Source: Brachypterus glaber
Taxonomy: Eukaryota; Arthropoda; Insecta; Coleoptera; Kateretidae
Reading direction: 5' to 3'
Assembly (NCBI GenBank): GCA_958510825.1
Contig: OY294052.1
Span: 3,059,816 to 3,123,815, forward strand
Length of the DNA: 64,000 nt
This document shows positions 1 through 64,000 of this stretch, piece by piece. The first letter of the stretch is position 1; every line of letters starts with the position of its first letter. The notes below the pieces were generated by a model, which did not search any database, was not told the origin of the DNA, and was given only the letters and a program-made list of their open reading frames with translations. A program made the translations under genes and the position numbers.

Positions 1-121
1 CTGGGAGTGGTAGGACCCAGGTCCGTACTTATTTATCTTAATTTTTCTTCAATAAAAATGCGTTATAAACATAAACATAAGTATTTAACAAATTACAACT
101 TGTTATATAGATATTTATCTG

Positions 122-551
122 TACACTGAAAAAAAGTATCCTTTGCGGTAATGGCATATGAAATTAGGCCAAATGCTTCGCACTCTTGAATACGTCCAAA
201 AGCGCCTTCTTTTAACATGAAAATATAATTCAATTGCCAAGATCTTTCTGATTCTTTAACTTAAAATTCATTGATCTTGTGTAAAATGCAAGTGGTCTTG
301 TCTCAAAAGAAAGATTCTTGGGCCAAAGTATTTAAAATTAGTTAATTTTTAACAATCTTAAAACAAGAGATAAATGGTTTTTGCCTCAAATGCGCCAGGT
401 CCAAGAGAATTTTAAAAATATTTCAAAAGCGACACTTTTCTTGGGACAAGATAAATACTTTTGTTTGAAGATACACATCTTTTAAGCTAAAAGAATAACT
501 GCCAAGAGTGTTGACTACTTTTAGCCAAGAACGGCATTTTTTTTCAGTGTA
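122..551 (+). mobile_element. MITE, TACACTGAAA family, full-length copy
   Basis: The element starts with TACACTGAAAAAAA and ends with its exact reverse complement, a 14-bp terminal inverted repeat whose outer bases are TA, as expected for a Tc1/mariner-like TA target. A second, left-truncated copy lies at 47281-47660 in the same orientation with matching interior. There is no coding capacity, so it is a non-autonomous element. Confidence 0.75.
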
Positions 552-1436
552 AATATTAAAAATTCTGCTGCTATATTAGATCCGCCATGGCACGCTATTA
601 TTTTTTTTTTCAATAATGGATTGGCCTTTAGCATTCTTAAAATATACTAGATTGACCAAAATTCATTAAAATTCACAAAATTATGGTTGTCATTTTGAAA
701 AGAGAGTTTAGCATTCATACCAAACCATTAATTGGGTTTTTACTAAAATAAGTTTTAGTTGCACTAAGAGAAAAAATGGTAAAGAAATCAATTGTTTTGT
801 CTCAAATACACCAGTTTCTATATAATATTTCATAAGAAAGTTTTGTTTTGTAAACAGAAGTTTTTTTTTCAGCTACATTCCAACAAATAAGGTGCTTTTT
901 GAATCAGTACATATAAAACATAAAATAAGTACAATTCAGAAAATGTCAACCCATATTGGCTTGTCATAAGCTATTTTTTAATAAAAATATACGTCTCTAT
1001 AGATTATTTTCTCGAAACAGTATCAATATTACTGTGAAAACACAATAAAAACATATAATACAAAATGTTTTCTTTATTTCAACATCGTAAATAATCCAAA
1101 CAACATATGTAAAAGAATCATATGTATAAGTCGTACAGCAAAATCTTTTTAGTTTCAGTATTTTTCATTTTATTAGTTTGAATAAAGATTATAGTTATTT
1201 TACTTATTTTAAATTACAGGCAAAAATATATACTAAAAATGTCAATATAGAAAAAAAAATCCGAAAACTAAAAATATTTAAAACCAATATTCGATATGGT
1301 ATAGATAAAAATATAAGAACAAAATTGAATGTAAAAAAGAGTAAATATAAAGCAGTAATACCAAATAAATAAACCTTTTAATTCTTTAATTATATACGGC
1401 TTTAAAAATAATATCAATGAACCATTAAAAGTAAAA
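552..1436. other. A+T-rich spacer, no feature recognised
   Basis: Low-complexity A/T sequence. The open frame at 1178-1372 begins at TTG and encodes a lysine/isoleucine-rich string typical of unselected A+T-rich DNA. I see no gene here. Confidence 0.6.
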
Positions 1437-2109
1437 TATCGTCATCTAAAGGCCCTAACGGTCTAACTCCAAAACGTCATATTTTTCAGGAAACGTAAAA
1501 AACGATTTAAAACTTAATTATAGCAATTTAGATCTTTAAAACTAGCTTGTTCACAGGTAAAAATGTTTGAAATGTGTTAATGTATTTAAAACTTTTCATT
1601 GTTATCTATTTTATATAAATTATTTGAAAATTAAATTTTAACCACAAAATCTAAATTCACTAATGGTCTAACTCCAAGGGAAGATAAAAGAGGATACCTA
1701 TCGTATTATATCGCGTAATATTATTACAAAAAATTTATATTTTTATATTTAATATATAATATTACTACTAGCATAATATATATATATATACATTATTAAT
1801 GGCAATAATTATAATTATCATCAAACAGTAAATTAACAAATATTTGAAACGGGATCCCCTGTTGTCGAGAAATAGTTTGACATTAGTGACAGTTCTTATT
1901 TAATTGTTTTCTCACAATCATATGATGGAGTTAGACACTTAGCGACTTAAAATATTTACATTTTTGCATTTTTTGAGGCTGATATTGGTTTAATGCAACT
2001 TTTTTTTTTTTTTGAAGTATGTTGGTAATCAGATAATGAAGCAAATTTGATAAAAATCTCATTTTTGAAAAATTTGGAGTTAGACAACTAGAGCCTTTAG
2101 TGGACGATA
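1437..2109. mobile_element. TIR element with repeated GTCTAACTCC motif
   Basis: The left end (TATCGTCATCTAAAGGC, then GTCTAACTCCAAA) recurs inverted at the right end (TTTGGAGTTAGAC, then GCCTTTAGTGGACGATA), giving imperfect inverted repeats of about 40 bp. The GTCTAACTCC motif also occurs internally near 1665 and inverted near 1926. The outer bases are TA. No coding frame is visible; probably a MITE of about 670 bp. Confidence 0.6.
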
Positions 2110-2206
2110 TATTATATTAGTCCTCGTATGGTATGGTGCTTTTCAAACTAAAACATTTTTTTTGAAGAACCATTTTTGTTTACTCTGTTTAATTACCCAC
2201 ATACAA

Positions 2207-2352
2207 TTAAGATAGCGGACACCCATTACGCAAATCACCCGGTGAACAACTACCAGGAGTGTTCTTTTACCATCCACTACTACCCTTTAAAATATCAGCC
2301 CGTGTACATTTATTGAAATTTACATTTATTATTTGACTGGACTAATTTTATA
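2207..2352 (+). repeat. Solo arm of a composite repeat (AGATAGCGGAC family)
   Basis: This stretch matches both outer arms of the composite at 35955-37535: AGATAGCGGACACCC, then an ACCAGGAGTGTTC core, a CCATCCACTACTAC block and the end ATTTGACTGGACTA. Only one arm is present, so it is a solo end or a remnant. Confidence 0.65.
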
Positions 2353-2546
2353 CTTAGCAAAATCTGAAAAATACAAAATGAACTATTAATTAAAATGATT
2401 AGATTAATTGGTTAATTAATTAATTAGTTAAATAATGGTTATAATTAAAATAATTTGTATTATAATAATGAATTATCTATAATAATTATTATCGAAAATG
2501 TTCCATTTTAACAAGTTTTAACTTCTACATGGATAGAAATATTTTT

Positions 2547-2821
2547 TATCCAATACATACAGATAATGAGACAATTACCAGCTTTATTTTAAACAGATAA
2601 ACTCAATAATAACCCCCGCGTGGCTTTTACTTTATCGCGGATAATTATTTATTTCACCCACTCAACTGTCACTTGTCAAATTATTTTCTTGTAAATGTAT
2701 GGCACTCATGGGTAAACCGATATTGCCCTCTCGAAAATTAACCTGGTTGGCTGACGCCTCGCAGGTTAATTTTCTCATGGGTAACATCTTATTTTACCCA
2801 CTAGTACCATAAATAACTATT
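2547..2821 (+). repeat. CG-hairpin repeat family, copy 1 (internally deleted)
   Basis: First of five copies (others at 32566, 33500, 43460 and 48116). It runs from TCCAATACATACAGATAAT to ACTAGTACCATAAATAACTA. It carries a hairpin near 2738-2775 with arms AATTAACCTG...CAGGTTAATT around a CG-rich centre. Compared with copies 4 and 5 it lacks about 60 bp between TTGTAAATGT and ATGGCACTCATGG. Confidence 0.75.
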
Positions 2822-3732
2822 GTTGCAAAATCTATCATTTTTGTTTCTTTAAAAGTTAAAAAAGCTCTTTTTTTAAGCTAGGTTAGTTATGAATTCATAT
2901 CTAACCTGTTTTTTGGACTTTGGTTATACCCCATAGATTTTTTATTTGTTTATTTCTACGAAAAACAATAAGAAATAATATTTATTTATATATTAAATGG
3001 TTAATACCGAGAATAATAATATAAAATAACAACGAGCCACTTATCTAAATTATTATTTATTTAAAATTTACAGTGACGTTAGAAATCTTCAAAATTTGTG
3101 TACACGGAAAGAAATTAGTGGGCTCTGCGCTATACATTATAAGATATTTGGTAACAGTGGCAAATTATAGTGATTTAAGCTATAGATTATAAGGGACACA
3201 ATAACTAATAATGTTAAAAATAAATTGGAAACGATTATATATATTACAGACACGATTATATTTATTACAGGCACTATTATAAATTTACAGAAATTTTATT
3301 ATATTATAAAAATTATTAGCACGGACAATAATTAAATCTATTTAAGCTATAAATGCCATACTATTTGTTATATTTTATTATTCACTAAACAATTAAACTA
3401 TTTCATATAAATTTTTACACTGACTGCCATAATTGTAAGAGAAAGCCTTGTATTTATATAATAAGCGATTATAATTTGCTTGGTATGTGTGTTATAGCGC
3501 TCCTAGCTATAATTTTTTTTTCCGTGTAGAAGATCATTTAAAATGGTGAATTTTACGAGGCAATGTGTTATTTATTAATGCTTGTGAATAAAATTCTGTT
3601 CTAACCACATAAGAAAATGACATTTCCAACTCCCGAGATGCTAATTTGGCGTAGGCTACGCCTCGGCCAAATAGCATAATTCGAGTTGGAAATGTTACAT
3701 TTTCTTATTAGGTTAGAAATATACTATTTTGT
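2822..3732 (+). repeat. Repeat paralogous to 37873-38404, interrupted by a MITE
   Basis: From GTTGCAAAATCTATCA to TTAGGTTAGAAATATACTA this matches the reverse complement of 37873-38404, apart from the MITE at 3101-3528. It contains a long imperfect palindrome (about 3600-3725, arms around TTCCAACTC / GAGTTGGAA with a CG-rich centre GGCGTAGGCTACGCC). No coding frame is supported. Confidence 0.75.
3101..3528 (+). mobile_element. MITE, TACACGGAAA family, copy 1 (428 bp)
   Basis: The ends are TACACGGAAA and TTTCCGTGTA. The interior matches the copies at 5308-5736 and 16133-16560, which lie in the opposite orientation. The paralogous locus at about 38078 keeps the empty site, a single TA between TTTTTG and GAAGATC, so the terminal TA is the duplicated target. 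This is the signature of a Tc1/mariner-type transposase acting in trans. No coding capacity. Confidence 0.88.
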
Positions 3733-4065
3733 TGAAGAATACAGGAAAAACTTTTTTTGCGTAATAAAAAACATCGATGTCTTAAATTAGGATTAAAATT
3801 TTAATTTAAGACTATTATCAATAAATTAAAAAAATATTATTTTATAAGTAAACAAACAGATTTTTTTGAACGAAGAACATATTTTTTAACGTGTTTTTGT
3901 ATACGAGTAGTTGGTGAACAATAAAACGATTTAAAAACGCTCGAATTTAATTCTTTCGGTCATATTATTTTAAAATTTTAGTGGATAGCTTTGTTTGTTG
4001 GTTTGTGGTCGTATGCTATATTAAAAACAAGCCATGAAAATATGTAATGCTTCGCCATCCATTAT

Positions 4066-4215
4066 ACAGGGTTATTAAGAAATAAGTTCGAGAAATTTAA
4101 TAGGTGATTCTACGTTAAAAAGTATGAAAAAAAGTTCCTATAAAGGTTGGTCCGGAAATGAGTCCTAAGGGTACATCTAAAAAGTAGTTTTTATTTAATA
4201 TTTATATACAGTACA
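4066..4215 (+). repeat. Fragment of the GGTTGGTCCGGAAATGAG foldback family
   Basis: TACAGGGTTATT, then TAGGTGATTCTACG and GGTTGGTCCGGAAATGAG match the left arm of the elements at 36640, 55250 and 56898. Only the arm is present. The neighbouring sequence at 3733-4065 shows nothing recognisable. Confidence 0.6.
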
Positions 4216-4371
4216 GAAACATTGTTTAGACTGGTAACCGAAGTTCTTGAGCAAAAATTTTAGATACAAGGTTCCACATATATGCATACACCTATTAAAT
4301 CTATTAAAAGTAACTAAAAGCGGTAAAAGTTTTTAAATAAGTAGCAGTTTTTTTCTAGTGATAAGGGTAGG

Positions 4372-4525
4372 GGGGACAGAGGGAAAGCTACCCCATACCC
4401 CCCCCCATTTTGGAGTGTTACGCCCATGTTAATGGTATAGGAAAATAGCGTTACAAGGGGGGGGGTGAGGGTCCAAAATGATCAAAATTTGCATTACGTA
4501 ATACTTGAACGTTTCCTAGGTAGAT
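4372..4525 (-). repeat. G/C-run repeat ending in the ACGTAATACTTGAACGTT motif
   Basis: Runs of G and C flank sequence containing GTTACGCCCATG and then TCCAAAATGATC...TTACGTAATACTTGAACG. The same terminal motif recurs at about 13275, 29466, 46262 and 54118, in both orientations. It looks like a conserved transposon end rather than a gene. Confidence 0.55.
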
Positions 4526-4940
4526 TATTCCATTGTTATGTGAAATAGTAAGAGTAGAACCGATTTTGGAGCACTTCGAAGTTTTTAGTTTATGCCAAAA
4601 ATTATCAATATTTCACCTGTGTACGATTTGGGAAAATTCGAAACTACTGTATAATACTATTCTAGCGCTACGCCCTGTGAATAGTATTATAATAATAATA
4701 ATACATTTAAAAAAAAACTAAAAAAAAAGATAAATCGATATGTGTACAAAAGCTCCGCTTTTCAATAAAAAGATTGGTTTTTCGTAAACAATCTGCCGAA
4801 CAAATATTGCGAATACAAAAATATGTTTTGACAATTCAAAGCTTACTTTAGGTCATTTTTTTACAGTCAACTTGATTTAAAATTAATTGATTTTTAAACG
4901 TATAGGCCTGTTGCATCGAAGTTGCCAGCCCAAAAAACAC

Positions 4941-6171
4941 AATGGAGATTTCTCCATTTAGAATAGACAGGGACAAAAGTTCTACCCAAAAAGGATAGAA
5001 GTAATATCACAAACATAAAGAAAAAAAAATCTCCTAGGTTTTATGTTGGCTGCACTGTCAGTAACGCCATTTTATTTAGCCACTGTCATTGTGGAGCTGC
5101 GTTTGATATTGTTTTGATTTTAGTTTTTTGTGTGTTTTACTAAATATTATGTTTTTATTGACTTTTATAATACTTTTACGAGTTTTGATATTTAAATATT
5201 GTTTACCAATGGTATGTTCTTTCTTTATACCTTAGATTTAAAGCCTAGGCGAAATTCGTTTGGACTTTTTCAACCCTTGTAAAAACATTTTGGCATTTTG
5301 GTAGCTATACACGGAAAAAAAAAATTATAGCTAGGAGCGCTATAACACACATACCAAGCAAATTATAATCGCTTATTATATAAATACGAGGCTTTCTCTT
5401 ACAATTATGGCAGTCAGTGTAAAAATTTATATGAAATACTTTAATTGTTTAGTGAATAATAAAATATAACAAATAGTATGGCATTTATAGCTTAAATAGA
5501 TTTAATTATTGTCCGTGCTAATAATTTTTATAATATAATAAAATTTCTGTAAATTTATAATAGTGCCTGTAATAAATATAATCGTGTCTGTAATATATAT
5601 AATCGTTTCCAATTTATTTTTAACATTATTGGTTATTGTGTCCCTTATAATCTATAGCTTAAATCACTATAATTTGCCACTGTTACCAAATATCTTATAA
5701 TGTATAGCGCAGAGCCCACTAATTTCTTTCCGTGTAACGCTCGTCATAAAATTAATTTTTTGAAATTTAGAAACTGGTAATATCGTTAAAAAATATATAA
5801 TAATAATATATAGTTAATAATAAATATTATAAACATTAAATAAATTCATATTTTCCTTTTCATATTTGAGGTTATGTTTTCAAAACATTGTTTTGTAAAT
5901 AAACAGATTAAGCAACCAACCTAAGAACTATTAATAGGATTTCTATTTCATTCTTTATTTTACTATTAAATTATCAGTTTTATTTCTTAGCAAAAAATAT
6001 TCATTTCTTTAGCTTTATTTACAAAAATCAACGGTAATTGTTGATAAAAATTGAAAAAAATTCAATATTTTTTTAATTTATTTATGTTGGTAGTGGCGTG
6101 CCGTGCACAAATGAGATAGAGATAGGGTAGACGTCTTCTGTTTCATAATTCTAGTTGTACAGAGCTCTATT
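4941..6171 (-). repeat. Long relative of the twin-hairpin element, with nested MITE
   Basis: The left end (GACAGGGACAAAAGTTCTAC) and right end (AGATAGAGATAGGGTAGACG to AGAGCTCTATT) match the two ends of the roughly 410-bp twin-hairpin elements at 11997, 26984 and 41043. Here they are 1.2 kb apart and lack the two hairpins. A MITE (5308-5736) sits inside. Either this is a longer form from which short copies derive, or two separate end fragments lie close together. I cannot tell which. Confidence 0.5.
5308..5736 (-). mobile_element. MITE, TACACGGAAA family, copy 2 (429 bp)
   Basis: Same element as 3101-3528 in reverse orientation. Both TACACGGAAA ends are intact, and the interior is nearly identical to the copy at 16133. 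Confidence 0.88.
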
Positions 6172-6807
6172 GATTGTACTCAAGGTTATTTCGTAATGAA
6201 AAATTTTAGGTAAGCCTGCACTGTGACAAGATTATGTTGATTTATATTTTTAGGGGTAATATCATAAGTGATACTAGGTTAGGTATCGGTGGTTTTTTAC
6301 ATAAATTTTATGAATATTAATCCCAATGACGAAAATGCAACGACTGCTTTAGCAGGAGTTGCATTTTCCAGAGAGAATATAATTTATATTTAATACACAT
6401 ACCTCTTAATTATAACGTATTAAATAAATTATATTTTATAAATTAAAAAGCAAACAATAAGCACGATTTTAGATTAGAGAAAAGAGGGGTAAAAAAACCA
6501 TCGTAGGGGTAAGGTATTTTCACTTATCAGTACAGCATACTACATATATATAAATTGTATTCTCAATGTGATAATACAGTATTTTAGAAGGTAATTTTAA
6601 ATTTTATACAAAAAAGTAGTAATACCATATTTTTAAAGTAAATATACATTTTTGGAGTAATTTTTTGATATTATTAAGTGTTTTTTTCGTATCTAATGTA
6701 ATTTTACAATGTACTTATACAAATATTACATAAGCGTAGGTATTATCAGATTCAATATAATAAAATATTACACAATATTTACATCGCACGAAAAAAATTG
6801 TCATACA
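6172..6807. other. A+T-rich spacer, no feature recognised
   Basis: No frame, repeat relationship or structured motif that I can support. Confidence 0.5.
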
Positions 6808-7240
6808 CTAAAGTTTATTTTTTTAAGGTATAGTTATTTTAAACCTTCCCGCTTGTAAACAATCCCGAAATTACCATAGCAACGTAAGATACGCATGCGT
6901 CGTAAGCGCAATGACTAGGCCAAATTTACAAAACCGTAAAACGTTGAAGTACCATAATCGAGAAAAAAACAATTGTATATTCCTCTAAATTATTGGAATA
7001 AAAGCGATTTTATAAGCAAATTTTGTTTCTACAGAAATATAAAAGTGTTTTTAGCAACAGCTTTATCAATTCTCTTTTTTTTACATCAAAACATCATAAA
7101 AACAAAGTAAGTAAACCAAAATTATAAATTTTGGTTATGTTGACATTCAAAACAAGCCACATGCTTCAGTCTAAATCGGACTTTGTGGAGAATTTAGCGG
7201 CAAATTTAAAATAACTATACCTTAAAAAAATAAACTTTAG
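6808..7240. mobile_element. MITE with 36-bp perfect inverted repeats
   Basis: Positions 6808-6843 (CTAAAGTTTATTTTTTTAAG onward) are perfectly complementary to 7205-7240. The interior of about 360 bp has no coding frame. Intact arms suggest relatively recent insertion. No second copy is in the window and no clear target duplication is visible. Confidence 0.75.
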
Positions 7241-7707
7241 AAGGAGCCAAAATGTCTCACCTAGTGTATTGTAAATTTACATCAATCCTTGTAACAGTGT
7301 GACTTGCATACAAGTTGTTTGTTATTGCCGGGACCAGCAGCCTCCAACAATTATTTAAGGTTATGTAACTTTTCTATTTGCAAGAATGTCACATCTTCAA
7401 AAAACAATTGATATTATTCAAGGCTATGTTAAGCGCAAAAAACCATACAGTGTTTTCTAAATGCCGAATAATAACCTGAGTTGAAAATACTTACTTTGAC
7501 TCCTAAGCATTTATTTATTATTTATTTATTTATTTATATTTAGAACAGAATTTACTTCAGCAGAAAAGTGAACATAGAAGTGTATCTAGATCATGAACTT
7601 TTAAGTGATTACCTAAAATAAACTCAGCTCTACAATTTTCTTCAGCTGTTTATCCCTCGGCCATCCGCAATATTTTCTACGAACCATCACTAAAATTTTA
7701 TCGAGGA
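7241..7707. other. Spacer with a short TTTA simple repeat
   Basis: Contains (TTTA)n-like sequence near 7510-7540. Nothing else recognised. Confidence 0.5.
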
Positions 7708-7732
7708 TACACGGTAAAAATAAATTACATTA

Positions 7733-7950
7733 AATTACATAGTCCGTAAATGGTAATATGTTGCCATAGACCGGAATGGTAAAAATTACATAGTCCGTAA
7801 TGGTAATATTTTGCATAGACCGGAACAGTAAAAATTACATAGTCCATAATGGTAATATTTTGCATAGACCGGAACGGTAAAAATTACATAGTCCAGAATG
7901 GTAATATTTTGTATAGACCGGAACGCTAAAAATTACATAGTCCAGAATGG
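7733..7950. repeat. Tandem array, 49-bp unit, about 4.5 copies
   Basis: The word AATTACATAGTCC recurs at spacings of 49-51 bp (AGTCC at 7741, 7792, 7841, 7890 and 7939), each followed by AATGGTAATAT and ATAGACCGGAA. Units differ by a few substitutions. Confidence 0.9.
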
Positions 7951-8420
7951 TTTGGACTTTTTGACAAAGAGACTTGAAATTTGAAAAAAAATATTTACTA
8001 CTTAGAAAATGTTTGTTCCAAATTACAAGTCTCTGTGCCAAAGCTTTTTTGAAATATCGTAGCGTAAAGCACATTTTCTTTAATAAACCAAACGATTTGC
8101 ATCCTTAATAGGAGTATAAACTGCTTACATCTTTCTTTAAAGATCTATTGGTTGATAAAGATCGTAATTTATAATGAATGTAAATTTTAGGTCACAAATA
8201 AAGCATTTAAATATCGTACATAAATAATATTTACCTTTTTTACACTTTTAACACTTTAACCTAGCAGCATACGTCGCTATCTCTCTAACAATAACAATAT
8301 TAAACGGTCCGTCTTATGATGCCTTCTTGGTTATTGTCCAAAGCGCACGCGCGTCTTAAAATAACATAGCTCGACATTGTAAAATCATGTAAAAATATGT
8401 AAATCAATGTAAATATATTT

Positions 8421-8520
8421 TTTTACATTCTTTTACATTCTTTTACATTCTTTTACATTCTTTTACATTCTTTTACATTATTTTACATTCTTTTACATTA
8501 TTTTACATTACTTTACATAG
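8421..8520. repeat. Tandem array, 10-bp unit TTTTACATTC, 10 copies
   Basis: Ten consecutive 10-bp units, TTTTACATTC or variants ending in A, run exactly from 8421 to 8520. This is part of the MITE at 7708-8620. Confidence 0.95.
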
Positions 8521-8620
8521 ATTCATGAATTATTCTTAGTCCATAATAGTAAATTTACTATTCCGTACTATGTAAATTCATGTATTTTTACATTATTTTA
8601 CATGCAGTTTTTACAGTGTA

Positions 8621-9331
8621 GTAACCGATTCCATTAATCAATGCATTAAGACTAAAAATTAATTTGGAGGTGTAATGCTTGCACATGCATGCCTAAAAAG
8701 GGTAATTAATTTCGAACTGTAACAAGAAACTGTTTTTACCTGATTTAGGTGTTAGTGATTGATTGGTATCTGTATGTGTGAAAATTAATTACTTTCAAGC
8801 TTAAAACGTCCATTTAATTGGACTACACGGGCTTAAATGGGTTTGTTCTGCCGTGATAAGCCAGACTGCAGTAACATTATGTAAATTTACATATAAAAAC
8901 ACTGATAACGGGATGTCATGCATTAATGCTAAATTTATTATTTTTTTATGTAATATTACATTAATTTATACTTAAATTACACATTTCACATTTAAAAATT
9001 AGTATTTTTTTTAGCCTATTTTTTTTTTAGTATAGAATCCATAAAAGGAAATGTAAGATATTATGAACCGACACGTATTTTGTTGTAAAATTGTCTAGTT
9101 AATGTAAATCTATGTCAAATTATGTAATTTTAAATTATATTACAGATTTTTGAATTTATTTTTACAGCGTTAGCGCTTAAGAAAATTTTACCAGTCTTTA
9201 CATTATTTTACAATATATTAAATTTATTTACACAGATTTAAATTATTTAAAAAAAAAATGGTAGGTTTTACAATATTTTACCAAAAACTCATAAATTAAA
9301 TTTAGACAAGTATGGTAAAATTAATAATTAT
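8621..9331. other. A+T-rich region with scattered TTTTACATTATTTTAC words
   Basis: Sequence between 8880 and 9300 repeats words of the preceding MITE (ATTATTTTACA, ATGTAAAT), so it may be a decayed relative. There is no gene. Confidence 0.4.
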
Positions 9332-9542
9332 TATGGTCTGTTTTTTTCAAGCAAGATAGTAAATTAAAAATCGCACAGTAAATATTTTTACAACAGGTTT
9401 GAATAGTATATGTTTGTGTATAGAATATAGTTATGTTTTATAAAATAAACTACGCAGTATATTCGCACATCCAATATTCGAATATATTTTGAAAATATTC
9501 ACGATTTTTAATTTACTATCTTGCTTGAAGAAACAGACCATA
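9332..9542. mobile_element. MITE with 42-bp perfect inverted repeats (211 bp)
   Basis: 9332-9373 (TATGGTCTGTTTTTTTCAAG onward) is the inverse of 9501-9542 (ending AAACAGACCATA). The outermost TA is consistent with a TA target duplication. The interior holds no frame. Confidence 0.8.
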
Positions 9543-9887
9543 GGTAAACTATTTAGGTTTTTTTTTACATTATTTTACGTATGTGTAAACTGGGTGATTT
9601 ATACTCCTCTTTACAAACGTGAGTTTGCTTATTGAATTAGATTTCTGTGGTTATGCTGCCATATAAGACAGTAAAATTGTACTGTTTTACATTTCATAAG
9701 AAAAATACTGTGTATTTTGATGTTTTTATGTAATGTAAGGTAACTAAATAAAATATTAAATAATTTTCATAAGATCTAGACTGTCTAGACTAGACAGTAA
9801 TGGTCAAAATAGTAACGCTATAACTATAGTTTCTACTTTTGACATGAAAAACAGAAATATTTGAATTAAAACACTTACTAGATATAA

Positions 9888-10095
9888 AAGGCTGTGGTGA
9901 AAGGTGGAAAATGGTTTATAAAACAAGGTGAATAAAATTCATAAAATCTACGAGGTAAATATCTAAATAAAATTAGGCAAACCTCCATACATAAATATCA
10001 CACGAGTGTGAAATAAAAATATCAAACTAGTGCGATATGAGGCGTTTTCTAAAGAACAAAAGTGTGTGCTAAATGTCATTTTCATAGGGGGTCGT
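9888..10095 (+). repeat. Dispersed repeat, paralogous to 48855-49075
   Basis: GGCTGTGGTGAAAGGTGGAA, AATCTACGAGGTAAATATC and a palindromic block ATCACACGAGTGTGA are shared with 48855-49075 in the same orientation. Not coding. Confidence 0.7.
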
Positions 10096-10393
10096 AGGAA
10101 AATTAAATTTACTGGTCATTGCCAAAACAAATAAATCACCATGTATACTACCTTTCTGCTTAACACGGCAGTATTTTCGAGGTAAATAGTAAGCATTCAA
10201 TTAAAAATAATCCTATCAATTAAAACCGGTCGTGAATAGGTACCTATTCGGAAATATTGGCGCATTTATTTCGTTATCTTCGTCCGAAGTACTAAAAATA
10301 TAGTCGAAGGTGGCTTAGCGTATTTAACGGTATAAATTAACAAAACGGATATAGCTATATCATGGCTGGATAGTTTGCGAAAACAAATACATT

Positions 10394-10683
10394 GGCTGCG
10401 TTCAATACAAACAGCAAAACTAATCAAAAGTCATCAAATGATAAGTTTTGCTAGCAAACTGCTGAACGGCTAATATCTGTCACTTGTCACAACCACCATT
10501 TGAGGTTAGAAATACGCACAAAAAGTACATTCCCGCGCTAAAAAAAAAACATTCATCAAGTAATCATCTCAAAACGTTGATGAGGAATGATTGCCGCGAC
10601 ATCTGTCAATCGAAACTCCTCATAGCGTTCAGTAGTGATTTGAGAGCTTTCGATGAGTTTTGCTGTTTCCACTGAACGCAGCC
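10394..10683. mobile_element. TIR element GGCTGCGTTCA with ATT direct repeats
   Basis: The left end GGCTGCGTTCAATACAAACA and the right-end reverse complement GGCTGCGTTCAGTGGAAACA agree, and similarity continues through AGCAAAACT.ATC. ATT (10391-10393 and 10684-10686) flanks both sides, a 3-bp duplication that would fit a PIF/Harbinger-like element; the superfamily is inference. The open frame at 10484-10675 is within the element and not a recognised protein. Confidence 0.7.
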
Positions 10684-11996
10684 ATTGTTTTATTTACCCA
10701 TCGTGACCGAATTTTTTTCTAAATGAATACGTTAAAGGTAAAATAGCGTATTTTTATTTGGTGCCCGCCTTTTTCAACCCATTCTATTTTATCTTCCGTT
10801 AATTTATCCCTGACTTTTTCATCCCAGTAAGTGTAAAAAATGTGAAACGGATACCTTTTCTAGACGGGTGGAAAAATGAGTAAGTTTATAAAATAAGATA
10901 TCAAAATTTAGTTGACTTCACTTTTCCTGTATTTTTGGACCATATCCTTTCGTTTTTTTTTAGCTTTATCGGATTGTTTTGTCCTGGTCGCACCAGAAAT
11001 TTATTAAAAAAATATATATGTAGAAGAGCTTATGGAGAAAATAAATTCTTTAGCTTTGAAAATATCGTCATTTTAGGTGATCTACTTGGTATAAAATAAT
11101 TATCTCAGAATGGGTATAATAGCTGGAAGCAACGTACTTTAATTTAAAATGTAATAAAATTAGTTCTAAGTAAAAAAAGTTATTATTCCTGCAAGAATAT
11201 TATTTTAAATTATATTTCAGGAAAAAAAACTAGCCTTGAAGATTGTGAATGCTTCAAATTTCGTAGTATATTTTTTAAAGTGGATGATATATTGCGTTTT
11301 CTTTCGAAATAATTTCTAAAATATTTTTTAAGCTTGAGCAGTCACCTTGTTTTCTTTTTTACTGGGGGGTTTGGGGGTCAAGTTTTAGATTTTGTAATGG
11401 ATTTTGATAAAAAAATTTAGCTAGGGGTTCTGTCCATTAATAAAAATTAAAAAATCAAATTAACGTATTCAATATGGCGGCCAAATTTTGTGAATTTTAA
11501 CGGATTTAGATAAAAATTGATATCTGGTGCACTGAAAATACTGAAACCGAATTACTGACAATAAAAAATTCAAAATATGGCGGCAAAGTTTGATAAATTT
11601 TTAATATTTACAGATAATTTGTTAAATACTAAATGTTTTAAACGCATTTTGTTTTAAAATAGTGAAAATTAAAAAATTAAAAATGTTTGTGCATGGGTCC
11701 CACTTTTTCAGCTCGAAAGCCGTGAAGAGTTTAATAAAGAAAGGCTACAAAAGAAAGGATAGATATATAAGTTTAGTTTTAATTTTAAATGAGCTGAATC
11801 TTAATTTAAAATTTTTAAACGAAATGAAAATTTTAAAAGAGAAATGTGATTCTAAAATGCAAAATTCAATTTAGGTAATTATTAGCGTATATATTTATTT
11901 TCTTTCATCTTTTAACCACTTAAAAGAAGGCTAAATCCAGATAAATGATGATATCTAAATAACACTAGGTTACAAATTTTAGAATTTTTTCGCTGT
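10684..11996. other. Spacer with old repeat fragments
   Basis: 10840-10990 (GACGGGTGGAAAAATGAG, then TTCACTTTTCCTG...TTTTTGGACC) matches sequence flanking the twin-hairpin element at 41 kb and is its empty-site paralogue. 11550-11650 matches 63490-63600 in reverse. The frame at 11662-11874 is lysine-rich and starts at GTG; it is unsupported as a gene. Confidence 0.5.
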
Positions 11997-12402
11997 TGGC
12001 GATTTCTCCCGTTAGATTAGACAGGGACAAAAGTTCTACCCAAAAAGGATAGAAGACATACATACACTTCCACCCAACCAAACAAATTCTGTATTTGTTT
12101 TTTGTTGAACAAATACAATATTTACTTGGCCGGGCGAAAAGTGTAACTATATTATTTTTATTAAAGAAATTACTGGCGCCATCTAAATTTTAGTAGAATT
12201 ATCTTATTCTACAGATTCACATTAGATATGTTCGTTCGTGCCGCTCAGTGCTACAGTTTCCGGCCAACCAAATAAATACTGTATTTGTTGTATGAAAAAC
12301 AAATACAGTATTTATTTGGTTGGCTGGAAAGTGTAGCACAAATGAGATAGAGATAGGGTAGACGTCTTTTGTTTCATAATTCTAGTTGTAGAAAGCTCCA
12401 TT
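11997..12402 (-). mobile_element. Twin-hairpin element, copy 1
   Basis: About 410 bp, with the same ends as 26984-27396 and 41043-41452. It contains two long hairpins built from AACCAAATAAATACTGTATT-type sequence, at about 12065-12150 and 12250-12340. There are no long terminal inverted repeats and no coding frame. I do not recognise the superfamily. Confidence 0.8.
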
Positions 12403-12601
12403 TATACAATTTGCTATGTAATTTTTCCTTCAGAGACAATTTTTGAAAAAAAATATACATACAGATATATGAAAAAAACCCTAGAATCCACAGATACAAC
12501 TTTTACGACAAAAAAAAACGAAATTAACGCTTTTTAAACAGATCTCCCCCCCAAAACTTCCCCAAAGACCCCTATTTTATCAATATACATACATTTTTGT
12601 T

Positions 12602-12700
12602 TAACCTCGTACTTTTCTACTTAATTAAGCATCCCCTAAGTCCAGGACTTGTGTGGGCTAGTAGTAGAGGGAACCACCGGCTTTAATTGACTTTCGAACC
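12602..12700 (-). repeat. SINE 3' fragment (empty-site copy)
   Basis: This matches the 3' half of the tRNA-derived SINE at 42152-42600 (CTACTACTAGCCCACACAAG, CCTGGACTTAGGGGATGC on the minus strand). The tRNA-like head is missing. It lacks the foldback inserted in the other copy. Confidence 0.7.
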
Positions 12701-12802
12701 AATATATATACATTGTATATTGTACAATCATTGTCAAGATCAAGTAAAAAATTGAATCCTTCAGGTTAAAAGGGTCCAAAGAAAGTCAAATAAAATTTTT
12801 TA

Positions 12803-12828
12803 GGTCTGTCTGTCTGTCTGTCTGTCTG
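12803..12828. repeat. (GTCT)n microsatellite
   Basis: About six GTCT units. Similar GTCTGTCTG runs occur near 39220 and 60135 inside a dispersed repeat family. Confidence 0.9.
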
Positions 12829-15800
12829 ACTTTTTTCATTTTAGATAAAGAAGAAAAATTGCATAAGAAAATGTGAAAAACCTCGTGGAAGCTAAACCAC
12901 TGTAAACTAGTGTTAACAATTCACTTCGGAAAACTTGGCAAGTTTATGTACATATTTGTAAATGGTCTAATAAAAACTTGTCTTTGCTCTAGTTTTGATA
13001 TAAAATAAATAGAAATATAAATGTACTTAAAAGGGTTTTAGTAATGATGTCATCACTTTGAAAAAGTTTAGAAAAATAATATAATAATAATACAGTGCGA
13101 TTATAAAGTGCCGAACAGTTTGAAAAGAAAATACTCTTCGTTTGAAGCCACGCCTCTGTAAGAGTTGTGCGCGACAAGCCCATGTGATTGCTACGTACAA
13201 CAGCTCGGTGGCCAGGAAAACGCACACAACTTTCTTGCATTTTACTCATCGCTAATGCCAGTTTTGCAAAAAGCCCAAAATGATCAAAATTTGCGTTACG
13301 TAATACTTGAACGTTCCCTAATTAGTATGCACATATGACATATTTGCTTACTTAATCTTAAATGTAATCATGCTTTTAAAGGCTTATGCTTTAAAATGTA
13401 TGCAGTTTGGCAATTTAAGGAAATATGCAGTTTTCGTAGGTAGGTTTGACGAAACTTCATTTTACAGTTAAAGAGTACTATTTCATAAGAGGTTGAACGG
13501 CATTGACTCAATTTTTTGGGAAGAAAAAAGATTTGATTTATTTTGTTGCGGAACTGAAATTTTAAAAAACTTTATTTAAAATTTGATTGTAGTTTGGTAT
13601 TGCCAAAGTATATAATATATTACATATTATGTAAAATTTAAGAAAAAAATATTATTAATAGGAGACAAACGCCATGAAATACAAATTTGTTTTTCTTTAT
13701 AAAACTTTACACAATAGGTTTTTGGGAGCTGAACACAAATCCAATGTCAACATTTTAAAACTCAAAATGGAGGATCCTATATGGCGGACATAATTTTTAA
13801 AGTTGAAGCTTTTTAAAAAAAATGGTACTGTTTTTTTTCTGGCTGTTTTAGCAGTCGTTATTTCAAAAATTAAACTATTTCCCTATAAATAATTATGGTT
13901 ATAACCATTTTAACGATTATAATCGTATAAAAATAATCTATTAAATTGAAAATTTTGTGTTACTTATTTAAAATATGACCTCTTACCACAGACTTCATGC
14001 AAAAACTGCATATCGCCAAAAATGACCCTTATGAAAGTTCTATTCTTCAGTTGTAAAGCTGCTGCTGCTCCGATATTATAATTTAAATTGAAAGTTTATA
14101 CGGTGCTCTAATGTACAACAAATTAAAATCATTTCCGTACTATAAATTTCAGAATAAATTTAAATAACACATCAAGTTTTTTCTTATCCTGCTTATAAAA
14201 TAAAAAATGAAAAATATATAGGTAATAACATGCTGTAAAGATATACAGTACGTGTCTAAAATCCGCCCGTCTCTTTAACTTTTGGACAGCTTAAGATATC
14301 AACTTGAAATTTGGAACACGTAACATGAACCAAATATTTTTTGGTATATAATTGATATATTTAGAGGGCACAATGGAGGCAGGGTACAGGATAGAACATT
14401 TTTTTAAATGGAAAGTGTAGTATGATACATCATTTTTAAGCTTATTTTGGACCATTATAATTTTTTTTTTAAGATGTAGAATTTTCAATTTTTTTAACCC
14501 TCTGCCACAGGCACTTTATTTATGGAACGTTACTACAGACACAGGGTAAAAATTACGTCTCCCTTTAAACAATTTAAAAGTCGAACAAAATTTTTAAAAT
14601 TTTGAATTATTTATCGTTAAACATAATATATAAATGATTTATTTATATGATATAATTTATACTATAATGTTATTTTTTGTTAATTTTGACTTGCTAGGGA
14701 AATTTATTTAAATAACTTGGTAGAAGAAAAGAAAGATTATAAAAAAATGTTTTTTGCAATGGATAAACCCTATAGTTTTTATTATTACGTACTTACAGAC
14801 ACTGCGTATTTTTTACGCCTCCAAACTTTAAATGAACACGTGAAAAATCCACTGTCAAACATACCAACTTCTTCGCTCGAATTTGGGGCTTAAACTGAAT
14901 TCCGAAAGGTACTGAGATGCCGAAAGCCGTAGTTAGTCGAAGTTGGGAGAAATCACAAATTGCATACTATTCAGGCGCAAAATCTACGCCGTGTCTATTA
15001 TAGAGGGTTTGGAGTTGTTACATGGTAACGCAAGTAACAGCCTCAGAAAAAAATACTCTTAAATTCTTAATAACATTATTTTTAAAGATTGTTTGTTATT
15101 TATTATTAAAGATTGTTGATAAAAAATAATAAAGTAATAAAAGTAAGAAAGTGTCATTTATTCTGCGGCTGTAGCGTGAGTTACAGTGGATTTACCCAGC
15201 ATTATATATCCTTACCGCTTGTATTAAAATTTCAATTCATTTTTATTATATCGTCAGCATAAAAATTCTAAAGAAAGTAAATAAAACTAGAAATGTTTTG
15301 TGTCAGTTATATAGCTTGCATCCGATTTATCTCTTGTAAAAATTTAATTGGTATAAAAAAATAATTTAAAAAGAAAGGATGAATAGTTTTACTTTTTTAT
15401 TTCATTATTTTCTATGGGTTTATTTATATTTTATAATATATAGTATAGTGCAAGAGTGGCCCATCTCACTTTATGGAAATATCGAGATAATGGCTATTTA
15501 AAATTTTTCTGTTAGGGTTTTTAGACTCAACCAACATTAAGGTAATGTATGACAAACAAATTTATTTTACTTTCTTTACTTTCGTAGAGAAAAAAATTGG
15601 TGGGTCACTATTGCACTATACATTGTGTTCATTTTGGGCCACTATTGCATTACGAACGAGATCTGACCTTCAATAACACGTTTTTTTTTTTGAGTAGATA
15701 TCAAGAAAGTGTTCCCAATAGAGAGTTGTTTTTTTCTTATGAAACTAATTTATATGAAAAAATATACATTTTCTGTAAGATGAACCTATGTAGGTACTGT

Positions 15801-16132
15801 AAGGAAGATAACATTTTACCACACATATTTTAGTTATTTTTACATACCTTTTTTCATGTTTAGCATAATAATAACACACAAAAATATAACGAACACATTT
15901 ATTTGTTTTCTTTGACTTTGAGGTTATGACTGTCAAGATATATTTGACTGGTAGCCTATACCTGTGGGCCACTCTTGCACTAATAAAAGCGATAATTTTA
16001 ATAATGCAATAGTGCTTTAAATGCTTGTATCGTGCCAAAAAGAAAACCCTCTGTTATGAGGGTGGTATGTGATGAAAGATATAGATGTCCTTATTACATT
16101 TATAAAAACACGCAAATCTCAAAAAAACACTA
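12829..16132. other. A+T-rich region with transposon-end fragments, no gene found
   Basis: 13268-13322 carries the ATGATC...TTACGTAATACTTGAACGTT end motif. 14190-14530 resembles the inverted interior of the hAT-type MITE at 19338 (TTAAGATATCAACTTGAAAT). Frames at 12989-13249, 14291-14488, 15597-15833 and 15745-16038 show no recognisable domain. The 13090-13250 stretch is somewhat richer in G+C but gives no convincing protein. Confidence 0.5.
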
Positions 16133-16560
16133 TACACGGAAAAAAAAATTATAGCTAGGAGCGCTATAACACACATACCAAGCAAATTATAATCGCTTAT
16201 TATATAAATACAAGGCTTTCTCTTACAATTATGGCAGTCAGTGTAAAAATTTATATGAAATACTTTAATTGTTTAGTGAATAATAAAATATAACAAATAG
16301 TATGGCATTTATAGCTTAAATAGATTTAATTATTGTCCGTGCTAATAATTTTTATAATATAATAAAATTTCTGTAAATTTATAATAGTGCCTGTAATAAA
16401 TATAATCGTGTCTGTAATATATATAATCGTTTCCAATTTATTTTTAACATTATTAGTTATTGTGTCCCTTATAATCTATAGCTTAAATCACTATAATTTG
16501 CCACTGTTACCAAATATCTTATAATGTATAGCGCAGAGCCCACTAATTCCTTTCCGTGTA
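16133..16560 (-). mobile_element. MITE, TACACGGAAA family, copy 3 (428 bp)
   Basis: Full-length, with both TACACGGAAA ends and an interior nearly identical to 5308-5736. The open frame that begins at 16524 starts inside the MITE and is not a gene. Confidence 0.88.
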
Positions 16561-16729
16561 CGCCTCAATTAATTTTAAAAATCACTGATCCGATTTTGCT
16601 GCTTCTGGGTAGTTTTTCACATTTTATATTGGTACGGATTTTTGAATTTCTGGGAGTAGGGCAAGTGATAGAACAACGCTTAGAATATGACGCAGTGCGT
16701 CATTGACGCATATATGCATCTTTACTTTA

Positions 16730-16886
16730 TTGAAATAAGAAAAATAACGGCCTAGTCTTGAAAAACAATTTTTATATTTAAATTTTTAATTATACAAAAC
16801 TGTCAAAAAAAAAATTGAGAATGGATCGTCGTGTTTAAATATAAAATTTTTTTTTCAAGACTAGGCCGTTATTTTTCTTATTTGAA
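16730..16886. mobile_element. Foldback MITE, about 157 bp
   Basis: The left arm TTGAAATAAGAAAAATAACG, GCCTAGTCTTGAAAAA recurs inverted at the right end (TTTTTTCAAGACTAGGC, CGTTATTTTTCTTATTTGAA). The arms are about 50 bp with few mismatches around an A+T-rich centre. Confidence 0.8.
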
Positions 16887-16928
16887 GAATGGTTCTTGAA
16901 CCGAAGAAGCTCTCAGACTTTATTGGTT

Positions 16929-18040
16929 TCAACACTATACACGGTGTATTTGAAATAGCGTCGGAAATTTTAACAGATGATTCTACATCATAAAATATGA
17001 TAAAAAGTTACTATAAACATATGTCTAAAAATGCGTCATAAGGGAGCTACGACCCTTTGAAAGTGGCTAAAAAAATCGGTTTTTATTTAATAACTCAGGA
17101 ACCCTTTGAGATATATCCACGAGGTTTTGCACGTCAACTAATCCTACCAAGGCCCGTTTTTATGTGTTATTTTCATGTACTTTTGCAATTGCAATTTTAT
17201 TTTTGAAATATGATTCCTCAGGTCAAAATACATAAAAAAGGTACTCTTGTTGTAATACTGTAGGATTAACCGTTTTCGAGAAAAATTCATTTGAAGGTGA
17301 AATTCCAAGGTTCGAGGACGAAAAATTAAATACTAAAATGTTGAAAACCAAAATTTTAATGATGCAGGGCGAATGTACATTAAAAACTAAGAAAAAAACC
17401 TCATATACAGGTACTTCAATCAATCCTAATGGAGCTATAGTCTCCTAAATATGCACCATTTTTAAAGGGCTATGGTAGCTTTAAAAGCGTTTTTTCGACA
17501 TACATGTATGGAAACTTTTTTTCTTAGTTTTTGATGATCATTAAAATTTTGGTTTTCGACATTTTAGTATTTAATTCTTCGTCCTCGAACAGTGAAATTT
17601 CACCTTCAAATGAACTTTTCTCGAAAACGGTTAATCCTACAGTATTAAAACAAGAGTATCTTTTTTATGAATTTTGACCTGAGGAATCATATTTCAAAAA
17701 TAAAATTGCAAAAAAGTTACACAGAAAAAAGTTTGGGACAAAAAACTCATAAGGCCCCCCCGTTTTGCCCACCCCTGGTTTAAATAAGTACGTGAACATG
17801 ACATACAAAGATGGGCCTTAATAGTATTAATTCACGTGCAAAACCTCGTTAACATATCTCAAAGGGTTCCTGAGTTATTAAATAAAAACCGATTTTTTTA
17901 GCCAATTTCAAAGGGGCGTAGCTCCCTTATGACGCATTTTTAGACATATGTTTATAGGAACTTTTTGTCATATTTTATCATGTAGAATCAGCTGTTAAAA
18001 TTTCCTACTCTATTTCAAATACACCCTGTAGTGTTGAACT
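16929..18040. mobile_element. Giant foldback element, about 1.1 kb
   Basis: The two halves are inverted copies. The outer arms read GTGTATTTGAAATAG, then AAATTTTAACAGATGATTCT on the left, and the inverse on the right ending CTATTTCAAATACACC. Inner arms (GGATTAACCGTTTTCGAG, TTCATTTGAAGGTGAAAT at 17262 and inverted near 17600-17640) continue almost to the centre near 17480. The right arm carries extra sequence at about 17710-17830. It belongs to the same superfamily as 36640-37376. The frame at 17223-17423 is part of the arm. Confidence 0.8.
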
Positions 18041-18227
18041 TTAACATAACTACAGAACGTCATGATTTAACCTAAAAACTTGTATTCAATAACTAAAGTT
18101 GGGAGGGGCTTAAAATAAAAGTGCAGTATTTAATACGGTAACAAATTCTCAGTGTACTATAACATATTTTTTCTACGACTGCTTTAGAATGTAAGTAAAT
18201 ACACACACTTTTCAAACACAGAATGGA

Positions 18228-18890
18228 TCCATTCTAGCTCTAGATACGGTATGAATATTCCGTATCAAGTGTTAGAATGAGCACATGTAGTGCCATCTCT
18301 TGTTTATAAAAGTAAAGAAAACAGTAGCAAAATTAGCAAAAATATATATATTTTACCATGAAACATTAAATAATTTAATGCAGTTTAAAGTTTTGCGTTA
18401 AAATTAAATAAAGTTTATTAGTTTTTCTTAATATTTGACCAGTTTTTTATCAATTTAGTTCAGAAAATTTTAACTGCTCCATCTATTGTTAAATATTTAA
18501 ACCTGATATCTGTCACAACAATCTGACATAACCTTCAATTTTTGCATTATAATTTGTAAATATGTGCTAAAATCAAATAAAAATCTTTTTTAAGTACTGA
18601 TTTGATAAAATTATTAAATAACGTTAATTGCTTTATTTAAAAACATGTGTTTTGTTGCTTTTACAATGTCGAGTCACAAAAAACATTGTTTTTAACCTTG
18701 TCCGCAGTTTAAAGCCATACAGTGTTTCATATTTGCAGTCGAAGAAAAAGTATAGTCTACAACACGTATGGAATATTTATTCCGCGCTCGTGGGACCGTC
18801 ATACTCGCCTGCCGGCTCGTATGACAAACTTTCCGCTCTCGCGGAATATTGTCTATTCCATACTAGTTATAGAATATACTATGCAGTAAT
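18228..18890 (+). repeat. Dispersed 660-bp repeat, copy 1
   Basis: Paralogous, in inverse orientation, to 52080-52745. It contains a CG-rich palindrome at about 18767-18866 (TATGGAATA...TATTCCGCGCTCGTGG / CTCTCGCGGAATAT...TATTCCATA) and, at its left end, a palindrome GATACGGTATGAATATTCCGTATC. An open frame from a TTG codon (18628-18924) persists in both copies, but the differences are mostly amino-acid-changing, so coding constraint is doubtful. Confidence 0.7.
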
Positions 18891-19329
18891 TTATTTTTTC
18901 AATTATCATTTTGTGTACATTTAATTATAAATTATCCATTATATTTATAAATTATGAATTAATTAATTTATAATCATGTGTACAATAAAATTACGAATAT
19001 TACCATAGGATTGTTTTGTTTGTAAAGAATAATTAGAATTGCTAATTATAATTATAATAATAATTATTATTGTTAGATTTTGTTTATTTTGTGATACGGA
19101 CGATTTATGTCAGTAAGTTATACAGTTTCTGATTATGAAGTGGTAAATATATAAAAACTCTTAAATGTGCCCTAGCTTTTTTTAAAAGCGATTTAGCAAA
19201 AACGTTTTAGCACCCAAAGCAACCAGATCCAGTACCTGGCAATTTAAAAATAGCTTGAACGAAGTTTTTATTAAATAAAATACAGCCGGGAGAGAACAAT
19301 GAAATGAAAATAGTCACTAGCTCTTATAA
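18891..19329. other. A+T-rich spacer, no feature recognised
   Basis: Mostly ATTATAATTA-type sequence. No gene or repeat relationship seen. Confidence 0.5.
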
Positions 19330-19337
19330 TTGAATAT

Positions 19338-19883
19338 TAGGGTGGGCCGTTTCTTTATGTATAGGTGTTTTATTTTTTTTTATTTAAAAATACAATGGGG
19401 GTAGGGGGGGGGGGGGAGAGAGATGCGTCTTGCAAAGAGAAAAAAAGCGTATATTTTATTTTATTTGTTTCTTCAATTTTTGTGCCCTCTACAAAGGTGT
19501 ACATCCAAACATCATAGGCCATATTTTAAGCCACTCTGCTTTATGGTGGAAGTGAGGCATAATTTCACGTGCCCCCCCCCCCAGCATATAAAATTTATAC
19601 CAAAAAAATATTTGGGTTATGTTATTTATGTGTTCCAAATTTCAAGTTGATATCTTAAGCCGTTCAAAAGTTAAAGAGGGGGAGGCGGACTTTTGACACG
19701 CTGTGTATACATTACAAATGTGAAAAAATACGATATTTTCATTAATATTAAATGCTTTGTAGAGGGCTCAAGATGACCTTTAATCTGATTCTGCTTTTGC
19801 ACACACATAAGGCATATTAGAAGGCATATTTTGGCGGGTATTGCGTTTTGAAATTTTAGATTTCAATTTTTCGGCCCACCCTA
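19338..19883. mobile_element. hAT-type MITE, 546 bp, 8-bp target duplication
   Basis: It begins TAGGGTGGGCCG and ends with the exact inverse CGGCCCACCCTA. The 8 bases TTGAATAT precede it (19330-19337) and follow it (19884-19891). Short TIRs starting YAGGG plus an 8-bp duplication are the hallmark of the hAT superfamily. The interior carries a long G run (about 19395-19418) and a C run near 19570. The frame at 19423-19650 lies inside and is not a transposase. Confidence 0.88.
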
Positions 19884-19891
19884 TTGAATAT

Positions 19892-20318
19892 ATTGCCTCC
19901 GTCAGTTTTTTTCTGATTAACATCCCACTGCGCGTAGGAGCAGGGGAAGGAGTCAGATAGCAATTTGTAAGCTAGGTACTTAGCTGCATTTGTATTTACG
20001 AAATCAGGCAGTTTGTGAAATGTTGCAACAACTTATCAATGTCTTTATTTAATTCAAGAGAGGAAAATAACCATTTGTATACCAAATAAGTACGATGCAA
20101 AAATGAGAAATATAGTTACATTTAATTTAGATTATACAGAACAAAAACATTTCGTTTAATTTCTTTCTCTCTGCTTGTAGAGGTGCTTCATACACAATAA
20201 AAAGTTTCCCTCAATTAATAAAAAAATGAGTCTCTCCAAATAAATATTTTGCTTTTTTGAAAGTTGAAAGTTCTGTTCTGTCCAGTTCTGTGTTTGTAGA
20301 CATTAATTATAATATAAT
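19892..20318. other. Spacer, no feature recognised
   Basis: No coding frame or repeat relationship that I can support. Confidence 0.5.
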
Positions 20319-20653
20319 ACTATTTTTCCTACGACATAATACCTACCCTGCTGAAAATGACGGGTCTGGGCGGGTATAAATGGTGCATAAACCGGACTTG
20401 AGTGGGTGAATTTCATTTTTTCATATGCTACATTTATACCCGCGCAGACCCGTCATTTTCAATAGGGTAAACGTAAAAAAAAAACGCAAAAATTATCTTT
20501 GTAATTAATTTGTAAATATGAGGTTATGTGCTTGACGTTTACTTATTTTCTGACAGCAGATATGTAAAATCAGCTGATTGTCACTTTCCAACCGTTGCCA
20601 TAGGCAACGGGTGGGAAATAGGTCCTAACTACTAACTAGGTCGTAGGAAAAAA
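20319..20653. mobile_element. CCTACGAC-ended repeat, copy A, with nested foldback
   Basis: The ends TTTTTCCTACGAC and GGTCGTAGGAAAAA are inverted. The inner part (CAGATATGTAAAATCAGCTG, AACCGTTGCC...GGCAACGGGTGGGAAA) matches 43794-43982 and 53665-53853. A foldback at 20347-20465 with arms GAAAATGACGGGTCTG / CAGACCCGTCATTTTC sits near the left end and is absent from the other copies. Confidence 0.7.
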
Positions 20654-21501
20654 CAACTATGTCAGCTGGGTTTAAAGAGTACGTGGAAATAAGCCGGTCG
20701 TAAATAAAGAAAATACTAAAATAGTAAAAAGTATTTTACTAATAAAGTGCTATTATTTGAAATTTACAATTATGGCGAAGGCGCTACCATTGATATAGAT
20801 TTTCAATTTTTTTATATTTTTTCAGTTCAAACATATACTTTTTTTATAAACAAGATATTCTGACGAGTTGAAAAAAAAAATGAAAAAACATTTTTATACC
20901 TTAATAGCCGAATTGGCATTTATTTAAGTTACCATTAAAAATGTTGACTGTGTTACTTTTTTTAATTACTTAAACCATTTGAGGAATATTTTATTACCTA
21001 GTATATATTGTTTTTAATTTACTTGAAAGAGACCAAGTACTTTTAACAGTATCTTCTGAAAATATGTGCTACGATTTTGATGCTGATGATTATGAATAGC
21101 CTAGACATCCTAGTTAGCTAGTTGTTTGCTTTGACCATTCTTTGAAACTTAAATTGACTTCAGCACTACCGTGAGCTATTTTACAAAATAGATTCAATAT
21201 ACTGAATATAAACTATTCCGTCTTTTTGTGCCGTATTGCCCGATTCTCTATTGTCTAAAAGATCATTGTTTTCATAAACATGAACCGTTTGAAAAACTAA
21301 ATTAATTAATAACATTTCAAAAGTTTTTGACAAAAAGAACCAATAATAGGGCATTTTGAAAAACACAAGATAATATAAGGTTAACTGTTTTCGAGAAAAT
21401 GCATTTGAAGGTAAAATTTCACGTTTCGAGGACCAAAAATTAAACAATAAAAGGTACCACAATTAAAAAATGGTCATTGGTTGGAGCCAATTAAAATAAT
21501 A
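20654..21501. other. Spacer with fragments of dispersed families
   Basis: 20755-20790 (ATTTACAATTATGGCGAAGG) matches an end motif also at 42080-42105 and 63610-63640. 21290-21475 resembles the inner arm of the foldback family (TAAGGTTAACTGTTTTCGAG). The frame at 21181-21462 overlaps that arm. Confidence 0.45.
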
Positions 21502-22323
21502 TAAGGTGGGTGAAGCAATTATTGCCATGTTAAGACACCTAATCACCTAAAGATTTACTACATTTAACATTAACATATATTTATTCTAATGGGAAAAAAA
21601 TAAAACACACTACAGAAAAAAAATTATTGCTCTTTAAAAAAGATTGCATAATGAGAATATTAGGAACCCAAATATGGCCAGGGTACTGGCAATAATTATT
21701 CTTTGCTATATAGTAAATAACACACAAAAAATTAAGAAAATATTGTGGCACAATAACAATTTCAACTGTTTTAGGTACAATTTGGGCTCTTAAAACAATT
21801 TGTCGTTTTTAGTAAGCCCCACGCACTCTTCATATACGTATCAATTACAGTGTCATATCAGCCTGGTTCTAATAAACAGCAGAACCAAGATTCAGAACTC
21901 TCTGATTTCTTCGTTACTTTCTTTTCTAGTTTTTTTTTGTCATTTTCTTGTTGGAAACTACTTCGCATGGCAATATCACCAACACAGTTACTTAGAAAAC
22001 AATCTCAAAAAATTACCTTTTCGCTACTTTATTAAGTGAAACTCAATATGGACCAAGAAAGTGCATGCCCTGAAATAATCGATGCTACCCAGCTGGCGAC
22101 AGTCAGAATACTTTTAAAAGTTTTTATAGTGAAATAGCACGAAACACGAACTCCGTTTTTGGGTAAGCCATTACCAACTGGACACAGATACACCATATTT
22201 ACAGGCATTTTTTAATATAACAGTAAAACTGGCAGCGGCATCTATGACACAAAGGACGAACTAACAAGTTTAAGACGGGGTGGCAGTATTAGGAACATGG
22301 CAATAATTGGCTAACCTACCTTA
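21502..22323. mobile_element. TIR element of 822 bp, TAAGGTGGGT family
   Basis: The left end TAAGGTGGGTGAAGCAATTA and the right-end reverse complement TAAGGTAGGTTAGCCAATTA share about 30 bp, continuing through TTGCCATGTT. The right half (GCTACCCAGCTGGCG, GAAATAGCACGAAACACGAA) matches a shorter relative at 63275-63480. The frames at 21800-22039 and 21850-22035 lie inside; neither resembles a transposase. Confidence 0.7.
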
Positions 22324-25300
22324 CTTTATAATTTTTTTTGGTGCAAAAAAAAAATAAAAACTAATATGAGTGTAAGCAATTTTATCTAGACAACAATAAA
22401 TTTCATACACCATATGGTTTGTGATTGGATATAGATGAAAATTATTTTCTAAGAAATAAGTTACTACTGATCCGGACAGTAACAGTAGTTCGATAATTTC
22501 AGTTTTGATTTATTTTATATTTTATCTTGGCCAATATCCATAAAAGCATAAATCTTATTGACACGGGTTAACTTAAAGCACGACTATAAAATGTACGAAA
22601 ATAAATATTATAAATCATTCGAGTCACTGGAGAATAAGGTTATGTTTTAAGCAAAGTGTTTATTAGAAAAAGCAAAATAAAAATATGTAGAACAAGCGAA
22701 AAAGATAAACTTCCTATACTAACTAACCAAAAACGTACTTTATTAACTCAATAAAAGTATTTTTATATCTTTCTAGGGGTATAAATAATACAGCATTATA
22801 CATAAAAATGGCACAGTTTTGTTTTACAACGAAAATGGCTTTATTACAACATTAATCGTGACAATTTTGTAAATATGCTACAAGTAGAGACCGTAAGTTA
22901 TTTTTTTTTACGACAAGAAGTAAAAAATCCTTTAAAATATCTTATAATATATAAAATTTCACTTAATTTTCACCATGAGGACCCTGTTGACTAATTATTC
23001 ATTGAGAAATATTTAAATTTTAAAGACTATTTCACAAGTAAGAATTAGGTATAATTTGAACTAGTGCAACTTGAATTATTATAATTTTATTCTGGCATAT
23101 CAAAAACAATTTGCTTTAAAAACATTGTTCTTGTACATTTCATGCACTGGAGTATTTCCAAACAAAATGCTTTTGATATACAACACAAAATTGTCAATAA
23201 TTTAACTTGCACTTAGGATATAACTGTTAAGAAAACAAGGAAAATCGATTTTATTAAAAGCCAGCATGAAAAATTAGACTTTTAGTTCAAGTTTTAATTT
23301 AAGTTTGAAAATAGAAATAAATTTAGATATTGGACGGGTTTACGTGTATAGTTTTTGAAATATTTGTGCCAAAAAAGCTCTTATCGGATTTTATTTACGT
23401 TTAAGTATGCAGTAATAATTTAATTTATTTTATTATAAGTCCTTTCTTCTACTCATTATAATCCGACATAATTTATATTGCCTTTTGACTACTGAAAATA
23501 CCCATAGACAACTTTAGCGGCAGCCATATTCAAAAGTTTACAAACATTTTAAGAGATGACAATACTGGCACACAGACATATGTACGGCGACTGATATAAT
23601 TCTGTAGCGCACGGAGTGCGTCTACCCGCAGTGTCATCTCGTAAAATTTTGTGAACTTCTAAAAGAGGCCACCGATAAAGTCGTATATTACACAAAAAAT
23701 TTACACAAGGTGGTTTTTTAAAACTAGGTGTCTTTGCCAAAATTAAAAAAATATTTGAAAATTATATTAAATATATTATATATAAATTATAAATATATTA
23801 GAATAATTAATTATAAGAATTATTAATAATTATTAAACGTTTTCCAACCACATTTTATAAGAATCGCTAAGTGTAATTAAAGAAATCATGATACTAAAGT
23901 ATCACGCATTGAAGCACCTTGCTCTGCAAAATGTCGAGACTCTTGAAAATGAAGACTTTTGCTATACGAGACAAAAAGTCTCTCTTTAGATGAGCCAAGA
24001 AAAATAGAATTGGTCAAGAAAATATCAACAAATTTTTGTCTCGAAAGTCCAAACTCCATAATCGAGACGAAAACTTTTTTGACTGTCTTAAAACCTTAAT
24101 ACAACTCATATGTAGGTATTTGTTTATATATATATATATATTTTATCCCCTGGCTAGAAGTAGGATCCTTTATTAAGTTTTGGACTTTAAATTGCGAATT
24201 CTAGATATGATAAACGAGCAGTGACCGTCATGTCGAAACGTAAGAATAGGTTGTCACTCTTTACTAGACGTTTGAAAGACACCTATCTAAAAGAAAATAG
24301 GAAAATCAAGAGAGAAATAAGAAAAAACGTGATTTGTAACAATGCATTAAAAAATAGCTTTAAAGTTTTTCTAAGTAATTGTATTTATAGAAACTAAAAT
24401 GTGCCGACAGTGTATATTGTCAACCACAAAAAAAAGAGCCGCAGAGAGCCAGCTTGGCATATTACAATTTATGGACCCCCAACACAAAATAAAAAAATAT
24501 ACATAACCGAAATTTTTTACCTGTTCCTACTTTATGAACGAAACTAAAAATCAATACGCATATTTGCACTAATTTTGTTAAAACAGTCACTTGTACCACT
24601 TTTCCACGGACCCCCTCAATAAATAACTTATTATTTTGGGAATAAAGTCTGAATTCAAAAAAGTTTTAGTAAATAACCACTTTAAATAAAAAACGAAATC
24701 CGGATAGAAACAACTAAACAAAAAGTAAATAATAAACTTTTTAGCAGATACCCTATTTTCATTAGGCACTGCAGAATAAGCCAATTATATTATTTTTTAA
24801 TTCATAGAATTTCTATACACCAAAGAAAAATGATACAACAAAACGTTGTTTTTAAAATTTCTATGGAATAAAAGGCCATTATTCATCTTAACTAATAAAT
24901 TTTAAAACTTTTATCTTTTTCTATAAACTTTTTACGCGAATAATTAATTTTGCTTTTATGAAACTCGTTTTTATAAAATAGAACTACCCTAAAAAGACCA
25001 GGTTAAACTTAATTAAAAAAAATATTTTCTTTTTAATAAATTAGAACAAGTGTTTGTGATTTTAAAATTAGTATTTATCATTTAAAATTTATGTATAATA
25101 ATAGATAACGTTTACACAGTAGCCTTTCCACTATTATTAAGTGCTAGGGCGATCCATCCGGTATTATCTTTCTTGTAGCTTTTGAACGGCATGAGATATC
25201 AACTTCATACTTTTTATGGCATGACAGGTGTTATTTGTTGGTATAAGTGGTAAAATCGAAAGGGGAACATCAAAAGCAAATACAAAATTTATAACAAATG

Positions 25301-25919
25301 CAAAAACATGTAGATTTACTTATATATTAAGTAATTAAATGGAGCATTTGCGTGTACTTATTATATTTATAATATCATTTAACGCAATTTAATAGGTAGG
25401 TTATAAAACCACTAATGACCTTTTATGTAAAATAAAGTAATTACTCTCCATTAAAATACTTCAACCAAATGACATTATTTCTCGTCGTTTATTTATTTAA
25501 AAAATAGTTTTAATAAATTAATAATTTTCTCTATTTATTTAAAAAATTATATAAATAAATAAACCTAGTTTTTGATAATTTGTATAAATATCTTGTTTTC
25601 TACTTTTTAGTTAGATACAAAATATGTTGTTGCGTGTATATAAAGTTAAAAATCACTAGGCTTAAGTGATATTCATCTGAATTAATATATTATTTTTATT
25701 TGTGTATAGGTACTTTCTTCGAGGTGAAAATTTTCTTAGTATTTATGTATTTTTAAACGGAATTCACTGCAGCTTTAACAAGAAGACTCTAGAATAAACC
25801 AGTAACAACCCTAGGGAGACCCTTATTTAATAGGGGCATTATTAAGGTGATAACGGGATACTGGAAAAGCTATTTTATTCAACGATTAAGGGAACATTTA
25901 ACATTTTTTTAAAAGATTC
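22324..25919. other. Long A+T-rich stretch without recognised genes
   Basis: No domain-bearing frame in either strand. (TA)n lies near 24125-24143. 25150-25260 resembles a dispersed module (TTTTGAACGGCATGAGATAT) seen near 14280 and 19630. The frames at 23549-23740 and 24587-24784 show no motif and look like chance frames. Confidence 0.5.
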
Positions 25920-26352
25920 TATACATTATCAAAAATATCAAATACCTTGAATTAAAACTTAACGTCGAGGAAAGATCCTTATCCACAAAAATTTTCGTAT
26001 ATGTATATTTATATATATTTTTTTTGATTTTTGGTAAAAAATATAGATATCTTGAGTAAAAATACATAAAAAATGTCATATAGTGTAACACTATAGGAGC
26101 AACCGTTTTCAAAACGAAATGCAATTAACATTTTGTGCCACCAAAAATGTTACTTTTTAAAATAGTATTACTCCTTTAATATTAAATTCAGGTGTTTCAG
26201 TAAAGAATACTTTTTTGATTAGTTTTAAATGAAGAATCGCCATGTCCATCTTCGAAGGGTGGTAGCTTCCTTAGGGCTCATTTTCAGGCCAACCTTTATG
26301 AGAACTTTTTTTAATTTTGACATGCCAGTTACAGAGCACCCTGTATATTAAA
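25920..26352 (-). repeat. Foldback-family fragment (single arm)
   Basis: Inverse match to the left half of 36640-37376 (AAAATGTTACTTTTTAAAAT, AAATGAAGAATCGCC, CCTTAGGGCTCATTTTC), ending in GAGCACCCTGTATATTA. The matching second arm is absent. The frame at 25909-26124 is in the repeat. Confidence 0.6.
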
Positions 26353-26983
26353 TTATAATTTGGTAAAAACGGTTTTATTGACTCTGTTATTGATAAGAAA
26401 ACAAAAAAGTAATCGTGATTTTTTAAGCTATGATTACTTTTGCTTTTAACCTGCAATTCATGTATTTAATCAAAAATAGTTCAAATTTTGATTTAATATT
26501 ATTATTTATGCTATTTTCTAAAAGTTCATATATTAAAAATTAAAATTAGTACATTAGTTAAAAAATAATTAAATTAATTGCGCTGAAGTCATGAAGTAAT
26601 CGTTGCCTAGCTCTGATATTTACAAACAATAAGTACACATTTTGCTACTTCGTAAGTAATTACTCTTTATATAGGGAAGTAATTGCTCCGGGAGTAAGCA
26701 TTCAATATGGTTTGTATATATACAGATATATCTGTCAAGCAAATGGAAATAAAATATGCTATTATTTTAAGTTATTGGATTCTCAAGTAACGATGTGTAT
26801 TAGATCATATATCCCCTCCTAGATGCGCCTTGAGTCCACGTCAAACCGAAATGTTTTCATTGCTATATACAGGTAGATTTCACCTTCCCGCTTCTGGTCA
26901 TCAGCCACGGTTATAGTGGTTTGTTAACAAATATGTTATACTTCACCTCCTCGCAACCTCACCGCTATAGTGGTTTGTTTACA
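26353..26983. other. Spacer; possible unidentified repeat at 26810-26980
   Basis: 26880-26980 has two near-copies of CTATAGTGGTTTGTT and moderately G+C-rich sequence. Nothing further recognised. Confidence 0.4.
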
Positions 26984-27396
26984 ATGGAGCTCTCTACAAC
27001 TAGAATTATAAAACAAAAGACGTCTACCCTATCTCTATCTCATTTGTGCTACACTTTCCAGCCAACCAAATAAATACTGTATTTGTTTTTAATACAACAA
27101 ATACAGTATTTATTTGGTTGGCCGGAAACTGTAGCACTGAGCGGCACGAACGAACATAGCTAATGTGAATCTGTAGAATAAGATCATTCTACTAAAATTT
27201 AGATGGCGTCAGTAATTTCTTTAATAAAAATAATATAGTTACACTTTTCGCCCGGCCAAGTAAATATTATATTTGTTCAACAAAGAACAAATACAGAATT
27301 TGTTTGGTTGAGTGGAACTGGGAGTGTATGTATGTCTTCTATCCTTTTTGGGTAGAACTTTTGTCCCTGTCTAATCTAACGGGAGAAATCGCCATT
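26984..27396 (+). mobile_element. Twin-hairpin element, copy 2
   Basis: Begins ATGGAGCTCTCTACAAC and ends GAGAAATCGCCATTG. The first hairpin at about 27049-27131 has arms CCAACCAAATAAATACTG / CAGTATTTATTTGGTTGG; the second lies at about 27240-27320. Nearly identical to 41043-41452. Confidence 0.85.
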
Positions 27397-28375
27397 GGCT
27401 TTGTATATGTTCTACGTAAAACAAATCAACATTAATGCCATATCTATGTATATATGATCTAATGTAGTACTACACACTCGAAAAAAGTTAGAGACATTAG
27501 GGACACCACTGGTATAGTGGACAAAATTCGTCCATTTTCCCAGCCGGTTGTGTAATTTTGCCTACCTTTTTCCTTGTTTACTGAAGTAAATAAAATTAAA
27601 CATTTGATAATTATCATTTAATTTAATTATATTTTAAGCAACTCTAACTTTTCATACTAGGGATATAATTATACATTTGATAAATATCACATAATTTATT
27701 GCGCCGTATAAAACTATTTGTTCTCTATTGTGATTCCCGTTGAATACATTAAAATTTAGACTATTTGTATGTACAAAACAAAGCTTAATACATAAATATT
27801 GGTTATACAATGCTTTTGCGAACTTTCCATGGCTGTTACAACTGTACTGAGAATTTTGCTAAATTTAAGTTTGTTCTGGAGATTTCGCGTCTACAAGATA
27901 GTTTAATCGTTTTATATTTAAACAAGCAATTAAGAAATTTAATATTTCCCATTATATTTTATACTTTTTACAGTGGAGGGTATATTTAGTTTTATATCAA
28001 GAAATTAAAAAAATATATTTTTTAGGTAGGTCTGTCAAACTAAGCTGGAAAAAAGTTATTCAAAAGTTAGTAAAAAGTTATAAAAAGTTTTAATTTGCAG
28101 AGCTGTGTATTATACAGCTAAAACTGGTTTGATACACCTGAGATAATATTTAAACTCTCACAAAAAAACTTTATGACCTACCCACATTTGTACTTTATTG
28201 CTTATATACGCCAAAAAATTCATGACTTCTAAATACTTAAACATACCCTTCATGAATAAAAAACTATAAATCCTTGGCTTTTTTCTGTTGAAAAGTTAAG
28301 GAAAAAATCATTAAAAATGAAAAACCCTAATACAGTAATTTTTCCTATTAAGTTGTTATGACCATTCGCAAATTA
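27397..28375. other. A+T-rich spacer, no feature recognised
   Basis: No frame or repeat relationship that I can support. Confidence 0.5.
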
Positions 28376-29006
28376 TGTAGTAGTAGTAGTAAATTTTTGG
28401 GTTGGCCAAAGCCGGACAAATACGCCATTTCTGGCCCTTTTTGTCAACCCAGGCAATCCCAGCCATTTACTAATTTGAGTCCTCCTTGAACCTGCCCGAC
28501 CTTTCAATAAAGGTCAGGATATTGGCCCAGGGGAGATCTCTTAGTTCCTCTTGGTTAAGTCTTTGAGTTTCAAAGACTTGTAACCTGATCCTGTCGTATC
28601 TGACACACTTGGCTAAGTAATGAGAGGATGTTTCATCCTCTCCGCACTCTGGGCATAGAGGACTCTCTAGAATCCGCATTGTTGCTAGGTGCTTCCTTAG
28701 CTTGCAGTGGCCCGTGGTAAGGACCCCTACAAGTTGTCTGAGTGCAGATCTTCCCTTTTCCAACAACCAGTCGGTTTTTGATTTGCTTGGTCCAGCCAGG
28801 AAGTCCTTAGCTTGCCGGCAACCGTCGACCGACCTCCATTGCTCCTTTAGCTTGGTATAAGCCCACTCATCGACAGCGGTCTTTACCTGCTTTCTTGTAA
28901 CACCCAATATAGGTTCCGGCCCCGTGCAGGCCATCCCTGATCCGATTCTTGCAAGTTCACCTGCCTTCTCGTTTCCGGGAATTCCACTATGACCCATAAC
29001 CCAATT
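28376..29006 (-). mobile_element. 5'-truncated non-LTR retrotransposon (R1/I-like group)
   Basis: This is the extreme 3' end of a LINE. It begins in the last RNase H motif (a stop lies just upstream of NWVMGHSG), continues through a C-terminal zinc finger to a stop at 28470, then about 65 bp of 3' UTR ending in GGCCAACCCAAAAATTTAC followed by about five TAC units instead of poly(A). Simple-repeat tails and 5' truncation are typical of target-primed reverse transcription by I/R1-group elements. Clade placement is inference. Upstream ORF1, endonuclease and reverse transcriptase are absent. Confidence 0.85.
28470..29006 (-). pseudogene. LINE ORF2 C-terminus: RNase H end plus CCHC zinc finger
   Basis: The frame from 28997 encodes 175 residues. 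It opens with MGHSGIPGNEKAGELAR, the terminal RNase H motif (GHSGI.GNE.ADxLA in related elements); here Gly stands where the family has its last catalytic Asp, so the domain would be inactive even if it were intact. Residues 115-131 (CPECGEDETSSHYLAKC) form a Cys-X2-Cys-X7-His-X4-Cys finger that typically follows RNase H in I/R1-type ORF2 proteins. The open frame continues only three codons further upstream (N-W-V) before a stop and the repeat boundary. G+C content is clearly higher than in the surroundings, as expected of a recent insertion. It is a dead 5'-truncated copy, not a host gene. Confidence 0.88.
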
Positions 29007-29465
29007 TTAAGATAGTAAAAAAACATAAGGTCCACCCTATTGTATAAAATATGGACGTAAACTATTCCTTCGGACTATTTCGTGCAGCTGGACTCGCTAA
29101 GCCCACCCGGCAAAGCTCGTCTCAAAACACTGTAATTTAAGTCCTTACGCATGATAAATTACTATTTTTAGAATAAATTTTTATGACTAGTCGACTGAGG
29201 ACTTACAACAAAGTTTTGTGCATTAAGAAATTGTAATTACAAAAATTTTAAAGTAGTTAACTTATATGCATGATTAAGGAAAACTTTGTAAGTACCCTGG
29301 AGGCAATTTATTTTCTAACCATGCTTAAGCACCTTCAAGGTCTACTAATTTCACCTACTTTGAATTTATTCTTCATTCTAGTTTTCTAGAAAAACATAAG
29401 GTAAGTAACTTAATTTCTATTTTCTAACAATAGTTTAACTCGAGGTTTAACCTAAATCATTATAT
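29007..29465. other. Spacer, no feature recognised
   Basis: No coding frame or repeat relationship seen. Confidence 0.5.
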
Positions 29466-29960
29466 AAGGGAGCGTTCAAGTATTACGTAACGCAAAATTT
29501 GGCCATTTTTGACCCCCAACCCCCATCCCCCCCCATGTAACGCGGCGTAACATTTTCAAGAGCCCCCCCCTATTTCTTACGTAACATTTAACAAAAAGTA
29601 AAAAAAATTAAAGAAAATTTTGCTTTATGGTTTAAACCGGTTTTTAACCGGTTATTGCTTGCGTGTTTTAACCTAAAACCGGTCTGATGTAATTTCCGAA
29701 ACCGGTTAACCAAAAACCGGTTATTGGCTATGGTTTTCCATCTGTAATTGTTTTTGTTTAGAGGATTTAGTTAACTGTTAACCACGCCGTGTGCAATAAA
29801 ATTGCAAGGAATCCGTCTCTTTAAGCCTAGATCATTGTTAAAAACGTGATCCAATAAACATTTTATAAGTTTATAATTTTTTAAGTGTTTCGTAACATTT
29901 TTACACCCACCCCCCTCTGTAACGCGGCGTAACGTTTTCGAGAAATCATGTTTTATGGGA
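29466..29960 (+). repeat. ACGTTCAAGTATTACGTAA-family element with C runs
   Basis: The left end GGGAGCGTTCAAGTATTACG is followed by C-rich runs and GTAACGCGGCGTAAC; a second GTAACGCGGCGTAAC copy follows at about 29920. Between them is a series of ACCGGTT/AACCGGT words (29635-29725: at least five AACCGG or CCGGTT). The terminal motif recurs at 4.5, 13.3, 46.3 and 54.1 kb. Non-coding. Confidence 0.55.
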
Positions 29961-30311
29961 GGAACAACCCTGTTATTTTTGAAAGAATATTCCTAAAAAA
30001 AGTAAAAAAGTACTAAGTACTTGCTCCTATTCTGTTAATGTACGTAGGTATGCCTGTTTTTGTCGTTCAATAAAAAAACAGTTCTAATCTTCATGCATAA
30101 AATAAAATGGGATTTTTCACGTTAATTTTAACATCGAAATGATGTTTGGGTTTGTTTGAACTTTATTTCGAAAAGGTAAAGAGACAAAAACCATAAAAGC
30201 ATTTTTACACAGCTCTAGCAAACTGGATATTCCATCATATTTTCTAATCAAAATAGTAAACAAAGTGGAAATAGAACTAGCCAGTCGTTTCAAGGCATAC
30301 AGGTATACAGG

Positions 30312-30465
30312 CAGGGGCGGATTTATTTCATTTTAGGGAAGGGGACCATCCATAAGGAAAAAAATTGCGCTTTCACCAAAAATATAATTTTGAAGGTATT
30401 TCCATGCTAATATATCTCGCTGGGGGGGCCATGGCGCCCATGGCCCTCCCCTAAATCCGCCCATG
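30312..30465. mobile_element. hAT-type MITE, 154 bp, 8-bp target duplication
   Basis: The left end CAGGGGCGGATTTA and right-end reverse complement CATGGGCGGATTTA are 14-bp TIRs with one mismatch. TATACAGG flanks both sides perfectly (30304-30311 and 30466-30473). CAGGGGCGG-type ends with 8-bp duplications are characteristic of hAT elements. The palindrome GCCATGGCGCCCATGGC lies near the right end. Confidence 0.9.
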
Positions 30466-30611
30466 TATACAGGGTTATTCTTTTGAATGAGGTGAGATAT
30501 TAACTCCAAATTTGGAATGTATGTATCACGCAACAAAAACTATCATGCAAGGTCAGTAGGATAGTATTTTAAATGGCATCCTAGGTGTTGGGATACACTA
30601 TTTTAAAGATC

Positions 30612-31141
30612 TTTTTCTATTTTGCGACTCTTATAAGCTCATAATCACACGCATTTTGGGTGTTCTTATAGGCCCATAAGAGATCTCTACTTTTTATTCT
30701 TTTGGGTTGGCAACAGACAAAAGTCTATCTCTTGACGTTTGCCGTGCAATTGTGAACGTCGGTTTAAAGTTTAATTTTCTACAAAATTTTGTGTTTAGGT
30801 TATGTTTTACCGTGTTAAAATTGTGGCTTAGTTACTTGCAGTGGAAAAGACAAGAAATGACTATAAAATATATCAAAATAATATTCGTTCTTAGAATTTT
30901 AAACATGGCGAAAACGGTAATGCCAATTCGAAACAAAAATCCCTAAATCAGTCATCAATTTAAATGTAAGTTTTTTAAAACTTTAGAGCAAAATAGAAAA
31001 AAATTGTATAAAGCACTCGTTTCATAACACGTTTTTAGCGTACTAGTACTAGAAAACTCACCGCAAGAGGCTCGTTTTCTAAACTTGTACTCGTGCGCTA
31101 AAAACGTATCTTATGAAACTAGTACTTTAATATACTATAAA
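30612..31141 (+). repeat. Dispersed repeat, copy 1 (paralogue 46798-47275)
   Basis: The segment from TTTTTCTATTTTGCGACTCT to 31003 has inverted ends (GCAAAATAGAAAAA at the right). A palindrome follows at about 31010-31130, with arms TTTCATAACACGTTTTTAGC / GCTAAAAACG...TTATGAAA. Both parts recur at 46798-47275. The frame at 30707-30946 reads through in this copy only and starts at TTG; I do not regard it as a gene. Confidence 0.7.
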
Positions 31142-32221
31142 ATGTTCTATTTAACCATTTAACTATTTATTATACAATATTCTACTTTCCCCAAGGAAAG
31201 TCTTGCGTTAGTAAAAAAAATTTTTATTGCTTTTTTTTACATTTCTGGACGTTTTATATCCAAAAAATATGATTTCCGTCAAAAAAAAAATTCTGTCTGT
31301 CGGTCTATATACACTATTTATTAACTAGTTAAAATATTTAATTAAAACGATTTATTTAAAAAATAGCTATAGCATTTTATTAAAAATTTTAATAACAAAA
31401 ATCCCACAAAAATTTGATTTCTGTCGACATATTTAAATTGTTGTATTTTAACCAGATTATGTTATTATTAAATAAATGTAAAATGTAATATTGTGAAACT
31501 ATTGTTTGTGATAGGTAGGTGGAAATTTTTGGTAGGCATGTACCAGGTGTTTATAGGGGAACTAGCCTAACGTGGGCAGTGGAGATATAGGGTAGGGTTC
31601 GAGAGGAGTAGGGACGTTGTAAAGCAAGGCTGTTAAGGAGTATTCAAATTATTAGGGTACCTTATTGTTAGTTTTTTTAGAAAAACTAAAAAGATTAAAA
31701 ATAAACTTACGAAAATCGTACCTAAAAATAAAAAAAGTAATTTTTACTACACCCTTTCTCCAAATAAAATTAATTAATTAATTTATTTGTTGGTGTAGGT
31801 TCAGAGTCATGCCGATCCACAAAGAAGCCTTTAGCTTGAGCTAAATGGTGTATACAATTAGGTAAAACCCACGGTAAAACCATTTTATGAAAATACAAAA
31901 AGATGAAAGAAAAAAAAATATGAAACTGCTCTAACTGATATAACGTTATTGGCTGGTTAGATAAATTTGAATCCCTCGTACATTTTTTATTCCTATATGG
32001 CATAAACGAAACATATAACGAGATATATATCAAAGAATGAACTAATTTTTCTTGGGCCCTTTTTTATCATAGACATTAAATTTCTTCAAATACTGATGTT
32101 ACTTGATCAAATGTGATCAAATGCGATCGTAAAGAATTCCACATAAAAAACTGGGAAGTAATAATTCCGTTTTCTTATGACAATAAAGATGTACTTACGT
32201 CAGAGATGTTTTGGAAGTTAT
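31142..32221. other. A+T-rich spacer, no gene recognised
   Basis: 31205-31310 has a motif (ATTTCTGGACGTTTTATATC...TGTCTGTCGGTC) loosely shared with 41960-42010 and 60060-60150. The frame at 31770-32033 has no recognisable domain. Confidence 0.45.
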
Positions 32222-32505
32222 ACACGGTGTTTGCAGTCTTGTGGCAGAAAATAAAGGAGATGATTCTAAATCACAAAAAATGTAAAACCAGCAAAGGAAC
32301 ATATGTCCGGAATTGAGCCTTAAGGGAGCTACGGCCCTTCGAAGATGGACATTGGATGGGGAATGAAAAAAGCACCAATAAAATTTTAATGCTGCAGTGC
32401 GATTCTTCATTTAAAACTAAGCAAAAAAGTATTCTTCACCGAAACACCTAAATTTAATATTAAAGGAGTAATAGGCTATTAAAAAGTAACATTTTTGGTT
32501 TGGAC
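32222..32505 (+). repeat. Foldback-family fragment (left half)
   Basis: ACACGGTGTTTGCAG, GAGCCTTAAGGGAGCTACGG, AGCACCAATAAAATTTTAAT and AGGAGTAATAGGC match 36660-36910 and 38810-39092. It is cut off after AAAAAGTAACATTTTTGG. Frames in either strand here are repeat-derived. Confidence 0.65.
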
Positions 32506-32565
32506 TTGCTTGTATACCAGTCAACTGGATAAACCATTTAGCAGTTAACGCAGTTATCATCTTGA

Positions 32566-32902
32566 AATAGTTATTTATGGTACTAGTGGGTAAAGTAAGA
32601 TATTGCTCATGAGAATATTAACCTGCGAGGCGTCAGCCAAGCAGGTTAATTTTTGAGAGGGCAATATCGGTTTACCCATGAGTTCCATACAAGGTTTTAT
32701 CCAATAAATAGCTTAGAAATTAATATTTTTATTAAAAATTTTAATGACATTTACAAGAAAATAATTTGACAAGTGACAGTTGAGTGGGTAAAATAAATAA
32801 TTATCCACTCAATAAAGTAAAAGCCACACGGGAGTTATTATTGAGTTTATCTATTTAAAATAAAGCTGGTAATTGTCTCATTATCTGTATGTATTGGATA
32901 AA
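32566..32902 (-). repeat. CG-hairpin repeat family, copy 2
   Basis: Complete inverse copy from AATAGTTATTTATGG to TGTATTGGATAAAT, with the hairpin ATTAACCTGCGAGGCGTCAG...GCAGGTTAAT at about 32618-32652. About 335 bp. Confidence 0.8.
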
Positions 32903-33499
32903 TGTTTTAAATCGTCTTATGCGACTTTAAAATAAATATTATCATAATAATCTGGATTTTGATAGTTTGCAGGAACATAAGGAAAGTAAAAAGAAAATGG
33001 CAACTTCTGCTCTTGGTAAAAAAAATCAAGCCCTTAAACAAGGCTCTTTCAGTTAGGAGTACACAAACAGGAGCGAAAATTTCCCCACCCGCATATCATT
33101 TGGAATTCCTTCTAAGAAAAAACTTTACTCATTTTACAGGACCGTTTTAAGACAAATTTAAATATTGGCATCCACAAATATTTGAAGAGACTAAATTTAA
33201 TTTTCTCTAAAAGATATTTTTTTATTGAATTTTAACTTTATTGAGATTTCCAATAATACACAGTCAAGAAATAATAAAAGAATGATTAGATTCTTGCACT
33301 CTCTTTTTTATGATATTTTTACGAAGACTTTAAAGGTAGAAGCGGTTTATTTTAAATATTCAAAATATTCAAAAATGATGGCTACCAAGGTAAATAAAAT
33401 TCTTGAATTTATCTTGCTTTAAAACTATTTTTGGTTATTTGTTATATCAAGTTAGGTACCTTATACTGTTATGCATTTTTCTTTTTAACTAAATAACAT
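32903..33499. other. Spacer between two CG-hairpin repeats
   Basis: The frames at 32959-33150 and 33225-33422 have no domain. The interval separates inverted copies 2 and 3 of the same family. Confidence 0.4.
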
Positions 33500-33776
33500 T
33501 TATCCATACATACAGATAATAAGACAATTACCAGCTTTATTTTAAATAGATAAACTCAATAATAACCCCTGCGTGGCTTTTACTTTATTGAGTGGATAAT
33601 TATTTATTTTACCCACTCAACTGTCACTTGTAAAATTTTCTTGTAAATGTAATTAAAATTTTTAATAAAAATATGAATTTCTAACCTATTTATTGGATAA
33701 AACCTTGTATGACACTCATGGGCAAACCGATATAGCAATATCTTACTTTACCCACTAGTACCATAAATAACTATTA
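33500..33776 (+). repeat. CG-hairpin repeat family, copy 3 (hairpin deleted)
   Basis: It matches copies 4 and 5 from ATACATACAGATAATAAG onward, but the hairpin is missing: GGCAAACCGATATAGCAATATCTTAC joins both sides directly. The loss of exactly the palindromic part suggests hairpin-mediated deletion. Confidence 0.75.
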
Positions 33777-34430
33777 ACTAATCCCTAAAAAAGTAATATA
33801 ATAAACTATAAAGTTGGAAGTAGTCACTGTTTAGTTTTGGTAAATGCTAAAAAACATAACTTAAATTAATATGTGATGTTATTTTATAAAAATAAATCAT
33901 GAATAAATGAACAAATGAATAAATAAAAAAATGAATGTATTAAAAAATAAAATTCAAGTCAATAAATTCAAATTTTTGATAATTGACATACATGAAGTTG
34001 GCTACAAGAACCTTCCCTCCCTAGGGAAGAAAATAAGGTGTTTCTAACTTTTATATATATGTAATTTGCCAATTAATAAATGGTTGTGAATAAACGTAAT
34101 TATTTAATAAATAAACTATAAAAGAAAAGATTTTTTTTGCATTGTATTGTAATGAATTTAATCGTGTCATTATCAAACTTAAAACTTTGTTTAATAAATT
34201 TGTTTTAAGCTTATTTTATGTAGTTTTAAGAATGTCGTAAATATTAAATTTGTTTTAAAGCTACATAATTTTATTACAAAATACGGGTTTGAAAAGTTTA
34301 ATCTCGGAATTAAGGTCTAAATTAAAAAAGGGTAAAAATACGATGTCAGTAACGATCCTTAATGTATTTATAATTGCGCTTATTAATTTATTTGTAGTTT
34401 TTATTGGATTAGAACTTTTCCAAAATATAT
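33777..34430. other. A+T-rich spacer, no gene recognised
   Basis: Contains (AATGAATAA)-like simple sequence near 33895-33945. The frame at 34289-34510 runs into the adjacent repeat and is not supported as a gene. Confidence 0.45.
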
Positions 34431-35104
34431 TCTTAGATGTAAATAATATGCAATTAAATAGAACGATTTTTTTTAGAATATATCGTCATCTTACAAGTAA
34501 AAGGCACTAAGTCAGCGTGAAAGTTAAATTTGTCAATATCTCAAAACCATGTTTTTGGACTTAGTGCTCTTTACTTGTAAGCCGACGATATATTCTACAG
34601 ATGTAAATAATATGCAATTAAATGGAACGATTTTTTTTAGAATATATCGTCGGCTTACAAGTAAAAGGCACTAAGTCACTTTTTTGCAAAAATGGGATTT
34701 TTATGGTACTGTAATTAATTTTGGATGATCTATGTACAGGTAAACCGAACTAACTTTTAGGTGGACTGCCAAGAGAGTTACCCACTATACAAAACGCACC
34801 AGTTTCATTTTGAATAAAATTTTATCTGGCAATATGCACTAAGTCACTTAGTGCACTTAGTGCGTTTTACTTGTAGATTATTTCAAATGTTTCTGCACTA
34901 AGCGACTGAGTGTTTGTTTGGCGAAACGTGCATTTTTATAACAATTATTACAAAAATTAAAAAACAACAGTGAAAGTTAAATTTGTCAATATCTCAAAAC
35001 CATGTTTTTGGACTTAGTGCTCTTTACTTGTAAGCCGACGATATATTCTACAGATGTAAATAATATGCAATTAAATGGAACGATTTTTATTATAGAATAT
35101 ATGC
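34431..35104. repeat. Compound direct/inverted repeat with GCACTAAGTCAC words
   Basis: AGATGTAAATAATATGCAAT occurs three times (34436, 34599, 35053). A block GTGAAAGTTAAATTTGTCAA to GTAAGCCGACGATATATTC occurs twice (34517 and 34970). TTACAAGTAAAAGGCACTAA occurs twice in plus orientation, with its inverse TTAGTGCTCTTTACTTGTAA also twice. The centre near 34835-34870 is built from ACTTAGTGC/GCACTAAGT palindromes. No known family; it looks like nested foldbacks. Confidence 0.75.
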
Positions 35105-35294
35105 TTGTTTGTTTACATAAAGCAATATTTTTTTTTAATTGTTTCATACGTTGATTCAAGTAAACACAACTCTTCTAACTTGTAGTTGTGTATTTTTTTT
35201 TCAATTCCTACATATATAGAAATCTTTAGATTTTTGTATGCTTTACTGATTTTAAAAGTAGGCTATTTAATTAAAGAGTGCGGAAATTTTTCAT

Positions 35295-35338
35295 ATACAC
35301 ACACACGTGTACACAGTGTGTACACGTGTGTACACTGT
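35295..35338. repeat. Palindromic alternating purine-pyrimidine tract
   Basis: ACACACACGTGTACACAGTG followed by TGTACACGTGTGTACACTG: alternating purine/pyrimidine and largely self-complementary. It could form a hairpin or Z-DNA. Confidence 0.8.
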
Positions 35339-35429
35339 AGGGATATAAATATAATTTTCGCCTACCTATTTTTATATTATCATTTTGTAGCTTAATCGTA
35401 AAAAACTAAGCTGTCGTATAGAATAACAA

Positions 35430-35675
35430 TTGGGAATGACGGAATGCTCAATGGGAATTGCCCATATAGCATATTCTCAAATAAGGCACTCGCCTGCGGC
35501 GTCAATACTAATTATCGCGTCACGAGTGCATAAAGGATTATGCTACCGGCCATCTCCAAGGGCCACAACGCTGGGCCCAAAAAATAACACAGAGAAAGAA
35601 ACCCATGTAAGTAGTTCTTTTGCAGCCCGTATCAGGGTCCTTCGAAACTCACCCAGCGTGCAGCGGTTTTAACAT
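35430..35675. other. G+C-richer island of unknown nature
   Basis: This 245-bp island stands out by base composition. It holds a palindrome near 35484-35530 (GGCACTCGCCTGCGG...CGCGTCACGAGTGC) and GGGCCACAACGCTGGGCCC. The plus strand has an 80-codon frame from TTG, and the minus strand also has broken long frames (FRRTLIRAAKELLTWV near 35590-35640). I recognise no protein; it may be an unidentified repeat or a decayed coding fragment. Confidence 0.35.
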
Positions 35676-36111
35676 TTAACAACATTGTGTGACTAACCCT
35701 TATTTTAATCGTTGGTAAACTCTAGGTTAGAAAACCAACAGTTTTTATTATACTATTAAATCCATTTCTGTAGTAGTTGGTAAATTTGTGTCAAAGTAAC
35801 ATAAGTGTTGGTTGGCAGATTGAAATAATGCTAGGGTGTAGTGCCTTATTCAATCTCTTCAGGTTTGCAAGTAATAAGACGAATTTTGTTCCAGTAACTA
35901 AATCAGGTCCAGAATCTGGATTTTTTATTTATTTAGGTCCTTAAAGGATTTTTAGTCCAGTCAAATAATGAGAAATAATTCCTATGTTAAATTCCAATAA
36001 ATGTACACGGGGTGATATTTTAAAGGATAGTAGTGGATTGTAACAACACTCCTGTCAGTTTTTTCACGGGGTGATATGCGTAAGGGGTGTCCGCTATCTT
36101 GTCCGCATATA

Positions 36112-36617
36112 ACTAATTTTGTTAAGAAGGAGAATTTCCAACAATTTTTGTTTGGATATTTTTATTATTATATTAATAACAATCGAGTTATAAATATTCA
36201 AAAATGGCTATGTTGGGGGTGAAATTGTTTTTATTTTTCGATTTTTTAGACAAATTATTCATCGGTAGATTTAAGTAGTTATGAGCGGACTTGTAGCACT
36301 TGAAATTCTCTGTAAGTTTTATACCTTATGCATTTTCATAGGTATTTTTTTAACAGATACAGTGGGATCTGAAAGTCGAGTTGCGCCCTTTGTAACCGTA
36401 CCTAAAAATGTATAATATATGACACTTATAGAGAATTTCAAGAGCTACAAGTTTGCTCATAACCCCTTAATTGCCCGATAAATAATTTGGCTGAAAAATA
36501 AAAAAAAAACAATTTCACCTCCAACATGGCTATTTTTAAATTAACTCGACTATTATTAATATATTAAAAAAATTATCCAGACAATGTGGGAATTTCCTCC
36601 TTAACAAAATTGTTCAT
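36112..36617. mobile_element. Foldback with about 220-bp arms
   Basis: Left ATTTTGTTAAGAAGGAG...AACAATTTTTG and CTTGTAGCACTTGAAATTCTC are mirrored on the right by GAGAATTTCAAGAGCTACAAG and CCTCCTTAACAAAATT. The loop is near 36340-36400. The arms are imperfect, suggesting age. Confidence 0.75.
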
Positions 36618-36639
36618 ATACATTTTTATCATAAGATAT

Positions 36640-37376
36640 ACAGCCTGTTCCAGAACTCGCGTACCGAAATTTAAGAGGTGATTCTACATCCAAAAATATG
36701 AAAAAAAGTTTCTATAAAGGTTGGTCCGGAAATGAGCCCTAAGGGAGCTACGGCCCTTTGAAGATGACGTATTGAATGGGGAACAAAAAAAAGCACCAAT
36801 AAAATTTTAATGCTGCAGGGTGATTCTTCATTTAAAACTGAGCAAAAAAGTATTATACACCAAAACACCTAAATTTAATATTAAAGGAGTAATAGCCTTT
36901 TAAAAAGTAACGTTTTTGGTGGCACAAAATGTTACTTCCTCTTAATTGCATTTTTTTTTGATAACGGTTGCTCCTACAGTGTTACACTATATGATATTTT
37001 ATATGTATTTTTACTCTAGAAATCTATATTTTTTACAACAAATCCAAAAAACATACACATAAAAAAGTTTGGGGCAAAAATGTTTTAAGCCTCATATATT
37101 TTGTCCGTCTGGGCACGCCTCTGGATAAATTAAAAAAATAAATTAACATAAACTTATTGCCCTTATTAATACTAGTATACATGCAAAAGCTCGCCGCTCT
37201 AGCTTAAACGGTACCCGAGTTATTAATTAAAAACCTTATTTTTATTACAATTTTAAAGGGCCCTAGAGCCCTTAGGGCTCATTTCCGGACCAACCTTTAT
37301 AGGAACTTTTTTTATATTTTTGGATCTAGAATCACCTCTTAAATTTTGGCATGCCAGTTATGGATCACCCTGTATA
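36640..37376. mobile_element. Foldback/TIR element, GGTTGGTCCGGAAATGAG family
   Basis: The ends are inverted over roughly 110 bp: TAAGAGGTGATTCTA, AAAGGTTGGTCCGGAAATGA and CCCTAAGGGAGC on the left; their inverses on the right before GATCACCCTGTATATT. Near-identical copies are at 55250-55990 and 56898-57638. The frame at 36671-36868 is in the arm and recurs with frameshift differences in the other copies, so it is not a gene. Confidence 0.8.
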
Positions 37377-37535
37377 TTAAGCAACTCACCCCTAAAATTC
37401 AAGATAGCGGACAACCCTTACGCAAATCACCCGGTAAAAAACTAACAGGAGTGTTCTATTACCATCCACTACTACTCTTCAAAATATCAACCCGAGCACA
37501 TTTATTGCAATTTACATTCACTATTTGACTGGACT

Positions 37536-37872
37536 ATTGACTGGTATTTCAATTCGTTTGTGTATTTTCCTAGGTCAGGTCCGGTTACGTGAAGACTTTG
37601 CTGATCAAAAGTCGACAGTGGTGTAAAATTATTACAAGAACATTTTCGATGATTTGTTCTAAATTTTGCAAAGTCTTGAAAAACAAATTTCTGCCAGTAC
37701 TACCAGCAAAAAGAATGGAAAAAGAGAAACAAATTTTCATTAATCTTATGAAATGAGAATTTAATAATAGTTCTTCCATTTTTGCAAAATTTTTTCAAAA
37801 AAAAAAAAAAAAAATTATTCAAAGATCTTAAAAAAGGACTTTTGTAATGTAATAATTACTATACAAAAATAG
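37536..37872. other. Spacer, no feature recognised
   Basis: Contains a poly(A) run at about 37798-37815. No gene. Confidence 0.5.
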
Positions 37873-38404
37873 AAAATAGTATATTTCTAACCTAATAAGA
37901 AAATGAGAAACGATTCCAACCCGAGAGATACAATTTGGAAGAGGCGCAGCCTAGGCCAAATTAGCATCTCAAGAGTTGGAAATGTAATTTTCTTATGTGG
38001 TTAGAACATAATTTTGTTCACAAGCATAGAACAATGACACATTACCTCGTAAAATTCGCCATTTTAAATGATCTTCTACAAAAACTTTGCAGATTTCTAC
38101 GTCACTGTAAATTTCAACTAAATAATAATTTAAATAAGTGGTTCCTTGTTATTTTCTATTATTAGTCTCGGTATGAACTATCTAATATATAAATAAATAT
38201 TATTTCTTATTCTTTTTCGTAGAAATAAACAAAAAAGTTAGGTTATTTTATTCGCAAACCACTGGCGATAGTTTCGCCATCTATGAGGTATAACCAAAAG
38301 CCAAAAAACAGGTTAGATATGAATTCAAATCTAACCTAGGTTAAAAAAGAAAAGCCTTATTACCTTTTAAAGAAGCAGACAAAAATGATAGATTTTGCAA
38401 CTTT
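37873..38404 (-). repeat. Repeat carrying the empty site of the TACACGGAAA MITE
   Basis: Reverse complement of 2822-3732 minus the MITE. At 38073-38085 the sequence ATGATCTTCTACAAAAAC shows a single TA where copy 1 has the 428-bp insert flanked by TA. The palindrome around TTCCAACCCGAG / GAGTTGGAA is retained. Confidence 0.8.
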
Positions 38405-38809
38405 TTATAATGCATATATAGAACGTTTTTCTATATGTTTGTGAATAAAAAACATCTTGCATTTTGAAGCCGGTCCTGCATAATCTAGTTTATATAATAA
38501 TGGGAATTGAAGTAATAAAAATCAGTCTCTTTTTATCTTTTCGGGATACCTAACTCAAGTCTATTTGAGTATGTTCTTACGACTAATTTAATCCTAATAT
38601 AACCCGAAGCAGTTGAATTCGGCAAATGATTCCTCTTGGGAATGTCGTGAATATGATATATTACGTAGATCCCTATAAAAAGGGATATTGCAAGTTTACT
38701 ATCTAGCAGGTCCGGAAACAGGGGGTACAAAGTTGCCGGGTCCGGTCCTCCGGGGGCCCGCAAAGCTTGATAATAAAAAGGCAGCTTTCGAAAAAAAGTC
38801 AACAACAAC
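38405..38809. other. Spacer, no gene recognised
   Basis: A short G+C-richer patch at 38700-38765 (GGTCCGGTCCTCCGG). The frames at 38533-38811 and 38688-38903 have no recognisable domain. Confidence 0.4.
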
Positions 38810-39092
38810 ATACGCGGTTGCAGTTTTTTGGCGGAAAATGAAGGGGATGATTCTTCATCACAAAACTTTAAAAACTAACACAGGAAGATATATCCAGAAA
38901 TAAGCCCTAAGGGAGCTACGGCCCTTCGAAGATGGACATTGAATGGGAAACAAAAAAAGCACCAATAAAATTTTAATTCTACAGGGCGACTATTCATTGA
39001 AAACCAAGCAAAACGTATTCTTCACCGAAACACCTAAATTAAATATTAAAGGACTTATTAGTCCTTTTAAAAAGTAACACTTTTGGTGACAC
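38810..39092 (+). repeat. Foldback-family fragment (left half)
   Basis: Matches 32222-32505 and 36660-36910 (CCCTAAGGGAGCTACGGCCC, AGCACCAATAAAATTTTAAT). The right arm is absent. Confidence 0.6.
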
Positions 39093-39199
39093 TTCAATTG
39101 TCATGACATTTTTATGCATTTTTTCTTATGGAATCCATATTTAAAATACACATAAAAAGGTTTGGGGCAAAAATGTGTTAAGCCTTACACATTTTGTCT

Positions 39200-39781
39200 G
39201 TCCAGGTATGCCTCCGTCTGTCTGTCTGGGTGTAAACTGTCTAACTCCATTTCTACATGAGATATCGACGCGGTTTTTTGCATATTGTTTCTTATCGTAT
39301 TCCGAAGAGCTGATTAGATTTTGGGGGTAAACGATTGGGGGTAGGGGGTAAAAATGGGGTAAAAATACGATAAAACTCCTATATTTAGCATTTTTTGTTT
39401 ATAATTAAGGCAATTATTATTGTATTTGGTTAATTTAGCACTTATATAAAAGATAATTTTAAATTGGTCAAAAAATGTCATAAACAACGTTTTCCTAAAA
39501 CGCATTGTTTTCGAGATATTGGCGTTTAAAGCAGTAAAAGGTTTTTTTAGCATATCTCACATATTTATAACCCGATTTAAAAAATTATATTTTTAATAAA
39601 AGCCCTTTTTCAGCCCTATAAAAATGTTATATACAGTTTTTTGCTAGAATATAATGTTTTAAAGATACAGAATTTAAAATCAAACAAAACACCTAGTTTG
39701 AAATTTGCAAACTAGATGGCTCTAGTGTACAATAGTGCCGATGTTTTGACAGGGTGCTTGCAACGTTTCATCTAGTTTATT
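39200..39781 (+). repeat. Dispersed repeat, left-truncated copy of 59984-60677
   Basis: From GTCTGTCTGGGTGTAAACTG to GCTTGCAACGTTTCATCTAG it matches 60120-60677, including AGATTTTGGGGGTAAACGAT and ACAGGGTGCTTGCAAC. The left TIR is missing. Confidence 0.75.
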
Positions 39782-40381
39782 TGTGTAGAACGCACATATT
39801 GGGTATTGCCAATTAATTAATACAAAAGTATAAAATAAGCAAAACCTAACTTTCTGTTTGTGTAGAATTCCATAAATAACTTTAACTGCAAGAAAATTCG
39901 ATAAACATACTGTAGGAATATACATTCAAAGGTAATAAGTAGGTTATATAAAACATATTAAGTATTAAAAATCGATAAAACTATATTATACATTTGACGT
40001 ATTTTTATTGCATATTCCTATATAGAGCAGTTAATATCATATATGACATTTTATAGGCTATAAAAATTTTAAATTCAAACAGGTGTAGAAAAATTTAAAA
40101 ACGTGATGAATTGTTCGTCGAATTTTATAGTGAAGGAATCTAATTTGAAGACAAGTCTATTGGTTGAGATTGTCTTTAAATTGGTTTTAAATATTATACC
40201 TTTCAACAAACTGCGTAAAAAAAATGTGATGCAAAATTTTTTATACCAAAGCTTTTGTTTGAGCGTTCGCAATTTTGAGCGCTCGGATGAATATGAACAC
40301 GAAACACTATGACGTATGGACTGTATTTTAAGGGTTGAAAATAATAGATTAACGAGATGGTATGGTAGAAAAATTACTTAC
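39782..40381. other. A+T-rich spacer downstream of the candidate exon
   Basis: The frames at 39722-39925, 40075-40272 and 40103-40312 have no domain; the last two overlap on opposite strands. If 40382-40513 is an exon, this would be intron. Confidence 0.4.
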
Positions 40382-40513
40382 TTTGGAGCCAGCGTGTGGT
40401 GATCTTCGACTAGTCGATTCTTCTTGTTGCCTGCGTACTTTCTCTAACCACAAGTTACACGCACGGTACACGAATAACCCGATGTATAATTGACATGTAA
40501 AGTTTATAAATAA
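40382..40513 (-). CDS. Candidate internal exon, unrecognised protein
   Basis: On the minus strand an open 44-codon segment lies between a TTATTATTAG acceptor-like site (AG at 40514-40515) and a strong donor AAA|GTAAGT (GTAAGT = 40376-40381). It is exactly 132 nt, phase 0 at both ends. The first 16 or so residues are hydrophobic (QLYIGLFVY in the middle) and are followed by RACNLWLEKVRRQQEESTS and a basic Ser/Arg-rich end, like a membrane segment followed by a cytoplasmic tail. Composition is clearly less A+T-rich than the flanks and the segment is not repeated in the window. Against this, no in-frame ATG is present, the acceptor's pyrimidine tract is poor, and no partner exon was found. It could instead be a non-coding 5' exon or chance. 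I do not recognise the protein. Confidence 0.3.
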
Positions 40514-41042
40514 CTAATAATAAATAATTTTAGTGTACGGAAACATAGATTTTAAAACGACAATAGATAAGACAGAAGCTAGCTGTATACGTTAAAACTC
40601 GAACTGTGTTTTTTTATATCTTTGAATTGAAGTGTGCAGGTTTTTTTAGCACTATAAAAACATTTTAATTCAACCGCGGACGGATAGAGACATCCACGAA
40701 TAAATAAGTGAACTACTAAATTAAAAACAAGGATATTAATTTAGTAAATTTAAAAACTATTATACTAAAATAAAACTAAACTATAAACAGCTTTGTTTTC
40801 TCGATTTTGGGGGAAATGCCTGCGTGCATGTCCCTTTCGAGACGTACCGTACTTTGTTATTTACTTGTTGATTACAATATAGTCTTCTAAGCAATTTTAG
40901 TTATAAAAAAATCATTTTTTACAGCCGTCGAATATCTCCAGTTTATAAAAAATAATATAATCAAAGCAAACCAAATATGTTAAATTGGTCTTTCTTTTCG
41001 ACGGGTGGAAAAATGAAGAAGTTTATAAAATAAGATATCAAA
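40514..41042. other. Spacer upstream of the candidate exon
   Basis: 40805-40860 is slightly richer in G+C. 40985-41042 (GACGGGTGGAAAAATG) is the left part of a dispersed repeat into which the next element inserted. Confidence 0.4.
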
Positions 41043-41452
41043 TGGAGCTCTCTACAACTAGAATTATGAAACAAAAGACGTCTACCCTATCTCTATCTCA
41101 TTTGTGCTACACTTTCCAGCCAACCAAATAAATACTGTATTTGTTTTTCATACAACAAATACAGTATTTATTTGGTTGGCCGGAAAGTGTAGCACTGAGC
41201 GGCACGAACGAACATAGCTAATGTGAATCTGTAGAATAAGATAATTCTACTAAAATTTAGATGGCGCCAGTAATTTCTTTAATAAAAATAATAGTTACAC
41301 TTTTCGCCCGGCCAAGTAAATATTGTATTAGTTCAACAAAGAACAAATACAGAATTTGTTTGGTTGGGTGGAAGTGGGAGTGTATGTATGTCTTCTATCC
41401 TTTTTGGGTAGAACTTTTGTCCCTGTCTAATCTAACGGGAGAAATCGCCATT
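41043..41452 (+). mobile_element. Twin-hairpin element, copy 3, with readable insertion site
   Basis: Hairpin 1 spans 41109-41190 (arms ACACTTTCCAGCCAACCAAA / inverse); hairpin 2 spans about 41298-41372. Flanks AAGATATCAAAT and TTGACTTCACTTTTCC are contiguous in the paralogue at 10895-10925, apart from a few bases, so the boundaries are those of a single insertion. No TIRs longer than a few bases and no frame of its own. The frame at 41261-41569 starts inside the element and has no domain. Confidence 0.85.
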
Positions 41453-41639
41453 GACTTCACTTTTCCTACATTTTTGGACCTTATCCTTTTGTCATTACTT
41501 TGTAGCTTTATCAGTTTATTTTTCTGGCCGCACCATTATCAGGAATTTATTAAAATAAAAACTAATTGAAATTAATTTTACCTATGATTGAAATTTTACT
41601 AGTGTCAAAATTTTACATCTAATTAAAAATGTAAAAATA

Positions 41640-42112
41640 TATCAAAATTTATTAAAATGCCTATATCTCGGAAACTAATATACCTACGATAAAAATGATT
41701 ACCTATGTTTTTGTAGGGAATTAAACATTATTTTCATTTATGCAAAACAATTTGTCCTACTGTAAATAATAAGTGAGAAATCGCTAAAAAATATAGTTTT
41801 TGTCCATTTTGCCCCTTAACCTACGCTAATGTTAACCATATTTTATGTGAAGCAAATAGAAAATGTCCTGAGTCGTTTGGTGAAAGCATTTTTAAAATTT
41901 GACATTTCGTTAAAAAGTTATAAGGCTTACATTGACCGACAGAGACACACATTCTTTTTAAAACCCACTTTTTCCACATTTTCTCGACGTTTTATGACAT
42001 TTTTAAGCCGAAAATTAAAAAAAAAATGATTTTGGTCAATTTTAATATTGGGTAAAAATTTAAGAAAATCGTTAATGCTGGGGCCTTCGCCATAATTGTA
42101 AAAAATCGAGAA
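41640..42112 (+). repeat. Dispersed repeat (TTTTCTCGACGTTTTATGAC family)
   Basis: AATGTTAACCATATT, CCTGAGTCGTTTGGTGAAAG and the TTTTCTCGACG block match 51920-52080 and weakly 53325-53660. It ends in GGCCTTCGCCATAATTGTAA, the inverse of the motif at 20755. The frame at 41829-42029 has no domain. Confidence 0.6.
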
Positions 42113-42151
42113 TAGTTGTTATTAAAATGCTTGTAGTTTTTTTAACCTTGT

Positions 42152-42600
42152 ACTATTCTACTTAATTAAGCATCCACTGATAAAACAGTTTATTTGGCTG
42201 GATATGGCCAATTGAATTGTTTGGTTGTTACAAATAAATTTTATTTCTGTCAAATAAACTATTTTGTTCTCATTAATAAATCATTTTGATATTAAAATAT
42301 TTGTTTACATAAACTAAATATTTATTTGACTCAAATAATTTATTTGTCCACATCCAAATAAATCCTTTTTATCAGTGTCCCCAAAGTCCAGGACTTGTGT
42401 GGGCTAGTAGTAGAGGGAACCACCGGCTTTAACTCACTTTCGAACCCGGTTTATAGGGATTGCCCGCTTCACCAAACTCCTTCGCCAAATTTAAATTATT
42501 AATGAAATGAAAAAGGCAAATCGGCACCAGTGAGAATCGAACTCACGCTAGCGGGATTGACAAGTATACGCCCTAGCCCGCTCAGATTGTTGTAAGCTGA
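42152..42600 (-). mobile_element. tRNA-derived SINE, interrupted by a foldback
   Basis: Read on the minus strand, a tRNA-like head (42530-42595) contains an A-box-like TGAGCGGGCTAGGGCG (42569-42584) and a perfect T-arm GTGAG-TTCGATT-CTCAC (42530-42546) serving as the B box of a pol III promoter. The body continues through CCCTCTACTACTAGCCCACA to the tail near 42152. A 3' fragment of the same SINE is at 12602-12700. The tRNA-like part most resembles class II (Ser/Leu) tRNAs in its A box; that affiliation is tentative. The frames at 42606-42788 and 42701-42883 lie outside the SINE and are not supported. Confidence 0.7.
42175..42377. mobile_element. Foldback MITE nested in the SINE (203 bp)
   Basis: The ends CACTGATAAAA and TTTTATCAGTG are inverted. 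The interior holds several CAAATAAAT / ATTTATTTG words that can pair. The empty site at about 12630-12640 reads GCATCCCCTAAG, against GCATC[element]TCCCCAAAG here, which implies a 2-bp TC duplication. Confidence 0.8.
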
Positions 42601-43410
42601 AAGGGTTAATTAGTGATATAGAAAGGACTCACGTGTGTCTTGGTGTCTTCTGCAAAGCCAGGGTTCTGATGCATAGGGTGCGGGGAAAGAACAATGTTTT
42701 TTGAAATTTTACTACTCTCTTTATCCAAGGAACGCTTATATACTTCTCCGCATGAAACAAAGTCTCCGTCGAGAGGGGGATGAATCATTCACTCTCTCTT
42801 CTTTCCATCAAGAGCGTTATAAGGCGTGCGTGCCTACAACGGGCCTCTCACTTGCACACACATTCCAAACATATTTCCTGTAGCAAACACATTTGATATA
42901 GTTTTTATAAAAACAGCGTACATGCTATACACGTAATTTGCCCTTATAAATACAAATTTTACAGATCGTTATTAAATCAGATCTTATCACATCACAAAAA
43001 GTAAAATAAAACTTTAAAAATTTATAATTTACATGCGACTTTAATGATGGACTGTACTGTACGATTAAAGTATCATTAAACAAGTTTTACCAAAGGGATT
43101 ATTGTAATATTTATATATATATACTCTGCATAAAAGTTAAAAAGTTTTAAAACTTTTTGCAAATTACGTGGTTATAGCTATGCGCAGGGATTATGTATAA
43201 GTGCGAAGTGCAGCTATTTGCACGTCCTTTATTTTTATTGGCTGTTAAAAACATGCACGTAACAAACCTATATATGGTACATTCAAAATTTAAAGTTTAT
43301 ATCTCATCCCGTTTAAAAGTTAGGGAGTGCACCATAATGTATAAGAGCATGTGACTTGAGCAGGCAATAAAAATATAGAACTTACACTTAGCTGTACACG
43401 TCGGACGCAT
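42601..43410. other. Spacer, no gene recognised
   Basis: The frames at 42606-42788 (minus) and 42701-42883 (plus) overlap antiparallel without a domain. The module ATTTAAAGTTTATATCTC near 43290 recalls the dispersed AGATATCAACTT module. Confidence 0.4.
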
Positions 43411-43459
43411 ATCAAGAGTGCAACTAACTTAACGGCCTAACCCACAAAATTATTATTTT

Positions 43460-43793
43460 TTCCAATACATACAGATAATAAGACAATTACCAGCTTTATT
43501 TTAAATAGATAAACTCAATAATAACCCCTGCGTGGCTTTTACTTTATTGAGTGGATAATTATTTATTTTACTCACTCAACTGTCACTTGTCAAATTATTT
43601 TCTTGTAAATGTCACTAAAATTTTTAATAAAAATATGAATTACTAAGCTATTTATTGGATAAAACCTTGTATGGCACTCATGGGTAAACCGATATTGCCC
43701 TCTCGAAAATTAACCTGCTTGGCTGACACCTCGCAGGTTAATTTTCTCATGGGCAATATCTTACTTTACCCACTAGTACCATAAATAACTATT
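43460..43793 (+). repeat. CG-hairpin repeat family, copy 4 (nested)
   Basis: Full-length copy from TTCCAATACATACAG to CATAAATAACTATT, with the hairpin AATTAACCTGCTTGGC...CGCAGGTTAATT at about 43708-43744. Confidence 0.8.
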
Positions 43794-44066
43794 TCCTACG
43801 GCCTAGTTAGTAGTTAGTGCCTATTCCTCACCCGTTGCCTATGACAACGGTTGGGAAGTGACGATCTGCTGATTTTACATATCTGTTGTCAGGAAATTAG
43901 TAAACGTAAAACACATAACCTCAAATTGACGAAATAATTTTTGCGTTATTTGATGTTTAGGTGTTAGGTCGTAGCAAAAATAGTATACGCACCTTGACGC
44001 AAACCATTTCAGTGCACTCTCGTGCACTAAAAATTAGGTTCGCTTACTCGGTGTGTAATATACTAT
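43794..44066 (+). repeat. CCTACGAC-ended repeat, copy B (nested)
   Basis: TCCTACGGCCTAGTTAG, CACCCGTTGCC, CAGGAAATTAGTAAACG, GTTAGGTCGTAGCAAAAATA and the following palindromic tail (GTGCACTCTCGTGCAC, to GTGTAATATACTATT) match 53665-53995. It directly abuts the CG-hairpin repeat. Confidence 0.75.
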
Positions 44067-44977
44067 TACAGGAGGAGCAAAAATATGATTATTTTTTTTC
44101 CAACGATATTTATACTTAAAATTAATGATATTTTAATAGTGTTTGATTGTTTACATCGTTTTATGTAGATTTTACCAAAAAAAGCTTGAAAGGGCCTAGA
44201 CAATACCCTTAATTATCAAAAGGGCCTAACCCACACATTTTCTATAAGCTATTTTTGCATAAATTCTTCTCCTTCCTAGTCTTCATAAGTGTTTTTTAAT
44301 CAGGAATAATTAACGGTAAATATTTGGGTGGGGCAAAAAAGTAAACTATTAAAAGAAGCCTTACCTACTAAACGTGTAGGTAAGGCTTTTTTTCTTTATA
44401 TTTTCTAGTTTTAAATAGGTTCATAACTTTTGTTAATTAAAAATAGTTAAAGATAATTATTTGGGTGTAGCAAAAAAACAAATTATTAAAACTTGCACCC
44501 CTAACATTATTTTCCAATGCATTTTTTTGCCACTTCTAGTAAAAATTTTTTATTAACTTGAGTGATAAAGTATGATCCGTTTATACGTGATATTGAAAGT
44601 ATGGACAGCGCGGGGAACGGAACATGAGAGGGGAGACCAAATATAGGCGTTGCTGGTAAGGAAGCGTAAGGCGGGAGGTTGCTTTAGGCATGAGTCACTA
44701 TCACTTTTAAACGAATTAGCCTATAGTACCCGTTTTAAGCAAAAACCGTACTTCGCAAAAAATGCGGGTTAGGCCCTTATGCTAGTTGTACTCTTCATAT
44801 ATACTATAACTATATTATAGTTAAGAGGCAAATAAATTTGATGTTTAAGATCTTTAGCGAAATTATCATAAATTAACATTAGCGCTTTAAGTCGTAAATA
44901 TCTGTTCTTGATGCCTCTCCATGTTCGCTTCAATGTTTTCGAAAGTCTGGTGGGTTACACATAAAAAGAAATCCATA

Positions 44978-45474
44978 TATGAAGAGTGCAACTAACAGAA
45001 GGGCCTAACCCACAAAATTATTATTTTACAGGAGAAGGTAGATTTCAACAAAAAAAAGTTGAAATAAGGGCCTAAAAAATGCCCTTAATTATCAAAAGGG
45101 CCTAACCCACACATTTCTAATGGTTGTTTTTGCATAAAATCTTCTCTTTCTACTCTTAAATAGGTTCATAAGCCCTTTTTAATCAAAAGCTCATTTCTAA
45201 AAAAGCCTTACCTACCCATTTATTATAAGATTGTTTTTTTTTATAAAATCTTGTCTTTTCTAGTTTTAAATAGGTTTATAGCCTTTATTTAAATAAGAAT
45301 AGTTAAAGGTAAATATTTGGGTGGGGCAAAAAACATACTATCAAAACTTGCACCCTTAACCTTGTTTTCCAATGAATTTTTTGCCACTTCTAGTAACATA
45401 TTAGGACTTTTTATTAACTAGGTTATCGCTCTTGCGTTAAGTAGTACCCATTTCAAGCAAAAACCGCATTTCGC
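44978..45474 (+). mobile_element. GGGCCTAACCC TIR element, right-truncated second copy
   Basis: GAAGAGTGCAACTAAC, GGGCCTAACCCAC, AATTATTATTTTACAGGAG and later blocks match 43411-44740 but without the nested insert. It ends near CAAAAACCGCATTTCGC, before the right TIR. Confidence 0.7.
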
Positions 45475-46797
45475 TTGGTTTGGTTTGGACTTTTTTAGGT
45501 GGTTTTTATATTTATAATTTAATTTTTACAAAAATAAAACCTTAATTTAATGTTTATACAAAAATTAATTTGTATTTGTATTACGTAAGAAATATCCGTC
45601 TTTTTATTTTGGTACCTATAAAATAATGTTAAAATTTTCAGAAATAATTTATAATAAAAGTCAAAAAGTTGTACCGAAAAAAAATAATTATTATTTTTTT
45701 GTGTGTATGTTCGCCTCAATGTTTCAGAATGTCTGTAGGGATACGAGTTGACGTTAGGGAACTCTGAATCTGCTTTTAGTTCTATAGATCAATAAGAAAC
45801 CAATTTTGGAACAATATATATGAGTATACAGTAATTTCAAAATGTTCTACTTTACGGAATTGAGTTATTGATATAAAGAATTTAGCGCGCTATGAGAAAA
45901 ACAACACTACAACATCTGACTCTTGTTTTAAAATACACGGTGGTTTAAAAACAATATTTATAGACTTTTTACAGCAAAAAATTGTTCTGAAAATTGGTAG
46001 ATATGTAGTTTAGAAATTCCGAACTCCGAAACTCCCAACGTATACCTCAAAATTAAGATATCGGATAATTTTTGAGCATTTTCTCATTTTCGCAAACACC
46101 AAGCAAGTTTTTTTGGGGATTTTTTAAGCTTCCTTTTTATAATAACATTTTTTTTAATTGACTTATTTGCAAAAAAGTCCAAAAGTGTACTTTAAATCAA
46201 GGTAGTGTCTAATAAATTTAAATTAATTAAAAATTAAGGCAATAACCTAATACTTTAACCATTAGGAAACGTGCAAGTATTACGTAACGCAAGTTTTGAT
46301 CATTTTTTTTTTTATTTTTCTTTGCAAAAATGAGCTGTTTTGTTGACAGCAGATTTTTATAAAATGCTAGTGAAACAGGAAATAATCTCATTAAAATTGT
46401 TATAAATTTCAACCAAAAATACGTTTTCTTCTTCCGGAGTAAAACGGATATACTCTCATTTTAATATCCACAATCAAATGAAAAACATTTTTGCATATAT
46501 ATGTTAAAGCACTAGAATTTTAGAACAGCAGGCAGGTACATAACATAAATCAAGTTGTACTTGTATTTTGGATACATGCAGAAAGTTTTAAATTTGTCAC
46601 GGGAATATGAAAAATATATGCAAAAGTTTTAACCAATTCAATTAATTTTACAATTGAAGAGTTAAACTTTTATAAGGGCCTAAACGCCATTTTTGGAAAT
46701 TTTTAGTGTTTTCATGACGATAAAATTAAAGTTTAAAACTGTAAAATACACTGTAAAAAATATTTCCTGAGATTCAACTGGTGAAGAGTGTTAAAAT
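45475..46797. other. A+T-rich spacer, no gene recognised
   Basis: 46262-46302 holds the AACGTGCAAGTATTACGTAA motif followed by GATCATTTT. The frames at 45519-45719 and 46227-46412 have no domain. Confidence 0.45.
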
Positions 46798-47275
46798 GTT
46801 TTCTATTTTGCGACTCTTATAAGCTTATAGGCTTCTTAATAAGAGGTCTGTAGTTTTTTTTCTTTTGGGTTGGCAACTGACAAAAGCCTATCGCTTGACG
46901 TTTTCTGTGCAAATGTCAACGTCGCTTTAAAGTTAAATTTTCTACAAAATTTTGTGTTTAGGTTATTTTTTACCATGTTTATATTGTGACTTGGTTTCTT
47001 GCAGTGAAAAAGAAAAGACATGACTATAAAATATATCAAAATAATATTTGTTCTTAGAATTTTAAACATGACGAAAACTGTAATACCAACCGGAAACAAA
47101 AATCCCTAAATCAGTCATCAATTTAAATATGTTTTTTAAAATTTTAGAGCAAAATAGAAAAAATTGTATAAAGCACTCGTTTCATAGCACGTTTTAAGCG
47201 CACGAGTACAAGTTTAGAAAACGGGCCGTTTGAGTCCAAACGTATGTTATGAAACTAGTACTTTTATATACTGTT
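46798..47275 (+). repeat. Dispersed repeat, copy 2 (paralogue 30612-31141)
   Basis: TTTTCTATTTTGCGACTCTT, TTTTGGGTTGGCAACTGAC and CAAAAATCCCTAAATCAGTC match the first copy. The terminal palindrome is shortened. The first copy's open frame is not preserved here. Confidence 0.7.
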
Positions 47276-47280
47276 AAAAG

Positions 47281-47660
47281 TTTGCATATTAAATTAGGCC
47301 AAATGCTTCGCACTCTTGAATTCTCTTAACCTGAAAATATAATTCATTTGTCAAGATCTTTTTGATTCTTTAACTTAAAATTCTTTGATCTTGTGTGAAA
47401 TGCAAGTGGTCTGGTCTCAAAAGAAAAATTCTTGGTCCAAAGTATTTAAAATTATTTAATTTTTAACAATCTTAAAACAAGATAAATGGCTTTTGCCTCA
47501 AATGCACCAGGTCCAAGAGAATTTTAAATATATTCCAAAAGCGACACTTTTCTTGGGACAAGAAATACTTTTGTTTGAAGATACACATCTTTTAAGCTAA
47601 AAGAATAACTGCCAAAAGTAGTGACTACTTTGAGCCAAGAACGTCATTTCTTTCAGTGTA
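47281..47660 (+). mobile_element. MITE, TACACTGAAA family, left-truncated copy
   Basis: Matches 122-551 from about TTTGC onward (TTAGGCCAAATGCTTCGCAC) to the intact right TIR TTTCAGTGTA. The left TIR is lost where it abuts the preceding repeat. Confidence 0.75.
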
Positions 47661-48115
47661 GGGAAAATGAGAGTATTCTGTCGATTTTTTTTGTGGTAAA
47701 AATTATCGACCAGAATGGAACAAAAAGTCCAAACCCTTATGAAACGTGTATTCTTCAATTGTTTTCAACTTAATCACATTCAACACCATAGCTGAATGTT
47801 ACTTTTCTATGGGACAAATTGAAAAAGTTAGTGTCACATTCTATCCGTTGCTAAAGAAAGTTGCTAAGACAACTGCAATTATATTTAACGTAAAGAAAAA
47901 CTTTACCCATTATCTTCAAACATTATTTAAAATGTGTCCCGTTTTGTCTGCTTTACAACACATGTGCATTAGGGTATTTTATACAACACGATCTTTTAAA
48001 AATTCCAAGGCCCCTCCCCCCAAAATATAAAGATAAAATTCCGTGCCAAATTTCAGCTCATCAAATTAAACGGGTCTTCTTCCGCACCACGTCATTTGAA
48101 AATTGAAAGTTATAT
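47661..48115. other. Spacer, no gene recognised
   Basis: The 94-codon frame at 47746-48030 starts at TTG and shows no domain; I do not support it as a gene. Confidence 0.45.
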
Positions 48116-48453
48116 TTATCCAATACATACAGATAATAAGACAATTACCAGCTTTATTTTAAATAGATAAAGTCAATAATAACCCCCGCGTGGCTTTTAC
48201 TTGATTGAGTGGATAATTATTTATTTTACCCACTCAACTGTCACTTGTCAAATTATTTTCTGTAAATGTCATTAAAATTTTTAATACAAATATGAATACC
48301 TAAGCTATTTATTGGATAAAACCTTGTATGGCACTCATGGGTAAACCGATATTGCCCTCTCGAAAATTAACCTGCTTGGCTGACGCCTCGCAGGTTAATT
48401 TTCTCATGGGCAATATCTTACTTTACCCACTATTAGTACCATAAATAACTATT
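48116..48453 (+). repeat. CG-hairpin repeat family, copy 5
   Basis: Full-length and nearly identical to 43460-43793. The hairpin at about 48365-48404 retains GGCTGACGCCTCG at its centre. Confidence 0.8.
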
Positions 48454-48854
48454 ATTTTTATCAGGCACGATTCTTTAATCAAAGTTCCAAGTTTATCATA
48501 ACATAAAAAATGCATACATTTTTAATCTATGCCAAATTTCAGCTTAAAAAATTAAATGTGACGTTCTACTTTATTTTAAAATAAAATATATTATTTTTGT
48601 TTTTTCTTTCAGTTTTCAAATAAAGTAAATGGGATTAATTTCAATTTTTTGAGTTAGAAACGCAGGGTCTTGTTTTCTATAAAAAAATAGAATAAAATCT
48701 AATATTTTTATTTGGCAGGCATTAAAATTTTAAAGGGTAGAGTACCAGTCATATACAGGGTGGGTTTTTTTAACCTAAAACTTTCAAATATCTCGAGTAC
48801 TATGCATTTTAGAACAAAAATGTGGATAAAAGATGTTTATTTTAATAGGAGAAA
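48454..48854. other. Spacer, no gene recognised
   Basis: TACAGGGTGGGTTTTTTTAA near 48755 looks like a transposon end. The frame at 48712-48906 overlaps the next repeat. Confidence 0.4.
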
Positions 48855-49075
48855 CAAAATGGCTGTGGTGAAAGATGGAAAATGGTTTATAAAACAAGGT
48901 GAATGAAATACGTAGAATCTACGAGGTAAATATCTAAATAAAATTAGGCAAACCTCCATACATAAATATCACACGAGTGTGATATAAAAATATCAAACTA
49001 ATGCGATATGAGGCGTTTTCTAAAGAACAAAAGAGTGTGCTAAATGTCATTTTCATAGGGGATCGTAGAGAAAAG
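48855..49075 (+). repeat. Dispersed repeat, copy 2 (paralogue 9888-10095)
   Basis: Shares GGCTGTGGTGAAAG, AATCTACGAGGTAAATATC and ATCACACGAGTGTGAT with 9888-10095. Confidence 0.7.
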
Positions 49076-49375
49076 CATGTTTTATGAAATACCCCAGCAT
49101 AAATGCACTTCACTCAAATTTACAGAAGATTTATATTTCATTACTTTAAAAGAAAACAAATTTATCCTTTTACCATAAATTTTGTTGAATTTTAAATTAG
49201 TTATTGTTGCGGTCCAGGAAATTATTATTAGGATTTGTCCAATCAAATTCTGACAGCCGGATTTACATTTTAAATTTTCTAAACTTTTTAAAAACAAGCC
49301 GTTAATAGATATTTACGATACAAGTGAGTTAACAACAACTTACGGGCGAGATAAAATATTGTACAATACACCCAA

Positions 49376-49690
49376 TAGCGTAGATGAGGGGGGTAATGGG
49401 GGTAATTACCCCCCCCCCATAGGCGTGGGCGCCAAGTTTGGTAGAAACCGTCAGGGACACAGTTTTTTTTCTTGTTGGTATTTTTTTGGGCGCCAAGTTT
49501 GGTAGAAACCATCAGGGACAAAGCTTTTTCTCTTGGTGGCATTTTTTGGGGGGCAGTTTTTTTTTGTAGGCGCACAAAGCTTTATTTTAGGGTGTTTTTT
49601 CTTTTGCTAGGTGCGCCAAATTTGAGGCTTGAAAGGCCGGCCCTGGGTATTAACCCCCCATAGAGGAAAAAGATCTACGCCCTTGAGTTA
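49376..49690. repeat. G-rich element with 61-bp tandem units and inverted ends
   Basis: GGGCGCCAAGTTTGGTAGAA starts at 49427 and again at 49488, each followed by ACC.TCAGGGACA and a T-rich stretch. A degenerate third unit follows (GGTGCGCCAAATTTGAGGC near 49610). The left boundary AGCGTAGATGAGGGGGG and right boundary CCCCCC...AGATCTACGCCC are roughly inverted, as in a decayed hAT-type element, but I find no clean 8-bp duplication. The overlapping frames are repeat-derived. Confidence 0.6.
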
Positions 49691-49753
49691 ACCTCATTAG
49701 TAAACTTGTGTGGTTATACAACTTTTTGAAAAAGAGTTCTGAAATGATAACGC

Positions 49754-49791
49754 GTGAGTTAAGAAGCTCTAACTCACGCTTCTTAACTCAC
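49754..49791. repeat. Perfect 14-bp inverted repeat
   Basis: GTGAGTTAAGAAGC, a 10-bp spacer, GCTTCTTAACTCAC. The spacer repeats the AACTCAC word. There is no U-tract to suggest a terminator. Confidence 0.85.
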
Positions 49792-49945
49792 AAGCGTGGA
49801 TAAAACAAAATAATCATTTGCATTCTACAGTTTTAAGTTAAAAATTACATTGACAGCACGTTTTCTTCTATTTTAGGTTTTTTAACAAGTTTTTTTTGTT
49901 TTTGGAGGGTGTTAACCGCTGGGGTGTTTTATCGAAGTGACGTGA

Positions 49946-50095
49946 GGCAAATTTGTATTGTTCCAGGTGTCTTCTTGTACTTGGGCCCAAGATGATGTTT
50001 CCTCGGAGAAATGGCGTAAGCCCTATTTGCAACTCGTTCTACGCGAAATGTTATTTATTGGATGTATTTTCCATAGCGTGATTCATTACGAATAA
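49946..50095 (+). other. Short coding-like frame in a G+C-richer patch
   Basis: A 49-codon frame without ATG (contains VSSCTWAQDDVSSEKWRK) lies in sequence of more balanced composition, with a TTGTTCCAG acceptor-like site at 49966 and a GGC|GTAAGC donor-like site at 50016. I recognise no family. It could be a decayed exon, a mobile-element remnant, or chance. Confidence 0.15.
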
Positions 50096-51804
50096 CTATT
50101 GTTATTTTTGTTCTTTGGAAGCGATAGTGGCGTGAGTATCGCGCCCCTGACGAATTTAACGTATTGTTTGGGCCGTGCTGTTTTACGAACTCATTCAAAT
50201 TACACTGAAATATCGCCTAAAGTCAACAACTTCGGGTAGTACGTCATGCGCATGAAACCTTATATTTGTCCGCATAAGGGACCTATCAAAATCTACTATA
50301 TACAGGATAAAAACTAAACAGCGGGATCTTTTTAACCAACATAATTTTTTCTGGAAAAATGAAAATAATCGGTGTTTTTTTCTATGTATACCTAAAATTA
50401 TTTCCCATTATGTCCCTTATCGCATGACCACTCACATATAGGCACCTACTTATTTTTAAATAAAACTTGTTCATATGAGTTTCCTTCATTTTAACTTTTA
50501 TAGGTTAAATTTTATTTTTCTCCACATAAAATGAAACAGTAGTAGAATTCAACACTTTTAAAAACTTATTTAAGTTATTTTATTAATAAAATTTGTAAAG
50601 AAATACAAATCTTTTTTATGCTGACAATATAGATATAGGGTATTTCAAAACAGGTCCCAAAAACTTTGGTTGCTGATTTCGTATCAACAAATACGAAAAA
50701 ATTGTTATAAAACTATTTTTTCTAAGGTCTGAATTATTAAAATGCTGTTACAGGGCCTGTTAACAATATCTGGGTTCATTCAAATTTAAAAGAGACTTTA
50801 AACGTGCTTTGACGTTTTCATGTTTTAAACTTTTTTATTGAAATATTACAAATTTAATGTTAATATTAAATAAATAAATAAATTTTATTACGATAGTTAG
50901 AATTTCAATTAATTTTTGGTTTAACTCTAAAATTGTATATTAAATTAGTCAATATCTATATGCTATATTATTTATTTTAATTAATCATTACCAGTATTCG
51001 GCGTAAACTCAGTTATGACTCATCAACGTTGAAAATAAACACAGAAACATAAGCTTACGGAATAATTTTGCCGAATTATGAGGGAAATTTTTATAAATCG
51101 AAACAATTGACGACTAATTTGTTACCCACAACAATATTAACTATACATATTAACTATACATATTAACTATACATACGTATATATATATCGGTGTTTTTCA
51201 AAGAAAAAAACTACATAAGATTTTTATCTTTTAAGAATACGAAAGTTTTTAATTTTTATTTATCGATAACTTTTTTCCCACCTTACTCGTTTAAATGGAA
51301 TCATTAAAAAGAATCAAGATAAAAAGAAATAAAAATGTAAATATTTAAAACCTCGCCTCAACGCTAGAGTACACGCGGCGCCTATGCGAGTACTGGAAAT
51401 TCGCCGACTACTGATCATTACGAAAACAAAAACAAACCACACAAAATAATACTAAAATTAAGGCACAAGAAAATATTAAAAATGTTCATCAGATAAAATC
51501 GTTGTCCTTGATAGCTTAACATAGATGGGATGCTGTCATGCTTTAAACCATTTAAGGTATATCTATTGTAGGTATTGTGTTTGTGTTATATCTATCATAA
51601 ACACAAAGGAAAGAAAAACCTTTAGTTCATGTAAATTTCAGCTGAAATTCATCTTCGTTTCGGAAACGATGTTTCCTGAATTTACGAAGTAAGTGCATGC
51701 ATGTCATGATATAATAATTTGTAAAGATATGGAATGCTTCGCATAGTATACTCTTCACGGTGGATATTGCATTTTTTACTTTATCCAAACATCGATTGCT
51801 CTTT
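50096..51804. other. A+T-rich region, no gene recognised
   Basis: Contains a 13-bp tandem (ATTAACTATACAT, three copies, 51136-51174) and (TA)n just after it. A short G+C-richer patch at 51350-51415 (GTACACGCGGCGCC) has no recognisable protein. Confidence 0.5.
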
Positions 51805-52079
51805 TTAAAAAATGTGAAACGGGTACCTTTTCTAGACGGGCGGAAAAATGAGGAAGTTTAAAAAAAGAGATATTTTAAATTGACCAATTTTTTATAGTTT
51901 TTGTCAATTTTTCCCCCTTGCCCTACTTCAATGTTAACCATATTAGATGAAGCGCAAGTAAAAAAGGTCCTGAAACGTTTGGTAAAAGAATTCCGTTAAA
52001 AGGTAATAAGGTTTACATACAAACCGACAGATATTTTCCTACAACCACTGTTTTCATATTTTCTCGACGTTCTTAATCC
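51805..52079 (+). repeat. Fragments of two dispersed families
   Basis: 51808-51870 (ACGGGTACCTTTTCTAGACG, GGAAAAATGAGGAAG) matches 10845-10910. 51920-52079 matches 41829-42005 (AATGTTAACCATATT to TTTTCTCGACGTTC). Confidence 0.55.
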
Positions 52080-52745
52080 GAAATAGTATATTCTATAACT
52101 AGTATGGAATAGACTATATTCCGCGCGAGCGGAAAGTTTGTAATACGAGCCGGCAGGCGAGTATGACGGTCCCGCGAGCGCGGAATGACTATTCCATACG
52201 TGTTGCAGACTATACTTTTTCTTCGACTGCAAATATGAAACACTGCATGGCTTTAAACTGCGGACAAGGTTAAAAGCAATGTTTTTTGTGACTCGACATT
52301 GTAAATGCAACAAAACACATATTTTTAAATAAAGCAATTAATGTTATTTAATAATTTTATCAAATCAGTACTTAAAAAAGATTTTTATTTAATTTTAGCA
52401 CATATTTACAAATTATAATGCAAAAATTGAAGGTTATGTCAGATTGTTGTGACAGATATCAGGTTTAAATATTTAACAATAGATGGAGCAGTTTTAATTT
52501 TTTAAACTAAATTGATAAACAACTGGTCAAATATTAAGAAAAACTAATAAACTTTATGTAATTTTAACGCAGAACTTTAAATTGCATTAAATTATTCAAT
52601 ATTTCATGTTAAAATATATATAATTTTGCTAATTTTGCTACAGTTTTCTTTACTTTTATAAACAAGAGATGGCACTACATGTGCTCATTCTAACACTTGA
52701 TACGGAATATTCATACCGTATCTAGAGCTAGAATGGATAGCGTAG
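52080..52745 (-). repeat. Dispersed 660-bp repeat, copy 2
   Basis: Inverse of 18228-18890, including the CG-rich palindrome (TATTCCGCGCGAGCGG...CGCGAGCGCGGAATG) at about 52100-52200 and the terminal palindrome GATACGGAATATTCATACC. The 113-codon frame (51996-52337) starts at TTG and extends past the repeat into unrelated sequence. Confidence 0.7.
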
Positions 52746-53664
52746 AAAAATGCATTTTTTTTTATTTTTCGGTTGATTTTAATAACGGGTATTTTCACCA
52801 ATAAAAATCAATTACCTCCTCAAATTGCTCTACCGTTTAAGAGGCTTCCTAAAACTCTTCAAACACTTCGTGATGTTAAGAGTGCAGTAAGAAATGTTTC
52901 CCTATGTTGCAAGCTGTGCACATTTTCGCAGGATAAGCAGTGTACCTATTGTTTCCATAATGTCAGCTGTTGATATATTGTAGACATCGCAATATTTATA
53001 ATAATAAATAATAATAATAATATTAATATTATATTCTTAGTATTTAAATCTATTATTTTAAAAACATGCAAATGCACTCCGCTTAAACTTATTCAAATAT
53101 CAGAAAGTTTCCAAAGTTTTACCGAAGTTTAGTTATTAAATTTATAAAGTTTCGCAATAATAGTTATTTATGATATATATGGATATATATGGATATGGAT
53201 AAAAATACGATTTTCTGGATGATTAAATAAATTTTGTGCAAATTATTATTTTATAATAATTTAATTTATTTATTTGTTAATACATTTTATTGTATTTGTA
53301 TCTTATTATATTCAAAAGCATATCTCAAAAGCTAATAGTTCCATAGATCTACGACAAAAATTGTGTAAAACGTTTTTGTAAGAAATTTAAAATATGCACA
53401 GAAAAAAGGGAATCCTTAAAACAAGGACTTTTTCTAATCAATATGTTCAAAGCCACATTCTCTTGTTTTCAGACTGGAATTTCTCTCAATGTCCTTGAAT
53501 GAAAAACACGGGTTTTTAAATGAAGATCGGCGCTCTTTAGTCAAAAGAATATGGCTTTGGTTCCAGGAATATATTTTTTATGTGAAATATTGTTTGTCCT
53601 AAGATAAAAATTATCATTTTATATAACATAAACCAGAAAGCTGCTGAATCCTTTGGTAAAAGAT
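52746..53664. other. Spacer with a decayed MITE-like segment
   Basis: 53401-53600 (GAAAAAAGGGAATCCTTAAA, ACAAGGACTTTTTC) resembles 57758-57800 and the outer part of the TACACTGAAA family. The frame at 52773-52973 has no domain. Confidence 0.4.
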
Positions 53665-53995
53665 TTTTCCTACGACCTAGTAGATAGTGCTCATTTTCCA
53701 CCCGTTGCCGTGGCAGCAGTCGGGAAGTGAAAATCAGCTCATTTTATATATCTGCTATCAGGAGTTAATACACGTCAAACACATAACCTCAAATTAACAA
53801 ATTTTTAGACAATTTTTGCGCTTTTGAATGTTTATATGTTAGGTCGTAGGAAAAATAGAATACGCACCTCGACGCACACCATTTTCCGTGCACTTCGAAT
53901 GCTTTTTTTACTCGCCTCCGCCTCGTAAAAAAATAAGCACACTCGTGCACTAAAAACTAGGTTCGCGTACTAGGTGCGTAATATACTATTTTTAA
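53665..53995 (+). repeat. CCTACGAC-ended repeat, copy C, with palindromic tail
   Basis: TTTTTCCTACGACCTAG to GGTCGTAGGAAAAAT is bounded by inverted ends (53665-53853). A tail follows with GACGCACACCATTTTC, GTGCAC and a CG-rich centre CTCGCCTCCGCCTCG, then CACTCGTGCACTAAAA, TAGGTGCGTAATATACTA. Confidence 0.7.
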
Positions 53996-54117
53996 ATCGA
54001 ATATTCGTTATTTTTCATTAGTTAGAATGGATTCATTCTATGTTTAAAAAGTGTGTGTATTGGCCTACATTCCAAACCAGTTGTAAAAAAATGATTTTTA
54101 GTCCAATTATAATAAGT

Positions 54118-54192
54118 GGACGTTCAAGGGAAGGGTGGTGGGGGTCCAAAATGATCAAAATTTGCGTTACGTAATACTTGAACGTTCCCTAA
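54118..54192 (-). repeat. ACGTTCAAGTATTACGTAA-family end
   Basis: GGTGGTGGGGGTCCAAAATG then GCGTTACGTAATACTTGAAC, the same end as at 4.5 and 13.3 kb. Confidence 0.6.
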
Positions 54193-54355
54193 CGGGTGAA
54201 CCAACCGTAATTCCATTAAGGGACTTGTTAAAAGGATTTAGGCTCTCATATTCCCTGAAAGTTCTAGTTATTCTAACAGAAAGATGTGTTATTGCTGCAG
54301 ACTGAAAATGTTTTCATGCTCAGAAAATTAAAGCTAACGTAATTTAAAAGACACA

Positions 54356-56003
54356 TAAGCATAAAAACCTCATAAAAACCAACAAAAAATACTTCCTGGT
54401 AATACAGAAAAAAAAACTTTTATTAGGTACATCAAAAGAATTATACTACACTTTTATTACACTGTGAAAATAAAAAGTAATTTCTGCCCGTCCATCTATC
54501 AACTTAAATATTTAGTTATTTGTGTTTCAAGGCCCGAATGAACTTGTTTTTTTGAACGGGTCTAATTTCCCAGTACGCAAAGAAGTAGTTTTGGCCAATA
54601 AAAATAAATTTAAGAATAATAGTTATTTATATACCAAGGGACTAAACTGGCTGTTTTAGTCCCGCTGCATTAGTGTTTCCTGAGCGAGCGAGGGAAACAG
54701 AAATGCAAGGGACTAAAACAGCCAAGTTTAGTCCTGAGGTATATACACTATTTTTTGCAGGGCCAAACATAATTTGTCTAGGTAGATAAAATTAAAATTA
54801 AAAACCACGCATCTAAAATCGGTTGTTTTATTTTCGTAATTTAATCAAGATGCCTGTAAATTGCGAAAAGTCAGTTTAATGGCTATCGCGATTTCAATTG
54901 TTTTTTAATATGGTTGACAAAAATGTCAAAAAAATGGATGAAGATGATAAATTTTAAGTTATGTATAAATTGTTATAACAATGTTATTTTTAAAGGTTTT
55001 CTTTGTTAAAATCAAATAAATTCGTTTGAATCGGTAATTTATTACAGAAAACCACCAAACCTAATTTTTGAACCAGCAAAGCACATAGTAAGTATAATAT
55101 TTTAATATTATCAAGGTTGCCGTGATTTTTATTCCCTAAGGAGAAAAACGGTAAGTTAAGTCCCGAAAATGAAAGCTTAAAATTAGGTTTTAGTCTTGGT
55201 CGTGCAAAAAACTAATTTATAATAATTATTGTTTACTTTATATATATATACAGCCTGTTCCAGAACTCGCGTACCGAAATTTAAGAGGTGATTCTACATC
55301 CAAAAATATGAAAAAAAGTTTCTATAAAGGTTGGTCCGGAAATGAGCCCTAAGGGAGATACGGCCCTTCGAAGATGACGTATTGAATGGGGAACAAAAAA
55401 AAAGCACCAATAAAATTTTAATGCTGCAGGGTGATTCTTCATTTAAAACTGAGCAAAAAAGTATTATACACCAAAACACCTAAATTTAATATTAAAGGAG
55501 TAATAGCCTTTTAAAAAGTAACGTTTTTGGTGGCACAAAATGTTACTTCCTCTTAATTGCATTTTTTTTTGATAACGGTTGCTCCTACAGTGTTACATTA
55601 CATGATATTTTATATGTATTTTTACTCTAGAAATCTATATTTTTTACAACAAATCCAAAAAACATACACATAGAAAAGTTTGGGGCAAAAATGTTTTAAG
55701 CCTCATATATTTTGTCCGTCTGGGCACGCCTCTGGATAAATTAAAAAAATAAATTAACATAAACTTATTGCCCTTATTAATACTAGTATACATGCAAAAG
55801 CTCGCCGCTCTAGCTTAAACGGTACCCGAGTTATTAATTAAAAACCTTATTTTTATTACAATTTTAAAGGGCCCTAGATCCCTTAGGGCTCATTTCCGGA
55901 CCAACCTTTATAAAAACTTTTTTTATATTTTTGGATCTAGAATCACCTCTTAAATTTTGGCATGCCAGTTATGGATCACCCTGTATATATATTAAGTCTA
56001 CTG
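54356..56003 (+). repeat. 1,648-bp tandem duplication, unit 1
   Basis: Every base I compared recurs exactly 1,648 bp downstream, from TAAGCATAAAAACC to TTAAGTCTACTG. The unit consists of about 890 bp of non-coding sequence, with a strong foldback at 54629-54754 (GGGACTAAACTGGCTG / CAGCCAAGTTTAGTCC around GAGCGAGCGAG), followed by a complete foldback element (55250-55990). Confidence 0.92.
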
Positions 56004-57651
56004 TAAGCATAAAAACCTCATAAAAACCAACAAAAAATACTTCCTGGTAATACAGAAAAAAAAACTTTTATTAGGTACATCAAAAGAATTATACTACACT
56101 TTTATTACACTGTGAAAATAAAAAGTAATTTCTGCCCGTCCATCTATCAACTTAAATATTTAGTTATTTGTGTTTCAAGGCCCGAATGAACTTGTTTTTT
56201 TGAACGGGTCTAATTTCCCAGTACGCAAAGAAGTAGTTTTGGCCAATAAAAATAAATTTAAGAATAATAGTTATTTATATACCAAGGGACTAAACTGGCT
56301 GTTTTAGTCCCGCTGCATTAGTGTTTCCTGAGCGAGCGAGGGAAACAGAAATGCAAGGGACTAAAACAGCCAAGTTTAGTCCTGAGGTATATACACTATT
56401 TTTTGCAGGGCCAAACATAATTTGTCTAGGTAGATAAAATTAAAATTAAAAACCACGCATCTAAAATCGGTTGTTTTATTTTCGTAATTTAATCAAGATG
56501 CCTGTAAATTGCGAAAAGTCAGTTTAATGGCTATCGCGATTTCAATTGTTTTTTAATATGGTTGACAAAAATGTCAAAAAAATGGATGAAGATGATAAAT
56601 TTTAAGTTATGTATAAATTGTTATAACAATGTTATTTTTAAAGGTTTTCTTTGTTAAAATCAAATAAATTCGTTTGAATCGGTAATTTATTACAGAAAAC
56701 CACCAAACCTAATTTTTGAACCAGCAAAGCACATAGTAAGTATAATATTTTAATATTATCAAGGTTGCCGTGATTTTTATTCCCTAAGGAGAAAAACGGT
56801 AAGTTAAGTCCCGAAAATGAAAGCTTAAAATTAGGTTTTAGTCTTGGTCGTGCAAAAAACTAATTTATAATAATTATTGTTTACTTTATATATATATACA
56901 GCCTGTTCCAGAACTCGCGTACCGAAATTTAAGAGGTGATTCTACATCCAAAAATATGAAAAAAAGTTTCTATAAAGGTTGGTCCGGAAATGAGCCCTAA
57001 GGGAGATACGGCCCTTCGAAGATGACGTATTGAATGGGGAACAAAAAAAAAGCACCAATAAAATTTTAATGCTGCAGGGTGATTCTTCATTTAAAACTGA
57101 GCAAAAAAGTATTATACACCAAAACACCTAAATTTAATATTAAAGGAGTAATAGCCTTTTAAAAAGTAACGTTTTTGGTGGCACAAAATGTTACTTCCTC
57201 TTAATTGCATTTTTTTTTGATAACGGTTGCTCCTACAGTGTTACATTACATGATATTTTATATGTATTTTTACTCTAGAAATCTATATTTTTTACAACAA
57301 ATCCAAAAAACATACACATAGAAAAGTTTGGGGCAAAAATGTTTTAAGCCTCATATATTTTGTCCGTCTGGGCACGCCTCTGGATAAATTAAAAAAATAA
57401 ATTAACATAAACTTATTGCCCTTATTAATACTAGTATACATGCAAAAGCTCGCCGCTCTAGCTTAAACGGTACCCGAGTTATTAATTAAAAACCTTATTT
57501 TTATTACAATTTTAAAGGGCCCTAGATCCCTTAGGGCTCATTTCCGGACCAACCTTTATAAAAACTTTTTTTATATTTTTGGATCTAGAATCACCTCTTA
57601 AATTTTGGCATGCCAGTTATGGATCACCCTGTATATATATTAAGTCTACTG
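56004..57651 (+). repeat. 1,648-bp tandem duplication, unit 2
   Basis: Direct copy of 54356-56003. Identical 61-codon frames at 55294-55479 and 56942-57127 (minus) lie in the duplicated foldback element and are not genes. Near-identity means either a very recent duplication or a redundant assembly join. Confidence 0.92.
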
Positions 57652-59983
57652 TATATCTACGTGGGGTAAGGCCGGCAAACTCTTTACAGTAAGACAACAG
57701 GGGCTCTGAGTCAGATAATAACTTGATTCGCTGTTACTATTTTAAATGTCATGCATTTAAAGAAAAAATCCTTGACACAAGGATTTTTCTACCAAGAGGA
57801 TAATTAAAGGAAACCAAAGTCACAAATAATCTTAAACCGAGGATACATGATGTTAAAATAAGGTTATTACCTCGATTTAAGATAATATAAATCCAAGATA
57901 ATTTATTATCTTCTGCCAAGATAACCTTTTTTTCTGTGAATTAAGGCACTAGTTTGACCAAAATAAATAATGTGAAGAGGGTACTAAAACAATAAAAAAA
58001 AAATAATTTCTATAAAGAAAACCGCAAAAAGCACGCACAATTTGTTTTGAATATTGCTAAAAAAACAATTTCTGGGTAATGTTTAATGTCGCGAATGTAA
58101 TAAACGAGGACATTTGGTAAATTGCGTATGTTCATTTATTTTTCTTTCCGTTCATTATACCGGGTGTCCCAACTCTATTTTCCCAGCGATTTTCTCGAAA
58201 ACTAAAAGAGATAATCAAGTTCTGCGAAAACCATCTTAAATTAGACAACTTAAATTATCTTTTAGCATATATTTGACACTTTCAGCTCTTAAAATGTGGG
58301 CAGGGGGGCATGGGGGGATTTTCTTTTTAATGAAAAGGGGGGCCGTGTGATACATCATTTTAAAGCAAATAAAATTCTCTATTGGACTGTATATTTTTTA
58401 TTTTTCTAATTTTTTTTTTTTAAGGTTTGGACTTTTTATTGTTTTGTGCTAACAAATGCGATTTTTTATTTTTTTTTTGTTAATTTTTAGAATTTTCCTG
58501 TTACACCTAAATGAAAATTTTAAGATGATAAAAAAATAAAGGCCCAGTGTATAATATTCACAGCTAAAAGAATACTATGGAAAATTAAGTAAAATATAAT
58601 TGTTTTTTCAACTTTTTTTATGCGTAAAAATGTAAACCCTTGCCACTCGATTCATTTAAAATGCCTTTAAAACAACAAAAACGAGAGAATTAATTAAATT
58701 GGGACAGGTCGAGATAAATTGGTGTTTTTAGATCCCAATTCAATTAAATAATTAAAAATTTATTCTGATCCTATAAAATATCAATTGATTATCTGTCTAC
58801 GTGTTTGATAACATATTTACATTAATCAATCTCTATTGTTTAACACCTAATTACAAAAACCCTATCTAGACGATAGATATTTTTTACACGTTTTCTGTAA
58901 ACATATATTTGCAAAAAAAGGGCCATGATATACATATGTACGCATATTAGGGTGAGTTCAAAAAAACCGTCTATTTTTTTTTACTTTATACTCTGGATAA
59001 TCGGTTGCTAGACACCTCTAGAAAATTATCACCAAATATGAGCTCTTAATTTTGATAAAAAGGTTCTCCGCTGTACAATTTTCCATTTTTTCCTCAGTAT
59101 TAGAAACAAAAATTCATATCTCTTTGACAACTGTTCGTTAAAAAGTATCTCTCATATTCTTGTAGGAAATCGAACGCTCTACAGAAAAGGTATCTTACAA
59201 TTTTTTCGTAAACCTCACCGTTTAAAAGATATCAAAGGTTAAAGTTTGATTATTTTAAGAGACATTTCTGTTTTGCTTATGAATTTTATAACTCGCTTAC
59301 AAAAAATTGTTATGAATTGCGCAATTCATAGTTTTGTAGGAAATTAACTGCTCTACAAAAATGGTCTCTTATGATTTGTCGATTAAATTAAGCGTTTAAA
59401 ATATATTCATCGTCAAACTTCAATGCATACTAATTTTAATAGTTTGGACTTTTCGAAAAATTTCAATTTAATTTATGAGTCTCACGAAAATTTATACAAA
59501 TTTGAGTTTCTATCGTAAGAGTAACTCTTATAGAAGTTTCCGTTTCGAAAATTTATTTGAAACTTTTTTATTTTAATAATATTTCACAAAACTTCTACTC
59601 GGTGTGGGCCCGAGGACTAATAGGCATCTAATTGCCACGATTTGAATTAGAATATTTACTGAATAGTAAACAATCATTGGACCAAAAAGTTTAACATAAT
59701 TTTGGCCGGGAATAGTGATTACGGAAATATTTAGATTTATCGTATGCTGGCTAGCTAATTTACATTTGAACGTGGCTGTTTCAACTAATGACTGGAAAAT
59801 TGTGATTTTACCACCTCTAACAATGGTAATAAATTTAAAAAAAATGTTCACCCTTGCCCCCTGCCTCCATTGTAACCCTTAAACATATAAAACATACGTA
59901 AAAAGTACATTATTTTGTGCTCTCATAAAGATAGCTCTTATAGCTCTGATTTGATTTTAATAATTGATATGTGATTGTCATTT
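57652..59983. other. A+T-rich region with transposon-end fragments
   Basis: 57755-57945 is a MITE-like segment (AATCCTTGACACAAGGATTT). 58158-58480 starts with ACCGGGTGTCCCAACTC and contains TGTGATACATCATTTTAAAG, shared with 14420-14440. 58955-59460 begins AGGGTGAGTTCAAAAAAACC and has no frame. The frame at 59573-59851 shows no recognisable domain. Confidence 0.45.
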
Positions 59984-60677
59984 ACATCGGCACTTAGTGC
60001 TACTAAGAGTGCCGATGTATTGAAATCTTCGCCGAAAAGTCAAAATCTTTGACCACGTTTTTTTCACATTTCTCGACGTTTTATACCATTCGAAATCAGT
60101 AAAAAAAATTTTTGCGTCCGTCCGTCTCTCTGTCTGTCTGGGTGTAAACTCTCTAACTCCATTTCCACATGAGATATCGTTTTTTTGCATATTGTTTCTT
60201 ATCGTATTCCGAAGAGCTGATTAGATTTTGGGGGTAAACGATTGGGGGTAAGGGGGTAAAAATAGGGTAAAACTCCTATTTTTAGCGTTTTTTGTTTATA
60301 ATTAAGGCAATTATTATTGTATTTGGTTAATTTAGCACTTTTTATAAAAAATAATTTTAAATTGGTCAAAAAATGTTATAAACAACGTTTCCTAAAACGC
60401 ATTGTTTTTGAGATATTGGCGTTTAAAGCAGTAAAAGGTTTTTTTAGCATATCTCACATATTTATAACTCGATTTCAAAAAATTATATTTTAAATAAAAG
60501 CTCTTTTTAAGCCCTATGAAAAATGTTATATACAGTTTTTTGCTACAATATAATGTTTTAAAGATACAGAATTTAAAATCAAACAAAACACCTAATTTGA
60601 AATTTGCAAACTAAATGGCTCTAGTGTACATTAGTGCCGATGTTTTGACAGGGTGCTTGCAACTTTTCATCTAGTTT
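59984..60677 (+). mobile_element. TIR element (CATCGGCACT family), full-length
   Basis: CATCGGCACTTAG near the left end is inverted at TTAGTGCCGATG near the right end (about 60630). A short hairpin CATCGGCACT...AGTGCCGATG is also at 59986-60018. It contains the GTCCGTCTCTCTGTCTG tract and matches 39200-39781. It ends about 160 bp beyond the cathepsin poly(A) signal. Frames inside are not genes. Confidence 0.65.
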
Positions 60678-60835
60678 CATTAACTTGAATCAAGTGAATG
60701 AATGAATTTATTGCAAAGTAATTTTAAATAATACAAATTATTATTTGTAAAATATTTAATTAATTAGTATTAATTAATATCGTGGTACAGCCTCAAAAAT
60801 ACGGTGCAAATACGAGTTGAAAGCACAGATAAGCT

Positions 60836-60841
60836 TTTATT
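60836..60841 (-). promoter_or_regulatory. Poly(A) signal of the cathepsin gene
   Basis: AATAAA on the minus strand, about 30 nt past the stop codon. A second AATAAA lies further downstream at 60707-60712. Confidence 0.6.
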
Positions 60842-60870
60842 AATAAATATTAAGCTATATTTATGAAATC

Positions 60871-61272
60871 CTATAAGACTGGATATACAGCATCAGTAGC
60901 TATACCACATTGATTCCTATTACGGGCTAATCTTATAAAACCATTTTCGCCCCAGCTTTCACCCCAGGAGTTTTTTACAATCCAGTAATCTCCAGATGGT
61001 GATGTTCCATAACCTACAGCTAAAACAGCGTGGTTTAACATATATGTATCGCAATTATCGTCAGTGTATACGCCTGACGAATAAAATTCAATATTATTAG
61101 CATCAATGGCAACGTTTACTGGTCCAATAGTGCCAACCGCGGTTTTTAGAGCCTCTTCGTCACCAGATTCGATCGCTATATATCTAGTCATGTTTAAAAC
61201 ACTTTGTGATTTACGGTATTTGCAGTTTTGGTCTCTTCCTTTGTAAGGGAAGTCTTCTTCTGAACCAATTCC
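60871..61272 (-). CDS. Cathepsin L-like cysteine protease, C-terminal part
   Basis: 133 codons plus stop, open at the 5' side into the assembly gap. This is a papain-family (C1A) endopeptidase, probably secreted and digestive or lysosomal. The fragment starts in the SEEDFPYKGRD segment typical of cathepsin L, then C17, the GPVNVAIDA motif (residues 50-58), the catalytic His (residue 81, in LNHAVLAVGYG) and the catalytic Asn (residue 101, in IVKNSWGESWGENGF). Residues C74 and C122 (NQCGIATDAVYPVL end) are placed to form the family's C-terminal disulfide. Length fits the last 60% of a mature enzyme of about 220 residues. The propeptide and catalytic Cys would lie in the gap or beyond the window; I found no such exon in 61473-64000. 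The reading frame passes through an internal Met at residue 28, so that Met is not the start. Frame, stop and poly(A) signal look intact, so this is probably a functional gene. Confidence 0.92.
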   Translation of the reverse strand, partial: GIGSEEDFPYKGRDQNCKYRKSQSVLNMTRYIAIESGDEEALKTAVGTIGPVNVAIDANNIEFYSSGVYTDDNCDTYMLNHAVLAVGYGTSPSGDYWIVKNSWGESWGENGFIRLARNRNQCGIATDAVYPVL

Positions 61273-61472
61273 NNNNNNNNNNNNNNNNNNNNNNNNNNNN
61301 NNNNNNNNNNNNNNNNNNNNNNNNNNNNNNNNNNNNNNNNNNNNNNNNNNNNNNNNNNNNNNNNNNNNNNNNNNNNNNNNNNNNNNNNNNNNNNNNNNNN
61401 NNNNNNNNNNNNNNNNNNNNNNNNNNNNNNNNNNNNNNNNNNNNNNNNNNNNNNNNNNNNNNNNNNNNNNNN
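61273..61472. other. Assembly gap (200 N)
   Basis: Exactly 200 undetermined bases, interrupting the cathepsin coding region. The round length suggests a placeholder rather than a measured size. Confidence 0.98.
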
Positions 61473-62609
61473 GATTACATTAAATACAATCAAATTTTTT
61501 ATTAGTGTTTATTTTTGAAAAATTCACATTTTCATTTAAATTTGCTGTCTGAAAATAATTACTCCAGGAGCATCGCCCCTGCAGGGTCGAAATTATTTCC
61601 AGATAGCTAATTTTCATGAAAACAGCGAATTTTTCAATGTCAACATATTGTTTACCTTTAGTTCGTGTGGTTGAGACCCCCCATAGTAATGTGTACTATA
61701 GCAATAAATACAAGAGTATTCTGTTGTCCTGGCCAAAGCTCATCAACTGAGCCTCAGTTTTTGTTTCACAGAGCGTGTAGAAAGTATCAAGGTTGTAATT
61801 TAATAGTCTTATGGGGAGATCAAATTTACACGTACTGTAGTAGTTAGGAAGTACTTAATAATGCTATGTTCTGTCGTGTTATTGGTGAAGGTTTTCATTT
61901 TGGTTATATCCCACCTAATTAATGATGATAATCGTCGGAATCAACAGACCTCAGGCCAGAATCGGACAATGAAACACAAAGAGAGGATAAAAATGGGACA
62001 AATTACTTTTTTATAGAGGAAACAAAAGATTATTGAGATACCCAAATTATTCTTTTTTACGCCGGGACCTTTTTTAATAAAAAGACAAATATGTTTTTAG
62101 ATTCCGCTCTCAAAATGTTTGATCAGTATTATACGTATGATATAATACGTAAGTCATATTAAAATTATGCAACTGCATATACAGTGCTGTATTTAACGCA
62201 ATAATAGAATAATCCCTTTGGGGTTGAGTTACAAAATATTTATTTTTAATAGACACCCCTAAAACATTTATTTGCCATTTTGTCTTAAAATATTATAAGC
62301 ATTTAACACTTGGTCCTCGGCTTTGTGGGTATAGAAAAACTGTATTATCTTATTCAGTTGCAGCGACCTCAAACCCTACCTCTTACCAATTTATTATTAT
62401 ATATTGTAAAAAGTTAATGTTAAAGTTAATACTATGCATATTATCATAATACCAATAACTAGTGGTAGAAAAATTACTTTAGGTAGTGTTATATAAACTT
62501 GATACTCACAAAAACCGCATACTAATTAACGCGGTCACGTTTCATATTTAAAACGATAAATTAACTTCGGTTAGGCGTGGTGCAAATTTTATTAAAAGGA
62601 ATATTATAA
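61473..62609. other. Region beyond the gap, no exon recognised
   Basis: No cathepsin catalytic-Cys motif on the minus strand. 61920-62010 is slightly less A+T-rich with a short frame (NDDNRRNQQTSGQNR) that I cannot identify. The frame at 61665-61847 has no domain. Confidence 0.45.
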
Positions 62610-62921
62610 CTTTATCAACATTTATTATTCCATCAATCTATTTTCTAATCATCGTAGACAACTACTCATAAATGTAGAAATAGATGGCGCACAAGTCTAC
62701 ATCAATCTAATGGCTATATTCCTTTTGCGAGTAAAGTCTAAAAACGTTTTCTTAATCAGCGCGCAGAGTTGACTCTTGGTACTGAGGAGGGCCAGTAGCC
62801 CGAAACTGTCAGTCTACCAATATGACTCTGTACGATGATTAGAAAATAGATTGATGGAATAATAAATTAATATTTTTATAATTTTGTTTAAAATTAAAAA
62901 TTTCTGTCCTTTATCAACATT
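62610..62921 (+). mobile_element. Candidate retrozyme-like element with hammerhead ribozyme
   Basis: CTTTATCAACATT at 62610-62622 is repeated at 62909-62921, bracketing about 286 bp. Inside are perfect 36-bp inverted arms (62621-62656, TTTATTATTCCATCAATC onward; 62831-62866), a spacer, a hammerhead motif touching the right arm, and an A/T-rich 3' segment. A 13-bp direct repeat is the length expected of a retrotransposition target duplication rather than a DNA-transposon footprint. No coding capacity. An ordinary foldback MITE is the alternative. Confidence 0.55.
62764..62830 (+). ncRNA. Type I hammerhead ribozyme motif
   Basis: Core: CTGAGGA (62782-62788), GAA (62802-62804), A-U pair of stem III (62805/62813) and cleavage-site C at 62814, that is GTC|TACC. 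Stem I: TTGGTA (62776-62781) pairs with TACCAA (62815-62820); past an internal loop, CAGAGT (62764-62769) pairs with ACTCTG (62825-62830). Stem II: GGGC-CAGTA-GCCC (62789-62801), with the required G-C closing pair. Stem III: ACT-GTC-AGT (62805-62813). All conserved core positions are present; the variable position 7 is G. Loop II contains AGT, complementary to ACT in the stem I internal loop (62772-62774), a possible tertiary contact. The very short stem III is typical of type I hammerheads in animal retroelements, which often act as dimers. Confidence 0.65.
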
Positions 62922-63274
62922 CATAACTGCAGAAATAGGAAGCGGGGTTTTACGTGTGACGACACCTGAAAGCATGTCAACATATGAGATAAACTTCCAC
63001 GGCTAGCCTAAAAAAATTTAAATGAAAAGCCAAACCACCCCGGATTTTTTGATTTTAGGTTGTTTTTGGGACATTTCCAAACAGTTTTTAACAAAAATTG
63101 AAATCGCCCACGAAGCCGTTTTTAAATAAAGTCATTCTTCTCATTCTTCTTCAAGTTTTTCCTGACATCGCAATATGGAGTTTTTTTTGTGAAACACCCT
63201 ATAGCATAGGTACTACCCATGATACTCAATGTATTCACAACCATTCACACGCCTACTTTGTTAATATCCAAAAT
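62922..63274. other. Spacer, no feature recognised
   Basis: No frame or repeat relationship that I can support. Confidence 0.5.
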
Positions 63275-63480
63275 TAAGGTGGTCTTATTTTAGACATTAT
63301 TGCGTTCTAGCCCTGCAATAATCTATGCTACCCAGCTTTCACAGTTTTACATGTTTTTATAGTGAAAGAGCACGAAACACGAACTGCGTTTTTGAGTACG
63401 CCATTACAATTTGAATACAGTTTAAGATGGGGTAGCAGTATTAAGAACATGGTAATAATTTGATTACCCACATTAATTTT
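63275..63480. mobile_element. Short TIR element related to 21502-22323
   Basis: TTAAGGTGGTC at the left and GATTACCCACATTAA at the right are rough inverted ends. The interior GCTACCCAGCTTTCACAG, GAAAGAGCACGAAACACGAA and AAGATGGGGTAGCAGTATTA matches 22080-22300. Confidence 0.6.
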
Positions 63481-63640
63481 TAAACTTTTACTTTTTAAAA
63501 CAAAATGCGTAAAAAAAATATTTAAGAAATTATCTGTAAATATTAAAAAGGTATCAAACTTTTTAGCCATATCCGTTATTTCGAATTTTTCAAAAAGAAT
63601 AAGATTAATTTACAAAATTGGCGGAGGCGCTACCATTAAA
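63481..63640 (-). repeat. Fragment of dispersed families
   Basis: 63493-63590 is the inverse of 11560-11650 (AAAACAAAATGCGT, AAATTATCTGTAAATATTAA). 63610-63640 carries GGCGGAGGCGCTACCATT, as at 20770. The frame at 63328-63570 crosses these repeats and is not a gene. Confidence 0.55.
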
Positions 63641-63811
63641 AACTGTCTGGGCTTAAATATGAGCTCTCGTGTTAAAAAACATGCGTAACGTACTATAGGG
63701 GAAGGGGGGTTCTCGTTGATAAATGTTATTATATCATTTAAAGTTTTTTTAGTTGTTTTTTTCACATAAAAAATATTTAATAACTCTATTTTTCAATATG
63801 AAACGAAATAA

Positions 63812-63814
<3 letters not shown>

Positions 63815-63867
<53 letters not shown>
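63815..63867. repeat. (AT)n microsatellite, about 26 units
   Basis: Uninterrupted alternating AT from 63815 to 63867. Confidence 0.97.
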
Positions 63868-63870
<3 letters not shown>

Positions 63871-64000
63871 TAATTAGTAAATCATATTTTAACCCCCTTA
63901 TTTAAGTTTTAATTAATAGGGTTTATCGCCCATTTGATTACGTAGGTAAAAACTTGCCCCGGCTGTTAATTCTTGCCCCACATTTTTTTTTTAATTAATT

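Follow-up and report, generated by a model that had tools for sequence, protein, structure and literature searches.

A hammerhead-bearing retrozyme of Brachypterus glaber that inserts in the manner of Penelope-like elements

The window analysed here, a stretch of 64,000 nucleotides (64 kb) from Brachypterus glaber, contains a 67-nt sequence with the letters of a hammerhead ribozyme, and it raises the question of whether this is more than a chance resemblance and, if so, what kind of element carries and spreads it. The earlier note, made from the letters alone, had described a type I hammerhead, and each element of it was indeed found in place (Table 1). The motif matches a type I hammerhead exactly, stem I having 6 + 6 bp around an internal loop, stem II 4 bp and stem III 3 bp; the invariants CUGANGA, GAA, A15.1-U16.1 and H17 are all there, as are the three helices and an open stem I. 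A strict descriptor comprising the core letters, a 4-bp stem II with its G-C pair, a 3-bp stem III with its A-U pair and a 5-bp stem I matched once in the window but never in 150 first-order simulated 64-kb sequences, searched on both strands, and, therefore, the motif is more than a product of chance.

Table 1 Features of the hammerhead-bearing insertion in the window
Feature	Position	Strand	Description	Basis
Type I hammerhead ribozyme motif	62764..62830	+		Sequence, strict descriptor and covariance model from other families
Stem I strands	62764-62769, 62776-62781, 62815-62820, 62825-62830	+	CAGAGT, TTGGTA, TACCAA, ACTCTG	
Catalytic CTGAGGA	62782..62788	+	C3-A9	Read from letters
Stem II and loop II	62789..62801	+	GGGC-CAGTA-GCCC, G-C closing pair	Letters; pairing across families
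Catalytic GAA	62802..62804	+		Read from letters
Stem III	62805..62813	+	ACT-GTC-AGT, nearly palindromic, A-U pair	Read from letters
Cleavage site	62814..62815	+	C17 at 62814, cleavage between 62814 and 62815	Cleavage predicted
Left target-site duplication	62610..62622	.	CTTTATCAACATT	Direct repeat, by eye; missed by the automatic search
Right target-site duplication	62909..62921	.	CTTTATCAACATT	Direct repeat, by eye
Inverted arm	62623..62656	-	Unit from end B (position ~53) back to 17	
Short inverted patch at arm-arm junction	62657..62668	-	Unit ~198-211 (minus-strand match listed as 195-211); filler or template jump	
Direct arm	62669..62908	+	Unit 209 through 354, onward to end A (~95-97)	
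Tail between two putative reverse-transcription start sites	62867..62908	+	Unit 53 to ~95	Function presumed

Folding of the isolated motif counts against the hammerhead reading: the minimum-energy fold of the 67 nt has -22.5 kcal/mol, with the catalytic CUGA paired to UCAG of stem III, and the hammerhead fold only -14.5. Stem III (ACUG-U-CAGU) is nearly self-complementary and, therefore, a newt-like dimeric hammerhead may be possible at 62764-62830.

The published covariance models did not recognise the motif. A search with Rfam gave no match in the window at the gathering threshold, an outcome that the earlier note had set down beforehand as one half of what would speak against a ribozyme, and none in 14 related loci. 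With lax settings, no hammerhead was reported for an 801-base stretch, and an 86-base stretch gave only RAGATH-1-hammerhead with 14.3 bits (cut-off 56.3) and an E value of 2.2; since thresholds were never reached, Rfam was dropped as a detector for this family. A covariance model named R1, trained on hammerheads from further families in this genome, found the window site as its sole significant match (27.8 bits, E 1.2e-7; second-best match only E 1.5), a detection that is partly circular because the training cores had been chosen via the core pattern. Training used nine equal-length cores from the 19 present in 18 fetched stretches; L089 (two cores), L077, L078 (misplaced gap), L079 and L084 (near copies), L091 (related to the family in the window) and L092-L094 were left out. 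The covariation score of R1 amounted to 0.295 compared with 0.146 after shuffling.

Further evidence came from the genome, which has a size of 648 Mb. The core pattern matched 2531 times forward and 4398 times reverse, the latter number including overlapping variants of single places, compared with 3 and 3 matches for a reversed control pattern. When the main stem II letter was excluded, 91 forward and 125 reverse matches stood against 1 and 1 for the control, and those listed for this pattern comprised decayed copies of the main family and several other families. Pairing was compared over 18 cores, i.e. that of the window and 17 hand-picked ones of several families, the last two of which are probably chance matches: stem II paired in 63 of 72 cells, whereas 5000 shuffles gave 47.8 on average and at most 58, and stem III paired in 48 of 54, for which shuffles gave 42.2 on average and at most 49. 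By this comparison and the covariation of R1, stem II is kept by compensatory change across families, stem III only weakly so. A related family, L089, has its stem II exchanged (GCCC/GGGC) and different distal stem I letters with inner loops much alike; these loops and the CAG(T/C)A of loop II are largely unchanged although the stems differ, which bears on a possible tertiary contact between loops I and II. The L089 locus itself (G000:C4:36308740-36309090) holds three hammerheads in the same orientation, ~85 nt apart (at 62, 146 and 232), and thus a much shorter hammerhead repeat; the stem II swap relative to the window family is seen in both of those whose letters were read. The earlier note had also named free variation of the core as a sign against function. 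Such free variation was not seen: the 12 core positions of the window family had a mean minor-allele frequency of 0.7% compared with 2.1% elsewhere, but the difference was not significant and selection on the core within this family could not be demonstrated (permutation p 0.15). In sum, the letters, the descriptor and the pairing across families support the reading of the window motif as a type I hammerhead ribozyme.

The motif belongs to a repeat: a 301-nt query around it gave at least 201 genome matches. Measured between successive cleavage sites, the unit has 353 or 354 nt, and an array holds about six of them at most. The unit is non-coding, with a longest stop-free run of 65 codons over four tandem units, has a GC content of 35.6% and, when folded as a circle, reached -93.3 kcal/mol compared with -65.7 +/- 4.7 for 100 shuffled sequences. 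A type I hammerhead in non-coding tandem units of 150-450 bp with low GC and target duplications of more than 4 bp is part of what characterises animal non-LTR retrozymes, and all of this was found; the reading frame for reverse transcriptase and GIY-YIG nuclease that characterises Penelope-like elements (PLEs) is absent from the unit and occurs elsewhere in the genome. The element is, thus, a new addition to the known animal retrozymes, and the context guessed in the earlier note, a type I hammerhead with tiny stem III as in PLEs and animal retrozymes, fits, the motif sitting in a retrozyme repeat.

The window copy is a single insertion (62623-62908) flanked by a 13-bp target duplication, and a perfect 37-nt inverted repeat lies at 62620-62656/62831-62867. 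The earlier note had noticed neither of these, nor the family across the genome. With one unit and one hammerhead it would, taken alone, be cleaved only once and give no circle and, therefore, is probably a dead end. Elsewhere in the window we noted a tandem duplication with 1648-bp spacing (54356-57570), three similar copies of an inverted-repeat element with a MITE-like look (12058-12403, 26983-27320 and 41040-41457), a minisatellite with 10-bp units (8394-8533) and, on the minus strand, a cathepsin L-like exon whose frame contains a stretch of N and a fragment of which matched many animals at ~50% (60871-61479).

How the retrozyme inserts was read from 48 insertions that were left after overlapping loci had been removed. 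The script found target duplications of 9-21 bp at 29 of them, 25 being 10-15 bp long, and that of the window copy, seen by eye, is extra; the automatic search detected none at 13 of the 48 and gave false hits, which were not counted, for L001, L006, L023, L024, L027 and L064 (low-complexity, distant or element letters). An inverted and a direct arm meet head to head in 38 of the 48 insertions and, therefore, the element has a 3' end on either outer side. Most of these ends lie near one of two positions, B at ~52 and A at ~97 nt past the cleavage site. With its wide bins (B 28-66, A 84-112) the script counted 32 insertions with A and B, none with two A or two B ends and 5 with an unclassified end; in the remainder it saw a B end alone in 7 and an A end alone in 4. 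Re-reading of the 48 revealed one duplicate (the second L003), one insertion cut off where the stretch ends (L055) and ten with only one classified end (L007, L023, L025, L026a, L027 twice, L064, L069, L072 and L074). For the strict recount the second L003, L055, L060 (short end ~28-34) and L063 (long end 87) were removed, which left 28 insertions from the script, and the window copy and L006, both read by eye, were added; A plus B was thus present in 30 of the 36 independent insertions with two arms. Most of these loci were best matches to the window copy. Seven of the 30 (L001, L002, L003, L005, L006, L052 and L053m) had been matched by the window query in both arms, a bias towards its own layout, and the rule was, therefore, also counted without them and held in 23 of 29. 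One end lies elsewhere in the other six (L026b, L051, L054, L060, L063 and L073). Neither two A ends nor clearly two B ends were found among the 36; L073 comes nearest to the latter with ends at ~34 and ~52, an old copy for which a target duplication was not found. A position-ordered sample of six distinct insertions (L066-L075) contained two with A plus B, L073 and three one-ended ones.

The 37 inner junctions overlap by 1-7 nt in 20 cases, have no overlap in one, a gap in 13 and an overlap of 31-50 nt in three (L008, L055 and L073), the last lying at the self-complementary hammerhead, where snap-back may have taken place. As a general source of the inverted arms, snap-back self-priming was rejected, the arms turning at differing positions of the unit. 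For nearly all junctions, a snap-back palindrome is a poorer fit than the joining of two cDNAs by their ends, and those resembling the window's own junction (L002, L003, L005 and L006) were favoured because the query contained it. The cDNA 5' ends cluster at unit positions 15-29 and 304-313, flanking stem I of the hammerhead, and look as if the enzyme halts at the folded ribozyme; here, ends listed at position 1 are affected by aligner artefacts at the unit boundary and the query favoured window-like junctions.

A possible partner with the same kind of ends is present in the genome, in which GIY-YIG gave at least 149 matches over the cut-off (among 150 scored). Locus L076 has an intact frame of 813 aa with RVT_1 and GIY-YIG domains, preceded by a hammerhead-like motif of its own; a search with the PLE protein gave mainly unnamed sequences. 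Copies of this PLE family end 60-68 and 120-127 nt past the presumed cleavage site, and all of its 13 head-to-head pairs combine the two kinds of end; a second PLE family ends at 66-81 and 96-101 nt with one of each in 8 of 8 pairs, two of which are probably one duplicated insertion. These searches scored the best 40 of 219 and the best 40 of 720 candidate places, and the first member of each pair has the long end by selection, so that the second member is the informative one. None among 21 PLE loci (20 loci and L076, compared with the unit by blast) carried the tail sequence of the retrozyme; the blast matches were AT-rich and taken for noise, with the exception of L034, where a diverged and truncated retrozyme relative (L034:325-392) ends near the B site. 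The insertion signature of PLEs, i.e. inverted arms, a tail at one end and a target duplication, was seen in 30 of the 36 two-armed retrozyme insertions: the retrozyme inserts like a PLE though it is not itself one. According to the excerpts used of PMC11167929, the PLE protein of Anolis cuts either strand of the target and extends it, starting at two neighbouring internal sites between which the genomic tail lies; in vitro it did not need hammerhead cleavage, and the strands did not differ in start site. By analogy, these in-vitro results (cleavage unneeded, no strand difference) would count against the model that we prefer below. In the excerpts of PMC3846280 (2013), on A. vaga Penelope, the tail is an optional part of one inverted repeat, and self-priming is proposed for the inverted arms. 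The rule of one long and one short end was found in none of the portions of the PLE and retrozyme literature searched, and it is what the present counts add.

Sequence variants were used to compare the units. At 12 informative sites they disagreed in 38 of 881 comparisons within an arm, in 18 of 166 between opposite arms and in 44.7% between insertions, the last value being high by construction because the sites had been chosen as differing between insertions; the point is the contrast with the other, private sites, at which disagreement amounted to 1.56, 1.97 and 1.82%, respectively. Since private-site divergence is alike within arms and between insertions, nothing points to homogenisation once an element had inserted; its units were already alike at the outset. 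Among the 31 insertions in which units of the same arm could be compared, 24 were fully concordant, the other 7 arrays not being fully uniform within an arm. Opposite arms, compared in 18 insertions with at least three informative comparisons, were fully concordant in 10 and disagreed somewhere in 8, so that at times two different RNAs supplied the arms of one insertion. The units of L013 and L056 were identical (0 differences at 570 compared sites over both arms and 0 at 554). We read the shared variants as several laps on a small RNA circle; a homogeneous linear multimer could give them, too.

In our favoured reading, to which we give a probability of roughly three in four, the element is a non-coding tandem retrozyme of 353-354-nt units whose RNA is predicted to cut itself, likely closes into a circle and would be copied for several laps by a PLE protein. 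Mobilisation by a PLE is inferred because most two-armed insertions carry the PLE-type pair of a long and a short end. The RNA would cut itself between 62814 and 62815 and close into a circle, most likely via tRNA ligase, as argued for other animals (PMC7229834, in excerpt). A PLE protein would then act on it in trans; its dimer would cut both target strands, and on each cut strand one cDNA would begin, the two using different internal start sites. Each cDNA would run multiple laps on the circle, and the two would finally be joined, often through short microhomology. That retrozymes and PLEs share such a two-ended integration with a division of labour, the distal start being used on one strand and the proximal one on the other before laps on the circle and joining of the cDNAs, is put forward tentatively and with slightly more doubt than confidence. 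If true, the two-ended reaction would explain together why the arms are inverted, why the units are tandem and why the tail of Penelope is "optional".

The template might instead be linear, a multimer transcribed from an array already in the genome and mobilised in the same way by a PLE, with the hammerhead idle or only trimming RNA. This has some weight but is rather unlikely: arrays uniform at informative sites would yield uniform transcripts as well, and PLE insertion in vitro without need for hammerhead cleavage (PMC11167929, in excerpt) would suit it, but pooled arrays differ by 1.6%, which the transcript of an old array would inherit, and L013 and L056 have no differences between units. 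A SINE-like element mobilised by a LINE is improbable. The target duplications are LINE-like in length and the window holds a reading frame that we take to be of a LINE-like family (a search with a LINE-like fragment gave no match), but no poly(A) end was seen in the junctions examined, two fixed internal ends are used pairwise, the inverted arm begins at an element end and the PLEs of this genome show the same end pattern. Ordinary satellite DNA, spread by unequal crossing over or gene conversion, would account for tandem units of constant length, but it is very improbable because the arrays are short and scattered across many contigs, the insertions have target duplications, head-to-head arms and outer ends at fixed places, and private-site divergence within arms is close to that between insertions, with no homogenisation seen. 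Hardly credible is a miniature inverted-repeat DNA transposon with a chance hammerhead-like sequence, for which the perfect 37-nt repeat of the window copy could pass as the terminal repeat, since arm lengths and inner junctions vary by insertion, duplication lengths vary and tandem units exist.

The interesting part of the element is its integration signature. An end signature that can be counted and is common to the retrozyme and the PLEs of one genome makes mobilisation by PLEs testable, and the rule of one end of each kind gives a concrete model for PLE integration, a poorly understood process.

As far as the excerpts of the published work go, the closest systems are the animal non-LTR retrozymes of Cervera and de la Pena (2020, PMC7229834), which are alike in the type I hammerhead, the tandem units of a few hundred nt, the low GC, the duplications of more than 4 bp and the presence of PLEs in the same genome. 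There, PLEs were named as a strong candidate for mobilisation and the mover was left open; what is resolved here in comparison is the anatomy of the insertions, with head-to-head arms, two preferred ends mostly used one each and variants shared within an insertion. In the excerpts on PLEs with minimal hammerheads (Frangieh 2024, PMC11167929; PMC3846280), these resemble the retrozyme in head-to-head arms, short target duplications, ends that differ by a tail, AT-rich sites and ends ~50-127 nt past the hammerhead, but the retrozyme codes for no protein and has a 354-nt unit. These papers call the tail optional, but 30 of the 36 two-armed insertions read here have it at one end and lack it at the other, and, unlike in the self-priming proposed in PMC3846280, the retrozyme arms turn at differing unit positions in nearly all cases. 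The pDo500 satellite of the Dolichopoda cave cricket (PMC2837043, in excerpt) is likewise an insect repeat with a hammerhead, for which a dimeric form was proposed, but its repeats are roughly 500 bp long and not 353-354 nt, and the excerpt gives no anatomy of retrotransposition. The hammerhead repeats of newts and salamanders (via PMC7229834, in excerpt) are alike in units of ~330-350 nt and a weak, self-complementary stem III, which in the element described here consists of 3 bp and a 3-nt loop.
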